A stretch of 64,000 nt of DNA from Isoetes taiwanensis (lineage: Eukaryota; Streptophyta; Lycopodiopsida; Isoetales; Isoetaceae): positions 174,753-238,752 of the forward strand of contig JAJEKV010000341.1 in assembly GCA_021234155.1 (NCBI GenBank), in the 5' to 3' direction. Positions 1 to 64,000 of this stretch are shown here, piece by piece; the stretch's first letter is position 1; every line of letters starts with the position of its first letter. A model generated the notes under the pieces. That model saw nothing but the letters and a program-made list of their open reading frames with translations. It was not told the origin of the DNA and searched no databases. Position numbers and translations under genes: made by a program.

Positions 1-3000
1 TGTAAACTGCCCTTATTTACTGCAAAAGCCATTATAAAACACCATTTATCTATCAAAGCACACATTTATAGAAAACAAAGTAATTTCTGTTTCAACAAAA
101 CATAGCGGTCTATATATTTGGTAGCATATCATAGCCGGAATGTAAATAGAATGTAAACCCTCTTTGTGATTTCAAGGCTGTAAAATTTGTTGATCATGTA
201 TCACACAATAAATGCAAGAAAGAATGGATGAATGCAACAAAGAACTAGCAAGAATAGAAAGAAACGCATTAAAGCAAATAAAATACAAAGGAATGCAAGG
301 AATTGGAAGCAAACACTAACCTGCCAGGTTTTTCATGTGAATCAAATGCCATGCACGATGCAATGGCAAAGCAACGAAATTTGGTTGGAGTATTTTTTGT
401 CCTTGTCTGGTGATTTCGATCAGTCCAGTGACTCCGATCACTGAGAATGATGCATCATGCATGACGTTGCTAAAAAAGGCAGCAAATAGAAGGAAGTTCT
501 TGCCCACCCACTGCCAAAATGAACGTTGCTTTTTGTTTTTCTATTTCCTCTTTTTTTTTTCTTTTTTCCTTTCTTTTGATTTTCAAAAATTGGCTTTGTT
601 AATTATAGAATTTTAATTTCTTGTTTTTTGACAATAATATATAGATAATGCTAAACATATTACTATTGACATTAATAGAATTTTAAGGCTTTTTTTAAAT
701 CCCTGCCCTTATTTTAAAGGTTGCTTAAATTTTTGCTCTTTCAAGAGGAAGGGCATTTTTTTTATTCAACCCTTATTTATAATGGCTATAATTTTTTTCC
801 CCTTCTTTTGCAGGGAAGACCTATTTAAAGTTGGGCAGGCTCCGATGGATCTATCATCTTCTCTTTTTGGTCCACAATGACCTTTTGGAATTAGCTTCCA
901 AAGTATCCTAAGCCAGCAAGTTCAATGTTTTCTGCCTCGACTCCGAGACCAGAAGTGGGCTATTCATCAAGTGGAGAGATGATCACATCTATGACAGTAT
1001 CTATTGAGAGATGGACACAACTACTATAATTGCTACGAGTCTTGCTTCTAGAATTTTTTTGCCAATGTGTGGAAACCAGTGATGCTTCAGTACATACATC
1101 CGAGTTCATATACATCTCATATACAAAGCATTGCATTGAGGCGGGACCTGCCGTAGTATCGCACCAGGCGGATATTATCTCACGCAGGAGAATGAGCAGC
1201 ACCCACTGGGCTTATGAAGTTCACTGGAGGACATGGAGCACCCACCTGGCCTAAACCTGCATATCATCGGTATTATGGAGGTGACTGACTAAAGAGGCGA
1301 TACATTTTTTCACTCATGTGATGCAGATACAGGTAGATGTCATTATCTCGGCTAGTCGGGTTGGAGTAGCACGACCCAACCGCCCTCATGACCACCTAGT
1401 TCAGTTTAGAGATGATATTTCCCACTTGCATATCTTGAAGCATGGGAATTGGAGACCTTTTCCATTCAAGAGGACCTCACTCTAGCACAGCTCTGCAGAT
1501 GAAAAGAGAAATTATGGCAGGTACGTGAAGCTCGTCTGCAATGGAAGTGGAGAATATACAGAGGAGGATAAGCTATCATTAGGGATCAGTGGCTTTCATG
1601 GATAGTTACTCTTCATATTTGTTTGTAATCTTTGATGTTTTACTCTTGTGACGGGGCTTAACCTCGACTTCCAGTTTGAGCTCTCGCCCTTTGCATTTAC
1701 TTCGTCCCATAAGCTCGTTGAGCTTCCCATGGATGTTAAAAATATCTTGTCGTTTTAACTGTTCCTATAAAGTAGAATATAATAGAAATGGTGCACCCTT
1801 TGATGAGAATTGAGAATAGTGTTCGTAGGAAAAAACAGCAATAAATCCTTAGAAAATGCATCAAGAAGGTCCAACTATGTCAGTAACCATGTCATTCAAA
1901 GGCCACCCTTGATATGTTTCAACAATATATGTTGACCAATGATACCACATTTGTGCAAATATGCTAGCATGGCCAAGCACACATTTACTAGTGTAATTGC
2001 GTCACATGCAAAAAAAACATACAAGCTGGAGTATTTCTTACGAAACACCTAACATAAGGTCTACAAAGTCTATCATGTCTACTCTCTTTTAAACGACAAA
2101 ACACCTAACATAAGGTTGAAAAAGAGCAGTCTAATTGTGACATAAAACCCACAAAATGATCTTAGACAATTCTAGATCAAATACATCTTTATGAGAATAA
2201 GTGATTGCATACGACAAGGGAAGCACAATTGCCAAATTGCAACATGCCTTGACTTATTCAATGTGGATGTGTATGGGACCACAGTAGGTATTGTCTCCAA
2301 ATTGTAGGTATGGTCTTGGGTTCCACTAAAGAAGCAATATATTGCAAAATATTATAAAACTGTTTTACAGCTTCTATCGATATGCAGACTTCTTCATATG
2401 GTTATTGTTTTGAGCGGCCGCGACAAAATCCATTTATACTTTTATGTTGTTCGATGGACATTTTTGTTTATCAAAAAATGTAGACAGGGACTGAGTATAA
2501 GCTATGGTGTCCCACATTGGTTTCTATCGACTATAGTTCTTGATTTCCAAGATATATTTGTTGCCATCAAACAAGAAATGTCGAAATTAAAGTTTCTATT
2601 TTTAGGAGATGTTGTGGATGACCTACTTGTTATACTATAAGAAGCATATCAAGATGGCTATTGCCACGAAAATGGCCCACAACACATGTCTGATCCGATC
2701 AACATTCATGTTAACCATGAGATATATATACGACCTAACATCAAAAAAAGTTGGTTGCCACCATGTAGCAACAACTCAAATCAAGCACAAACTAGCCCAT
2801 CCAGGGGCCAGTCCTCAAGACACTCCTGGCATTCTAGCATTGGTAGCCACTCGTTCATGCACTGGTGTTTTGCTTTTCTGTGTGTGACCCACTTTTTTTA
2901 TACTTATGTCAATTCATGAAAAGAATGTTTTGGACTCTGTCATATGACAAAAGACTTGTACATGGTAGGAAGTACTTTCTTAGGAAGGAACAAGTTGTCA

Positions 3001-5020
3001 TGGCGTGATCTCGGTAGTTGGACAAACGATTTGTACATAGTGACAACATGTATTTTCTAGCAAGGAGAGCCCACCAGGAGTCGACTAAACAAAGGATTGC
3101 AGAAGATAGTTGGGACCAACTTAACAGATGCACACATCACACCGCGTTGCAAAGTCCCACCAAACAGCATGGGATCATTATGCAATGAAAATGATATAGT
3201 CTCAAGCCTAGTTGAAGATTTATGTGTTCTATCCAAATGTGAAGGCATAAAAAATCAAACACTTTGCCAAGAAATTTTTGTAAATAATGAAAGTCTAGGC
3301 TTTCTATAGTTCAAAACCATAGTTCAAAACCAAACCATGGTTCAATAATGAAATTTTTGTAAATACTGAATAGGCTATTTGGCAACCAAACCATAGTTCA
3401 AAAGTCTAGGCTTTCTATTGTAGCATAGTTTTAAGTCTATTTTGTGATTTCCATATGAATGGGACCACTTAGTTCAGTCATAATAAATATTATTAGGATC
3501 GAAGATGCCATCAAAGATGTGATTTCTGATCAATGTTGTGGAACAATTGAAGAAAGAAATGACCGCTGCAAGCTCAAGAATCGACTGTTTGATCGAAGTT
3601 CTTAATCATATTTAAACCCGTCAAACAAGAAACTATTCAAGGGACAGCTTGGAGGAGGATTTTTGGTCTCAATCAGCCCCTAATTGCTTCCTCTGTTCAA
3701 AAAACGACACAGACTTTTAGTCCGGAGGTAGGATTTCCTCTGACTGATACTAGGCCATTAAATATCCAGATGTAGGCCAAAAATCTAGCAAATGCACAGC
3801 TTTAGATTGGAAAAAATTGCCTTACAGGCAGTAAATTTAGCAAAACAGGGTCAAAATCAATGATGTGAAAGAGGGGCTGCTGTTTGGAGAATAGCATTGA
3901 TTAAAAATTTGCAGCAGAGAAGTGACAGAAGAAATAATATGAAAAGAACCCAGCAGAGAAAAGGTACAGATCTGCAACTCTGATACAAAATCGGCAGTGT
4001 TAGACCAAGTTTTGACACAGATGAGCCTTTTTCAGAGCTGGGTTTGTCCCTTTTGGACGGAATCAAGTTGCAAGGTCGCCATAGCCACTGGACTGGACTG
4101 CTTAAAGAATGGGCTCAAATCAAAGCGCCCACTTCACCAACCTAGACGTTCCTTTACACGCAAACTGTGTCAGTTTGGATTTGCGTCAAAAAGGGTAGGC
4201 CAGATCCATGAATTCATTACTCCATTGTAAGAAAAAAAGTTCATTCCTTCTGTCCCAAAACAGAGCATCCATGCCTTTCTGTATAATGTTGCTCCCTGCC
4301 ATTTGTTTTTAATGGATTGCAAAGAAAAAAGCGAGCTAATCAATGTGGCCGCATTCAGCACGAATTTGTTCAACACAGAAGATTTAATTGCTTTTACTAA
4401 CTCAAGAATAGCCTATTAAGCCTAAAAGGAAAAAGGAGGGAAAAGAATCCACAATTTTGAATTTGAGTAGTTTAGTTTGTACAAAATTTTACAAGTATAT
4501 ATAAATTTAAAGAATGGTCCACCAAATTCTGTCATGATTGTTGGTATAATAGTGCCAGATATTTTGCCACAATGTTTGTCGGCTATAGTAACTTCAAGCT
4601 TCATCCAACTAACTCAAATGTTACTTTCCTTAACAACGTGGCCCTCAAGTTTTAGTGTTGAGATCAGATCTCAGCCGTTGGTTGCAATGGTGTTACCCAC
4701 CAGTAACACATTAAAAAGTGCATAAACACCTAGTTTGTTATGCCAAATGGCCATAAACACCTAGCTTGTTATGAAAAACACCATAACATCACTATAAAAC
4801 TCTCGGGCTCAGGTTGTTAAGGCGGACAACACCCTAGAACGAGGGTGTTATCCCTCTCATATGCCATTGATATAGGTAGCAAGCGCCATAGATAAATATT
4901 AGCCAGTGTCATGTTCGACCATGCTAAAATTGAGAAAAAACTGCCGTGTATTCTTCATGGTTCAAACACGACATTGGATATGCCATGGCTCAAACAAGAG
5001 ACTGGCCAATATCTACGGCG
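1..5020. other. Unassigned AT-rich region, no supported gene
   Basis: No reading frame here resembles a protein family I recognise, and the open frames are short (under 95 codons) and overlap on both strands. Small local duplications are visible: an 'acacctaacataaggt' motif near 2046 and 2102, and 'aaacacctag.ttgttatg' near 4726 and 4754. I see no LTR ends, polyA-tailed retroposon or TIR pair. It is best read as decayed intergenic DNA. Confidence 0.5.
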
Positions 5021-5990
5021 AGTCTATATTCATTGGATCCATTCAAGTCAACTAATTGGGTTATTTATTCATGCTTTTAATTCCATTTTCAGGTCATTCT
5101 TTCATGCTTTCAATTCACTATGTACTTCGTATGTGACTCATGTCATTGTATGGACAACCTATAGTTGTTCCATTGCTTTTAATTAAACAAGAGTGTGTCA
5201 TCATTGTTGGTGATGTCAAAGAGGACCATTTTTATCTGTAATGCATTTATATGAGTTAGAAACAATAATAAATCAATCATAATGGTATGAAGTGTCTCAT
5301 GTGATAGATGCTCATCCACTATGACATGCATTCTACTCCTAGGTTTCTACTTGCCAGTCATACTTGAGCCAAAAGGCAAGGCAAGAGCGAGTAGGAACAA
5401 CAAAACCCAAGGTATAAAGCATAACAGACAGTGTGGTAATCAGTAAATTTTAGAAGATTCATCTATAGTATTTATTAACTCTGATCTGCTAGTTGGCTGA
5501 GTAGGTGAGGATACTCTCAACTAGTTGCAAGTACATATGGGATACATTGCAAATATTTTGTCTTGGATCATGCAAACATCAAGATAGAATTTTCAAAGAA
5601 ATCAATCAAAAGTCCATCTTGATTTTCTGCAATTGCTTATTGAATCAAAAAATATAAATCCTTCTGATGATTGTTCCAACATTTCATATTGCGGACCTTG
5701 ATAGAGAACAACAAAAATAAGCGACAAGATCTGTATTGCTGCTTTGTAAATTTCGCAGAGGCTTTTGACATGGCCCCTAGAGAGAAGTTGTGTGAAAGAT
5801 TAATGTGGTTAGGAATCCTCTAAGAGCTGCAAATTGCAATATATACAGACTCTATAAGACATGCTCAACTCGAATGCCACCATCAGGCAAACTTATCAAC
5901 ATTGGGAGTGGAGTTCACCACTGGGATACTTGTATTCAACAACGGGTGATGACAGGCTGGAAGGCTTTATATACAATGCAGAAGAATACT
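5021..5990 (+). pseudogene. Decayed LINE fragment (non-LTR reverse transcriptase), copy 1
   Basis: This stretch parallels 21130-22060 for much of its length, with shared landmarks such as 'gagttagaaacaataataaatcaatcataatgg' split by small changes. Near 5734-5780 the plus strand reads CCFVNFAEAFD, which matches the reverse transcriptase motif A region (F-V-D-F-x-x-A-F-D) of non-LTR elements. About 40 codons on it reads LYKTCSTRMPPSGK, also found in diverged form in the second copy (LYETCSTQIRP). The frame is broken by several stops and shifts, and the YADD catalytic region is absent. It is a dead, 5'- and 3'-incomplete LINE of a family different from the L1-type element at 22.3-26.7 kb. The family assignment rests on motif A and the second copy only. 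Confidence 0.6.
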
Positions 5991-6586
5991 CTTCTGAGAT
6001 GACTTGAAGCAAATTCAAAAAATCTTTCTCAAGCACTTGGAGTCAAGTCCACAACCCCTTAAAGCCTACTGGAGGGAGAAACGAGCCATTTGGTTCTCTA
6101 GATGGAATGTGCAGAACAATGGTACATACATGTACAAAACAATGAAGATATCACAATCGTCCAAGAAGTATCTAAATGCATGTTTCCTAAGTAAGCTTTG
6201 GGACGCCGGTGCTTTAGAGCTGGTAAAGATGACGCACTACAAAAATCAGATTAATCCCATGCTTGTCAAGGCTCCACAGTGGTACATGTTAACACATATG
6301 CTCATGAAGCCTGGGGGATTCACACAAGAGATCATTATAAACCAAGTGTGTGTCTAGAAGGGGTTTTTTTCCGATGTTCTGTACATGTACTAGGGGTTTA
6401 AATCCTCGTCTTACTAACATTCTAGTATATTTTCTTGATGAAAGAGGTGTTCTTCCAACACTTTTACGTACCATATATAGGGGTGTTTCTCGTCATTATA
6501 AGCATGCAGGTGCCATATATTCATGTGATAAAGGTGAATCTTCCGGGCCATGATCTATGGGCCTTTAAGTCTATAGTGGTAACACA
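5991..6586. other. Unassigned flank of the LTR element
   Basis: An open frame of 117 codons (6004-6357) lies here but matches nothing I know. It could be a continuation of the LINE fragment before it. Its codon pattern is not convincing and I do not call it a gene. Confidence 0.4.
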
Positions 6587-6591
6587 CTAGT
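6587..6591. repeat. Target-site duplication, left (CTAGT)
   Basis: The five bases before the left LTR are CTAGT, identical to the five bases after the right LTR (18264-18268). A 5-bp perfect duplication is the normal integration footprint of a Ty3/gypsy or copia integrase, so the two LTRs belong to one insertion. Confidence 0.93.
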
Positions 6592-8202
6592 TGTGACGTC
6601 CCCTACTTCCTATACGATGCACACATCGTATCAGGAGGCGGAGCATTCCCCCTGACAGCCAAACTGGCAGGGGCCATCCACCTGACTCCACTCCCAGTGG
6701 AATGAGCAGCAAGGGAAGAGTGGATGTGTCATTCACCCGTCTCCCTTCGGGTCGACCTAGTTGCGGAAGCGTGAATAAACATGAGCACATAATAACAATA
6801 TATCAATACAATCACCTCGAAGGGTGAACACATCATAATCATCACATATACAACAACATCAACATGAACAATAACAACAAAGGGGAATCCTACCCAGGGC
6901 TCAGACTCAAGGGGGTTCGACTGACGGCTTGGGCCTCCAGAAGTCATTGCGGACAGAATTCATGGCAAATGGATTTGGCTGGCATAGGAACATGGCTGAG
7001 GGTAGTCCACTCCATCCGCCCCTCCCGTGCACACTTTGCAGAGTAGGTTGAAAAGTATTGGGACCTGACCGTAGCCTGCCGGGTGCATAGCCAAAGGGGC
7101 TACTGCTAGGTTGCATCTCCCCAGTCCCAATGAGGCAGGAGGAGAGTCACCTCCCCTCCAGAGGCATCCATGCCCATCACAGGCGGCTAGAGGGCCACTG
7201 CCCGTATACGACTTAAACCTCATTGAAGGTGACGCATCACCCAAGAGGTGTCGAGCTCATGCCTTGCCCACACGCAGTGGCAAGCCATTAAGCCTAGCCC
7301 GCTAAGACCCCCGGTAGGCTTTACACACTAGAGGGGTCGCTCCGTGATGGGACAAGTTCCCCTTTATCAACCGGCCTAGCCCCGCCACCCACAACCAGGT
7401 GGGCTCCTATGCACGGGCCGCATGTAATTGGGAACTAGTAGGCTATCTAGGATTATATGCTACACAGGCTTTAGGCCTCTACCCCCCTTCCCAATACATG
7501 GAGGTCACAGAGTGAAATACCAACATTATCACAGAAATGAATTGAAGAATAACATCTAATCTATCTATCTAAACATCTAGAGTTAGATTCCTTTGTTAGA
7601 GCTTATGATCTCGGGATTTGTAAGGCCTCTAAGGCTGAACTAACATGCTAAACCAGCTTATTGCCTAGCCAAAAGGCGGCTTTACACAACAGAATGACTA
7701 TTTACCTGGCACTTGACCTGCTCCAGATCCTCGGAATGCGTCCATGCCTCTGATCCTGCTGAAAACTGCTGCTACTCGAAGATCTGTTGTGCAAAGGCGG
7801 CTTTTTAGAGCCTGGCAATGCGAATTAGGGTCTTGGCTTGGCCGGAATGGCTCAAGAGAACCCTAAATGCGAGAGAAGGAAAGGAGCTCAAGGAAAACCC
7901 TAAATGTGAATGAAGAAAAAGGGTTTAGGGTCGAAGGGGAGAGCCCTTATATAGAAAACCTTAGGGTTAGGTTAGACATTGGCCAAATGTGATTTTGCCA
8001 TTTGGCAATGGGGTCCATGGGGTTTATAGTTGTGTATGTTTATTAAACATGCACAACATTCGAGGTTGCCCCCCTAGGTGCAACTCTTGCCCCCTAGGTG
8101 CAACCCTTTACGGCCCTCAAGTACATGTCATTCGTGACATGTATGTGTGATGTGGCAGTATAATATACGTATTCGGATCGTATATTATGCTGGAACATCA
8201 CA
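6592..8202 (-). repeat. 3' LTR of the retrotransposon
   Basis: 1611 bp, nearly the same as the 5' LTR at 16651-18263 apart from scattered substitutions and small indels (for example near 6633-6660). Its ends are TG..CA. On the minus strand it carries a TATA-like CTATATAAGG (plus 7945-7954). The open frames seen inside it are matched at the same offset in the other LTR and are not genes. Confidence 0.92.
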
Positions 8203-8216
8203 TTCTCCCCACCTTG
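8203..8216 (-). promoter_or_regulatory. Polypurine tract for plus-strand DNA priming
   Basis: Immediately inside the 3' LTR the minus strand reads CAAGGTGGGGAGAA before TGTGATGTTCC. A purine run directly upstream of the 3' LTR is the standard second-strand primer of LTR retrotransposons, and it fixes the element's orientation. Confidence 0.8.
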
Positions 8217-9043
8217 ACTTGATGCTGTCCTCAGCATCACGCGTCTCCCCACCTTGGAAACCTGCATATCCTGCAATCACATTTGATATATATAGAATTT
8301 ACAATATGATTACCTCAAGGTAATATTTTAATTTATCATAACATATCCTTGTATAATATCGTACTGTGGTGAGAGGCTCTTTCGTCCTCTACTTCATCAT
8401 CTATTATTCACAAAATTTTACGACTTATACCATTATTATAACATAGTTCAAAAATTCGCTAATTAAGGTTCTTTATCGTATCCTCACAACACTTTATGAC
8501 AAAACTATGTGTTGCGAGTCTTCGTAGTGCGATCTCCCTGCCTGCACGTTCAACACTACGTCAGTATAAGTTTAATTATTATAAGGGTTGGTTGTTAGGG
8601 AACCACCCATTAAATATAATTACATGAATGCAAGGCATATCTCCCGGCGTAGGAAGATTATGTTTCTTCCATCGTGGCCGTGGAGACAGCGCCCTATCAT
8701 GCCTAGGATGCTCACTCATGCCTACACCTTTAGTTGCCTTTGGCGTGGAGGAGTGTCCTTCCCGTATTTGGGCGTGAAGGATAGAGTCCTCCCCATAGTA
8801 GGCATTGACCAAAGGTGCTTTCCTATCAATGCATGCCTGAATGACCTCTTCTCTCTCAATGTCGTCTACTTCCGTGGGACGAAAGTAGACTTTTTAATCT
8901 ACCTTCCACTCACCTATCGGTTCGGTGTTGACTACTTTGGTGACGAGCCGACCTTTTGCATTGCCCCATGAGTTGTGGGTACTGCTTCTCAAGATCTATT
9001 TGTAGTGCCACGTAGCGTCTTCCACTGGTAAGTGTCCCTTTCA

Positions 9044-9303
9044 CTAGGTATTGGAGGATTGAGATCTTCTTGTCTTCTTATAGGATCTGACAAGAAGAAC
9101 CTCTGGAACAATCTCAAGGTGATCGTCCATCATTTCCAGTAACTTTGGTGTCTCCAATACTTCCTCTGGATTAGGAGTGTGTTTCTTTAGGAGACTTACT
9201 TGGAAAACACTATGGATCTTCAAGTGTGCTGGTAGGTCCAACTTATAGGATTGGTTACCTACTCTTTTGGTTATCCTGAATGGTCCAGCCTACCTTGGAG
9301 CAA
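9044..9303 (-). pseudogene. Integrase C-terminus of the Ty3/gypsy polyprotein (remnant)
   Basis: The minus strand reads AGPFRITKRVGNQSYKLD followed by LPAHLKIHSVFQVSLLKKH, then VLLVRSYKKTRR. This is the conserved end of plant gypsy integrases (GPF..I..RVG...Y.L.LP..L.IH.VFHVSLL). A stop sits at 'APR*AGPF'. After the terminal stop the next frame reads QYLVKG, the start of the usual YLVKWKG tail, so a frameshift also separates the tail. It is the only confidently recognised pol piece of the element. It lies about 0.84 kb upstream of the 3' LTR, as expected for the last domain of pol. Confidence 0.8.
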
Positions 9304-9310
9304 GCTTCTT

Positions 9311-9415
9311 GCAATTGTCGATGCAAAGCTTCAGAAATTGTCCCCTAATCGCCGATGCTGTAATCGTCGATGCAGAGCTTCATCTATGCAATTGTCGATG
9401 CAGAGCTTCATCTAT
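9311..9415. repeat. Short tandem duplications inside the integrase region
   Basis: A ~24-bp unit 'gtcgatgcagagcttcatct' occurs at 9366 and 9395, with a poorer copy at 9317. It interrupts the upstream continuation of the integrase frame and is probably one cause of its decay. Confidence 0.65.
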
Positions 9416-12400
9416 TCACTTCTGCTGGCTTCTTGCTGTTAGAAGATATCTTCGTACTTCCTCCACCAACTGTTGCATGTCGTCTAGCATCTGTTAACGT
9501 CTTAAATAAGCATTATAGTCTTGGACCCCTGCATGATCCCTGCTGGACTTCCCTTAATGCATGCACTTACATTAATTACCTTACGATAATATTTTTATAT
9601 TAACATTATAGTAGTATTGGATATATTGCTTCCAATAGTATTATATTTTACTAACTGTTATATGGTAACTTTACGGCCTTTAAGATATATCATCATACAA
9701 TTATCGAGGCAATGCTTATTTTGAAAAGTATTTTAATTATTTATCATATGGCTAGGGTTTATATCATCGGATCCAAGTGTTGAGCATGTGACTCTCGCTC
9801 GCTACTTGGTTGGTGATGTCTCAACCTTACATGTATATACTTTATGGAAAGATAGACAAATTCTTATTATATTTGTGAAGACCCTATGGAAGTTACTTAA
9901 ATGCCTTTGGAAGGAATTATTTATATAATTATTGTCTTACTTTATTTCGATACTAAGATATCTACACAGACAAAACTATCTATGCAGTTATTATGAACAT
10001 ATAATTTATCAACAAGACATTAAAGCTTATGATAGATGCGCTCATGGAGTGCTATCGATGCCCTGCATAATAGTATACTTAAGATTATATAATTTATGTA
10101 GTTATACGGGGTTCACAACCCTGAATAATTTAATTAAGAGCTAGGCTACTAGCTCATTCCTAGATGCGAATGCTTTCCCCCTGATGCATTCTATCTACAC
10201 TTAGATGCAAAGCCTCTCCCCACCTTAGTTGTCGCACCCGCTAAGGTTAGGATACATCTCCCCATTGAGCCGATGTCGACTAATTTGGAGACGACTTGGC
10301 CGTTGCATTGCTTCCATTGATTCGCTCCCCCGCTTTGGTGCAGTTGGCTACCACGTCAATCTTGCATGCTGAAGGACACATAGACATTAAGCATATATCC
10401 ATCTTACGCTCCATGTGCTTTGGCTACTTGCAGAAGGAACTCTATTCTAAGGGTCGACTAATTTGATGGCGATTCAACCCCTAAGATGTAGGTAGGTTCA
10501 GTCCTAAGAATGAGCTCCCATTCTCTTCATAAGAAAATGGTCCTACACCTCAATGTATCCTATCCCCTTAATTGATGTTGTCATAACATCTCAGCTATTC
10601 TATCTACCTTAAGAGGTTATATGCTTCTTATCTAACACATTAATTTACTAGCCTTAGCTAACATATTTAATCATCTATGATGGATGCAGCCATCATGTTT
10701 AACATATCTATCCCTAAGCGATGAGTTATTGAATTCTTTAGAACAATTCTAAATTGCAAGGTTTTATCATCATGACAATTCCTTTTGTCTCAAAGGACTA
10801 TGTGATTAATGCACTTCTTATTTTTAGATATACCTTTCATGTATTATTGCATTTTATATTCTAGAGATCCCCCTTCCTTAGTTATTTACTCCCTTGGAAT
10901 ATTCCTATCAATTGAATTGATGTCATCATAACAAGTTGGCTGGACTTGTTAGATTATTTCTTTTCATTCGATTGGATTATTCCTTAGAGGTACTAGCTTT
11001 ATACATGGTCAACAATTATCCTAGTAATGATTCCTTCTTAGCGAGGTGATCAATCTCACCAAGTGGTTTCAATATGTTGGATGTCTGTTAACAATCATGT
11101 ACAATTTTAGTTACTCCTATGCATTTCCTTCCCAATCGTTGACGCTTAGCTCAACTTGGGGCAATCCTTTCGCGAGAAAATCTGGAAATGCCTTCCAATC
11201 CCATTATGGATGTTATCATCCATAAGTCTATCCTACTTGACTATATGATCGTAGCTCATCAATCTTGGTCGCATCTCATCCACTCGTTGCCTTCTTGAAG
11301 CAACATGGTAACGTTATTTCGAGTTGCTTGTGACTCTGAGCTCCTCCTCGATGTAGAGGTCAACTTTCTTCATTAGAGGCTTCCCATTGCTGGTGGTTTT
11401 GATGGCGTAGTTGACCACTTGAAATCTTCTGTGTTACTTCCCAAAAGCCTGAAGGTGGTTTCGTTGAGAAACATCCTCCATGTTGAATTCTTCATCTTGG
11501 CGGCTAAAGGATGCCTCTAGATCCGATATTGTTGTGATCTCTTGCTGGTAGCTTATTGCCAGACGAATGTTGAGGATGTCGCTCGCTTCATGCCTTTAAA
11601 TTGTCCGGCACCTCTTTTCTTTGATCTGTTACACTGTAAGAGGGAGAGAGGGAATAACAAGGGGAAATATGCATGCAAGGTATATATAGCTTACACTATT
11701 AGGATTACAAATATTACTAAAGCTATTAGGCCCCCTTGGTGTCTCCCCTTGAGGTGCACACGTACTCCATGCCAGTGTTGTCGGTGTTCCTCCTAGTGCG
11801 CTGGTGTTGAAGATCTATATCCTCTTATTTGTACGTCAACTCGTGCTCGATTGGTAGACTCTTTGCTATGTTTGAGCTCTCCAATGTCTGTCAGGTGCAG
11901 CACAACTTGCTTCTGCTTCACATGCTAACTAAGGATGTGACGTTCGTTGATGCTTCGGCGTTCCGGTCTACTTCTTAATCTTGTTCTTGGGCAATAATTG
12001 CTTCCCCTTCACAATGTCTAAAGATCTTTGTGCGTAATTTCTTTGGCTAGACTCATAAGGAGTTGTTCTCTTCATCAGTTGCCTTTCGAATCGTCGATCC
12101 TTGGGTTCGCGAAGTTGCATGCGAGTTGCCGTAGCTTGGTGAGGTTTCTAGCCGATTTGTCGATTCTTTGGCTCGGTTCTCCTAGTCGCTTCTCCATCTG
12201 GCATGCATGTTACAAACATCACCATATAAGGCAGGATTATGGTCATCGAGAGGTTGCCTCCTCAGTTGGCTCGTTGATGTCGTGTCGTCCCGAAGAATTC
12301 CTCGACGTCTGTCGGCTTGCGGTCGTGGCCACAGTTTTTGAAGATGTGTGTTCGTTTCTCCTTCTATTGTTGAGGACACTCGTGTCGTTAGTGTTGTTGC

Positions 12401-13535
12401 TGCTACAAGAGGTAGAGTTGCATCCCGAAGATGTCGTCGTGCAAAACCTAAATGGTGATGCTGGATGAGCGATCTTCTTCTACTAGAGGCCACTTCTCGA
12501 AGTGTCTAGAGTCGAAGCTTGGCTTGGGCTCTGGTCGTCTCTCTCTAGCTGCTCTTCCATTCGAACACTTGCTCTTGGCTATACCTGTGGTTCTTTGCTT
12601 CATCCTTTGGCAGTCGAAGTGATGGAGTTTCTTGATGCAAACACTAAACCCTAAAATATGATCCTAATTTTGTACTATGTGTGAGCACCCGATACTTATG
12701 ATAGACATATATATATATATAATTATATTGGGATTTTAATTCATCCACTTTTCTAATTTATAGAAGAGGATATGCTTAAATGTTTATATTCTTTTAGGAT
12801 TTTCCCTCCTCCAATCACGTTTGATTCTTCCGTTTTGTTGCATCTTCCTCATTCTGCTTGACTTCGGGGTTCCTTAAGGTGTTGCGACTATCATTGACCT
12901 TCGTGTGTGATCTGAGGTCGTTATCCCAAGTCGCAGAGAAGGTTCCTCAATGTAAACCCTTGAGTTGAAAATGCTCCTCCTTAATGTGTTTACCTGTCAT
13001 GTGGAGTGTCATGACTGCTCAGCGTCCCTACATGCAGTGTGTCGTTACAAGGTTGAAGATGTGTAGTGCCATTGATCGCTTGAGTACGATCACCTGGTTG
13101 TTGCAGTCGGGCATTCTTGCATGTCTTCGAAGCTCTGAGATAGCGATCGTCAGGTAGACAGTGTTATTTCTCGGCCGATTGAATTTCTGAGTGCGACTCA
13201 TGTTGCTTGGACTTTGCTTCGTTGCGAGATGCCTCCGCTATGCCTGAAATATGGTCGTCTCCATTGCACACGCCATCGCTCCTCGTAGTTGCCTTTGAGT
13301 GATCTGTGGTTGTTGACTAGGTCGGCTCCTCCGTCCTTTGGGTCGGGTCCACTCGAGCCTTGAACTACTTGACTGAGGCACTGGAATCATCCTTCCTTGG
13401 GTTTGCAGGCGTTTCTAGATCTGGAACTCTTGTTCGCACCAACTATCCTCCTCCTTGATCTTGCCCCTGATGCTGATGTATGCCTTTAAGTAAGAGATGT
13501 TCCTCCCCTGTTATGTGTCTTCTCTCCTTCCTCCA
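9416..13535 (-). other. Internal region of the retrotransposon with no recognisable pol domains
   Basis: This is where protease, reverse transcriptase and RNase H should lie. I looked for YLDDILV/YVDDIL-type, DSGA and CCHC signatures on the minus strand and saw none. A short plausible coding stretch reads NYAIKTTSNGKPLMKKVDL near 11340-11410, of unknown identity. Part of the region (9600-10900) is strongly AT-rich and looks non-coding. The pol gene is either heavily mutated or replaced. Confidence 0.55.
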
Positions 13536-14805
13536 TCATGATCTCCTATTTTGGAAATCGATGAATCTTGAAAGGGCAATAAGCATAAAAACCCCTTCTT
13601 CCCCACGTGGGCTAAATTGGCGGTGTCTGACCGCTATCCTTCCATCAGTGAGCAAAGGTAAATAGAACCTGAGGGCTTTGTCATGCCCTGCCTCCTCGCC
13701 GGATCTGATTGCAGCCCTGTGTCTTCCGGAGTATTCATCCACCGGTACTGCTATCATTTCCCTGTAGTCGCTGAACATAGAAGATGCTAAGTTGATGCTG
13801 CCCCTATCCTGTTCGGCTGTGCTGCTGTCGAGGTGTTGGGTAGGAGCGCACTCGTTGTTTTCCCTTTGATTCCCATCCGCTCCTGGATCGCTAAGAACTC
13901 CTCCTATGTGGGTAACTCCTGCTGAGCTATCATCTGCCTGATGCCGATGTAGGCTTCTATGTCCGTCGATGTCTGGCCAGTGTACGTCCGGGCCTCTCTT
14001 ATGCTGATGGGAAAGTCCTGTGCTTCTCGGTCGATGAAGTCATCGAGGTCTGGTTGTTGGCGTAGGAGATGCAGGAGCTCGTCTATCCTGTAGCCCTTGT
14101 TCCTGCACTCTGGGAGGTTCTTGATGTCGTGGAGGCTTAGGTACGCCTCTCCTTGGATGATTACTAGGGTTAAGCTTGTGATGCCTAGCCCAAGTGGTGG
14201 AGCTGTCCGAGTGGTTCTCAGCCCCTCTTCAAAGCTCACGAAGTTCTGCTCGCTTGCTTTGCCTTTCTTGTCTTTGGGTCGGCGTCCGCGATGTCCTCCA
14301 TGTCGACCCGTCCTTCATCTTCCTCCTGCTCTTCCCTCTCGTACTCCAGAAGCATCTGCTCTTCTTCACATGCTGCCATGGCCATAGGCTCAATATCTAG
14401 GGGTTGGACAGATGGTTCCCCTATCTGGGTCTGGGCTCTATGGGATAGGAAAATTGCTACAGCTGCGGTGTAAGAGAAATATCTCCTCCTATTTGCAGAT
14501 ACTGACATATAATTAGGCAAGTGACTAGCCTTGTTTTCTAAGTATTTGTCTATCTTGGGGATGTCCTGCAGAGTTGTACGAAGGGCCATGCTTGGAGCAA
14601 AGTATCATATGCAAGGGGGAAGTTCTACTAGAGAAGGACCTATCTTTGCATGGAATTCAGCCATGATGTCCTGGTAATAGGGAGTAGCATTGATGGTTGC
14701 ATCCACATCGACCTCTTTCTGAAAAACAGCGAAGACCGAGTTGATGTCAGCCTCGGCCACATGAGCAGTGGCGCTATACCATCGCCTAAATGCAGATGTT
14801 GCCAT
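13536..14805 (-). pseudogene. Gag-like reading frames of the retrotransposon, family not recognised
   Basis: Four successive minus-strand frames (14605-14805, 14236-14589, 13904-14239, 13536-13778) form one broken gene of roughly 420 codons. The first two are in the same frame with one stop between; the others follow after frameshifts. The start at 14805 reads MATSAFRRWYSATAHVAEAD. The middle holds an acidic run (EEEQMLLEYEREEQEEDEG), and a later part reads IKNLPECRNKGYRIDELL. The position, first coding region after the leader on the transcribed strand, says gag, but I see no retrotrans_gag signature or CCHC zinc knuckle. It could instead be an extra ORF carried by the element. The two alternatives cannot be separated by eye. 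Confidence 0.5.
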
Positions 14806-15100
14806 GATGCTAGAGCTGGCTTTGGGGATATCAAAGGATGAATGAAGGCGCCTCGGGAGCTGAAAAATTGCCTTGGAGTGAGGAGCAAAAGGGTAGGGTG
14901 CGAATGAGGGTTGTGGTCTTATTTATAGACAAAACCCTAATTTTGGGAAAAATTTAGGGTTTGGGAATATCTATGATTCTAAGGTGCTGCTATGTAATTC
15001 ATAGGCAAACTAGGTTAAAGAAGGCATTCTAAGGGTCCTATTGCAACAAATTTCATCTAATGTTGAGAAAGTTGTGGCCAGTTGGGTCAATTTTGATCTG

Positions 15101-16437
15101 ACCACTCACACAGTGCGCGAGAGGCTAATCCGAGAATGACGGATTTGGTCCTGGCGCACTCTGTGAGGGGTGGGGCCCTATTTGGGTCGAGGATGACTCG
15201 AAACATGCAAACTAAGGGTCAAATCCTACTTATCTCGACGAGTTAGGTCGGATTGTGCCCTTACTTTCTACATTTGGACAAGTCTTGGCATAGATCAGGG
15301 GTCGACCACTCACCGCGGTGCGAGAGGCTAATCAGGAATGGCGAATTTGGTCTGGCGCACCTCGTGGGGTGGGACTCTGTTTGTGTCTAGAATGGCTCAA
15401 ATTCTATAATCTAAGGGTCAAATCCTACTTATTTCGACGAGTTGAGTCGGATTGTGCAATTACTTTCTACATTTGGCCAAGTATTGGCAAAGATCAGTGG
15501 TCGACCACTCACACAATGCGCGAGAGGCTAATCCGAGAATGACGGATTTGGTCCTGGCGCACTCTGTGAGGGGTGGGGCCAAAAACACTGAGTTTTGCTC
15601 CAATTTTGATAATTCCAAATGCAAGTACCATTAATACAACCTAATTACTTACAGTTTTACACATTAACATGATCAAAATATAAATTTGTATTTACAAAAA
15701 GTTGTGTATTTACAATAAACTAGCAATCTTCTTTCTGCTGTGAGCTCGTGGATGTTGCAACCGAGTGCTTGATAGTCGAGAAGGTTCTTCATGCAGATGA
15801 TTAACGTATGTCTTCCATTCGATGAAGATTGGTGATAGGCCAGTTGTGCCCTGTACTACTCGCTTCGTTTGTAGAGGTGTTTGCCATAGTGCTTCATGTC
15901 TTGGGTCTGCCTTTTCACTCTCCTCCCTTCTATTGTCGGTACATCGCCTGGATCTTCAATGTCTTCGAAAAGTCATGCCCTTTGCTCTTCTGTGGTTCTA
16001 GCCTTGTACTCTAAAAGCTATTGCTTCTATTTCTAAACAAACCCTAGTTTGGAAGACAAAATTTAGGGTTTGAGCAATTTTGGTCATTTTGAGGTCCTAA
16101 AGCAACAAATTTCAGGCGATTTGGAGCTGTATAGCTCAAGTTATGAAGGTTCAAAGTTTTGACCACTCACACAGTGCGCGAGGAGCAAATCCGAGAATGG
16201 CGGATTTGGTCTGGGCGCACTCTGTGAGGGGTGGGGCCCTATTTTCAAATTATAAAGAGTTCCTTAGTTTTTTAACATGCAAAACTAGCTCAAATCTAAG
16301 GGATAAGCTGAACTGCACTATTAGATTAGCTTAATTATGCATCTATCTAGGTCAACATGGGTCCACCACTCACACAGTGCGCGGGGAGCAAATCCGAGAA
16401 TGGCGGATTTGGTCTGGGCGCACTCTGTGAGGGGTCA
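15101..16437. repeat. Five hairpin-forming leader repeats of the retrotransposon
   Basis: About 77-bp units occur at 15101-15177, 15305-15373, 15504-15580, 16162-16238 and 16363-16437. Each begins CCACTCACACAGTGCGC and ends GCGCACTCTGTGAGGGGTGG, which are nearly inverse complements, with an inner AATCCG..CGGATT pair, so each can fold into a long two-step hairpin. The first three are spaced by ~200 bp with similar intervening sequence, and the last two are also 201 bp apart, so the larger tandem unit is about 200 bp. They lie between the primer binding site and the gag-like region. Confidence 0.85.
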
Positions 16438-16637
16438 CCTCTTTTTGGCCAAATTTGGTTGGGGTTTTGCTAAAACTTACTACTAACTTAGCATTAACCT
16501 ATTGCTGCACTAGAGATTGGAAAACATTTTCTCCAATTTTCGAGGTTCATGCCTGGGTGGTTATTCCCAAGACTGGAAGTCTACTGTTAGTCCTAACAGG
16601 AAATGGTCAGTGCTCGATCTTGGTCTACCAAGATCAT

Positions 16638-16649
16638 GCTCTGATACCA
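16638..16649 (-). promoter_or_regulatory. Primer binding site (initiator Met-tRNA type)
   Basis: The minus strand reads TGGTATCAGAGC one base after the 5' LTR. This is complementary to the 3' end of plant initiator methionine tRNA and is the commonest PBS of plant LTR retrotransposons. The same string recurs in plus orientation at 57429 and 61148. Confidence 0.92.
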
Positions 16650-16650
16650 C

Positions 16651-18263
16651 TGTGACGTCCCCTACTTCCTATACGATGCACACATCATTATCGGAAAGGA
16701 GCATTCCCGACGACCAAGCTGGCAGGGGCCATCCACCTGACTCCACTCCCAGTGGAATGAGCCAGCAAGGGAAGAGTGGATGTGTCATTCACCCGTCTCC
16801 CTTCGGGTTAACCTAGCTGCAGAAGCGTGAATAAACATGAGCACATAATAACAATATATCAATACAATCACCTCGAAGGGTGAACACATCATAATCATCA
16901 TATATACAACAACATCAACATGAACAATAACAACAAAGGGGAATCCTACCCAGGGCTCAAGCTCAAGGGGGTTCGACTGACGGCTTGGGCCTCCAGAAGT
17001 CATTGCAGACAGAATTCATGGCAAATGGATTTGGCTGACATAGGAACATGGCTGAGGGTAGTTCACTCCATCCGCCCCTCCCGTGTACACTTTATAGAGT
17101 AGGTTGAAAAGTATTGGGACCTGACCGTAGCCCGTCGGGTGCATAGCCAAAGGGGCTACTGTTGGGTTGCATCTCCCCAGTCCCGATGAGGCAAGAGGAG
17201 AGTCACCTCCCCTCCAGAGGCATCCATGCCCATCACAGGCGGCTAGAGGGCCACTGCCCGTATACGACTTAAACCTCATTGAAGGTGACGCATCACCCAA
17301 GAGTTGTCGAGCTCATGCCTTGCCCACACGAAGTGGCAAGCCATTAAGCCTAGCCCGCTAAGACCCCCGGTAGGCTTTACACACCAGAGGGGTCGCTCCG
17401 TGATGGGACAAGTTCCCCTTTATCAACCGGCCTAGCCCCGCCACCCACCCACAACCAGGTGGGCTCCTGTGCACGGGCCGCATATAATTGGGAACTAGTA
17501 GGCTATCTAAGGTCATATGCTACACAGGCTTTAGGCCTCTACCCCCCTTCCCAATACATGGAGGTCACAGAGTGAAATACCAACATTATCACATAACTGA
17601 ATTGAAGAATAACATCTAATCTATCTATCTAAACATCTAGAGTTAGGTTCCTTTGTTAGAGCTTATGATCTCGGGATCTGTAAGGCCTCTAAGGCTGAAC
17701 TAACATGCTAAACCAGCTTATTGCCTAGCCAAAATGTGGCTTTGCACAACAGAATGACTATTTACCTGGCACTTGACCTGCTCCAGATCCTCGGAATGCG
17801 TCCATGCCTCTGATCCTGCTGAAAACTGCTGCTACTCGAAGATCTGTTGTGCAAGGGCGGCTTTTTCAGAGCCTGGCAATGCGAATTAGGGTCTTGGCTT
17901 GGCCGGAATGGCTCAAGAGAATCCTAAATGCGAGAGAAGGAAAGGAGCTCAAGGAAAACCCTAAATGTGAAAGAAGAAAACGGGTTTAGGGTCTAAGGGG
18001 AGAGCCCTTATATAGAAACCCTTAGGGTTAGGTTAGACATTGGCCAAATGGGATTTTGCCATTTGGCAATGGGGTCCATGGTGTTTATAGTTGTGTATAT
18101 TTATTAAACATGCACAACATTCGAGGTTGCCCCCCCAGGTGCAACTCTTGCCCCCTAGGTGCAACCCTTTACGGCCCTCAAGTACATGTCATTCGTGACA
18201 TGTACATGTGACGTGGCAGTATAATATATGTATTCGGATCGTATATTATGCTGGAATGTCACA
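16651..18263 (-). repeat. 5' LTR of the retrotransposon
   Basis: 1613 bp, near-identical partner of 6592-8202. It is bounded on the outside by the target duplication CTAGT and on the inside by the primer binding site. As the 5' LTR in minus orientation it would supply the promoter for the element. Confidence 0.92.
18006..18015 (-). promoter_or_regulatory. TATA-like element of the 5' LTR
   Basis: The minus strand reads CTATATAAGGGCTCTCC here, followed by AAACCC/AACCCTAA-type motifs. The same site is kept in the other LTR at 7945-7954. It is a plausible core promoter for minus-strand transcription, by position and sequence only. Confidence 0.5.
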
Positions 18264-18268
18264 CTAGT
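18264..18268. repeat. Target-site duplication, right (CTAGT)
   Basis: CTAGT directly follows the 5' LTR and matches 6587-6591. Confidence 0.93.
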
Positions 18269-18499
18269 CCTAGAACATGTATATATCTTGAGTTTGAGCC
18301 CATCACATATGCCATGTTGTAAGGTCCTCCAATGTTAAAATAATATCTATTTAAAAAGGAACTATGCTTTGTAGACTATATAATTGGAGCTTAGGTTTGT
18401 TATCTTGTAGACCAAGGTTCAAATCTAGCATAAAAACTAAGTTAACAAGACATTTTAAACCTGTTAAAGGATTAATATATGAGGTCGCTCATAGGGCGC

Positions 18500-18886
18500 C
18501 TAGCGTTTCTGTACTTGGGCTAGATTTCAGTGTTTGTTTTGGGCGTGCTTCTGGTGTTCGTTTTGGGCATGCTTGGGCTAGATTTCGGTATCTGTTTTGG
18601 GCGTGCTTGGGCTCTTGAAAAGCTCATGGCGTCCTCCTTCCATTGATATAAGATTAGGTGTCAATTTGGCTGATCTCATGCAAAAAAAGGGTTGACAATT
18701 TCGGCCTTCTGGTGCTAGTAGGGTTTGACTGCGACACTATCTTGGCCATAACTCTCACAAATGGTGTCTGTTTTGGGCATATTTGGGCTATTTGAAAAGC
18801 TTGTAGTATCTTCTTTTCATTGATATAAGATTGGGGTGTTGTTACCGTTGAGTTGGTGTAGAGAAATGGTCTGGCAATTTCGGCCC
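18500..18886. repeat. Degenerate tandem repeat around 'gttttgggc(g/a)tgcttgggct'
   Basis: The motif recurs at about 18536, 18562, 18594 and 18768, and again near 19741, together with 'cattgatataagattgggtgt' and 'ggtctggcaatttcggcc' blocks (18700, 18873, 19665). It looks like an old, diverged tandem array interrupted by other repeats. There is no coding signal. Confidence 0.55.
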
Positions 18887-19638
18887 TCGCATCTTTGTAG
18901 TATGTTCGTTTTTCCTTTTAAATGTCAAAACACTTGAGCATTGCCTCTTTTCTTGTCCAGAAGTTCAACTAGCACGTCCTGGCCCCAAGTTTTGCAGTAC
19001 ACTAGATAGCTAATCTGTTCTCCTGGCATCCTACCCAGGTGTGTGGGCCCCAGCTACGTAGAAGGCATTTCATCTAGGGTCTAGTTGGTTACTGTGGTCA
19101 ATCTGGGAGCATCATAGGCAACCCATTTTTGAAGGCACTTATTCACATGTTCGTACAATGTGCTAGTTTAGAATGTCGTCTTAGGAAGTCTATACTATCC
19201 ATTCACGCCAACTACTTGGGTGATTTATTCATGTTTCTAATTCCAATTTCAGGTCATTCTTTCTTCCATACTTTCAAGTTACTATGTATTTGAATGTCAT
19301 GTCATGTCATCGTATGGCAACCTATAGCTTTATTGCTTTTCAAGAGTGTGCCATTTTTGTTGGTGATGCGCAGTGCACTTATATGAGTTAGGGACAATAA
19401 TAAATCAATTATAATGGCATAAAGTATCTCATTATCAGACTCCAGCGCCAGCTATATTATTTTTTTACTTTGATCTGCCAGGCGCCTTGAGTGGGTGAGG
19501 ATCACTCTCAACATACTAGTTGCCAGTACATATGGTATACAATATTTTATCTTAGATTGTGCAAACATTGAGATAGCTCATTTAAGAGTTTTCAATGAAA
19601 TTAATGAAAAGTCGATCTCAGTTTTTTGCTGTTGCTTG
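18887..19638. repeat. Direct duplication, copy A (~0.75 kb)
   Basis: It matches 20829-21599 over its length, starting 'tcgcatctttgtagtatgtt' and ending 'gttttttgctgttgctt'. The last ~450 bp also match 5021-5650, so the duplication carries the upstream part of the decayed LINE family. Confidence 0.8.
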
Positions 19639-20828
19639 CCGTTGACTTGGTGTAGATAAAGGGTCTGGCAATTTCGGCCCTCTTTGGTGCTAGGGTTTGG
19701 CTGCAATACTCTTTTAAGCATAACTCTTACAAATGGTATCAGTTTTGGGCGTGCTTAGTCTCTTGGAGGGTGAGCGAGAGCTTTTCAGCAGTATCAATAT
19801 TGACCAAGAAATTTATCAAGTTGCAAGTGGCTTTGGGTCTGATCAGTTCAGCCTCTTTTGGTGGAGATGATGAGATCCAGTCCGTAGCCCCTTCAAAACG
19901 CATCACAAGCAACACAGACATATCACAATAGAGTTACAACATCATTGCTCGAGTTACATGTGTTCGTTTCTTTGAGTGATTGTGCAAATGATTATCATCT
20001 TTTGCCACATCCTCTTGCGTATCAGACGCTATATCCACCATGGTGGACAATTACCATCCTCCACAGGTGGGTGGATGTGATGGACTTCTTACTATAGAGT
20101 AAGGTCCTCGTCTCAAAATTCTTTGGAGGCTCTTGAATGGTGAAGATGACTCTCCTGGTCTATGCCATCTCAAACAATCTCTTGGTCATTGTATCCCTCC
20201 AAGCAAGAAGGCAGCAAAACCCGTTCTTCCTTAGACTCTATTTCAGATTCTTGAGCTTTTTTCAAATGCATCTCCTTTCCTACAAGGATTATTGGCAATA
20301 TGTTATGCGGTCACACGTCTATTTTGGCCATGTCCTTCTATCCATGCTCTCCTAGATATTCCCTCGTGGTGCGCGCCATTGCTGCCAGACCTGTCAGCTT
20401 GCTGCATCAATTCATCCCCGTACATAGAGGTGATGGATCCTAGCAGGTGTCATCTTTATTGAAGCATGTATGAAGGTGGTCGCCTCTTTTCATGACTAGC
20501 ATTTCATGCAAAATTCTTACTCTCACGTTTGGATGTAACTGTATGGAAGAAGGTAGCAGAGAACTTGCCTCTCATAGTGGAAGTTGGTATAAAGGAAAGG
20601 GTGACGTGGAGTTGCCACGAGGATATTCACAAAGGCAAGTACTTTGCCCACTTCATAGATCATACTCCACGACCTCTCCCATAGCTAAATGGATGGCAAT
20701 TACAGATCCCGGACCCATGTGGGCTTGTACATGACACTGCTATGGGATAATTTGCAAGTTTTTGTAGTTTAGTGGCAAGTTTTACATAGGTGTTTACATA
20801 TAAATGCCTTGTGGCATTGCGATGATCT
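19639..20828. other. Unassigned spacer between the duplicated blocks
   Basis: The region holds a third piece of the 'ggtctggcaatttcggccctc' repeat at its left end and otherwise nothing I recognise. Open frames up to 80 codons occur but without family resemblance. Confidence 0.4.
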
Positions 20829-21599
20829 TCGCATCTTTGTAGTATGTTAATTTTTCCTTTTAGATGTCAAAACACTTGAGCATTGCCCCTTTTCTTGTCC
20901 AGAAGTTCAACTAGCATGGTCCTGGCTCCAAATTTTGCAGTACATTGGATAGCCAATCTGTTCTCCTGGTATCCTACCCAGGTGCGTGGACCCCAGGTAC
21001 ATAGAAGGCATTTCATCTAGGGTCTAGTTGGTTATTGTGGTCAATCTGGGAGCATCATAAGCAACCCATTTTCGAAGGCATTTATTCACATGTTCGTACA
21101 ATGTGCTAGTTTAGAATGTCGTCTTAGGAAGTCTATACTATCCATTCATGCCAACTAATTGGGTAATTTATTCATGTTTCTAATTCCATTTTCAGGTCAT
21201 TCTTTCTTCCATACTTCTCAAGTTACTATGTACTCGTATATCATGTCATCGTATGGGCAACCTATAGCTCCATTGCTTTTCAAGAGTGTGCCATTTTTGT
21301 TGGTGATGGCAAAGGAGGACTATCTTTATGTGCAGTGCACTTATATGAGTTAGGGACAATAATAAATCAATCATAATGGCATAAAGTGTTTCATTATCAG
21401 ATTCCAGCACCAGCTATATTATTTTTTAACTTTGATCTGCCAGGTGGCTTGAATAGGTGAGGATCATTCTCAATATACTAGTTGCTAGTACATATGGCAT
21501 ACAATGTTTTATCTTGGATTGTGCAAACATTAATATAGCTCATTTAAGACTTTTCAATGAAATTAATGAAAAGTCGATCTCAGTTTTTTGCTGTTGCTT
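20829..21599. repeat. Direct duplication, copy B
   Basis: Partner of 18887-19638 with scattered differences. Just past its end a ~103-bp segment beginning 'tgaaaagtcgatctcag' is itself tandemly repeated (about 21567-21668 and 21672-21770). Confidence 0.8.
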
Positions 21600-22262
21600 A
21601 TTAAATCAAAGAATCTAAACTCTTCTTTGATGTTCTTAAGGTATATGTTAATTTTGACGTGTTACTTTCATTGAAAAGTCGATCTCAGTTTTTTGCTGTT
21701 GCTTATTAAATCAAAGAATCTAAACTCTTCTTTGATGTTCTTAAGGTATATGTTAATCTTGACGTGTTATATTCTTATAACATTTCACATCCACACTTGA
21801 TAGAGAACAACAGAAATGAATGGCAAGATCTATATTGCTGCTTTATAGATTTCGCGAGGCTTTTGACAGGTCTCTAGAGAGAAGTTGTGGGAAAGATTAA
21901 TACGGTTAGAAGTCCTCCAAAAAGTTGCAAAATGTAGTATAAAGACTATATGAAACATGCTCAACTCAAATACGACCACTAGATCAACTTATCAACACTA
22001 TTATTATAGTCTGCCAAGGGTGCACAATCTCTACCCTGTTATTTAGACTATACACTGATCAGCTTGAGGATTGGCTTACTCAGCATGGAGATGGAGGTCT
22101 CGGTTATCACTTGGCAACTGATATATACATATGACATGGATCTCTTAGGTTATACCCCAGTAAGTATGCAACGTTATTTTGATGCACTGAGTTTCTGCCA
22201 GGACACTGAAATGCATGTCAATTTGACCAAGACCAAGGTGCTCCTGATATCATCTTCGTGAC
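21600..22262 (+). pseudogene. Decayed LINE fragment (non-LTR reverse transcriptase), copy 2
   Basis: The plus strand shows in order: QDLYCCFIDF then, after a one-base loss, EAFD (motif A); LYETCSTQIRP; QGCTISTLLFRLYTDQLEDW (the RQGCPLSP block in decayed form); and RYFDALSFCQDTEMHVNLTK plus TKVLLI, the region just after the catalytic YADD block in non-LTR reverse transcriptases. The YADD itself reads TYDMDLLG (tacgATATGA), so the catalytic aspartates are damaged. Stops and shifts break the frame. It is the same family as 5021-5990 and distinct from the L1-type LINE that begins at 22342. Confidence 0.75.
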
Positions 22263-22341
22263 AAAAAAAGAGGATCTTGCTTCACTTATCAAACTTGTAA
22301 TGTGGAAATAGTACAGACATATAAGTACATGAGAGTGGAGA

Positions 22342-22356
22342 TTTTTTTTTTTTTTT
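22342..22356 (-). other. A tail of the LINE (T15 on plus strand)
   Basis: A run of 15 T marks the 3' end of the minus-strand LINE. The left flank reads 'gtacatgagagtggaga'. I did not find this string again at the 5' end. Confidence 0.8.
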
Positions 22357-22622
22357 GAGGGCAAGGTGTTTTTTATATTGCATTTATATGAAATACATAA
22401 GTACCTTTGCTTATAAAAGCAAAGAAAAACAGAAAAATCAGAAATATAGGAACTGCTGTACTAGCTAGATCCTTATAGTCTTATAGCAAAATATAGATAT
22501 CAGAAAAAAGAGAAAAAAACCGAGATGAAGTTTTCAGATATGAAAACTGTCAATAACCAAGATGTGATCCTCAGATCAACCCCACATGACCGATTAGTAT
22601 GCAAGACTCCAGCATCGACTTA

Positions 22623-23320
22623 CTAAACCACATCAAGCACATCCTGTAGGGTGAAATCTGGGATGTCATTCTTGCCAAACATCCTCAGCATCATGTCCAA
22701 ATCCTCTGGTGTATAATTGGTGAAATCAAGTAGCAGCAGGACATGTGCTTGCCTCTTCTGCTGCCATTTATGAAACAGGCTCTCAAAGTATGGTTTGAGA
22801 TTATTAAACCTCCATACCTCTCTGTTTTTGAGCACCCTCTTTATTGCTTTTGCATGCACCATTTCCCTTCTTAGCTGCTTGAATGTATTTTCTTGCTCAA
22901 ACTTGGATAGTTGAGAGAATTCTTCATCTGAATATTCAGCAACTCCCATCATTCTTTCTCCACTTCCTGTATTATTGAGCCTCCTCATTTCTCCTGTGCA
23001 ATACATCATCAAATGCATTAAGATTAGTAAGGTAGAAATCAAAATATCCCTGAAATGTACCAAATTTCTCCCGTGATCTATCATAGCTTTTTCCTTTTGC
23101 CATTTTGTGTGCCACAGCTGTCTCTGTCATAATGTATATGAACTCCTTTTTAATCCAGAATAAGGAAGGATTCTTGTTTTCCATTTGGACCCTATTTCTA
23201 TGTTTCCAGAGAATCCACGAACCTAGAATTCTAGTAGTATTCAGGATTTGAGTATTGGCATTCATAAAAGAAAGGAAGTTATTAGCTGTTATTGCTCCCT
23301 GATTTATCTGTCCTTGCCTG
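22623..23320 (-). pseudogene. LINE ORF2, C-terminal tail
   Basis: After the TGA at 23323 the same frame continues through a segment reading ILGSWILWKHRNRVQMENK, the usual W-x-x-W-K-x-R-N post-zinc-finger block of plant L1 elements, to 22972. A frameshift then leads into 22623-22984 (EYSDEEFSQLSKFEQENTF ... LQDVLDVV), which ends in a normal stop. About 280 bp of 3' UTR separate this from the A tail. Confidence 0.75.
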
Positions 23321-23322
23321 CC

Positions 23323-25413
23323 TCAGTCTCCAGCAACCTTGTGACATGTGAAGACATGATTTGAACTTTCTGTTTGACCACAACCCAGGGGACACATAGG
23401 TGACACTAAGGTATCATACTTGGCCCTTTTCTCATTTGTTGGTAAGCTCTGATGTAATAATAACCATCTAAAGGTTTTAATTTTATTAGCTGTATAAATT
23501 TTCCAACCCTTTGCCATAATCTTGGCCAGTGTCTTTTCCTCACAATTCCACATACTGTTTGCCTTAGAATCTTTGTAACCTATAATTAATCTGTAAACAT
23601 CCTTAATGAGTACACCTCTTTTTTCCATTTGAGTCCATTGATTAGAATTATCACTGAACTCATCTATTGAATCCACTTTCAGCATTATCTTTTTATAAAT
23701 TTCCTTATCCACCTGAGATCCCTTTGTAATCACTGCCACTTCATCCCAATTTTTCCATCTGTTACCTTCTCTTAAGTCCTCAAACTTTCTGATACCAGCA
23801 TTATGCCATTGCATGTATTTCTGTGGATGCTTGAATGCTAAGCATCCTTCCTCTTCTGTAGCAAGATCTGGATGCCAAAACACATGTACTTCCTGACAAT
23901 TTGCATCAATAAATGGTGGTTTGTAACAAAGACTTGCCTCATTCCAAGCTTCCAAGATCCTTTTGATAGTTTTAGATGTACCTGCAATTGGTTTCACCTT
24001 GAAAAAAGCTGAATCAGGAAGTTGGTGTTTGATAGTAGGACTGCCAACAATTTGAGATTTTCCAATCCAAAACTTGACTAACTTCAGTGCTGGAGATGGT
24101 TTGGTACAATAAATAGCCCTCCACACTAATTTAGCAGCCAAAGCCTGTGCTTGAAGAAAAAGATCCTTGCATCCTAATCCACCCTTCTTTTTGTCCTTTA
24201 TTAAATCTGACCACACCACTTTATGATTACCTTGCCAGATAAACTTCCTAATAGCAGACTCAATTTTATTGTATGAACATTTATCTCCAATAATTGCTGA
24301 AGAGAAATAAATATGTGTACTACTTATGACTGCATTTGCAATTTCCACTATTCCAGCCAAAAATAAAGTAGCAGGATACTTGTTAAGTTTCTGTTTGATT
24401 CTGGAAACAATTGGCTCCCATACTCCAGCTAAATTTTTGTTTAATGCCAAAGGAATACCTAGAATGGAAATTGAGGTATTCTTATCCAAGATCTTGATAT
24501 CCTGTAAAACCTTATCCGTGGTATCCAAAATGATTGCACTTTTTTTCCTGTTCAGTTTAACACCTGAGACCTTTCCAAATTCCTCAATTGCATACAGAAA
24601 GTTTTCCAAACTTTCATCTCCATGTTTAAGAAAAACAAAAGTATCATCAGCATACTGCATAATAGTGAAAGGTTCTTAATCTTCAGGCATCTCCAATGTT
24701 TTAATTTTACCTTGTTGTTGAAGATTAATGACCATTCTGGTAACAATTTCAGCAACAATTAGGAACAAATAAGGGGCTAAAGGACACCCTTGTCTTACTC
24801 CCCTCCTACATTGGAATAGCTTAGTTGGACTCCCATTAATTACCAAGGCTGATGATGTTGTAGAGTTGAAATTCCAGATTTTTTGATACACCTCATCTTG
24901 AAAACCTAAATGCTTCATAGCTCTTTCCAAAAATTGCCAATTAATTGTATCATAAGCTCTTTGAAAATCCAACTTGAGTAACATACATTTCTGTCCAGAC
25001 ATCTCATTCCAGTGTAATCCCTCTGATGCACCAATGTAGTTCTCCAAAATATTTCTCTGTTGCAAGAAAGCAGTTTGACAGGGGCTAATAATGTTATGTA
25101 AGGTAGGTTTCAGCCTATTTGCAAGGATTTTGGCTAATATTTTGTAAGTTGCATTTGTCAAAGATATTGGTCTCCAGTCTCCAATCTGCAATGGGTTACC
25201 TACCTTTGGAATTAGAGTGATATGTCCAGCATTTATGGCAGGGTTTAATTTCTTTGCCTTCCAAGCCCCTTGCAAGAAATTTATAAGATCATCCTTGAAA
25301 ATATCCCAAACCTCTTCATAGAATTCTGGCTGAAAACCATCTGGTCCCGGGCTCTTACCTTTTGCCATTGACCTAATTGTCTCCAATATTTCCTTTTCAT
25401 CTGGTTCTTTCAA
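23323..25413 (-). pseudogene. LINE ORF2, reverse transcriptase and zf-RVT part
   Basis: Same frame as the endonuclease. Reverse transcriptase blocks in order: AKGKSPGPDGFQPEFY (fingers), ITLIPKVGNP and DWRPISLTNATYKILAKIL, LLKLDFQRAYDTINW (motif A, catalytic Asp), CRRGVRQGCPLAPYLF (motif B), then QYADDTFVFL (motif C, catalytic Asp-Asp, near 24640-24660). A TAA at 24676-24678 separates motifs B and C. The tail reads FRWLLLHQSLPTNEK...CPLGCGQTESSNHVFTCHK, a typical zf-RVT domain. The TGA at 23323 ends this segment. No RNase H domain is seen. These features place it among plant L1-clade elements. Confidence 0.92.
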
Positions 25414-25419
25414 TAGGTC

Positions 25420-26704
25420 TTAATCTTGATTAACTTGGGGATTCTGTGGGATATCTTGAAAGAATTTTTCCACCTCATCATGTTGTGCTCTGACTTCACT
25501 GAAAATCCTACTGTATTCTCCATGAAAGAAGTCTTCTATTTCCTGTTGTTTTTCTAACACTTTTCCTGACACAGTTTTGACCTGTACAATTCCATTGTTG
25601 ACCATTCTGCTCTTAGCAGTCCTAAAAAAGAAAGCTGAATTCCCTTTATCCATCTCATTGATGTACTTACTCCTACTTCTGACTGCTAGAGATTTTGCTT
25701 CATTCTCCTCGACCAATTTAACTTTTCTTTCAAGATCCTCCTCTAACTGTTGTAGCATTTGATTATCTTTATCTAGGAACAACTTACCTCTGACCTCCCT
25801 CATTTGCCCATATAATTCTTGCTTTTCTTTTCTTTTCTTCATTGCCCAATCTTTACCCCACTTTTTGATCCAAATTTTGATTATCTTCATTTTCTGTAAA
25901 AATGCCTTCATAGATTCTGTTCTGCTGACAGGAGCTAGAGTTGCAAAAAAACCTTTAAATTCTTCAATGAAACTCTTATTACTAAGAAATCCAGTGTTGA
26001 ATTTAAATGGAATATTTGTTCCTCCCTTACATGACTGAGTTCTATCCTGTAAAATCTGTGGAAAATGATCAGAAATTGAATTGCTAATATCCCCAGATAT
26101 CATAACATCATCCCATGTGTTGAGATTCCTATTGCATATGTAGAATCTATCAAGAAGGCAAAAAACCCTTTCCTCATTCTTCCTTTTATTGCTCCAGGAA
26201 TAATAATTTGAGGTAGATGGAGGAATATATGAGAAATTTTTCATCAGAGCATCCCAAGTATCCTTTTCTTTCCTAGCCATATTTATTTTCTTTCCCAGCT
26301 TCTGGTCCCATACTGGTGTATTGTTAAAATCACCTGCCATCATCCAATTGTCTATATTTTCATTCTGAATCCATTGTAGGATGTCTTTCCATTGATCTTG
26401 TCTCTCATTTGATTCAGTAGATGCATACACATTTATAATAGCAATTGTCTCCTTTCCTCTTTGTAATACTGCTACAGTCCATCTACCCGATTGATGTACA
26501 AACTTTTGAAGACAATTGAATCCCCACCATACCATACAAATGCCTCCTTTGGTGCCCTCAGCAGCAGACCAGACTGAATCTCCCCCAGGTTTAATCCAAT
26601 CATGTAATTTAGAGGTCTCAAATTGTGGAAGTTTCACTACTACCACGTATTGGAAAACTTTCATCCGATTTGACGTATTAGCTACAATAGCAGCCAAGAG
26701 CAAT
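25420..26704 (-). pseudogene. LINE ORF2, endonuclease part
   Basis: An APE-type endonuclease that would nick target DNA for target-primed reverse transcription. Visible blocks are TKGGICMVWWGF, IINVYASTESNERQDQW (the Y-A-S loop), MMAGDFNNTPVWDQK (the G-D-F-N catalytic motif) and ISDHFPQIL (the S-D-H motif with catalytic Asp-His). They are followed by a basic linker rich in Lys/Glu. The frame continues into the reverse transcriptase across one TAA stop at 25420-25422. The conserved first strand (N-C-x-x-W-N) is only partly visible as NCSW in another frame, so a shift near 26690 is likely. Confidence 0.87.
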
Positions 26705-26706
26705 TC

Positions 26707-27577
26707 TTGGGGAATAACAGATATGGACGTCGAGGCTTGGTTGATGAAATGAGAGAATACGGGAATGTCTATGACATGAAGGAAAAAAATAAAGGTAGGG
26801 TGGCCAGAGCTAACTTGAAAGGAGCAGCCAAGATTTGTTGGAAGGGCTATGCCAAAGCCCATGGACTAAGCAAAGACAACTGTAAATTCAAGAAGTTCAC
26901 CAAGGCATTTAAATGCCATTATGCCCCCAGGGCGCATAAGTGATATATGATGCTGATGTTCTACAGGCTTGAGCAGGGAAACAAAATGGTGCAGAAGTAC
27001 ACCGAGGAATTCATGAGACACAGGCTCTATGTGCCGAAGTTGAGTAAAAGACATGCAGTAGAGGGTTATATAGAGGGCCTCAACGATGAAATCAAAAAGC
27101 TTGTAAGAGCTATTAATCCTAGAACAGTATCGGAGGCAGAATCCAAAGCTATAAGCTTGCAGGGAGTAGGATCCCAAGACAATGGGCAAAAGTAGAATAA
27201 TTATGATAAAGGAAAAAGCTCAGGAGCTTATAGTCCGAGGGCAACCAACCCAGCACCTGCTAAAGATCCTTACAATGGCAACTATGGGAAGCAGGATAAA
27301 AAGGTCAGATTTGAAGATAAGGGGCAAGGAGGAAGATCGACCTACTCAAAAGGGATAAAGTAGTTCCTTCAGTCTATCCTTCAGGAAAAGAGGCAGGAAC
27401 GGAAGCAGTTATGTTTCAGGTGCTTCCAACCAGGGCATCGAACATACACCTGCATTTTTGTGATGAACGCCGCCATAGCAGAACTGGAGGGATGGGAAGC
27501 TCCTCCAAAAGATGACAACGAGGACCCAAGGCCAATAGAACGTAGGAGCTGCAAAAAACCGCACCGCGAAGAATTGT
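26707..27577 (+). pseudogene. Ty3/gypsy gag remnant with zinc knuckle
   Basis: A single plus-strand frame with three stops (26944, 27193, 27361). It reads WKGYAKAHGLSKDNCKFKKF and later YRLEQGNKMVQKYTEEFMRH, RAINPRTVSEAESKAISL, which is the retrotrans_gag pattern (F...F...L.QG...V..Y..EF). A zinc knuckle CFRCFQPGHRTYTC, C-x2-C-x4-H-x4-C, lies at 27412-27453. Gag forms the virus-like particle and its knuckle binds the RNA. Nothing of protease or later pol follows, and no LTR is seen beside it. It lies head-to-head with the LINE, which probably inserted into or beside the parent element. It is unlike the gag-like region of the 6.6-18.3 kb element. Confidence 0.85.
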
Positions 27578-27639
27578 AATGTAGACAATGACAACGGCAC
27601 TATGTGTTGCAAGAAGTGATAAGGACCCATAAAACATTG

Positions 27640-30182
27640 ATTAATGAATTACATGATTCAATTAATTATCCTTAGTAATATTGTATTGTTATTATCTTAC
27701 TAATTGCACGTCTAACTAAGGCATAGTAAATGCGTTAGAATGTTGGATTACGATATAAATACCTATATTATACTACCACATCACTAGTGACCTGTACCCC
27801 ACCCCAACAGAGGGTTGTACCATGAGGATTGGAACTTGTTATATTGCACATGTCCCTATAAACATGTGCATATAACCCCCTATTGCCACGTGCAAAACCC
27901 TAAGTGACCTTTTAGATTCCAACCCTAAAAGCGTAGTGCTAAAAGAGCCTGGAACTCTAAAAGAGCCTGGAACTCTAAAAGTGTCCTTTTCAGATTCCAG
28001 TCTCCAGAGCATGTATTGGCCAAGCCCGACCCATTCTGGCATGCCAGCAATCATGAAGCTCACATTCCCAAGCAGATCGTCGAGACTTGGCTATCTCAAG
28101 ATGTTCAGTTCCTATACGATCTGGGACTTCGTATATGGGCAGGGACGTTACAATTGGAGATACAATTGTGTTCAAATATGGCTAATATAGTGGTTGTGTT
28201 GTAGCTGCGGGAAGTTAGAGTTGCCAATCCTGCAAACAAAAATTCTCATGAGAAGCTACAAGCTATTTGACTAGACAACTAGCATTCACATAATTTTAGG
28301 AATTGATATTAAATTAAATTTTCTCGTCTATGGAGATAAAAAGGCTTATGGGGCTTAAACAATAAATACATAAGATACACATAGATCTACATGTTGTAGA
28401 GAATTGTTCTATACATACAAATATCATGTCATATATAAAAAGTAACTGACTAGAAGACAAGAAATATTGACTATTTGCCTACATGTTTTTAGTAGAGGCA
28501 CAAACTGCAAAATAGAGAAGGCAAGAAAAGTTGGCAGCATGCCCTGAGCAACACTCATCATTCTTAAATATATCTGAGCAAATATGACTTTTTTTGAGCA
28601 AATGAGACTGCCTAATTGTTATTTTTTGACTATTTAATCTGTTAGCAAAAATTGTCTCTATTGGAAGCACTTTGTTGTACAATTTTTTAGACGATGAAAG
28701 GCATTTGGGAGGACAGAATGTAAGTGATAGTTCTTTGCAATCATAACATCTGAAAAGCTTTAGTACATGGGTATATTAAGCAGTAATTCCATGTGTTTTG
28801 CATGAAGTGAGTGATAAATGCCAGGTCCTAGGTTTATCTTATTGCATGTGTTTCCATCTTGCAGGTGCCTCCGCTGCATGTGGCTGATATCACAACAATC
28901 TTCATTTTCTTTCAGATGGTTGCATTCTGATATGCTTTTATGCATACAAAGATGAAAAACCTAATCATTTACTTCTTTATTTTAATTTTTCCCATGGTTA
29001 TTCCTAATTGACAAGTTGCTCTGTAAACACTCATGGCAGAACAGAGACTCGGTTCAGACATTTAGGGCAAGGATGTCCCCATTGATTTTCAACTAATTGG
29101 CATTGACATTAAATCATTCAAGCTCAGAGTATCATCAAATATTTTTCCTTTCTCCAATCACAAATTATTACCAACAAATCCATGTCGTAGCTCATATAAG
29201 ACCTAGCGAGAATCTGGTACTGTTCAAATGGTCGATGAATCTTGCCCTCAGAGATATCCTATACAGTAAAAAATCCTCGAAAAGGTTGTTTTGTTTTTTG
29301 ACATCAGAGATGCGTTGGACGGGTCATAATCCAAGGTTCTGTTTTCAAGCATGGCAACAAAAGATTTTGCCGGAGTAAACTACTGCACCCTATCTCTTGC
29401 TTTGATATTTTTGGCTTGATAAGATCCCTCTTTGTTCTTCATGCTCGTCATACTTCATCTACAAAAACTTCATTTTCGAGAAGCAGGTAAACCATCAAGT
29501 ATTAGATTTACATATTATCTCTGATATTCGAAATATTGTTCTTAAGATGCATGTGACTCCTAAGTTTTAGGACTCAACAAAAAGTCTTAGATGCAAAAGT
29601 TGGAATAATACAGTTTCTTTCTGCTTTGCATGCAAAAATTTCATGAAAGCTGGCTACGCTTCTCCTTGTCTTTGCTATTGAATGCCTAAGTGGATTAGGC
29701 TGCACTCTTTTGGCAAGAATCAGGAGAATATCCAATTCTCTCGTATTTGATGTTGAGCATGGCTATTGTCTTACCTTTTGTTGAGAATTGGGATCTTTGC
29801 TATTATGGTCTCTATCTAGGGGCTTCAGAGCCTTTAAATCCCTTCACATGTAAGCACATTCTTCTCAAACCCTCACAAATTTGTTTCACATCTTAAGCAG
29901 GTCATATTTACTATGGGTTGTAAAGAACGATGAAATTAGACTCGAACATGCAATGACATCAATAATAACCAAGTAAGGCATGCTCTTTCTTTATAAAAAT
30001 TCATGGTCCAGACATTGAAGCTAATTGTTAATGCAAATAAGATTGGGAAAACTTATTAACTAGATACAATGAGATATTACTATCCTTTTAGATTTTAAAT
30101 TTGTTTCAAGTTAGTACGGAACCAAAACTTTGCAACACTCAAACTATAGAAGTTTGTTTCCTCTCCTCATATAAACTATGAT
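27640..30182. other. Unassigned region
   Basis: No recognisable coding segment. A 20-bp unit 'aaagagcctggaactcta' is tandemly doubled near 27942-27978. The rest is AT-rich with short overlapping frames. Some of it may be former intron sequence of the carrier pseudogene that follows. Confidence 0.4.
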
Positions 30183-30800
30183 GCTGGCTGCTATCTGTCA
30201 TTGAAGTGGTACCATCTACTGATCCCGAATTTTGTTGTATATGAGACTCTAAAATATTGGGTTATAAAAGGTTCTGCTCTGATGCTAAGGATGATTCTGA
30301 ATTCAATGTAGTCCCAAAGCTAGGATGTGATGCTATAGCTGGAATAGTCGGTCGCAACAAGCTTCAAGGGCAATCTTATGGTTCTATTGACAATAAGCAT
30401 GTTTAGAAAATACAGAGCTTAACCCGTTCTTCAGTTTTATATTGGAGCTTGTGCTGGTATTATTGATATGCCTGTTACTTATCCATTAGATATGGTCAGA
30501 GGGCGTTTGATAGTTCAGACGACATCCTCTGGAGAATATGCAGGCATGGTCCATGCAACCCCTACTATTGTAAAAGAGGAGGGCTGGAAAGCATTATACA
30601 AATCCTAGCTGCTATCTGTCATTGGAGTGGTACCATATGTTGATCTCGAATTTTGCTATATATGAGATTCTAAAATATTGGGTTGTAAAAGGTTCTGCCT
30701 CGACACAAATGATTATTTCTATTGTTGTATTGTTTTTGTGCAGTACACATGATATGGAAGAAGGTTTTGATATTGTGCAAGTGTATCCATTGAGGATTTC
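30183..30800 (+). pseudogene. Mitochondrial adenine nucleotide carrier (ADNT1-like) pseudogene, rearranged
   Basis: ADNT1 exchanges AMP/ADP for ATP across the inner mitochondrial membrane and belongs to the mitochondrial carrier family. Here 30432-30600 reads GACAGIIDMPVTYPLDMVRG with RLIVQTTSSGEYAGMVHATP and IVKEEGWKALYKS, which includes the carrier signature P-x-D-x-x-R (here PLDMVR). It is followed, after a stop, by LLSVIGVVPYVDLEF (expected LPSVIGVVPYVGLNF). A second, separate copy of the last block lies upstream at 30187-30243 and continues into DAKDDSEFNVVPKLGCDAIA, the start of the third carrier repeat. So the order is scrambled and part is duplicated. Stops (at 30606, 30660) and frameshifts (near 30430) make it non-functional. 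The ADNT1 subfamily call rests on the VPYVGLNF/ELTVV..L.CGAIAG context. Confidence 0.82.
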
Positions 30801-31077
30801 CGTATCTTGAATCACAGCTACACCAACTGAAATCTTTTCAGGTTGCTTCTTCATAATGCACCTTCATAACCTGCAATATAGCACAATAATTGGAGCATGG
30901 AATTTTGCAAATGCTATATTCCAGCCTTATAATGATTGTGTATGGCTATAATAAGATAAGCAACATCCAATGTCCTGATTATTCATCATTCTTCTATATC
31001 GAACATTGCATGACGTTTTGATGTAACAATGGGTTCTATGTATCCTTCCAAGTCTTTCTACATTCTTTAATGTAGGC

Positions 31078-31534
31078 ATGGATTGGGATCAACAAATATA
31101 TATTAATATTAAGTCTAAAAATGTTAATAGGCAGATACAGAATCAGTTGTTCCTTTCCTCGCAAAGAACAATATTTGCTACTCAATTCTTTAATGTCCTG
31201 CGGACTGTACTGAACCAGATGCTCTCTTCTATTTCGTCGCAAAGAACAACATTTTCTACTCAATCCTTGAAACTTGAAGATTCCAAGAAGATTCTTAGTA
31301 TTCGATCACGTTGGCTCCAACTGCGACAGAATACTGCCAAAGCACTACTCATTAGAAAGCTCTCGACGAGAGGAATCCAAGGCATGGGCCGCACCTTCAT
31401 CCGACCCCTCTACTGCAAGCTACATGCCTTTGAAGGTGATTAAACAGAAGGAAGCTTTTAGAAAGTCCACTCATAAAATGCTTTGCCACCTCACTTCCTT
31501 TTTATTAATGAGGGTGCCTCTTCACCTCCTCTAA
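31078..31534 (+). pseudogene. Coding-like fragment, family not recognised
   Basis: Two overlapping plus frames (31078-31443 and 31274-31534) look more protein-like than their surroundings. The second reads SSRREESKAWAAPSSDPSTA then SYMPLKVIKQKEAF, with a composition like a real protein tail. Within the first, 'LSSQRTIFATQFF' and 'ISSQRTTFSTQSL' show an internal duplication of ~80 bp. I cannot name the family. It may be a captured or retrotransposed exon, or part of the same scrambled region as the carrier pseudogene. Confidence 0.35.
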
Positions 31535-31999
31535 AAAAACCAATTTAATATTAAAAAGTTAATGGCTGGGATTTATCCTCACCTTTTGATCTCACAGTCA
31601 AGATCTACTGCACCAAATTCACTTTTTGGCACCTTCCTTGCACTTTCCTCATAAAAATTAAGGGCTAGGATTTATCCTTCCCTTTCGATCCAACGCACCG
31701 GGGATGTGGTGCATGCCCCCATGCATGCCAATGTATGTCCATCATGGCCATCCATGCACCACATGAGGTGGCATTATCCTGGCCTTCCATTTCATGATTG
31801 GACGACTAGGATGAATCTATATGAACATGCCCATGGGATGGCAAAACCACATTCTAATACCTGTATATATATTAACACATAATAATGTCAATTTAATACT
31901 ATTTGTCCTACTTTTTGATAAACCTGGCCAAGTGCATGTCCTTGGGTATGCATGTCATCCTCTTGGCGTGGAGTGCACAAGGCAGGGAGTCTTGAAAAT

Positions 32000-32454
32000 G
32001 TTGGACGACTTCTTGTTCCTGTAGCTTCTTGCACGGTTCAGAGTATATCGTCCGTTACCTGTTTGCTTTTGTCGAATTCATGCAATATCTCACGAACCCA
32101 CCTTGCAAATGCCGCGTGGGGTATCAAAGATCATAGCTTCTTTGGAAGTGTCGGATCTCCCAATAGCATGGGCAAAGATGGAGTCGCGCATGCGCTTCAT
32201 CAGCTTCTTGGGCAGTGGGGTTTTTCTGGGGGAGGTTTTAGAGTGTTCTCTTTAGTTGGCCTCCCACCTTCTACATACCTGAACCTTGTAGTACTTTGAA
32301 TATGCATCATACATTTTTATGTATGCCTTGTATTCCGCCAATTTGCGCTTAAACTCCCTGTCCTGAGTTAGGGTGTATGCCTCTCGAGTGGTCTTGCCTC
32401 CCTTCTTGCTATCGAGCTCAGGCCAAGCTGGAAAAGGTGGTGGTGCCTCCAGAT
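32000..32454 (-). pseudogene. Coding-like fragment next to an LTR piece, family not recognised
   Basis: The minus strand has one frame from 32454 to about 32120 with a single stop. It begins NLEAPPPFPAWPELDSKKGG and continues TREAYTLTQDREFKRKLAEY, KAYIKMYDAYSKYYKVQ, then, after the stop, KKLMKRMRDSIFAHAIG. After a frameshift it reads AFARWVREILHEFDKSKQ. A CAG|GTATGT at 32278-32283 (minus) looks like a splice donor, with a CCCCCAG acceptor about 60 bp on, so a short intron could remove the stop. It is either a host exon pair or an element-coded protein. The neighbouring LTR fragment has the same orientation. I do not recognise the family. Confidence 0.45.
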
Positions 32455-32456
32455 TA

Positions 32457-33745
32457 TGACATCCCCTACTTCGTCTATGATGCTCCTATCATATCCGAAA
32501 CCGGAGTTCATCCCCTTGGCAATCAAGTTGACAGAGGCCGTCCACCTAGCACCCATCCCTTGACAAGGAATCAGTGAGGAAGAATGGACGTGTCATTCAT
32601 ACCATCTTCCCTCGAGACCGTCCTAGCTACGGAAGCGTAAATAAACATGAGAACATGACATCAAATGTAAACAGCTCCACCTCGAAGGGTGGCTCACCAT
32701 AGCATACATAGGAAAGCACATCAACAATGCCATCATAGGGGAGATCCTACCCAAGACTCATACTCAAGGTGTATGGACTGACGGCTTGGGTCTCCAGAAG
32801 TCATTGTAGACAGAATTCATGGCAATGGATTGGGCTGGCATAGGAACATGGCTGTTGGGAAGTCCTCTTCATCTGCCCCTCCTGTGCATACTTTGCAAAA
32901 TGGATTGAAGAGTCTTGGGACTGGACCGTAGTCTGCCGAGTGCATAGCCAAGGGGGCTACTACTGGGTTTCATCTCCCCAATCCCGATGAGGCAGGAGGG
33001 GATCACCCCCCCTCCAGAGGTATGCATGCCCATCACAGGCGGCTAGAGGGCCATTGCCCATCTATGACTTAAACCTCATTGAAGGCAACACATTACCCAA
33101 GTGATGTCGAGCCCATGCCTTGCCCACATGCAGTGGCAACCTATTAGGCCGAGCCCGCTAAGATCCCTGGTAGGCTTTACACACTAGAGGGATCAATATG
33201 CAATGGGACATGTCCTCCTTATCCACCAGTCTAGCCTTGCCACTCACAACCAGGCGGGCTCTTATGCACAGACCGCATTAAATTGGGAATTAATGAGGCT
33301 ATCTAGATACATCAACTACTGAAGCTTTCAGGGTCTCTACCCCCTTCCCAAGACACAGGAGTGCGCATAGAATAGAACATCATCACATAGACTGAAATAC
33401 ATAATAACATCTAATCTGCCTACCTAAACATACATGGTTAGGTTCCTTTGTTAGGGCTTGTGATCTTAGAATCTATAACGCTGTTAAGGCTAGTTTAACA
33501 TGCTATCCCAGCTCATTGTCGGACTAAAAGTCAGCATTGCACAACAGAATCAATGTTTAGCTGACCCCTGGCTTGCTTCGGCACCTCGAATCGCGTCCAT
33601 GCCTTTGCTTGGGTCGAAGGCAACTGAACCTGGAGGATCTATTGTGCAAAGGCGGCGTCTGGCAATGCAAACTAGCATTAGCTTGGCCGGAATGGCCCAA
33701 GGAAGCCGAAATGCGAAAATGGAAAAGGTTTAGAGTTTCTCCTTT
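32457..33745 (-). repeat. Diverged, truncated LTR of the 6.6-18.3 kb family
   Basis: It starts TGACATCCCCTACTTC and follows the left LTR (6592-7920) block by block, for example 'ggcttgggtctccagaagtcattg' and 'aggcggctagagggcca', with many more differences than exist between the two LTRs of the complete element. The last ~270 bp (with the TATA-like site) are missing and no PBS is next to it. It is a remnant of an older insertion. Confidence 0.85.
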
Positions 33746-35101
33746 TGTTCCTTTTACATGACCTTTTAGATTCTCAGTGTTATGGGTAGGACATTAGTGC
33801 AGATTTTACAAGATCATGCAAGATGTAGGCTTGCCTTAAAGATAACGTACTTCTTGTAGGAGAATGTAAGGTTCCGGACCCCTTTATGTTGCTAGAAAGT
33901 ATTGGCCCATGCCATGAAACAAAGCTCTAGAAGCTCAAGTTAACATTGTTCGTTTCTGTAATTCTTAATTTGATAAGTATGCTCTTATTCATTTACATTT
34001 TCCATTTGCCCAACTTTGGAGGTTAAATAGATAATGAAATTTATCTGGTTCCTTATGGATAGTAGCTCCGCTCTATAGCAATTATGTAGCTAGATTTGGC
34101 AATCTGATAGCTTTTTAGAAGCTTGCAAACATTTTAAAGATGCCAATGTTGATGAGTTAGCTATGTTATGCAATGCAGTGGACAATCTTTGCCTACAATT
34201 TTAAGATTAGTCCATTATTTAGTACTAAAAGGGAATGCCAAGTTGCATGTTTGGTCATTGTATTATATTGGATGCAGATGTTTTATGACATGTTCAGTTG
34301 GCCAGTATTCAGTTTTTTGTTTTTTCGATTCTTTAGGTGCGAAAATGCATGCTTTCTACAAGAATAGAGGTAACCATTTTGTCAAGTTTGTTCAATTGCA
34401 TGAAAGCGTGTCCAAATAAGAGCTGGTTCTCTTTGCTTCATAATTAGCACCAAGACTGCAATACAACTCAAATATTATCTTATTATATTTTCTCCATGTT
34501 TGCACGCAACAGTGAGGAATTTGCATTGTTTCCTTTTCTGCACCATCACAAGAACATGATTAACACTTTTATGCTTAAAACTAAGAAGCATGCGACCATT
34601 GAGAGATGTCTAAGCACGGCAATGCACGTGATAAATAGTGTTAATGTAATCTATCAGAAGTTTAAAATTTTATCTACTTTTTACTTCTTGCTTCATTCCA
34701 TTTCCATTTTGTAGCAGCAGGATTTGTCTGCCGCTATTAGATGTTGAACCCATTTCATCATCTACGAGAGTTTGTCATATAGGGTTTTGCAGAGTTTATG
34801 GTTGTGGCAGATTAGGAGTTTCTTGGATCAGGATAACTGCATAGGTAAACTTGGAAAATGACATTTTTATTTTATTTTGACGAGATATTTTTAGGACCTT
34901 TTCCCAGCATATTTTTAGAAGCAAAACTTAACTTTCCTTCAAATTGTACCACACATGTATACGACACAGGTAACAAGCAGTCTTGCTTTTAGGTCGGCCC
35001 TATATGACAGATGAATTGAATTAGTAGGAAGGTCATATTAACAAGGCACCATGAAAGTTTGCAAAAGGACCTAAAGGAAGGTTAAGCCTAAATGTGTGTT
35101 A
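33746..35101. other. Unassigned region
   Basis: No family resemblance in any frame, and no repeat ends seen. Confidence 0.4.
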
Positions 35102-35864
35102 CATTTCCATTGAGTTTTTTTTTTTTTTGAAGAACTGTGTCATCAATATATTAAAAGAATGGTAATGTTATAAAGCAAGTGAGGAGGAAGGAGAACTGCC
35201 CCAAAGAGACAGCGATACCTCGACACTCCACAACAAACTCACAGAAAAGCTGCAACTCTACTGCTGCACAAACCACCATCACCATCTACAACACCCAAAA
35301 GTCCCGGCTTAAATGGCAAACTTCCGCCTACTACTCTCTGGGAACACCGTAAAGCTTTTGAAATAGCTTGTACCGAAGTCGAGGGAATCGAGAGGCCGCA
35401 GTCGCCAATCCCCCGAAGATCCACAAACCGCCGCCTTCCAAATCAGCTACACCAACCAAGCCACGCATAAATGCAAGGTTTGCCGCCGCAAGAGCGCCAA
35501 GCACCGGGATACACGCGGAAGCAAAGAATCGCCGGGCTAGTCAATCTCACCAAATGAGCCCTAACCCAATCACAAAGTACCGCAAGTGAGGGCATAGAAC
35601 CGCATAATGCTCCACGCCTCAACCATGAAGGCCACAACAAGGGCGAGAGGGCTCACACCGCCTAAACCGACTCACAAGGGCATTCACCCCCGATACAACG
35701 GTGCACCACCCGCCATGTATAGCACCCTAACCTTCGGGGGGGAAGTGAGCTCCATGTCCACGTCCAAACCGAGCGCCATCGAGAACCCGGAAGCTGCAGA
35801 GACCACTTGCCTGAAGGGGGCAGTGTGTCATGAATAGCCAGCACCCGCATTTCCATTGAGTTTT
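35102..35864 (-). mobile_element. Retroposon with A tail and 17-bp target duplication (5'-truncated LINE end)
   Basis: The string CATTTCCATTGAGTTTT occurs at 35102-35118 and again at 35848-35864. Between them lies a GC-richer ~730-bp block that, on the minus strand, ends 'attgatgacacagttcttc' followed by an A tail (T run at 35115-35128). This is the layout of a LINE-type insertion: target duplication, 5'-truncated body, 3' UTR, A tail. The 3' end resembles the 3' UTR style of plant L1 elements. The open frames inside overlap on both strands and I name no protein. Confidence 0.85.
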
Positions 35865-36173
35865 GCAATCCCTTAATGAGATCTTTTAAAGTATCAGTTC
35901 CAAACTATCACATTTCCCATGTATGGAAATTCCTAGTCATACAAAAGGGAATGTTCATACAGTATTTTGAATTGTAAACACACATATAAAGTCACTATGG
36001 TCATGTCGTATGTGTGTGTGTTTAGGCGAGATATCTAAAAGCCTCTAAAATCATTTATGCACATCGCAAGCTAAATGTCTATCTTGGGAAAAAGGTTAAA
36101 TATTTGATATTTTTTGTTGGTTTTCATGCAATAGACAAAAAGAGAATATTTTCTTAGAACTCATATGGCTATA

Positions 36174-36269
36174 CTCTATTTTGTTTTTTTTTTTTTTTGA
36201 AGGATAAAGAATTTTCCATTTATAGGTAAACTATTACACAGCCTTATAGCAGATAGCCTCTATTTTGTT
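36174..36269 (-). mobile_element. Very short (72 bp) retroposon with target duplication
   Basis: CTCTATTTTGTT occurs at 36174-36185 and 36258-36269. Between them is a T run and ~55 bp, i.e. an extremely 5'-truncated minus-strand insert with an A tail. Part of the T run could belong to the target, so the exact edge is uncertain by a few bases. Confidence 0.7.
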
Positions 36270-37089
36270 GAGTTGCTTCTCTTGGATGATTATCAAATTG
36301 TTTTAAATTGTAGTCTAAGCTCATAAAATTTATTATGTTTTATAGCCATTGTGTTCCTACTCAATAATGTTATAGGGATGTCATTAAAAATGGATAAACT
36401 CTAATTGCTTTGCATATGAAACTTTACAAACAATATTTGACTTCAATAATACAAAGAATGATATATTCAATAGGCACATATTTGCCGATAACATTATTTG
36501 CCGCTAATATTGCCATCATAATACAAAGGACAGAATAGAATAGTATGTTTAACACCCACAACTGAAGACCTCCAATTGTCTATGATATCTACACGCTGGA
36601 CAAACAATGCTCTATGATCATGTCCCAATTCATGTTATGTTGCATGTCCTCGAGTGGATAATGACGCGGGGCCATATGGAACTCGATATAATAAACTAAC
36701 CAATCAACCTTCAACTTGGAAGACTATTGCAGTGGTAATTGGCTCGAAGACAATCAGCATGAACAACGGGTAGACATTTCCTTTCCATCGTCTTTGACTA
36801 ATCTCCAACCTTCCCTGACTGGTGAGTTGGCCCTAGACATTCTATTCTGCTTACGAGCTCCATTGCGTCTCCCATTTTGCACGTCCATGGCTAATGCCCG
36901 GCATAGCCGGGCACACGTTTCTAGTTCATTTGTATTTTTATTTTGATTTTTATTTCCTTGTTCACCTCAAAGTTTACCTATGTTTGCTTCGGGCCCAGAT
37001 TTTTTAATATTATAACCAATACATAACTACCATTAATATTAATTAACACAAACCATTACATTCAACAGGTTTAAATTAAAATCCCCCTA
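36270..37089. other. Unassigned region
   Basis: No gene or repeat recognised. The right end (37050-37100) reappears at 38300-38330 as 'aggtttaaattaaaat' in inverted and altered form, suggesting it is part of the flank of the tandem units. Confidence 0.35.
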
Positions 37090-37106
37090 AAACCCCCTTT
37101 GGTTTG

Positions 37107-38050
37107 GTTTGCTACATATTCTAAACGAGGTGCACACTGGACTACCACAGTCGTCGGATTCGTCGATCCTACGACCCAGACCATATGCACCTCTCGTTTC
37201 GTTTATAGTCATTTATGATTGGAGGCGCCTATGATTTTGAAATATGAAATACGATTTCGCCTAAGGTTTTGAGGGAATATCGAACCTCTATACAACTTTG
37301 CCTAAGATCTTTTAGAATATGAAATACGGGTGCTTGAACCTCTACCAAAATAAATCAATGTCTTAATAAGGCTACTTTAACCAATATACCTAGTGAGCTA
37401 ATGTAATTAATTTTTATCTTGAATTTATGTTCTTTTTTATAACAACCCATTCAATTGTTTTAGGGATATATGGTCTATGGTTTCAGGAATTATTATTTTT
37501 TACATCCATATCAATTCCCCCTGGAACCCCCTGTTATTTTGCTACATATTCTAAACAAGGTGCACGCTGGACTACCACAGTTGTCGGATTCGTCGATCCT
37601 ACAAACTAGACCGTATGGACTACCACAGTTGTCGGATTCGTCGATCCTACAAACTAGACCGTATGTTGGGGCCTGTTAGCACCTCTCGTTTCGTTTATAG
37701 TCATTTATGATTGGAGGCGCTTATGATTTTGAAATATGAAATACGATTTCGCCTAAGGTTTTGAGGGAATATCGAACCTCTAAACAACTTTGCCTAAGAT
37801 TTTTTAGAATATGAAATACGGGTGCTCGAACCTCTATCAAAATAAATCAATGTCCTAATAAGGCTACTTTAACCAATATACCCAGTGAGCTAATATAATT
37901 ATTTTTTATCTTGAATTTATGTCCTTTTTTATAACAACCCATTCAATTGTTTTAGGGATATATGGTCTATGGTTTCAGGAATTATTATTTTTTACATCCA
38001 TATCAAATCCCCGGAAACCCCCTGTTATTTTGCTACATATTCACACGCAG
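37107..38050 (-). repeat. Two tandem units with tRNA-like (SINE) head
   Basis: The landmark 'tttgctacatattc' occurs at about 37109, 37539 and 38028, giving units of ~430 and ~490 bp. Read on the minus strand each unit has a box A-like TAGCTCACTGGG/TAGCTCACTAGG (37881-37892, 37389-37400) and a box B-like GGTTCGAGC/GGTTCAAGC (about 37822-37835, 37331-37343). These are the internal promoter boxes of tRNA-derived RNA polymerase III transcription, with about 50 bp between them. The longer unit contains a 47-bp internal duplication beginning 'actaccacagttgtcgg' (37571, 37618). No protein is encoded. The Pol III call is from sequence pattern only. Confidence 0.7.
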
Positions 38051-40329
38051 GGGTGACGTAGGACAGCGACAGCCCCTAAAATCATATAATACGTATAAGT
38101 TTAGTACATTGCTCCAAACCTTACAGTATTTCGCAAATCTCGTTATATAATATATCAAAACTTGTATAAGCACACCCCACAAACGATGATCGCTATCTAC
38201 GATCTAGATCGAGGAATAAAGGGTAAATATGCCCATCCGACAGCTCTCGATGCCCGGAGTCAACCCCCATGTGAATATGCAATCAAACCAAAGAGGATTG
38301 CAGGGGGATTTTAATTTAAATGTATTGGATGTAATGGTTTGTGTTAAATAATGTTATTGCTAATGTGTAAGCATTGTTCTACATTTTTTGTCTAGATGAA
38401 GATCTCAATATTCTATTTAATTCTTTTTCTTTATTTTGGTGCAGATATAAGCATGGTCTATACCAGCATATAGATCGACAATTCAAGTTTTATGGCAGCT
38501 AGAACCGTCAATTATCAAGTTGAAGAGGTATGCGTCTTTGGTTATAGCAGTTGAAATGTCTGATATATTACTATCATTACCAACTCTTATCGAGAAGAAT
38601 GCAGTACAAGTAGTCAAATATGACGTGTTTGCGACAAATAATGCAATGCAACGCATTTTGAAAACAATATGGAAATGACGAATAAAAGAGAAACGACAGT
38701 GTTAAATGAGATGTCATAAGGAAAATAAGACCACGGGCTTAGAGCCATGAGTAGATGCCACAATATGAATAGTACAGTTAAAAAATAAGGGAAGAGGTTG
38801 AGGTAGAAGTGGCAGACATGTCAGCACAAATCAAGAGGAAGGTCAAGACGGGAGGTTAAATGTGGATCACATTGTGGATCAAACAAATTATGTTGTTCAT
38901 CTAAGATCCTAAAACTTTCACCAGTTTGTGTGTTGCTTCTAGACATTGGAGATAAAGTTCATTAGAGTGCATGGAGTAACAGAGCCAAATAATAAATATG
39001 CTTAGAGAAATTGGCTACATAGTAGATGAAAATCTGTATCATGCTGCAGATAAGTGCATCTCAAGTGGACATGCAAGAATAGCAAATTCCAAATGTTAGC
39101 AACGTCTTTCAAGTTGCTGCTCCCTTCTGTATTAAAGTTTTTCAAGTTGCTACTCCCTTTGAGAAGGAATATGCAAGCTAAGGAATGGTTTTTCGAAAAA
39201 AAATTTAGTTTTCTATTAAGCAAAGTGTGTGTTAATATAAACTTAGCATTTACCCATGTTATTTATGGGCTTTCACATTTGGTATTGTGGATATGGCCAT
39301 ATAATTCTTTTATGTTAATAAATACCCATAGTTGGTAGCATGTACCATTGCTTATGGTCGAACTTGAGCATTTCTTTCAAACCTTCAGCAAGTTGGGCAT
39401 CTATTGCACCACAAGAATTTTGTAGCAATTGCAGGGTTTTGAGATACATTTGTGTAGCTTTATAAAGTTATAATACAACAAAATCAACGATAGAACATTT
39501 TGAATCTCCAGCTTCTAATCAACATAGGCAAGACGCGTATGCATTAAGTGCATCGTTAAATGCGCTGTGATTTTAATTGAGTAAGCATATGTACGAAGAA
39601 AAATGAAATAATTATCATGGCAATTTCAAATAACCTAATCGGTGGTTTTATATTGGTTAGAATATCATCATTAATATGTTGCAATCTTTTCTCTATTCTA
39701 TTCTATTCTAATGACATTTGAAAAGACAAAATGGACATGTTATTTATATACCCACTAATTTCAAACGAACATGCCATACATGTACCACTAATTGGTCATC
39801 CACAAATATTGTGTTTTTGAAATATGTTGATACAAGCGACAACTTTTTAATGTGAAAAAAAGAAGGTTCCACAACTGACTAGCCCGAAGTAACATCACCA
39901 CATAATTATACAGATGCATGTCAAACATGTTCTAGATAAATCACACATTTAGGATTTAGAGTTTACGATTTAATTTCAGTCTATGGGTTTAGGATTTGCG
40001 AATTTATTATATCTTAAAGTTCAAAAAACTTGGATGATGTAGCAAGCCATGCCCGTAGATGGAGATGCAAAGTTATCAACCATACCATATTATTATAGAG
40101 TTAGGGTTTACGGGATGGCTTTAAAATTTGTGTGTTTAGAGAGATGACGATAATATGTCTTAAGAATATTTGCAACTTTTAAAGAAGATGGAGACAATTG
40201 ATCGATTGATTTACCAAGTTCTAGTTGTCTCAGACACAAATATTACAAGCATGGATTTTGTATAAAACAAAATAGATCAATGCATGCTTTTATCAAGACA
40301 GGCCAACAATGCAAGGACAATGGCAACAC
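38051..40329. other. Unassigned AT-rich region
   Basis: No coding family seen. A local duplication 'ttcaagttgct(g/a)ctccctt' lies at 39109 and 39139. Confidence 0.4.
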
Positions 40330-40770
40330 TAACATGTAGCAAAATAACAAGGTATTCCAGGGGAATTTAATATGGATATAATTCTTGAAACCATAGACCA
40401 TATCCCTAAAAAAATTCAATGAGTTATTATAAAAAAAATATAAAAAATAGTCGCGTTAGCTCACTGGTTAGATTGATTAAGGTAGTCTTATTAGGACATT
40501 GAATTATTTTGGTAGAGATTCGAGCTCTCGTATTTCATATTCTAAAACCTTAAGTGAAGCCGTATATACCATCAAAACCTTTGGCAAACTCGTATTTGAC
40601 ATCTCAAAATCATAGGCGCCCCCAATCATAAATGAGCATAAGCGAAACGAGAGGTGCCCAGACACTCCAACATACTGTCTGGGCCGTAGGATTGACAGAT
40701 CCGATGACTGTGGTAGTCTAGGGTGCACCTCGTTTAGAATATGTAGCAAAATCTTAGGGGCGCCTATGAT
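40330..40770 (+). repeat. Third copy of the SINE-headed unit, opposite orientation
   Basis: The plus strand carries the same string of landmarks as the minus strand at 37.1-38.0 kb: 'accatagaccatat' near 40390, then box A TAGCTCACTGG at 40457-40467, box B AGATTCGAGCT at 40516-40526, then 'ggcgccc', 'cgaaacgagaggtg' and a closing 'tagaatatgtagcaaaat'. Being complete at both landmarks and alone, it suggests the whole ~430-bp unit is the mobile or amplified entity. Confidence 0.7.
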
Positions 40771-40858
40771 TTTAAAATACAAAATCCAGATTCGCCTAAG
40801 GTTCTGGAATATGAAAATCCAACGAACTAACCATCTAAGCCATGCAACATTATTGCAA

Positions 40859-40867
40859 TAAAAATAA
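40859..40867. repeat. MULE target-site duplication, left (9 bp)
   Basis: TAAAAATAA here versus TAAAAACAA at 44624-44632: one mismatch in nine. Nine bases is the characteristic footprint of Mutator-like elements. Confidence 0.85.
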
Positions 40868-41074
40868 GGGAAAATTCTAAAAATGCCCTTGTATTTTTGT
40901 CTAATTGTTAAAAAGCCCCTAATTTCATTGTATTTGTCAAAATGCCATTCTCTTTTGCACGTATCTTTGTTTTCAGCTGAACGGCGGTGGCGGGAAGTTA
41001 GATCCAGTGGACAAACGGCAATTCCAAACATCAATTTGCCTACGTCTGATGCACGAGCATGGATCCGGCAGAAG
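40868..41074. repeat. MULE left terminal inverted repeat
   Basis: 207 bp, matching the inverse complement of 44418-44623 with few differences. It includes the shared blocks 'ggcggtggcgggaagtta' and 'caattccaaacatcaattt'. Transposase binds such TIRs, and in MULEs they often also carry the promoter of the transposase gene. Confidence 0.93.
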
Positions 41075-41344
41075 GACCGGCGCCCAGCAAGTAATGACAA
41101 CCCTAACTTCTTTGAATTCTCCCACATTCGATTCATAAAAAGCAAGTCGATTCTTCACAAACAGGTAAGTTTTGGTTTTTGCATGCTTTTTATTTCTGTA
41201 TTCTTTCATCGTTGATAAACATTTTGGAGAAAGGGAATTCCGATAGTAGTACTGGCTTAAATTAACTTATGCACGTCTTTTACTGTGTTCTTTTTTTTTC
41301 CCTTTCTTTCCAATATTGCAGGAATTATTACAAGGGTTATCAAT

Positions 41345-43045
41345 ATGGAGCTAGTTAAAGGAACAATATTTGATACATTGATAGAGGTCAAGAATGCAGT
41401 TAGGAACAGATGCCATTGCATCATACACTGAATTCAAAGTTATTAAATCTGATAGATCACGATTTAGGGACAAATGCAGTGATGAGAATTGCACATGGCA
41501 CTCTTTGATTGGTGAAGGCCCAAGATGTATGATTCGTTCAATAGGAGTGCATAATTGTCGTGGCAACCAGCAGTTGAGCAATAAAGAAGTATCAGCTAGT
41601 TGGCTAGCAAGAAAATATCAGGAAAAGTTCAGAGAACATCCTCATTATAAGCCAACCGAGTTGATAGATGACTTTCGTAGAGAAGCTGGCATTACTGTAA
41701 CCTATACAGTTGCTTACAATGCAAAGGAAATAGCTATAGACATCATTAATGGAGACTACAGAAGAGGTTACAGAAAATTACAAGCCTTCTGTCAGAAGCT
41801 TTTAGAAAGCAATCCAGGAAGTAGAGTTGCTCTTGAGGAGAGCAATGGACGTTTTTATAGGTTATTCTTTGCCTATGGAGCATGTTTGACTGGTTTTTTG
41901 AGTTGTAGGCCTTTTGTGGGATTAGATGGCACTTTTCTAACTGGGAAATACCTAGGTCATCTCATTTGTGCTACAGGTATTGATGCCACAGGTAGTCTTT
42001 TCCCTATCGCATTCGGGGTCATTGACAATGAAAACACAGAGAATTGGGTATGGTTTCTGTAGCATTTACGCAATAGCTTGCAGTTGGACTCAAGTCTCAC
42101 ATTTGTATCAGATAGAGACAGAGGTTTGCAAGAGGCCCTTTATGATGTTTTTCCTGGCTTTCCAAATGCATACTGCATGAGGCACCTCGAAGCAAATTTG
42201 AAGAAAAAAATGCAACAACACTGAGTTTTTGCATTTCTTCTGGGAGGCTGCACGAGCAAACACAGTCCCTGAATATGAAGAGCAAATAAGTAAGATGAGG
42301 AATTCGAAAAATGCAGCAACAGATTGGTTATTAGAAACCACACCACCAAATAGCTGGGCTACTGCACACTTCCAGGGGCATCGATTTGGTCATTTGACCT
42401 CTAACATATCAGAATCTTTGAATTCTCTATTATTGAATGCAAGGGAGAAGCCTATAATTGCTATGCTCATTGATATTAGACAGGCATTGATGGAGAGGTT
42501 TCACATACGGGGTAATGAAGCGAAGCAAGCATGGCAATCTGCAGATCAGAGTGCACCATTTACTTTGGGTACCTGAAGAAGAGAAGTGCATAACAGAATC
42601 GACTAATCGTGCAAGGCAGTATAGAATTTTACCATCAGATGGAATTGTGTTTGAGGTAATCACCCCAGAGCACAGACGAATAGTTGATCTAGTGCACCAT
42701 ACATGTACTTCTTATGCTTGGCAACATAGAGGAACCCCATGCGCTCATGCTGTGGGAGCAATTTTATGGCTGAAGAAACGTCCACAAAGTTATGCACATC
42801 CTGGGTATTACCTGAGAGCATGGCGTGATGCATATGAAGGTGCAGTTTTTCCCTTTGAGGATGTGAGAGAGGACGAGGAGACCAATCTGAAACCTCCTGC
42901 TACACGTAAACCACCTGGTCGGCCAAAGAAAAAATGCATCCGTACTGAGGACCGCTTCAAAGAAATACGGCCATATCGGTGTTCTAGGTGTGGCCAATAT
43001 GGACGACATAATTGCAAGAGTTGCAGAAATGCGATCGCGGACTGA
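41345..43045 (+). pseudogene. MuDR-family transposase, frameshifted
   Basis: DDE-type cut-and-paste transposase. The first ATG at 41345 reads MELVKGTIFDTLIEVKN; a shift near 41394 leads to the main frame, with the N-terminal DNA-binding domain (SRFRDKCSDENCTWHS) and the catalytic core. First Asp is in FVGLDGTFLTGKYLGH, second in FVSDRDRGLQEAL after a TAG at 42060-42062. Shifts near 42220 and 42550 separate FWEAARANTVPEYEEQ and the SWIM zinc finger. That finger reads CTSYAWQHRGTPCAHA, where the usual C-x-C start has Ser for the second Cys. A final CCHC-like knuckle (CSRCGQYGRHNCKSC) has one extra residue. All the domains are present, but at least three shifts and one stop break the gene. Confidence 0.92.
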
Positions 43046-43799
43046 TCTATGGTACTGATGTATGTGTTCTTTCCGTCTAAAAGAAAGACTGATATATGTT
43101 AATGTTCATTTTATTGTTTTTGCAAAGTTTTGGTTGATGAAAAGTAATGCTGTTGAGGTTTAAGCAAAATCATGTGGTTATGAGAGAGCTGAATCATATC
43201 TTGTTTTTCTGAATTGTATCTTGTAGTAACCGAGCAAGACTTCCAGTTTATTATAACAGTTATTTTGTCATGCAAGCAACCAATTGCAAGGTTGACTTCC
43301 AGTATATTATAACAGGATCTTATCCTTCCTTTTTGCAGATTTGCTTGACAACAATTATGAAGTGGAGCTGCGACTCAGAGTCACATGGAATAATGCCATA
43401 AGGTGTAGGTTAGTTCAAGCCTCCCTTCTCAAGCACATTATTCATAGAAGCATCTTTCTAAAATAATCTTATGTGTATTCAGCTACGTGTTTGTAATAGC
43501 TCAGGAAAATGTGTCCTGCAAGCTACCAACTGCATTGTTTTCTTCTAGTCTGTTATAATTATGTGCATTTTACAAAAATAAGCCATGGATGCCATATCTA
43601 TATCTTGCTATCTCGGTTATGTTCTTTAAACTAATGTTCTTTTGTAGCCATTAAGGAATTAGAAAACCCAGTCTCTGATTACATACATGTATGGGCATAC
43701 AACTTTTCTGAATCATATCTTGTTTTTCTGAATTGTATTTGGAAGCACTTGTAAGTGCTTGTATTGTTTTTTTGGATTGCTTTTGGAAGTGCTTCAATT

Positions 43800-44417
43800 G
43801 TTTGGACCTGATTTTGACAGAGAAGAAAAGTTCTTTCTGCCCAATGGACCTGAACTTAACAAGGATGAAGAGGATACATGACTAAGATTACTGCTTCCAT
43901 TGGATAAGCTACTTCTTTTCAACCTTTTTGACAAAGAATATCTTTGTCTTCTTTTCCAAGATAAGAAACCCCATAAGCCAGAGTCAACTTCCAGAGTCAG
44001 CTCGAACAAGACTTCCCAAAGGAGAAAGTGCGCAACTTTCCTTACAGACATCTTCAGTTTGACACAAACCACAATCATTACAAAATGCGGTCCTGATTGT
44101 TTGAGCAAGGGGAAGATAGAAACATGCCATTTGGACAAGCTTGAGCACAAGGGATACAGATCTGTTGGGATGGAACTACACATAGGCTATTATCAGGAGT
44201 ATATATTCCAAAACTGCTAGCATTAAACTTATACTGGCCTTGTTCACAAGGAATTGCAGTGCACACACCTGGACTGAAAAACTGTGGTGGGGGCTAAAAC
44301 TGAGTTCCATTCCCGAAATAATCTACTAATAAGTCGGTCTCACGAATTCCACAAGTTACATCTGCAGAGGCAAGGGCTAAGAAATCTGACTTAATAGGCA
44401 CAGAAGATTGGTTAAAC
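43800..44417 (-). pseudogene. Captured CRINKLY4-type receptor kinase fragment
   Basis: On the minus strand, one frame from about 44410 to 44078 reads IKSDFLALASADVTCGIRET (end of the crinkly/RCC1-like propeller). After a TAG comes PPPQFFSPGVCTAIPCEQGQ, then YKFNASSFGIYTPDNSLC and CIPCAQACPNGMFLSSPC. After a one-base T-run insertion it continues CNDCGLCQTEDVCKESC. This is the propeller end, proline hinge and TNFR-like cysteine repeats of CR4 kinases, membrane receptors in epidermal patterning. A later part, KRSSLSNGSSNLSHV and LLSSGPLGRKNFSSLSK, may be the juxtamembrane region; the membrane helix and kinase domain are absent. The segment starts within a few bases of the right TIR and runs against the transposase. 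Confidence 0.88.
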
Positions 44418-44623
44418 TTCTGCCGGATCTGTGCTCGCGTATTAGACGTAGGCAAATTGATGTTTGGAATTGCCGTTTGTCCACTGGATCTAGCTTCCCG
44501 CCACCGCCGTTCAGCTAAAAATGAAGATACGTACAAAAGAGAATGGCATTTTGACAAATACAATGAAATTAGGGGCTTTTTAACAATTAGACAAAAATAC
44601 AATGGCATTTTTAGAAATTTCCC
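44418..44623. repeat. MULE right terminal inverted repeat
   Basis: 206 bp, inverse complement of the left TIR, ending GAAATTTCCC. The inner edge (CTTCTGCCGG) is where the captured kinase sequence begins. Confidence 0.93.
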
Positions 44624-44632
44624 TAAAAACAA
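44624..44632. repeat. MULE target-site duplication, right (9 bp)
   Basis: TAAAAACAA, partner of 40859-40867 with one mismatch. Confidence 0.85.
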
Positions 44633-44700
44633 TTCTTACATCATAATAAACAAATGACTGCTATGCTATTCGACTTGTACAAACACATAGCGATGAATTC

Positions 44701-44842
44701 GGCTCTCAATTTTTTGGAATCCAACACCGAAAAGGGAGCCAACATTTCACCCGAGAACTATTTATTCCAATCGGCTCTCGATTTTTTGGAATCCAACACC
44801 GAAAAGGGAGCCAATATTTCACCCGAGAACTATTTATTCCAC
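44701..44842. repeat. 72-bp tandem duplication
   Basis: Two head-to-tail copies starting 'ggctctc(a/g)attttttggaa' with three or four differences. They generate a repeated open frame that is not a gene. Confidence 0.85.
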
Positions 44843-45123
44843 CTACAAATTTTATGATGTCTACGCATTCCATATGGCCATGGATAATGTCCCGCATCAA
44901 CGAGCACACATTTCTAATATATAGTAATTTGGTATAAAAACACATGCAATGAGTTTAACACAACAATAGTTTGACTATCATGAAGGCATTATTGCAAAGA
45001 TCTTTTGCTTGAAAATCTAGTTTTTTTTACTTATAGGCTAGTTGGTGTTATGGACATTAATTTTTTTCTATTTTCTCTATATATCCTCATGGATCTTGCA
45101 AATATGGCATGACGTAAAAATAT

Positions 45124-45143
45124 CCGTCCGTCCGTCCGTCCGT
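45124..45143. repeat. Tetranucleotide microsatellite (CCGT)5
   Basis: Five perfect CCGT units in otherwise AT-rich DNA. Confidence 0.95.
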
Positions 45144-46600
45144 CTATTGCTCCTACTAGTAGCGGTTATATTAATCAATGTCCATCATGCCCTCTCTCCT
45201 TTGTGCATTGTGTGGTAACCAATGCCAATTTTGTACCAGTCATGCAATCTACATGAGGATCACTACTACAAAGGAAGAGGTCAATTGGGGACCATGTCAT
45301 AGAGACACCAATGACTTCAGCTATAGGTGGAAAGTTTGTGTTTTTCGGATTTAATAATCAAATTTAATGTTTGACAATCACCATGGCAAAATGGTGGGTT
45401 AGCTCAACTCCATAAGAATAAAGCTGATATACTTTTGCAATTTAAAAAGAGTTTGCTTAATCAAAGACTGACATGCTAGTTTCCATTGTCAAAGGCACCT
45501 ATACAAAAAAAAGAGGTCAATTCTGCAACAAATATGATTCCTTTCTTGACGATTTCATCCATACCATACATGCTTTATGCTAAAGTTTGATATAGAAAGT
45601 CTGGATTCCAACAAAGTTTTATTCTTATTGCAAGTTTCAAAGATGCAATGCAAAGATTATGAATAAGAAAGATGGGAAAGTGTAACTCCCAAGAAGTCAG
45701 AAAGAGTGCATTCTTTTTAATTAGCTCACCATATGCATTCAGACTTGATGTAACATCCCTAACATTTCTTTTAAAACAAGTGTTGTGGTACAACAAGAAG
45801 AAATCTTTACCAAGTTGCATGCACCATGAGGCAACCATTATCAAAAGAATCATGGGAAGTGAATGGTTTCCTTTCCCCAAATAAGCAATATCTATTTTTC
45901 TAACTTGCATTATAGGGCGTTGGACCATGCCAAAACCATCAATTCATCCAAAGAGCATCTTTGACAAAGCCTTGCACACCATGTGCAAACTGGAGTTCTT
46001 CATCACAGGCAATGAAGCAAGCAAACAGGGCGTGTTAAATTTCATATTTCCAAGCCAGTCCTTGGGACAATTGAATCATGGCGAAGATAGTGTCGTGTAC
46101 GCCAGGAAGAGTAAACAATAGATAGTAGAAACAGGCAGGACAAAAAAGGGGCATGTCTATCAACTGTGGTCCCTTGAGTGCTGAAGCTTACCACAACAAT
46201 GGTCAGAGCGCCTGATATAAACAACAGGAAGTGCTGGAGAAAATGACAAGGGTGGGTGAAGATCATGGAGGGTGAAACAAAGGGTGGAGGAGGTGGGGAT
46301 AGATTGTGTGGGTATGTATATAAGATTCTGGAGAACAAGGATGTGAATGCAACATAAAGGCCCACACCTAGGAGAAAGAATAAGCCAAGACTCACTCTGT
46401 AGTTCAATTCATTCATTTATATATGGTTTATAGTTTATTAATAGATATTGTTTTTTGAGGAGTAAATATAGGAAAAAACTGATATTCGAATTAGGAATTT
46501 TTTAGGTTAGTGATGTGGATATAGTAATTATTGGCAGGAAGAAGGGGATAGCGAAATAAAATAGCAAGAAAGGGGTGGTTTTGGCGGAGATCACGCGTCT
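45144..46600. other. Unassigned region upstream of the RING gene
   Basis: Two minus-strand frames are long for such AT-rich DNA: 45575-45928 (117 codons) and 46042-46416 (124 codons). The second would encode hydrophobic segments (LGLFFLLGVGLYVAFTSLFS; HFLLFISGALTIVVVSF), but I know no family like it and see no conserved motif. Neither is called a gene. Confidence 0.35.
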
Positions 46601-48177
46601 TTGACTGGGAGGGGGGTATGATGGATTTTTTTTACACTAAATATAAAAGAAATAAAGGGGGTGCGTGATTCCCTATCCCAACACACATGGCCCTGCGCCT
46701 CTGCCCTACCTTTTATTATTAGCATGTCTTGGCATGCAAAAAAAGCCCCCAAACAAGAAAGATGCCCTCCATTTGTCCTGCCGCCAATCAATAATGTCGC
46801 CTCCACATTTAGAGCTGCCCCAGCTAAATGTAGCCCCTCCTCCACTTTCGTACCATTGAATTTATTGCTCCGTCAGCATCGCCGCCGTCTCCGTCTGCGC
46901 TCACGTTCCTCGCCGTCACCGTCACCGTCACCGCTCCCCCTCCCTTACTTCCCAACCATCTTCCCTTTTCCGTCGTAAAACTGGAGAAGGACACGAACCC
47001 AGAGAGTAAAAGGAAAATAAAGAGAGCTCGGATATGGCGGACAAGTCCGGCGCAATCTAAATTTCGGTGCTTTCTGTGTTGGTTTTAACGTTCTTGTGAA
47101 GAAATTACCTGGAACGGAAGTAGAGAGAAAAGTGGCCCCGTCTCTCCTATCTAAATCTGCGTCAATCGTTTTCTCGGATTATACCACCTCCCCCTTTAAT
47201 CCGGTGCCTGGCTTGTTTTGGTCAAGGCTTCGTGTTGGAAGCGGAGCAATATTTTAAGTTCTTGGACAAATGTCTCGTCTGACATGATCTGATCGGTGCC
47301 GTGTTTGGGGAATTGAGGAGTATTTTAGCATCGGCTTTGCTGTTTTTAGCATCTGGGTCGTGGTGGTTGTAGTGGGTTGTGGTTTTACCGAGAAGAATAG
47401 ACTGGTATTTGTATTGGGTCAATTAGTCCGGCAGGCATCAGAAAGACGAAGGGCAAGAAACAGTAGTTATAGGACTAGACAGAACGGAGCAGAACAGAGA
47501 AAGAAAAGAAGAGCCATTATTATTCAGGCAGGACTGTGTAACCTGCGCCTTGATCAGCGAGAAGGAGCCTGAAACGTTCGTAGTGGGTTGATTCTTGAGA
47601 AGTTTATACAGCACGACGCTTGGTGTGAATATTTGGGATGTTATATCTTGCTCTGTGCATGCTATTTAGCAGGTCTGTTTGATTCCAGAGGTGGAGTACA
47701 TCAGATAATTGCATGCGACAGATGTGTTTTGTTCTAAATCAATAGTAATGCTCAAGAAAATTGTGCTTTCAATCCGGAGCAGGATTCAAGGATTCGGGAT
47801 TGTGCAACCATAAGTTGGATTATCAATCGGAATTCATCATTTGGTTGCCCGAATAGAAAAATTCTTGAAGAACAGAGTTGTGGTTTCTTGTTTGCTACGA
47901 TTATAGCTAATCGGATATCGAAAGGCGTATTAGAAAATCTATGTAAGGTTCCATGATTTTTTTCCATCCGATTTGCAACATGGTAGTTGGGATTTTGATT
48001 CGTTTTTATCTTAAACTGCATCCATATCTCACATTCTTGCGAATTAATTTGGAGATTCGCTGTTTTCATCTCTTCCTTCTCTTATTGTTTCTTTGCGACC
48101 GTGCAGTGGGGAGGAAAACTGAGTACTTCGTTGGAAATTTTGAAATTGGAGAACTGGAATCAAGAAGGCAGGAGACA
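46601..48177 (+). promoter_or_regulatory. Likely promoter and 5' leader of the RING gene
   Basis: The sequence changes from AT-rich to a C-rich stretch at 46860-46975 ('gccgtcaccgtcaccgtcaccg') and then a mixed leader. A TATA-like 'aaatataaaaga' lies at 46639. Just before the ATG an acceptor-like 'tttgcgaccgtgcag' ends at 48106, so a 5' UTR intron is likely. No long coding frame is supported here. The start of transcription cannot be fixed by eye. Confidence 0.4.
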
Positions 48178-49734
48178 ATGGCAGTTCAAGCACAGTACCC
48201 CTCAAATATCCCGGTTGCTGATTTTTGCATCAGGTACGAGAGTTTGAATTCATATTCGTGCGTTGATCTAACCCAAATCATTTTTACATTTGATATGCGT
48301 GCAAACTGCTCTAGAGTTGCATGGGCTGCGAAATCATCAATTGGGCCGTTGCCTAATATGTAATTTGCAATGCAACAGGGCTCGGCAGGGCTATGCAAAT
48401 GGAAACAGGAACCTTATGAATCCGTTTGGACTAGCACCCAATTTGGAGGACATGCAATACCAGTTTCTCAACGGGGCTGGCACATCAAACCCGCTTCTCC
48501 TCTTCAATCCAAGTATGACATCGCTTTGCGCCTCTGTCTTTGTTTTCTTTTGTTTGTGTTCCTTTTTTTTTGGAAGGCGTTAGGGTGAGATTCATGTGAT
48601 TTTTTCTTTTGGAACTATACTATGAGAAGGCAGTGTTGCTTTGAGATCTGTTGTGAGAGCCATAATCTGATCATCTCTTATTGCATATCCAGTTCCTGTA
48701 TCTGCTCCAGTACCTGCTCCTGTTCAGCAACAGTCCACATTGCTAAATGAAAATGAACGGGAGTTCTTGTTGAATTTGAATAGCTCCAACAAAAGACCAC
48801 GGGAATCGGATCTTTTTGCACAACATCATCAGCAGCAGCATCATCGCCATCATCATCAACAGCAGCAGCAGCAACAGCAGCAGCAGATCATTAACATCCC
48901 AGAATTCCATGGATGCACAACTGATACTGCCCCTCAATCTACAGTGGTTTCTACAGGCCTTTGCCTTGCCTTCCAAGATGATCGGCTCAGTTCTTCGGCA
49001 CAGGCATCCAACAGGAGAACAGACTATTGTGGCAGTACTGTTTCATTGATGAGTGATGAATTATCAGTGGAACTACAACAGCAGAGAGATGAGATTGATC
49101 AATTGATGAGAGCTCAGGTAAATCTATGCCTTTCAATTATGCTAGTTTATACATTTGTGATTCATGATAGAGTGGAGATTGATGTTGTATTGCTTGAAAT
49201 TATCAGGAGGAACGAACAAGACAAGCTTTAGAGGAGAAGAGACAACAACATTTGAAGTCACTTTTAACAACATTGGACAGATCTGCATCAAGAAGACTTA
49301 GGGAAAAGGAGGCAGAAATTGAAAGGGTGAATCACAAGAACATGGAACTTGAAGAGAAAGTAAAGCAGTTGACGTTAGAAAACCGTATGATTCTAAACAA
49401 GTTGAAGAACAGCGATAACACGATAGCTTTGTTGAAAAATAACCTGCAACAAGCGATGGCAATGAGCTTGGAGAAGAGTTGTGGCAATTGTGAGGCAGAT
49501 GATGCTGAATCTTCCCATCCAGATGATACAGTGGATGCACATGCTAAGACTTTTCGAGAAAACAAGGAATTGAAGGAGAAAAGAACTTGTAGGGTGTGTA
49601 GGTCCAATGATGTTTGCATACTGCTGCTGCCATGCCGCCATCTCTGCCTTTGCAAGGATTGCGAGGTCCGTCTTGATGCATGTCCCCTTTGTAGATCACT
49701 CAAGAATGCAAGTGTGCAAGTTTATATGTCATGA
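48178..49734 (+). CDS. BOI/BRG-type RING E3 ubiquitin ligase, four exons, 380 residues
   Basis: A RING-HC E3 ligase of the BOI (BOTRYTIS SUSCEPTIBLE1 INTERACTOR) group, which ubiquitinates partner proteins and acts in stress, cell death and gibberellin responses. Exons: 48178-48233, 48379-48512, 48693-49117, 49207-49734. All introns are GT-AG and the phases agree. It starts MAVQAQYPSNIPVADFCIR, the typical MAVQAQYPSN start. Residues ~107-128 are a Gln/His tract; ~206-290 are a charged helical, probably coiled-coil region (the WRD-like part). The C-terminal RING uses Cys333, Cys336, Cys348, His350, Cys354, Cys357, Cys364 and Cys367 (CRVC...LPCRHLCLCKDC...CPLC), ending VQVYMS. Length, domain order and short tail fit the family. 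No frame damage is seen. The Gln/His tract is coded mostly by CAG/CAT runs and may vary in length. Confidence 0.93.
48826..48888 (+). repeat. CAG/CAT-rich microsatellite coding Gln/His tract
   Basis: Runs of CAG, CAA and CAT codons inside exon 3 of the RING gene give HH-QQQ-HH-R-HHH-Q10. Such tracts are prone to length change. Confidence 0.85.
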
Positions 49735-52700
49735 TCCCGTCTTTGGAAAATTGGCTTGGCTGATTGTACAAGGCCCATTGTTTGAATGGTTTCAGGAGTG
49801 GTATTGATCCAGCAGCATGACTGCAGATCATCCTTTTTGAAATGAAGCTTGGAAGAGTAGGAAGTTCTAGGATGTAAATGGTAGATGTAGGATTTGTGAG
49901 ATCCAAATCCGGATTTAGGTCATTAACATGGCTGTAGACCTTGTGATATCATGATATGTTGATGACTGATTGTACAAAGCCCATTTAATGGAGAGTGGCT
50001 GCCCTTGTCTAGCAGACCATTTTATTTTTTGGATCAAAGCGTGGCCTTCATTGTCTCTTCTTCTTTGCCAGCATTTTTCTTTATATATTACTAATGCAAG
50101 GTTAATCGAGATGGTGTTCATATGTTCTTGATGATATGCCAAACACGGAAACGTGGTGATCTTGAGTTAGAAGTTTTTCAGGCCAACCATCCTAAGGCTC
50201 TGATTCAAAACAATTTTCTGATGAGCAAAGGTTTTGTCTATACAGTAACTCAAAACTCTAGAACTCTATTGTGATTATGCATTATACATGATTCATTCAC
50301 GTATTCCTTATGTGAACTAAGAAAATGGTCGATGACAATAACAAAGTTAATAGCATAAAGAACTTACAGCCTCACTGGTGAGGCTTGAATTTTAAACCCA
50401 TTTGCTTAAACCCATTCACTTGTGATACCATAGTTTACTAAAAACCATTTGCTCACATGACAAAACTAATTCTAGATGATGCAAATCATGTCAGAATTTG
50501 GCAACCTTGTGGATTTAATACTATGGTACTACACAATCAACTCTCATGTCCTAATGGAAATGATCGTGCTAATAGAAGAATACTTACAAAACTAAGATTT
50601 TTGACACAAAATTATCATATCTCTTGCTAACTATATTTTGGCATTGCAAATTTTAAATTAGGACACCGATGAGTTCAGAGCTCAAGAATAAAGTTCTATG
50701 TTATGATGTCATCTTTATCCTATTGAAAAGACTTGATTAATAATTTTCCTACTATTTGTCAGACCGTTATTGAAGCAATGTTGTATAATAACATCATCGA
50801 CAAATTGGCAATCGAATAGTGTAAAGAAAGCGAGATCAAAGATATATGCATAAAAAATAGAGCACATGTATGAAGATGATCATAAAAAAATTGGAATAGG
50901 AGACTAAATAGTAGTCAAATGTGCATATTCAGAGTTTGCATTTACAAGGTACACGACAATTTAAATTGTAGTTTGAATTGACAACAATTCCAGCCTACAT
51001 GTTCATTAAATCTAGCATTTAGATGGAAAGGCATGGGGGGTCTTTGGTGGCAGTACAATATAAGAAATTAGATTTTCTTGTTCATATCATCATAATATCT
51101 TCAAATTTGCCTTATTTAAAGCGACATGGGTGGTGACAACCTGAAAACTGGAATCATAATTGTGGCATCTGTGAAGTCGCGCATAGGGGCACCTTTGAGT
51201 TCAAAGCACACATGCATTATCTCTTTAATTTACTGAGAAAGCCAAAAGACACACTTGCCTTGTGTCTTTGCTAAGGATCAGTATCCACAAGATAAAGTTA
51301 CAACATCATATTGTTTGGTCATTGGGACCCAGGTAATTTGTTGATGTAATAATTCTATAACCTATGGTTGAAGTCATGCATGTGTCATTTGTGAATAAAT
51401 TAGAGTTGTTGACAATGAACAAGTAGATAAGTTATGTGTAGTGGACCTAACCTCACCACACAAAGTCCATGATAGCACCCACAAAACGCATTCATATGCT
51501 ACATGCATGTGGATAGGTTTTTTTTTAATACTGCATCTTTCATGTTTCCAAGACAGACAAGATCTGAAATTCCAAAACAAAAGTGACAAAAAAAAGTATT
51601 GTGGGGAAACATGTGTCATAAAGACAATGAGCACTTGGGCTAAATCTAGCAATAAATGTTAAACTGGTGTATAGTGCGTGAGCATAAGCACGATTAATAT
51701 AACATGCTTCAATGACCAATACTAATTGTTTTATGGTTCTAATGCGACTTTGTGCCAAATTAGCCCATGATAATGGGTAACATATATGATTTTTTACACA
51801 CCACACTCTTTGAAAGTCCCATAAAGGATTGTCCTCGAGTAGCCCATCATTTTCATGAATATCATACAACTCGAACGTTCAAACGTTCGGTAGCACTAAA
51901 GTTGAGAATCCATCTTTATTTTAATCAGAGTGTGCTATGCATCATGTGTATGTGTGCGTTGGTGGGGAGGGGTGGAAGGCATATATGACTAGAGGCCAAC
52001 CTCTTTTGAGACAATAGTTGGCTAAGCATAATGCGTATGTGCGGCTAGAATATGGAACATATGTGGTGAACCTGTTCTGGGCACTGCACTTCAATAATAA
52101 GATGCATAGACAGAAAAGCCAAGAACACGTCTTCTGCGTGCAAACATGTCAAAAGTTGTGCTAGAATGACAAGGCCATTCATGATATGGAAGAAGATGGT
52201 GTGGTCGTCCTCACCACTTGAGCAAGCACAAACAATCAAGGCCCATTTACACCCTCCACATGTTGTATATGTGTAGGACCAACCCCCACACAATATTGAT
52301 GTGCTCCCCTATCTTGTGACGACAATAGCCTTAGCCTTTTGCAATTCAACATTGTCTGATGATGCTATGGGTGGCCACCAGGTAACAACCACCCTACTTC
52401 TGACCCTCACAGTAAGTAAGTAGTTTATTCCTGCTACTGCACTACTGCAGAACTAGGGAGCTGTTTGGAGATGGGTGGGAGCAGTTTCGTGGTGGGCATG
52501 CTTTCTCGGTAACTTTCAGAGGGCACGCTTTAATTGATGTGCGAGCAACAACAATGAACAAGTGATGCTGTGGAGGTGGTGGAAGTTAAGGGCCCCATGG
52601 GTAGTGGGACAAAGCAACACCCAAAAAAACCTTCTAGGATGAGGCAATAGCAGCAATTACATAAGAAATGAAGGGGACCTCTCATGGGCCAACCTTTGGA

Positions 52701-54869
52701 CTAGTTGAATATATCCCAAACCAACATGGGGATTACTTCTCTTCTCATGCAGACGTGCCTACCTTTGGCATATATCGTGCCAAACGTTCAAACACACTCT
52801 GACATACGCAGCAACAAGGAAAGAAAGTAACAAGGTTATAATATGCACAAAATATAAGATATTCCATGGGGGGGAGATACCGACAGCATATGGATTCTTT
52901 ATGGGGGTTGGCGGTGGGGCCGGGGGAGGAAGATATGGTGGGGTCAGGGTGGCAGGGTCATACATACTCCCTGGCTTGGCTGCCCAGATCCGCTGTCACG
53001 ATCAATTTCTGCCCAGATCCTGCTTCGGCCTACCCAAAAAGTCCTCTGTACCAATCAATAGGCCTACCCTTGCTTCATCTGCACACCCATTCCAAAACCT
53101 TCCCGCCCAATCCGACCCCACCACGTATGCATCTGCCACGTACGTATCGTGTCAGCCTGCCACGTATGCCCCACTCCCGGCCATGGCCACCACATGGGCC
53201 CGTCCCTTTTCGGCCCTGTCCTTTTTGGCGCTACATCTCGTACGTCCTCCTCAAGACTTTTGAGAAAGAAATAGGCACGGACTTGAAAGCGAGGCCCCAC
53301 CCCACTCGTCCCTGTTCTTTCGGCCCAAAAGAAAAGCGAAGAAGCCTCTTCTTCTCCGTGTATTTGGTGGACACAAACGTTAGGCGATATGATATGGAAT
53401 GGCTAAGCTAACCTTAGAGTGGTCCTTTTTGAAGTGGGCCCTACCTTTGACACCAAAAAAAAAAACAATACTGCAGATGTGTCATACACACCCCACCCCC
53501 ACCCCCTCTATGCAGGATGATGAGCTATACACACTTTACTTGACCTTACTGACCTTACCTTACCTGTCCTGACTTGACCTGACCTTACCTGCCGTGTACC
53601 CCTTCACACGGACTCCCGCACACGCAGCAGCAGCTGCCCTACTTTTCCAAAGTTTCGTAGCGTTTCTTTACGCTTGTGTGTTGCTTTCTAGGCCTGTTTG
53701 GTTTGGCCTTTGCTCTTTAAGATATGGCGCCGGTCCTCTGTCCCGCCCCTTGCACACTTGTCGTGTGCTCCCAAAGCCTGAAAATTATGACTTATGGGTC
53801 CATTTTTTTGGGCCCCCAATCTCGCCCTCCACGGATTTCCCTGTACCTGACCACCCCGAGATTTTTGTGCGCACGTATCCCTCCCTTTAAAGGACTCGCA
53901 TTTCGCGAAAAAGATCTTTCCTCTCTGACACGTCAGCATCCATTGTCCCTGTAAGTTTTTGGACCCAATTCATCAATCGGCCACATGCTGCTCTTTTTCG
54001 TTCCTTTTTTTTTTGCACCAGAGCACGTCCTTCTGCACTACTATTATATACTTCCCTTGTAATGTTGACTGTCCCACACATTTCCGTCATAATACTTTGG
54101 CCCTTTGGCTTTTGTGTACTGTGGCCAGATTGAGATTTTGAAGAAAAAGAAGGCAATTATACCCACACACACATGTGTGTGTCCACCTTACACTTCCAAG
54201 TTGCCTTTTTTCCTCTGTCTTTGATCAAGATGCCTTGCCTGCATTGTTATTATTGTGACACCCGCATTTCAAATGTTTTAAAATCTGCGCTTCAGTGGAC
54301 AGAATATGATTGTCCTCGTTATATTATTTCACCCCCACTCAAAAAGGCTTCTCTACTTGTTTGTTACCTCTGCCAGTGCAAGGATAGGCCAAGGCAAGGA
54401 GACGTGCAGTGTTGGCAAGCCTGTCAGCCCTTGACATGTCATATGTCTGTTGTGCTTTGTCACCTTGACATTTTCCAAGATGGAAGAATTAAATAGTGCA
54501 AGAAATGCATATATGCGCCTGTAATTTCTTCGTATTTGGAGGGACGGGCCCTAGCTTTTTGGCTGTGGGCTCCTCCTGCACCTCCTGAAGTAGTAATTAA
54601 AGGGTTTGGCCGCCGCTGCATAAAGGGAGATACGCTTGTGGGGTTATAAATTGGTACTTGAGATGACATTGTGGATTATTTGGTACTGCAGCTCTACCCT
54701 ACCCTTTTGTTAAACGCAATTGTCCATTGGGGTCACACAAAACCATAAAGATTTTATTCCTATTCATGACATGTCTGTTTTATTTTACCTTTTAACGGTG
54801 TCTTTTTACTTATTCAAATTTCGCTTAATGACTTTCCTTCCAACTGCATTTGGTTAGGTGTAAAAGAAT
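49735..54869. other. Unassigned intergenic region
   Basis: The first few hundred bases are presumably the 3' UTR of the RING gene. Beyond that I see no coding family. A C-rich segment (52860-53340) gives long open frames on both strands through base composition, not coding. A simple repeat of 'tgacctta(cc)' type lies at 53537-53592. Confidence 0.45.
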
Positions 54870-56300
54870 TTTGGAGTACTACAACTTCGAAAGCCTACAT
54901 ATATGGGCCATCTACTTTAATTGAGGGCAAAGGCAACAATAATTGACTTGACCAAGTAAATATGAGATGTTGTAAGTCCATGCAATTACTATTACCTACA
55001 TGGTCGAAGGACAAAGGCACACTTACAAGGAAGCACTTCATGTAATATTTCTATGCATATATAAAAATTGTAAGCTACATAGTCAAATTGTAGTTGCTAT
55101 TGTAGGGTTGGTGCATATCTTAGTTTGTATTATCTTAAAGTATTGCAAATCTTGATTGTTATTATACAGTTGGTGCATGTCTTAATTTGTGCTTCCTTTA
55201 AGTAGGCTATGTAAGCTTTTGGGCCTAACAATAATATCCAAGTCAAATTAGAAATTTAAAAGTCCAATTGGGAAAAGTGATGAAGGTAAGAAATAGACAA
55301 CATGCATTGACGTCCATGTGCTCTAATATAAGAAACAAGCACATGAATTAACATCTAGTTGCCTTATTCACACCGCCTACACCGATTTCTTAATAAGGGT
55401 ATGATCTCTCTTTTATATTTCAAGGCTTCTAGATGCATTCCTCCATAGGCACGATTTGATGGCCAAGATTTGATGAAATAGGTATGGGGATGGATGGGAT
55501 ATAGAGTAGGGTAACAAAAGAGAACGGATGAATTTGCTATGGGCAAAAAAACACTTATGCGCAATTGATGAAACATGAAGGAAGGAAAAGGAAGAGCATT
55601 GGAGTCAAGGTGTTGTATCCATTTAGGGCATGGGTTGGATTGGTTGCACCCTTTGAAAATGCATAGATTTGACAATGCTATCATCTTCACTTTTCAATTG
55701 TCAGATTGACATTTCCAAGAGGTAGGAGAATACAATAGTGAGACGAATGCGTGTGTACGTGTACCTTATTCAATTCAATTCTAAATCAAAGGGTATGTAG
55801 GAGCTTACTTCATCTCGCAAAGTAGCAAGTTAAGCTACATATACTTATTGACATGTTCTTAATTATCTTATGTCAAGATGTGCATAATGAATTTTCAAAC
55901 CCTTTAAGTGTGAAAGATCTTTGGGCTAGTACAACTTCACAAGTCTATTGTATGTTCGGTTGGCCATCAACTCTAATTGAGGGACAACCACTGAACACAT
56001 TGATTGTATTGCAAGCCGTCAATATTTGACTATATAAACTAGAATGTGGCCAACAACTTTATGTAATTACTCTTACCCAAACAATCAACTCATGGCATTT
56101 TCACTTGTAGGATAGAGAACAAAAAAAGGCTGGTCGTATAAGAAAGGATTGCCCATAGTAGTATTTCACCTCCCAAGTCCCTGCATGTGCAAAACTTGTG
56201 ACCTACATATTCATCCAATTGCTAGTGAACGCCTCATAATAGTTTCTGCATCTTGTTTGTACTACCTTAAAATATTTATGAATGTGCTTATGAGTTGCAA
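54870..56300. repeat. Pair of diverged direct repeats (~350 bp each)
   Basis: Landmarks 'tagtacaactt(c)', 'ggccatc', 'ttaattgaggg(a)ca' and 'ttgtattatcttaaa(g/a)tatt' occur in the same order at about 54880-55150 and 55920-56275. They look like two old copies of an unnamed repeat. No ends or coding content are visible. Confidence 0.5.
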
Positions 56301-56326
56301 AACTGAAAACCTAAGCAATTGAACAT

Positions 56327-57331
56327 GATAAAATAGTGTGTATTATTGTTAGCAGGCTTGCGTAAATCGAGGTGCAAGGTTTTGCTAAAATTCTATCCTA
56401 TCTACATGGTATGCCACACCACAATTTTGTGAGAAGTTGGGTTTTAATAGTTTCGGATCTACTGTTTTTTCAATCTTAAAAACGTGTATGAATGATGCAG
56501 AGGGCATTAGTTGTAAATTTGTGAAAGCATAATTGAACATGATAAAATAGTAATATATGTTTAGGTGCGATAGACAGACATAGATAGGGAACAAACCTTA
56601 CTTATAAAGTGTACACATAATATGAAGTCCAAACGAAATCTTAAACAAATACACTGAGTCTACGTACAAATACAGAATATTTTTGGTGCAAGTAGAGGTT
56701 ATGTTCGTCAACCTCAATGGATCCACATCATGAAAAACCTATCCCAAAGAACTCTAGGAACGTCTGTCAACTTGATGTGAAGTTCATTTGCGAGGCTGAC
56801 AGGTATAGAAGCTCCTCCCGTCGTGCGTATGGTGGCGAATTTGAATGTGTAGACATGCTTTAATATCATGTCCCATACACACAACTCAAGTTTACCAGCA
56901 ACAATGTTATACTTTGTTAGAAACTTGGGAAGCGCATAATCACCAGCTGCATCATGTGGGATCGAGCAATTATCTCCCATTGCAGACGCCATGTGTATGA
57001 TGCTTCCTGACCTGAAGCAAGTTCCCTCGCATATGTACTTAGAAGGGAACTTTTTTTACTTTAATTTTAATACAGCAACATGCCAACAGGTATTATGAAT
57101 TGCCGCATAGCCTCCTGCAATAATAAGATATCATTCAAAAAGAAGATAGGAAAAATGCATTGATAAACTCCTTAATTAAGACGATAAAATAATTTATTAA
57201 GAAGCATATAAGCAATTGTTATTGTTAGAACTAACAAATCTTACACTCTCCATCCCTACGATGTACGCGAACTATCGCCCTTGGCTTAGGATTTCCAAGT
57301 ACGTAAGGTACGAAGGGTGTGTAGGGCTTCA
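56327..57331 (-). repeat. Unknown repeat unit, copy 1, with a minus-strand open frame
   Basis: It matches 57901-59292 apart from insertions. The minus-strand frame 56714-56992 (92 codons) reads YALPKFLTKYNIVAGKLELC, then GGASIPVSLANELHIKL and ends RVLWDRFFMMWIH. The same frame is kept in copy 2 (58303-58623) with mostly conservative changes, and an in-frame indel of three codons, suggesting it once coded for protein. I do not recognise the family. A Helitron helicase end lies just beyond copy 2, so the unit may be Helitron-derived. Confidence 0.6.
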
Positions 57332-57900
57332 TGACGGAGGGCCTTTCCATGGTGATGTAGTCACCATGGGAGGGGAATTTCCTGTATTGGTACGATGGGA
57401 GCATCATATGGTTTCGGGAGCGTCACAGTGGTATCAGAGCATGATTTTGGTTGACCAGATCATTGCACTGACCATATTCTAACTCGTTAGATTGGTTAGT
57501 TGTAGGGGACTTTAATTTACGATAAATTACCCCAATTCCATAGTTTAGTATGAGTGTTGGCCTAGTTATGGGAGATAGGAGAAATAAGCTAGTTAGGAAG
57601 TAAATTGTGAGTTATTAGGGTTAAGTCCATTGAGTTTTGGGAGAACGAGATCCCTTGAGTCCGTAACTCAGACGGAGGCGATTCTTGCACCAACAACTTG
57701 TCGGGGACAGTCCAATTGGCCAAGGGGCATAGGTGGGCGGCGCCAAAATGTCATCAAATAGGCCTTAGAGCCAGAGGGGCGTGATCAGGGAAATGCCGCT
57801 TTAAAATTCAAAAAGAAACGCCAAAATCCACCATCACGGCCCCTATAAAAATCGCGTATAAAATTGACGCGTATTTTTCTGTCGTATAAAACAGCAGCAT
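57332..57900 (+). repeat. LTR end plus leader fragment inserted between the two unit copies
   Basis: It matches 61057-61625. The last ~95 bp of an LTR (ending CGTCACA at 57427) are followed by G and the PBS TGGTATCAGAGC (57429-57440), then ~460 bp of leader. The fragment lacks the rest of the LTR and any coding sequence. Confidence 0.8.
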
Positions 57901-59292
57901 AAAATAGTGTGTATTATTGTTAGCAGGCTTGCATAAATCGAGGTACAATGTTTTGCTAAAATGCTATCCTATCTACATGCTATGCCACACCACAATTTTG
58001 TGAGAAGTTCAGTTTTTAAACATCAGATCAACTATTTTTCAATCTGACTAGAAAACGTATGCCTGACAATGCCGGGCATTAGTCGTAGATTTGTGAAAGC
58101 ATTTATGTGCGTTAGTCATGATTGTGTCGCGATTGTGCGCAATATATGTTTAGGTGCAATAGACACGTATAAATAGGGAACAAACTTTACTTATAAAGTG
58201 TACACATAATATGAAGTTCAAACGAAATCTTAAATAAATATACCGGGTCTACATACAAATACAGAATATTTTTGGTGCAAATAGAGGTTATGTTCGTCAA
58301 TCTCAATGGATCCACATCATGAAGAACCTATCCCAAAGAACCCTAGGAACATCTGTCAACTTGATGTGAAGCTCACTTGCGAGGTTGACAGGTACAGAAG
58401 CTCCTCCCGTCGTGCCTATGGTGAATGTGTAGACATGCTCTGATATCATGTCCCATACGCACGATTCTGGTTTACCAACAACAATGTTATACTTTGTTAG
58501 AAACTCGGGAAGCGCATAATCACCAACTGCATCATGTCGGATCGATGCCCAAGCCTTGAATTGTCTCCCATTGCAGACGCCATATGCATGATGCCTCCTG
58601 ACCTGAAGCAAGTTCCCTTGCATATGTACTTGGAGGGGAATTTCTTTTACTCTAAAACAGCAACACGCTAACGGGTGTTATCAATTACCGCATAGCCTTA
58701 GGTCCTGGCTGCATTCTCTTTTTGGAGTATCTTTGGATAGTCAGCACTTTCTTTTGGGTATTTATCCAAATCAGTGGACTGCTTCTAAAAGGATTGCATT
58801 TCACATGGCAAAGTCTTGGCTAATATGGAGTGTATGGAAATGAAGGCGAAGAAAGGTCTTTTATGATAAGCATATTTCTTCTCAGATGGTGCTTCAAGAA
58901 ATTCGTAAGAAGTTGTATAATTGCTTTCAGATCTCCAATTGGCCTGATCGTATTAAAATTCCAATATGGGGTGATCATCTAAAAGTGATTGATGCTTCAG
59001 GGACATTTCTTACTTCTGGAAGTACTTTGTAATATTTTGAGTGTATAATATGAAGTAAAACACGTTCTTCAAAAAAAAAAAAAAAGGATATCATTCAAAA
59101 AGAAGATAGGAAAAATGCATTGATAAACTCCTTAATTAAGATGATAAAATAACCTATTAAGAAGCATATAAGCAATTGTTCTTGTTAGAACTAACAAATC
59201 TTACACTCACCATCCCTACGATGTACGTGAACTATCGCCCTTGGCTTAGGCTTTCCAAGTTCGCAAGGTAAGGGTGTGTAGGGCTTCATGAT
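57901..59292 (-). repeat. Unknown repeat unit, copy 2, interrupted by a LINE tail
   Basis: Same order as copy 1, from 'ataaaatagtgtgtattatt' to 'gtgtagggcttcatga'. The minus frame 58303-58623 (106 codons) parallels the copy 1 frame. At 58697/59086 the unit is split by a truncated LINE. Confidence 0.7.
58698..59085 (+). mobile_element. Truncated LINE 3' end with A15 tail
   Basis: Copy 1 reads 'cgcatagcctcctgcaataataagatatcattc' without a break, while copy 2 has 'cgcatagcc' then 388 bp ending in 15 A before 'ggatatcattc'. The insert's plus strand reads IAFHMAKSWLIWSVWK and later LYNCFQISNWPDRIKIPIWG, the style of the C-terminal tail of plant L1 ORF2. A short target deletion of about 13 bp accompanied the insertion. 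No target duplication is visible. Confidence 0.75.
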
Positions 59293-59380
59293 CTGCACAA
59301 CTTCAAAAGGTCAATAAATGCCAATGAAAATGAGAACCTTGAAAAAAAAACATGCAGCCATGCACTATATGGACGGAACG

Positions 59381-59507
59381 TTAATTGAGGTCCGTGACAG
59401 CGACCCGAATTCCTTGTCGATTTTGTCCCCTTGAGAATGCCACATACAATTGTCCATGCGTAAAGACAGGCTTTGGAAGATGTCTGGCCCTGGAACTTGT
59501 TTATCAT
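59381..59507 (-). pseudogene. Helitron helicase C-terminus (remnant)
   Basis: The minus strand begins MINKFQGQTSSKACLY, which matches the M-T-I-N-K-S/A-Q-G-Q-T motif of Pif1-like helicases of Helitrons. After a frameshift it reads THGQLYVAFSRGQNRQGIR then VAVTDLN and a stop, matching the terminal HGQLYVALSRV block. The helicase unwinds DNA during rolling-circle transposition. Only the last ~40 residues remain, cut off upstream by the LTR that starts at 59508. Confidence 0.85.
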
Positions 59508-61146
59508 TGTGACGTTCCATGTAATTATACAGAGTATAAATACTATGGAATGTCACCAGAGTATAATTAGACCCTTATAGGTCATTAGGGGATAACTTGG
59601 GCTAACCTAAAATACTATGACACGTCACTAGAGTATAACTTGGGCTAACTTATAACTTGTATAAATATTATGACACGTCACCAGAGTATAATTAGACCCT
59701 TATGGGTCATTAAGAGGATAACTTGGACTAACATAAAAGGTCTTTTGTAAGCTATGCTAAATTGTTAATAAGTTAATTAAGCTAATTAGGCTAATTAATG
59801 TTATTAATTAGTAAATGTAAGCTAATTAGGGAGAGCCACCTGGCCCAATTCGATTGGCCAGGGGAGACTTACTAGGATTAGAGGGCAAGTTGGGTCCCTA
59901 CCCCCAATTCTGCCCCAAATCGATTTGAGAATATTTGGATAAGGGAGGACCTACTCGCCATTGTACCCTGACTTGAAGAATGGAAACCTTTTGAGATAAT
60001 GGCTCTAGCCAAGAGACCAGTTAGTCCTTAGATAGATTGTGTTTCAGCTAACCCTTGTATGACTAGATGGATGGTTAAATTCTCTTTTATATGCTATTAA
60101 GACGACGATGGATGTTTTGTTTATGATTATGTCTCTCTTTGTTCCTCCTGGGTGTTTGGGATTAAGGGTGGATAGAGACAAAGCTCATAGTCGTAGATCT
60201 GTTTCCAGCTAGAACCCTTAAGACCCAATACTTGCAGCATGTGTACAAGAGCCCACCTAGCTGTGGATGCTATGTTGTGATTCAACACCAGATAACGGGT
60301 ATGATGGTGAAACGGAGGTGGGATCTTGCCTAACGTGGATACAAGATTCCTATAGTGTGCTAGGCTTATAGTCGGTCACTGAAGGGGCTGGGTATGGGTC
60401 TTATACCCCCTAGGCTACAGGATATGGCCATTTGAGCATCCTTAACTCGAACGGGCGCGGTGAGTCGTAGATTTAGGGGGATAAGTCGGGTACGTATGTG
60501 GGGGCTACTGACGTGGCATGTATCCTCTAGCACACCCAGGGATCCATTGTGCCCAGGGAGGGGACGCCTCCCTAACCTGCCTCATCGGATGGGGGAGATG
60601 TAATCCGGAATAGTCTCATAGGGTTATTCCACGAGATTGCGTCTCCGAAAGGCTACAATCACACCATAGCATGTTTTAGCCTCTCTGCATAGTGTGCACA
60701 GGAGGGGCGGACGGAGTGGACTACCCTAGCCATTGTTCTATGCCAGTCAACGCCATGTTATATCTCTGTCTGTTATTATCCGGAGGCCTTGATCGTCAGT
60801 CGACCCCCTAGAGTCTGAGCCCAGGGTAGAACCCTTATTTATGGTGCATTTCTTATATTATATTGGCATTGTATTGTTACTTATATGAAAGATGGGCGGA
60901 CCAACCTTCGTGATGGTATATTATTTTGTGTATGGTTGCTAGGTGCTAACATGTATATACGCTTCTGCTGTATAGGATTCCTATAAAAGGCATGGGACGA
61001 ATGACACCTCCGTGTCCTTCACCGGACACTTGGCCATCCCAAGTGGTCCGAGTTAGAGGGAGGGCCTTTCCATGGTGATGCAGTCGCCGTGGGAGGGGAC
61101 TTGTATTGGTATGATGGAAGCATCATATGGATTCGGGAGTATCACA
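59508..61146 (+). repeat. LTR on plus strand, related to the 6.6-18.3 kb family
   Basis: 1639 bp, starting TGTGACGTTCC and ending GGAGTATCACA, followed by G and the PBS at 61148. The middle (60690-60840) matches the minus strand of the complete element's LTR at landmarks such as 'aggggcgga(c/t)ggagtggactaccct' and 'gagtctgagccc'. It cut into the Helitron remnant at 59507. No 3' LTR or coding region follows within the window, so it is the 5' end of a truncated element. An internal ~115-bp duplication around 'acacgtcac(c/t)agagtataa' is seen near 59600-59720. Confidence 0.85.
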
Positions 61147-61147
61147 G

Positions 61148-61159
61148 TGGTATCAGAGC
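61148..61159 (+). promoter_or_regulatory. Primer binding site of the plus-strand LTR element
   Basis: TGGTATCAGAGC one base after the LTR, the same spacing as at 16638-16649. The leader that follows runs to about 61630, where similarity to the 57.4-57.9 kb fragment stops. Confidence 0.9.
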
Positions 61160-61639
61160 ATGATTTTGGTTGACCGGGTCATTGCACTGGCTATATTCTA
61201 ACTCATTGGATTGGTTAGTTGTAGGGCACTTTAATTTAGGATAAATTACCCCAATTCCATAGTTAATATACGTGTTGGCCTAGTTATGGGAGATGGGAGA
61301 AATAAGCTAGTTAGGAAGTAAATTGTGAGTTATTAGGGTTAAGTCCATTAAGTTTTGGGAGAACGAGGTCCCTTGTTTCCAAGGGCCATAACTGTTTTTA
61401 GGTAACTCAGATGGAGGCGATTCTTGCACCAGCAACCCATCGGGGATAATCCAATTGGCCAAGGAACATAGGTAGGCGGCGCCAAAATGTCATCAAATAG
61501 GCCCTAGAGCCAGAGGGGCATGATCAGGGAAATACCTCTTTAAAATTCAAAAAGAAACGCCAAAATCCACCATCATGCCCCCCGTATAAAAATTGCATAT
61601 AAAATTGACGCGTATTTTTCTGTCATATAGTAAAAATTT

Positions 61640-63412
61640 TATTTATTGAGCCCTCTATCTTTAAATTCCATAATGTTGATGCTTTCTGGGCTTCTCTCCA
61701 CTATCTGTCCTGCTGCAGGATATGATCACAAGATCATACTAGACCTAACTCCGAATATGCTGAATAAACAAAGTAATGTTCATCTTACCTCTGATTAACA
61801 GTTTTGGATTTCGATTATGGAGTGTGGAAGGATACCCATTCTCCCTTCGCATTTCTTGCTGGACTCCATAAGCGTGAAGCAAATTTTCTTCTACCTTTAA
61901 ATTTACGAACAGTTGTAGCCAGCTCCATTTCTCCATTGCCACTATTTTTATTAACTATAAAAGACCTTGACCAATTGTGACTCAAATATGAACAGCTGCT
62001 ATTTCGGTATTCAATGCCGCCCACAAATTTCACATCATTCTATTGCAAAAATATCTAGATCTAGGACACGGCTCCATGTGTTAACCAATGTGCAAATGCT
62101 AATTCGTTGTGATCCACATTCCATGTAAACTCCCATACAAACTCTGCAATAGGCCCAAGCCACAAGAAACCCAATAGAAGGTCCTTCTCGGTGCTGAGCT
62201 ACCCTTTTGCCATGATATTGCATATACCTCCTCTGTTTTTCCCCTTAGTTTTTCTCTTATGCGTATTATAGGCATTTAAGCATTACGAGTAATCCACACA
62301 AGAAAGTACTCTTCAATTTTTGAATAAGCATAATACTAAACTTCGTCGGACAACGTCAGTCATAGATTGGGGCAATGCCATGACTTTGCTTGTCCAAGGC
62401 GCTCCATAACTAACTCTAATTTTCATGAATTCTCACTGCCATAGATGATATCGAACGCTTGGAAGAGCATCCACTTGCACAAGAATCCCATCTGGCTGCA
62501 ACGTGGATAGCCTAAAATTGCTTCAAAGTCTCAACCCGTGTTTGTGCAAACGTGCAAAAAAAGGAAAAGAAAAGAAAAAAAAAAACCAATTAAGAATTTT
62601 CTGAACGTTGGCGTGTTGCATATTTGGTTAGTTCTTGAATGACCAAAAGACAAAGCCCAAATATGAATATTGGCTTTATTTGTGACGGTCTATAAATATC
62701 TATCATAATAACAGGGGGTTTCTTTTTTAATTTTTATATGCTTCTTATATGCTTTTGCTATGATTTAATTTCCATATTCGTTTACACGTACTAAAGAATA
62801 TTTCTAGCATGCATGCTTTCTAGGGGGGAATCATATGGCCGACTTTTTTTTTTTTGGGTTGCCCCTAAGGTGGAAAACCTTCGTTCATGTGGGTTTCCGG
62901 CATATTCTAAGTATACGCTGAAATATGCCTAGGATATGTCAGAAACTGCTCCAACTTACTGTTGCCTGTAAACTGGCGGTCGTCAGTGTTGCTGGGCGGC
63001 TAGTGTGCGAACTGGCTAATTGGCACCGCCATGGTAATTCTGTATCTTCCAAGTGGACTAAGAAGGGCTGAATCATTCAGTGTCGAACTTGTGGCATTGT
63101 TGTAAGGGTTCCAGAAGGATCATCATGTCTTGTTCAGGAAATAGAACAGGAAAACCAACACAATGAATGGAAGAAATTATAAACTAAAGCTAGGTCGCAT
63201 GATGATGCAATTTTTGTTGTTGTTGCAATGGGAGAATTTGTCAAGCCCACAAGTTTTTTTGGAAGAGGATAATGTTTTATTGTTTTTTTATTTATATTGA
63301 TCGTGTAGCATTTTGACTCTTTCTAGTTAAGATTGAACCTGCAGGTTTTCTTTTCTCATGTGTTAGTCCTCTCAGGTTTGATTAAAGTTGGTGTGTTACA
63401 TTGTTATTACAG
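61640..63412. other. Unassigned region before the VPS26 exons
   Basis: No coding family recognised. A T run at 62846-62857 followed by 'gggttgcccctaaggtgg' may be another A-tailed minus-strand retroposon, but I could not find its duplication. Some of the region may be intron of the VPS26 locus, although I did not find the expected first exon (MNY.IGAFKP). Confidence 0.4.
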
Positions 63413-63815
63413 GTTCGCATAGATCCTCCTCTTGGAAAGAAAGTTGAACATCAAGGGATAAAAGTTGAATTAGTGGGTCAGATAGGTAACTTCTGGTATA
63501 CCTTCTTCAAATCTGTTCAACTCTACCTATTATTCTCGACTAACTGTTGAAGCATGGACTGTTTGACTTCTGTGCAGGGTTTTATTTTGTAGGGATAATT
63601 TTCATGACTTTACATCGTTAGGTAGTTGAGGTTCAATTTGCACATGATTACTTTTGTGTTTATGGCTGACTGCAATTTGGCACATGTGCAGTAAGGAAGC
63701 TCGCGATCGATGTTCCTACTTTCATACATGAATGAAAGATAATACCCGTTTGAATTTTCAACAGGGGAGATGCAGTATGAATCTTACAATGGGGTGAATG
63801 TGAGACTCATGTATT
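63413..63815 (+). pseudogene. VPS26: VPS26 (retromer subunit) exons, frame-damaged
   Basis: VPS26 is an arrestin-fold subunit of the retromer core, which recycles vacuolar sorting receptors. Exon a (63413-63485) is intact between AG and GT sites and reads IDPPLGKKVEHQGIKVEL then VGQI. Exon b (63578-63621) has lost one base, and would otherwise read FDRDNFHDFTSLV. Exon c (63692-~63815) joins in phase to give VRKL..DVP, but it has a shift and a TAA in ER*YPFEFSTGEMQYE before SYNGVNVRLM. The exon-intron structure is kept, so this is a decayed genomic copy and not a processed one. The remaining exons would lie beyond the window, and the upstream exon was not found. A sequencing-error origin cannot be excluded but would need several errors. 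Confidence 0.85.
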
Positions 63816-64000
63816 TATTTTGGGAGGGGGTGGGGGGCTTCTAGCCTGAAGTTTTATGTTGAAATCGCACATTTTCAAAATCAATTAAATTTTAGAACTA
63901 CCATGATTGCTATATTGCAAATAATATGTGTCCATGATGGAATTTGATATTGGTATGTCAGATATGTGCTAAAGGTAACTATTAGCAGCAGCTATGCACT

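Follow-up and report, generated by a model that had tools for sequence, protein, structure and literature searches.

Structure of the element and its insertion site

A Mutator-like element (MULE) of 3,756 bp lies at positions 40868–44623 of the window, that is, of the whole stretch of 64,000 nucleotides analysed here, on contig C43 of Isoetes taiwanensis. The element is a cut-and-paste plant transposon of the Mutator-like type. Its terminal inverted repeats (TIRs), the left at 40868–41074 (+ strand) and the right at 44417–44623 (− strand), are inverted copies of 207 bp matched at 195 of 207 positions; long TIRs are a mark of MULEs. Among 20,000 random pairs of 207-mers drawn from the window, none matched at more than 82 of 207 positions, which rules out a chance inverted repeat. 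Immediately outside the TIRs are the two copies of the target-site duplication, TAAAAATAA (40859–40867) and TAAAAACAA (44624–44632), which are imperfect, with 8 of 9 bases alike; random 9-mer pairs match at 8 or more positions in 0.02% of cases (200,000 pairs from the window). Furthermore, the joined flanks, used as a query, matched a related empty site on C1018, about 78% alike, in which the flanks meet at a single target copy, TAGAAACAA, with no element between them. The TIRs and the 9-bp duplication claimed by an earlier reading of this DNA from its letters alone (the sequence-only reading) thus hold, the duplication in imperfect form. Target duplications of 7–12 bp have been reported for MULEs (PMC9168764).

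Relatives were sought in the I. taiwanensis genome (1,658,258,908 bases in 1,110 contigs), and 20 loci of the family were read; the search lists, in which only the best candidates were scored, are lower bounds. Target duplications matching at 8–9 of 9 positions flank 6 of the 20 loci (8 in the window and C1063a; 9 in C1034a, C1037, C911 and C1067), a count for which it matters that, at most of the other loci, both ends were not found. No clean duplication was seen at C1060, where a second copy of the left 9-mer lies 10 bases beyond the right end, and none at the ends called for C951.

The transposase gene

A broken transposase gene of the mudrA type (MURA) occupies 41345–43045 on the + strand. 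Its product matches the MULE transposase domain (Pfam PF10551) at an E value of 5e-11, above the cut-off, whereas the matches to the DNA-binding domain (PF03108, DBD_Tnp_Mut) and to SWIM (PF04434) fall below their own cut-offs. The MuDR domains claimed in the sequence-only reading are thus borne out for MULE, while the other two stay below their cut-offs in this copy. An in-frame TAG (42060–42062) interrupts the reading, and the frame also changes near 41400, 42205 and 42568. Two relatives have open MURA frames, of 598 codons in C1037 and 602 codons in C1077, and the C1037 frame, the one relative scanned, passes the cut-offs for all three domains, with the MULE domain at 1e-21. As judged from its sequence, the window copy is unable to encode an intact transposase and would not qualify as autonomous, so the earlier statement that the element still holds a transposase is true of its ancestry at best and not of its present frame.

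Between MURA and the captured piece runs a linker (43046–43802) that has no recognised gene and is mostly matched in the family loci. Parts of it also recur at 70–90% identity elsewhere in the genome, at C1056, C1089 and others.

The captured fragment and its donor gene

The remainder of the right arm, up to the right TIR, is a 614-bp fragment of a CR4-family gene on the − strand (43803–44416). Alignment confirmed that the inner edge of the right TIR runs directly into CR4 sequence on the opposite strand. The parent gene, which the sequence-only reading expected to find in the source genome, is locus L011 on C1107, outside the element. Fragment and donor align in two blocks with 97.5% and 96.1% DNA identity: 43803–43980 corresponds to donor codons 498–439 and 43988–44416 to codons 415–271, with 7 bp of filler between them (43981–43987). 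The blocks comprise the TNFR-like part, a juxtamembrane stretch and some of the propeller; the transmembrane part is gone, and the filler stands in its place. The fragment ends at donor codon 498 and the donor's kinase match starts at 527. Thus, the fragment is not the "kinase piece" it was called, and it never took in the kinase domain that belongs to a CR4-family protein. Within it, the donor frame is disrupted by a TAG stop (44291–44293) and by the insertion of one base. Its match to the TNFR_c6 domain (Pfam PF00020, E 4e-5) is below the cut-off, and phmmer matched the CR4 part to chain 7a0k_A, described as 'Predicted protein', at 5e-9.

The donor is a single uninterrupted frame of 804 codons that runs on past both ends of the fragment, and the description of the captured piece as "exons" must accordingly be dropped. 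It combines crinkly/RCC1-type repeats (RCC1_2, four stretches), a TNFR-like part (TNFR_c6 at 5e-4, below the cut-off) and a kinase domain (PK_Tyr_Ser-Thr at 1e-44; residues 529–794 or 527–791) in one protein, which is the composition of the CR4 family. Its catalytic loop reads HGN instead of HRD; HRD is present in three of four other CR4-like loci read, the fourth having yielded no stretch at this place. A loop of the HGN kind suggests that the kinase is weak or inactive. The TNFR-like part of the donor is 43–50% identical to seven other CR4-like loci of the genome. The attribution to CRINKLY4 is therefore right as to the family, but the donor is not CRINKLY4 itself. The core of the sequence-only reading, a MULE with MURA sequence and a captured CR4-family fragment, is borne out by the domains and by a donor at 96–97% identity. 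Neither of the conditions that it set for its own refutation holds, as the donor gene lies outside the element and 5 of the 20 family loci read show no CR4.

Carriers, scars and non-carriers in the family

CR4 sequence of at least 100 bp is present at 9 of the 20 family loci: the window copy, C1060, C57, C1034a, C136, C710, C1007, C1063a and C1063b. C136 and C710 are so similar that they may represent a single duplicated locus, and C1007 is a right end only, with no MURA in the stretch read. Six others (C1037, C1077, C911, C1093, C1067 and C951) hold a CR4 scar of 37–68 bp, which in C911, a locus with a 9/9 target duplication, is found in both inverted ends. The scars of C1067 and C951, 37 bp at 86–89% identity, are weak by themselves and are recognised by their place beside the TIR. 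Five loci show no CR4 (C1045, C1041a, C1041b, C1027 and C1034b, the right arm of the last being read partway), so that relatives without the fragment, as the sequence-only reading foresaw, do exist. Among the matches listed for more distant MULEs (72–80% in MURA) there was no CR4 match. Around a CR4 relic at C907 (10116 kb), the 7 kb that were read contain no credible MULE part, and C446 gave no match to the window element.

MURA and CR4 identities to the window copy go together in the six of the eight other carriers covered by an ungapped comparison. The respective values are 96.6 and 96.9% for C1060, 95.7 and 97.2% for C57, 95.5 and 94.8% for C1034a, 95.2 and 96.2% for C136, 96.1 and 96.2% for C710, and 88.6 and 92.2% for C1063a. 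The last pair of values, the CR4 one over 115 bp, was considered as a sign that C1063a is a chimera; the two are not clearly different by eye, and the idea was not upheld.

One carrier is much reduced. C1034a keeps the initial ~700 bp of the element, to which CR4 and dirigent-type sequence (see below) is joined, 1,625 bp in all, with a 9/9 target duplication. With 246 bp of MURA left, it resembles a Pack-MULE derived from a coding element by deletion.

Breakpoints and the proposed order of capture and loss

The outer breakpoint of CR4, at which donor base 998 (of the stretch used) meets a spacer, is the same in five of the nine carriers (C57, C1034a, C136, C710 and C1007). The common spacer is about 0.2 kb long. 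It aligns in three blocks with a gene on C1074 and on C89 that has dirigent-like reading frames (PF03018, E 1e-20 and 5e-26), and it runs in the same direction as MURA and opposite to CR4. The piece was considered as intron-free, a sign of an RNA intermediate; this was rejected, since the gaps relative to C1074 fall inside the open coding frame of that source and are thus read as deletions. At the other end of the fragment, the junction between linker and CR4 is identical in four of the nine carriers (the window copy, C1060, C136 and C710). Finally, a deletion with CTTC at its edges, which took away the spacer together with 86 bp of CR4, is common to the window copy, C1060, C1037, C1077 and C911. 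In the window the CTTC lies at 44417–44420, where the alignment shows it to be common to the TIR edge and the donor, a microhomology at the deletion that placed CR4 next to the TIR. The CR4 scar of C1093 ends at the same donor base.

Because the breakpoints are shared, we propose one capture, in which CR4 and the dirigent piece entered a transposase-bearing element. Indeed, we consider it highly probable that the segment is a transduplicated host-gene fragment within a once transposase-bearing MULE, taken up in one capture, altered by later deletions and carried as a neutral passenger. In the stretch that separates the 3′ end of MURA from the right TIR, a MURA-encoding element would have taken up about 0.77 kb of the CR4-family gene, antisense to MURA, and a piece of about 0.2 kb from a dirigent-type gene. 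The mechanism usually invoked for the copying of host DNA into such elements is gap repair. The composite then moved with MURA to several places, as the different flanks and several clean target duplications of its loci show. In the window lineage, loss of the dirigent piece and of 86 bp of CR4 would have brought CR4 against the TIR, while one copy would have lost most of MURA and come to resemble a classical Pack-MULE, and other copies would have been reduced to a CR4 scar.

The MURA tree complicates this scheme. On it (FastTree, 14 rows, with the partial C911 and C57 left out) the carriers are not grouped and non-carriers stand among them, so that a single capture needs several losses or replacements, or exchange between elements. 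Such scatter would also follow if the same donor region had been captured several times independently, or if right arms had been transferred between elements by recombination. The C1063 pair, which is more divergent and without the outer breakpoint, points in the same direction. In C1063a, MURA is 11% from the window copy, though CR4 in the window copy differs from the donor by only 2.8%, a mismatch for which unequal rates, exchange or a second capture are possible explanations. Against this stand the breakpoints, identical in separate loci, and the agreement between MURA and CR4 identities. We therefore hold independent captures or right-arm transfer to be unlikely for the family as a whole, with exchange between elements possible above all for the C1063 pair.

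Other payloads in the right arm

Two non-carrier arms, those of C1045 and C1041a, were searched for donors. In C1045, the right arm corresponds to the 3′ end of a PPR gene (C1034:18028 kb) and to another locus, C1070. The C1041a arm, 98% like that of C1041b, aligns in three blocks with a C941 locus; a Pfam scan of three ORFs from the C1070 and C941 source loci gave no domain. The right arm of C1037 chiefly matched loci with other family parts, and no donor for it was found outside family-like loci. Since three payload sets are found there among the right arms surveyed, DNA seems to enter repeatedly at the site between MURA and the right TIR. One can extend this to the proposal that transposase-bearing elements repeatedly capture DNA between the MURA end and the right TIR (CR4 with dirigent; PPR with C1070; C941), that Pack-MULEs follow by loss of MURA, and that in C911 host-derived CR4 sequence has become part of both inverted ends, a proposal for and against which we see the case as evenly balanced.

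Selection and possible function

The two parts of the element have evolved differently. For the CR4 fragment compared with the donor, eight copies pooled (omitting C710, as a near-copy of C136, and C907, which is not in a MULE) gave 21 synonymous and 90 non-synonymous changes, or a pN/pS of 1.18 (p 0.56 against neutrality). For MURA, 15 copies compared with C1037 gave 432 synonymous and 717 non-synonymous changes and a pooled pN/pS of 0.45; in the pooled counts for both CR4 and MURA, changes common to several copies are counted more than once. The contrast between MURA and CR4 is significant with all 15 copies (Fisher p 7e-5) and with the six CR4 carriers only (175 and 308 changes in MURA; p 5e-4), but not for the window copy alone (p 0.16). 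Per copy, MURA pN/pS runs from 0.24 to 0.91, with 0.34 in the window copy, and departs from neutrality (p < 0.05) in 12 of 15 copies; constraint was not significant in C911 (0.91), C1027 (0.83) and C57 (p 0.07). These substitution patterns indicate that MURA is under purifying selection and the CR4 fragment under none. The fragment is thus most likely a neutral passenger, presumably with no function.

A functional fragment would have to act in one of two ways, through small RNAs made from a right-TIR transcript and acting on the CR4-family donor, or as a chimeric peptide. If the right TIR fires, as may be supposed, the RNA would carry CR4 in sense, with a stop after about 40 CR4 codons. The fragment and the donor have 277 exact 21-mers and 246 24-mers in common, and captured sequences in maize elements have been described as siRNA reservoirs able to silence their donors (PMC13317346). 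An RNA effect needs no coding, so codon neutrality leaves room for one. The neutral decay and the early stop in the coding frame nevertheless speak against function, which we regard as quite improbable for this fragment.

In MuDR, the gene mudrB is convergent with MURA. The CR4 segment lies in the mudrB position with the same orientation, but that it is a native second MULE gene, the counterpart of mudrB, is scarcely credible and is refuted by the donor and the non-carriers: a full host gene matches it at 96–97% and extends past both its ends, 5 of the 20 family loci read show none of it, both non-carrier arms searched match other genomic loci, its frame is broken and evolves neutrally, and MURB is described as confined to Zea (PMC3903597).

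Comparison with known systems

Capture by an element that holds a transposase was thought unusual in the sequence-only reading, but transposase-bearing transposons with host fragments are already known. Grapevine has MULEs in which ULP1 sequence lies downstream of the transposase frame, in some of them inverted relative to it. It also has a Mutator family with cellulose-synthase sequence and the CACTA family Cactavine-5, in which a PPR gene fragment stands downstream of the transposase frame in the reverse orientation (PMC2528002). The MULEs of Arabidopsis carry Kaonashi genes (KAONASHI-MULE), and ULP1-like sequence is also reported from MULEs of melon and rice (PMC13317346). In barley, the seemingly autonomous Hvu_Abermu combines a transposase with an opposite frame, possibly captured (PMC9168764). 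Pack-TYPE elements are by definition non-autonomous in one survey, whose packFinder rule classes any element with a transposase match as autonomous and excludes it (PMC8903248), so the apparent rarity is partly definitional. Elsewhere, the name Pack-MULE is given to any MULE with gene fragments (PMC3903597).

No report of gene capture by a MULE in a lycophyte turned up in the open-licence literature covered, mostly as listings or passages, and no paper with CRINKLY4 was among the matches listed for this gene with Mutator, Pack-MULE or transposable element. The main text of the Isoetes genome paper (PMC8566536) has no MULE, Mutator or gene capture. In the present family, donors and common breakpoints are found alongside carriers with transposase sequence, a deletion derivative and decayed scars, making the order of capture and loss readable from sequence, and the sister copies let one read how gene-carrying transposons may arise. 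A survey rule that sets aside elements with a transposase match would miss such carriers. For the CR4-family donor, these data do not point to any effect of the element.

The ULP1 MULEs resemble the Isoetes element in having host-derived sequence within a MULE and, in grapevine, in its position downstream of the transposase. They differ in that the ULP1 domain occurs in many families and is called strongly conserved in eudicots, whereas the Isoetes fragment is short, broken and apparently neutral, and comes from one donor gene; it is seen in one family of one genome. The cellulose-synthase Mutator family and Cactavine-5 of grapevine are likewise class II elements with captured cellular gene fragments; the donors differ in both, and Cactavine-5 is a CACTA element, not a MULE, though the sister copy C1045 has, like it, PPR-gene sequence, here in the right arm. 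As in the Pack-MULEs of Jiang et al. 2004, known to us through citing papers, fragments of at least one host gene lie between MULE TIRs. Under the broad wording (PMC3903597) the window element is a Pack-MULE, with a host fragment between its TIRs and the donor elsewhere. Under the strict Pack-TYPE rule (PMC8903248), which admits no transposase sequence, it is not, as about 1.7 kb of MURA remains; only C1034a might fit, yet it keeps its 246 bp. Hvu_Abermu, too, has a transposase frame and an extra frame in the opposite direction. The origin of that extra frame was left open in the passages available, whereas in the Isoetes family the donor, the breakpoints and a series of decaying copies are identified.

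Relatives of the window element and a CR4-like relic

The CR4 scar, a 37–68 bp remnant of receptor-gene DNA that lies beside the TIR in some loci of this MULE family, is present in both ends of the element on contig C911 (L022 279–2513). The left end of this element repeats the right end in inverted orientation, and its target duplication matches at 9/9 positions. A CR4-like relic was also found that is not within any MULE (C907:10116309–10116475; L036 3810–3976). In this relic, donor bases 861–966, numbered on the C1107 stretch that holds the CR4-family receptor gene, are fused to 1083–1144, and its end point adjoins the donor base at which the CTTC-edged deletion of the window element ends too. 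The near-common end point may be a coincidence or may mark a hotspot.

The right arm of the C1045 locus (L038 1923–2838) is composed of PPR-gene DNA and DNA of a locus on C1070; some of its pieces run one way and some the other.

Flanks and MURA region

The left flank of the window element (40518–40760) is part of a high-copy repeat, of which ~240 bp is matched at many loci at roughly 78–93%; the repeat also occurs in short-interval arrays at several places (C979, C1030 and C1042). Just beyond the right end, at 44699–44841, a 71-bp unit is directly duplicated (97% identity between the copies, at a spacing of 72); at the related empty site on C1018 the unit seems to be present only once.

Upstream of the MURA start codon, a GT...AG stretch (41163–41326) resembles, by eye, a 5'-leader intron. 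The MURA of the C1060 relative is interrupted by a ~1.05 kb insert (L012 796–1847) whose edges overlap by 7 bases and which is perhaps a nested transposon. That of C951 likewise contains an insertion (L024, about 1410–2980), whose frames, on visual inspection, resemble a reverse-transcriptase piece.
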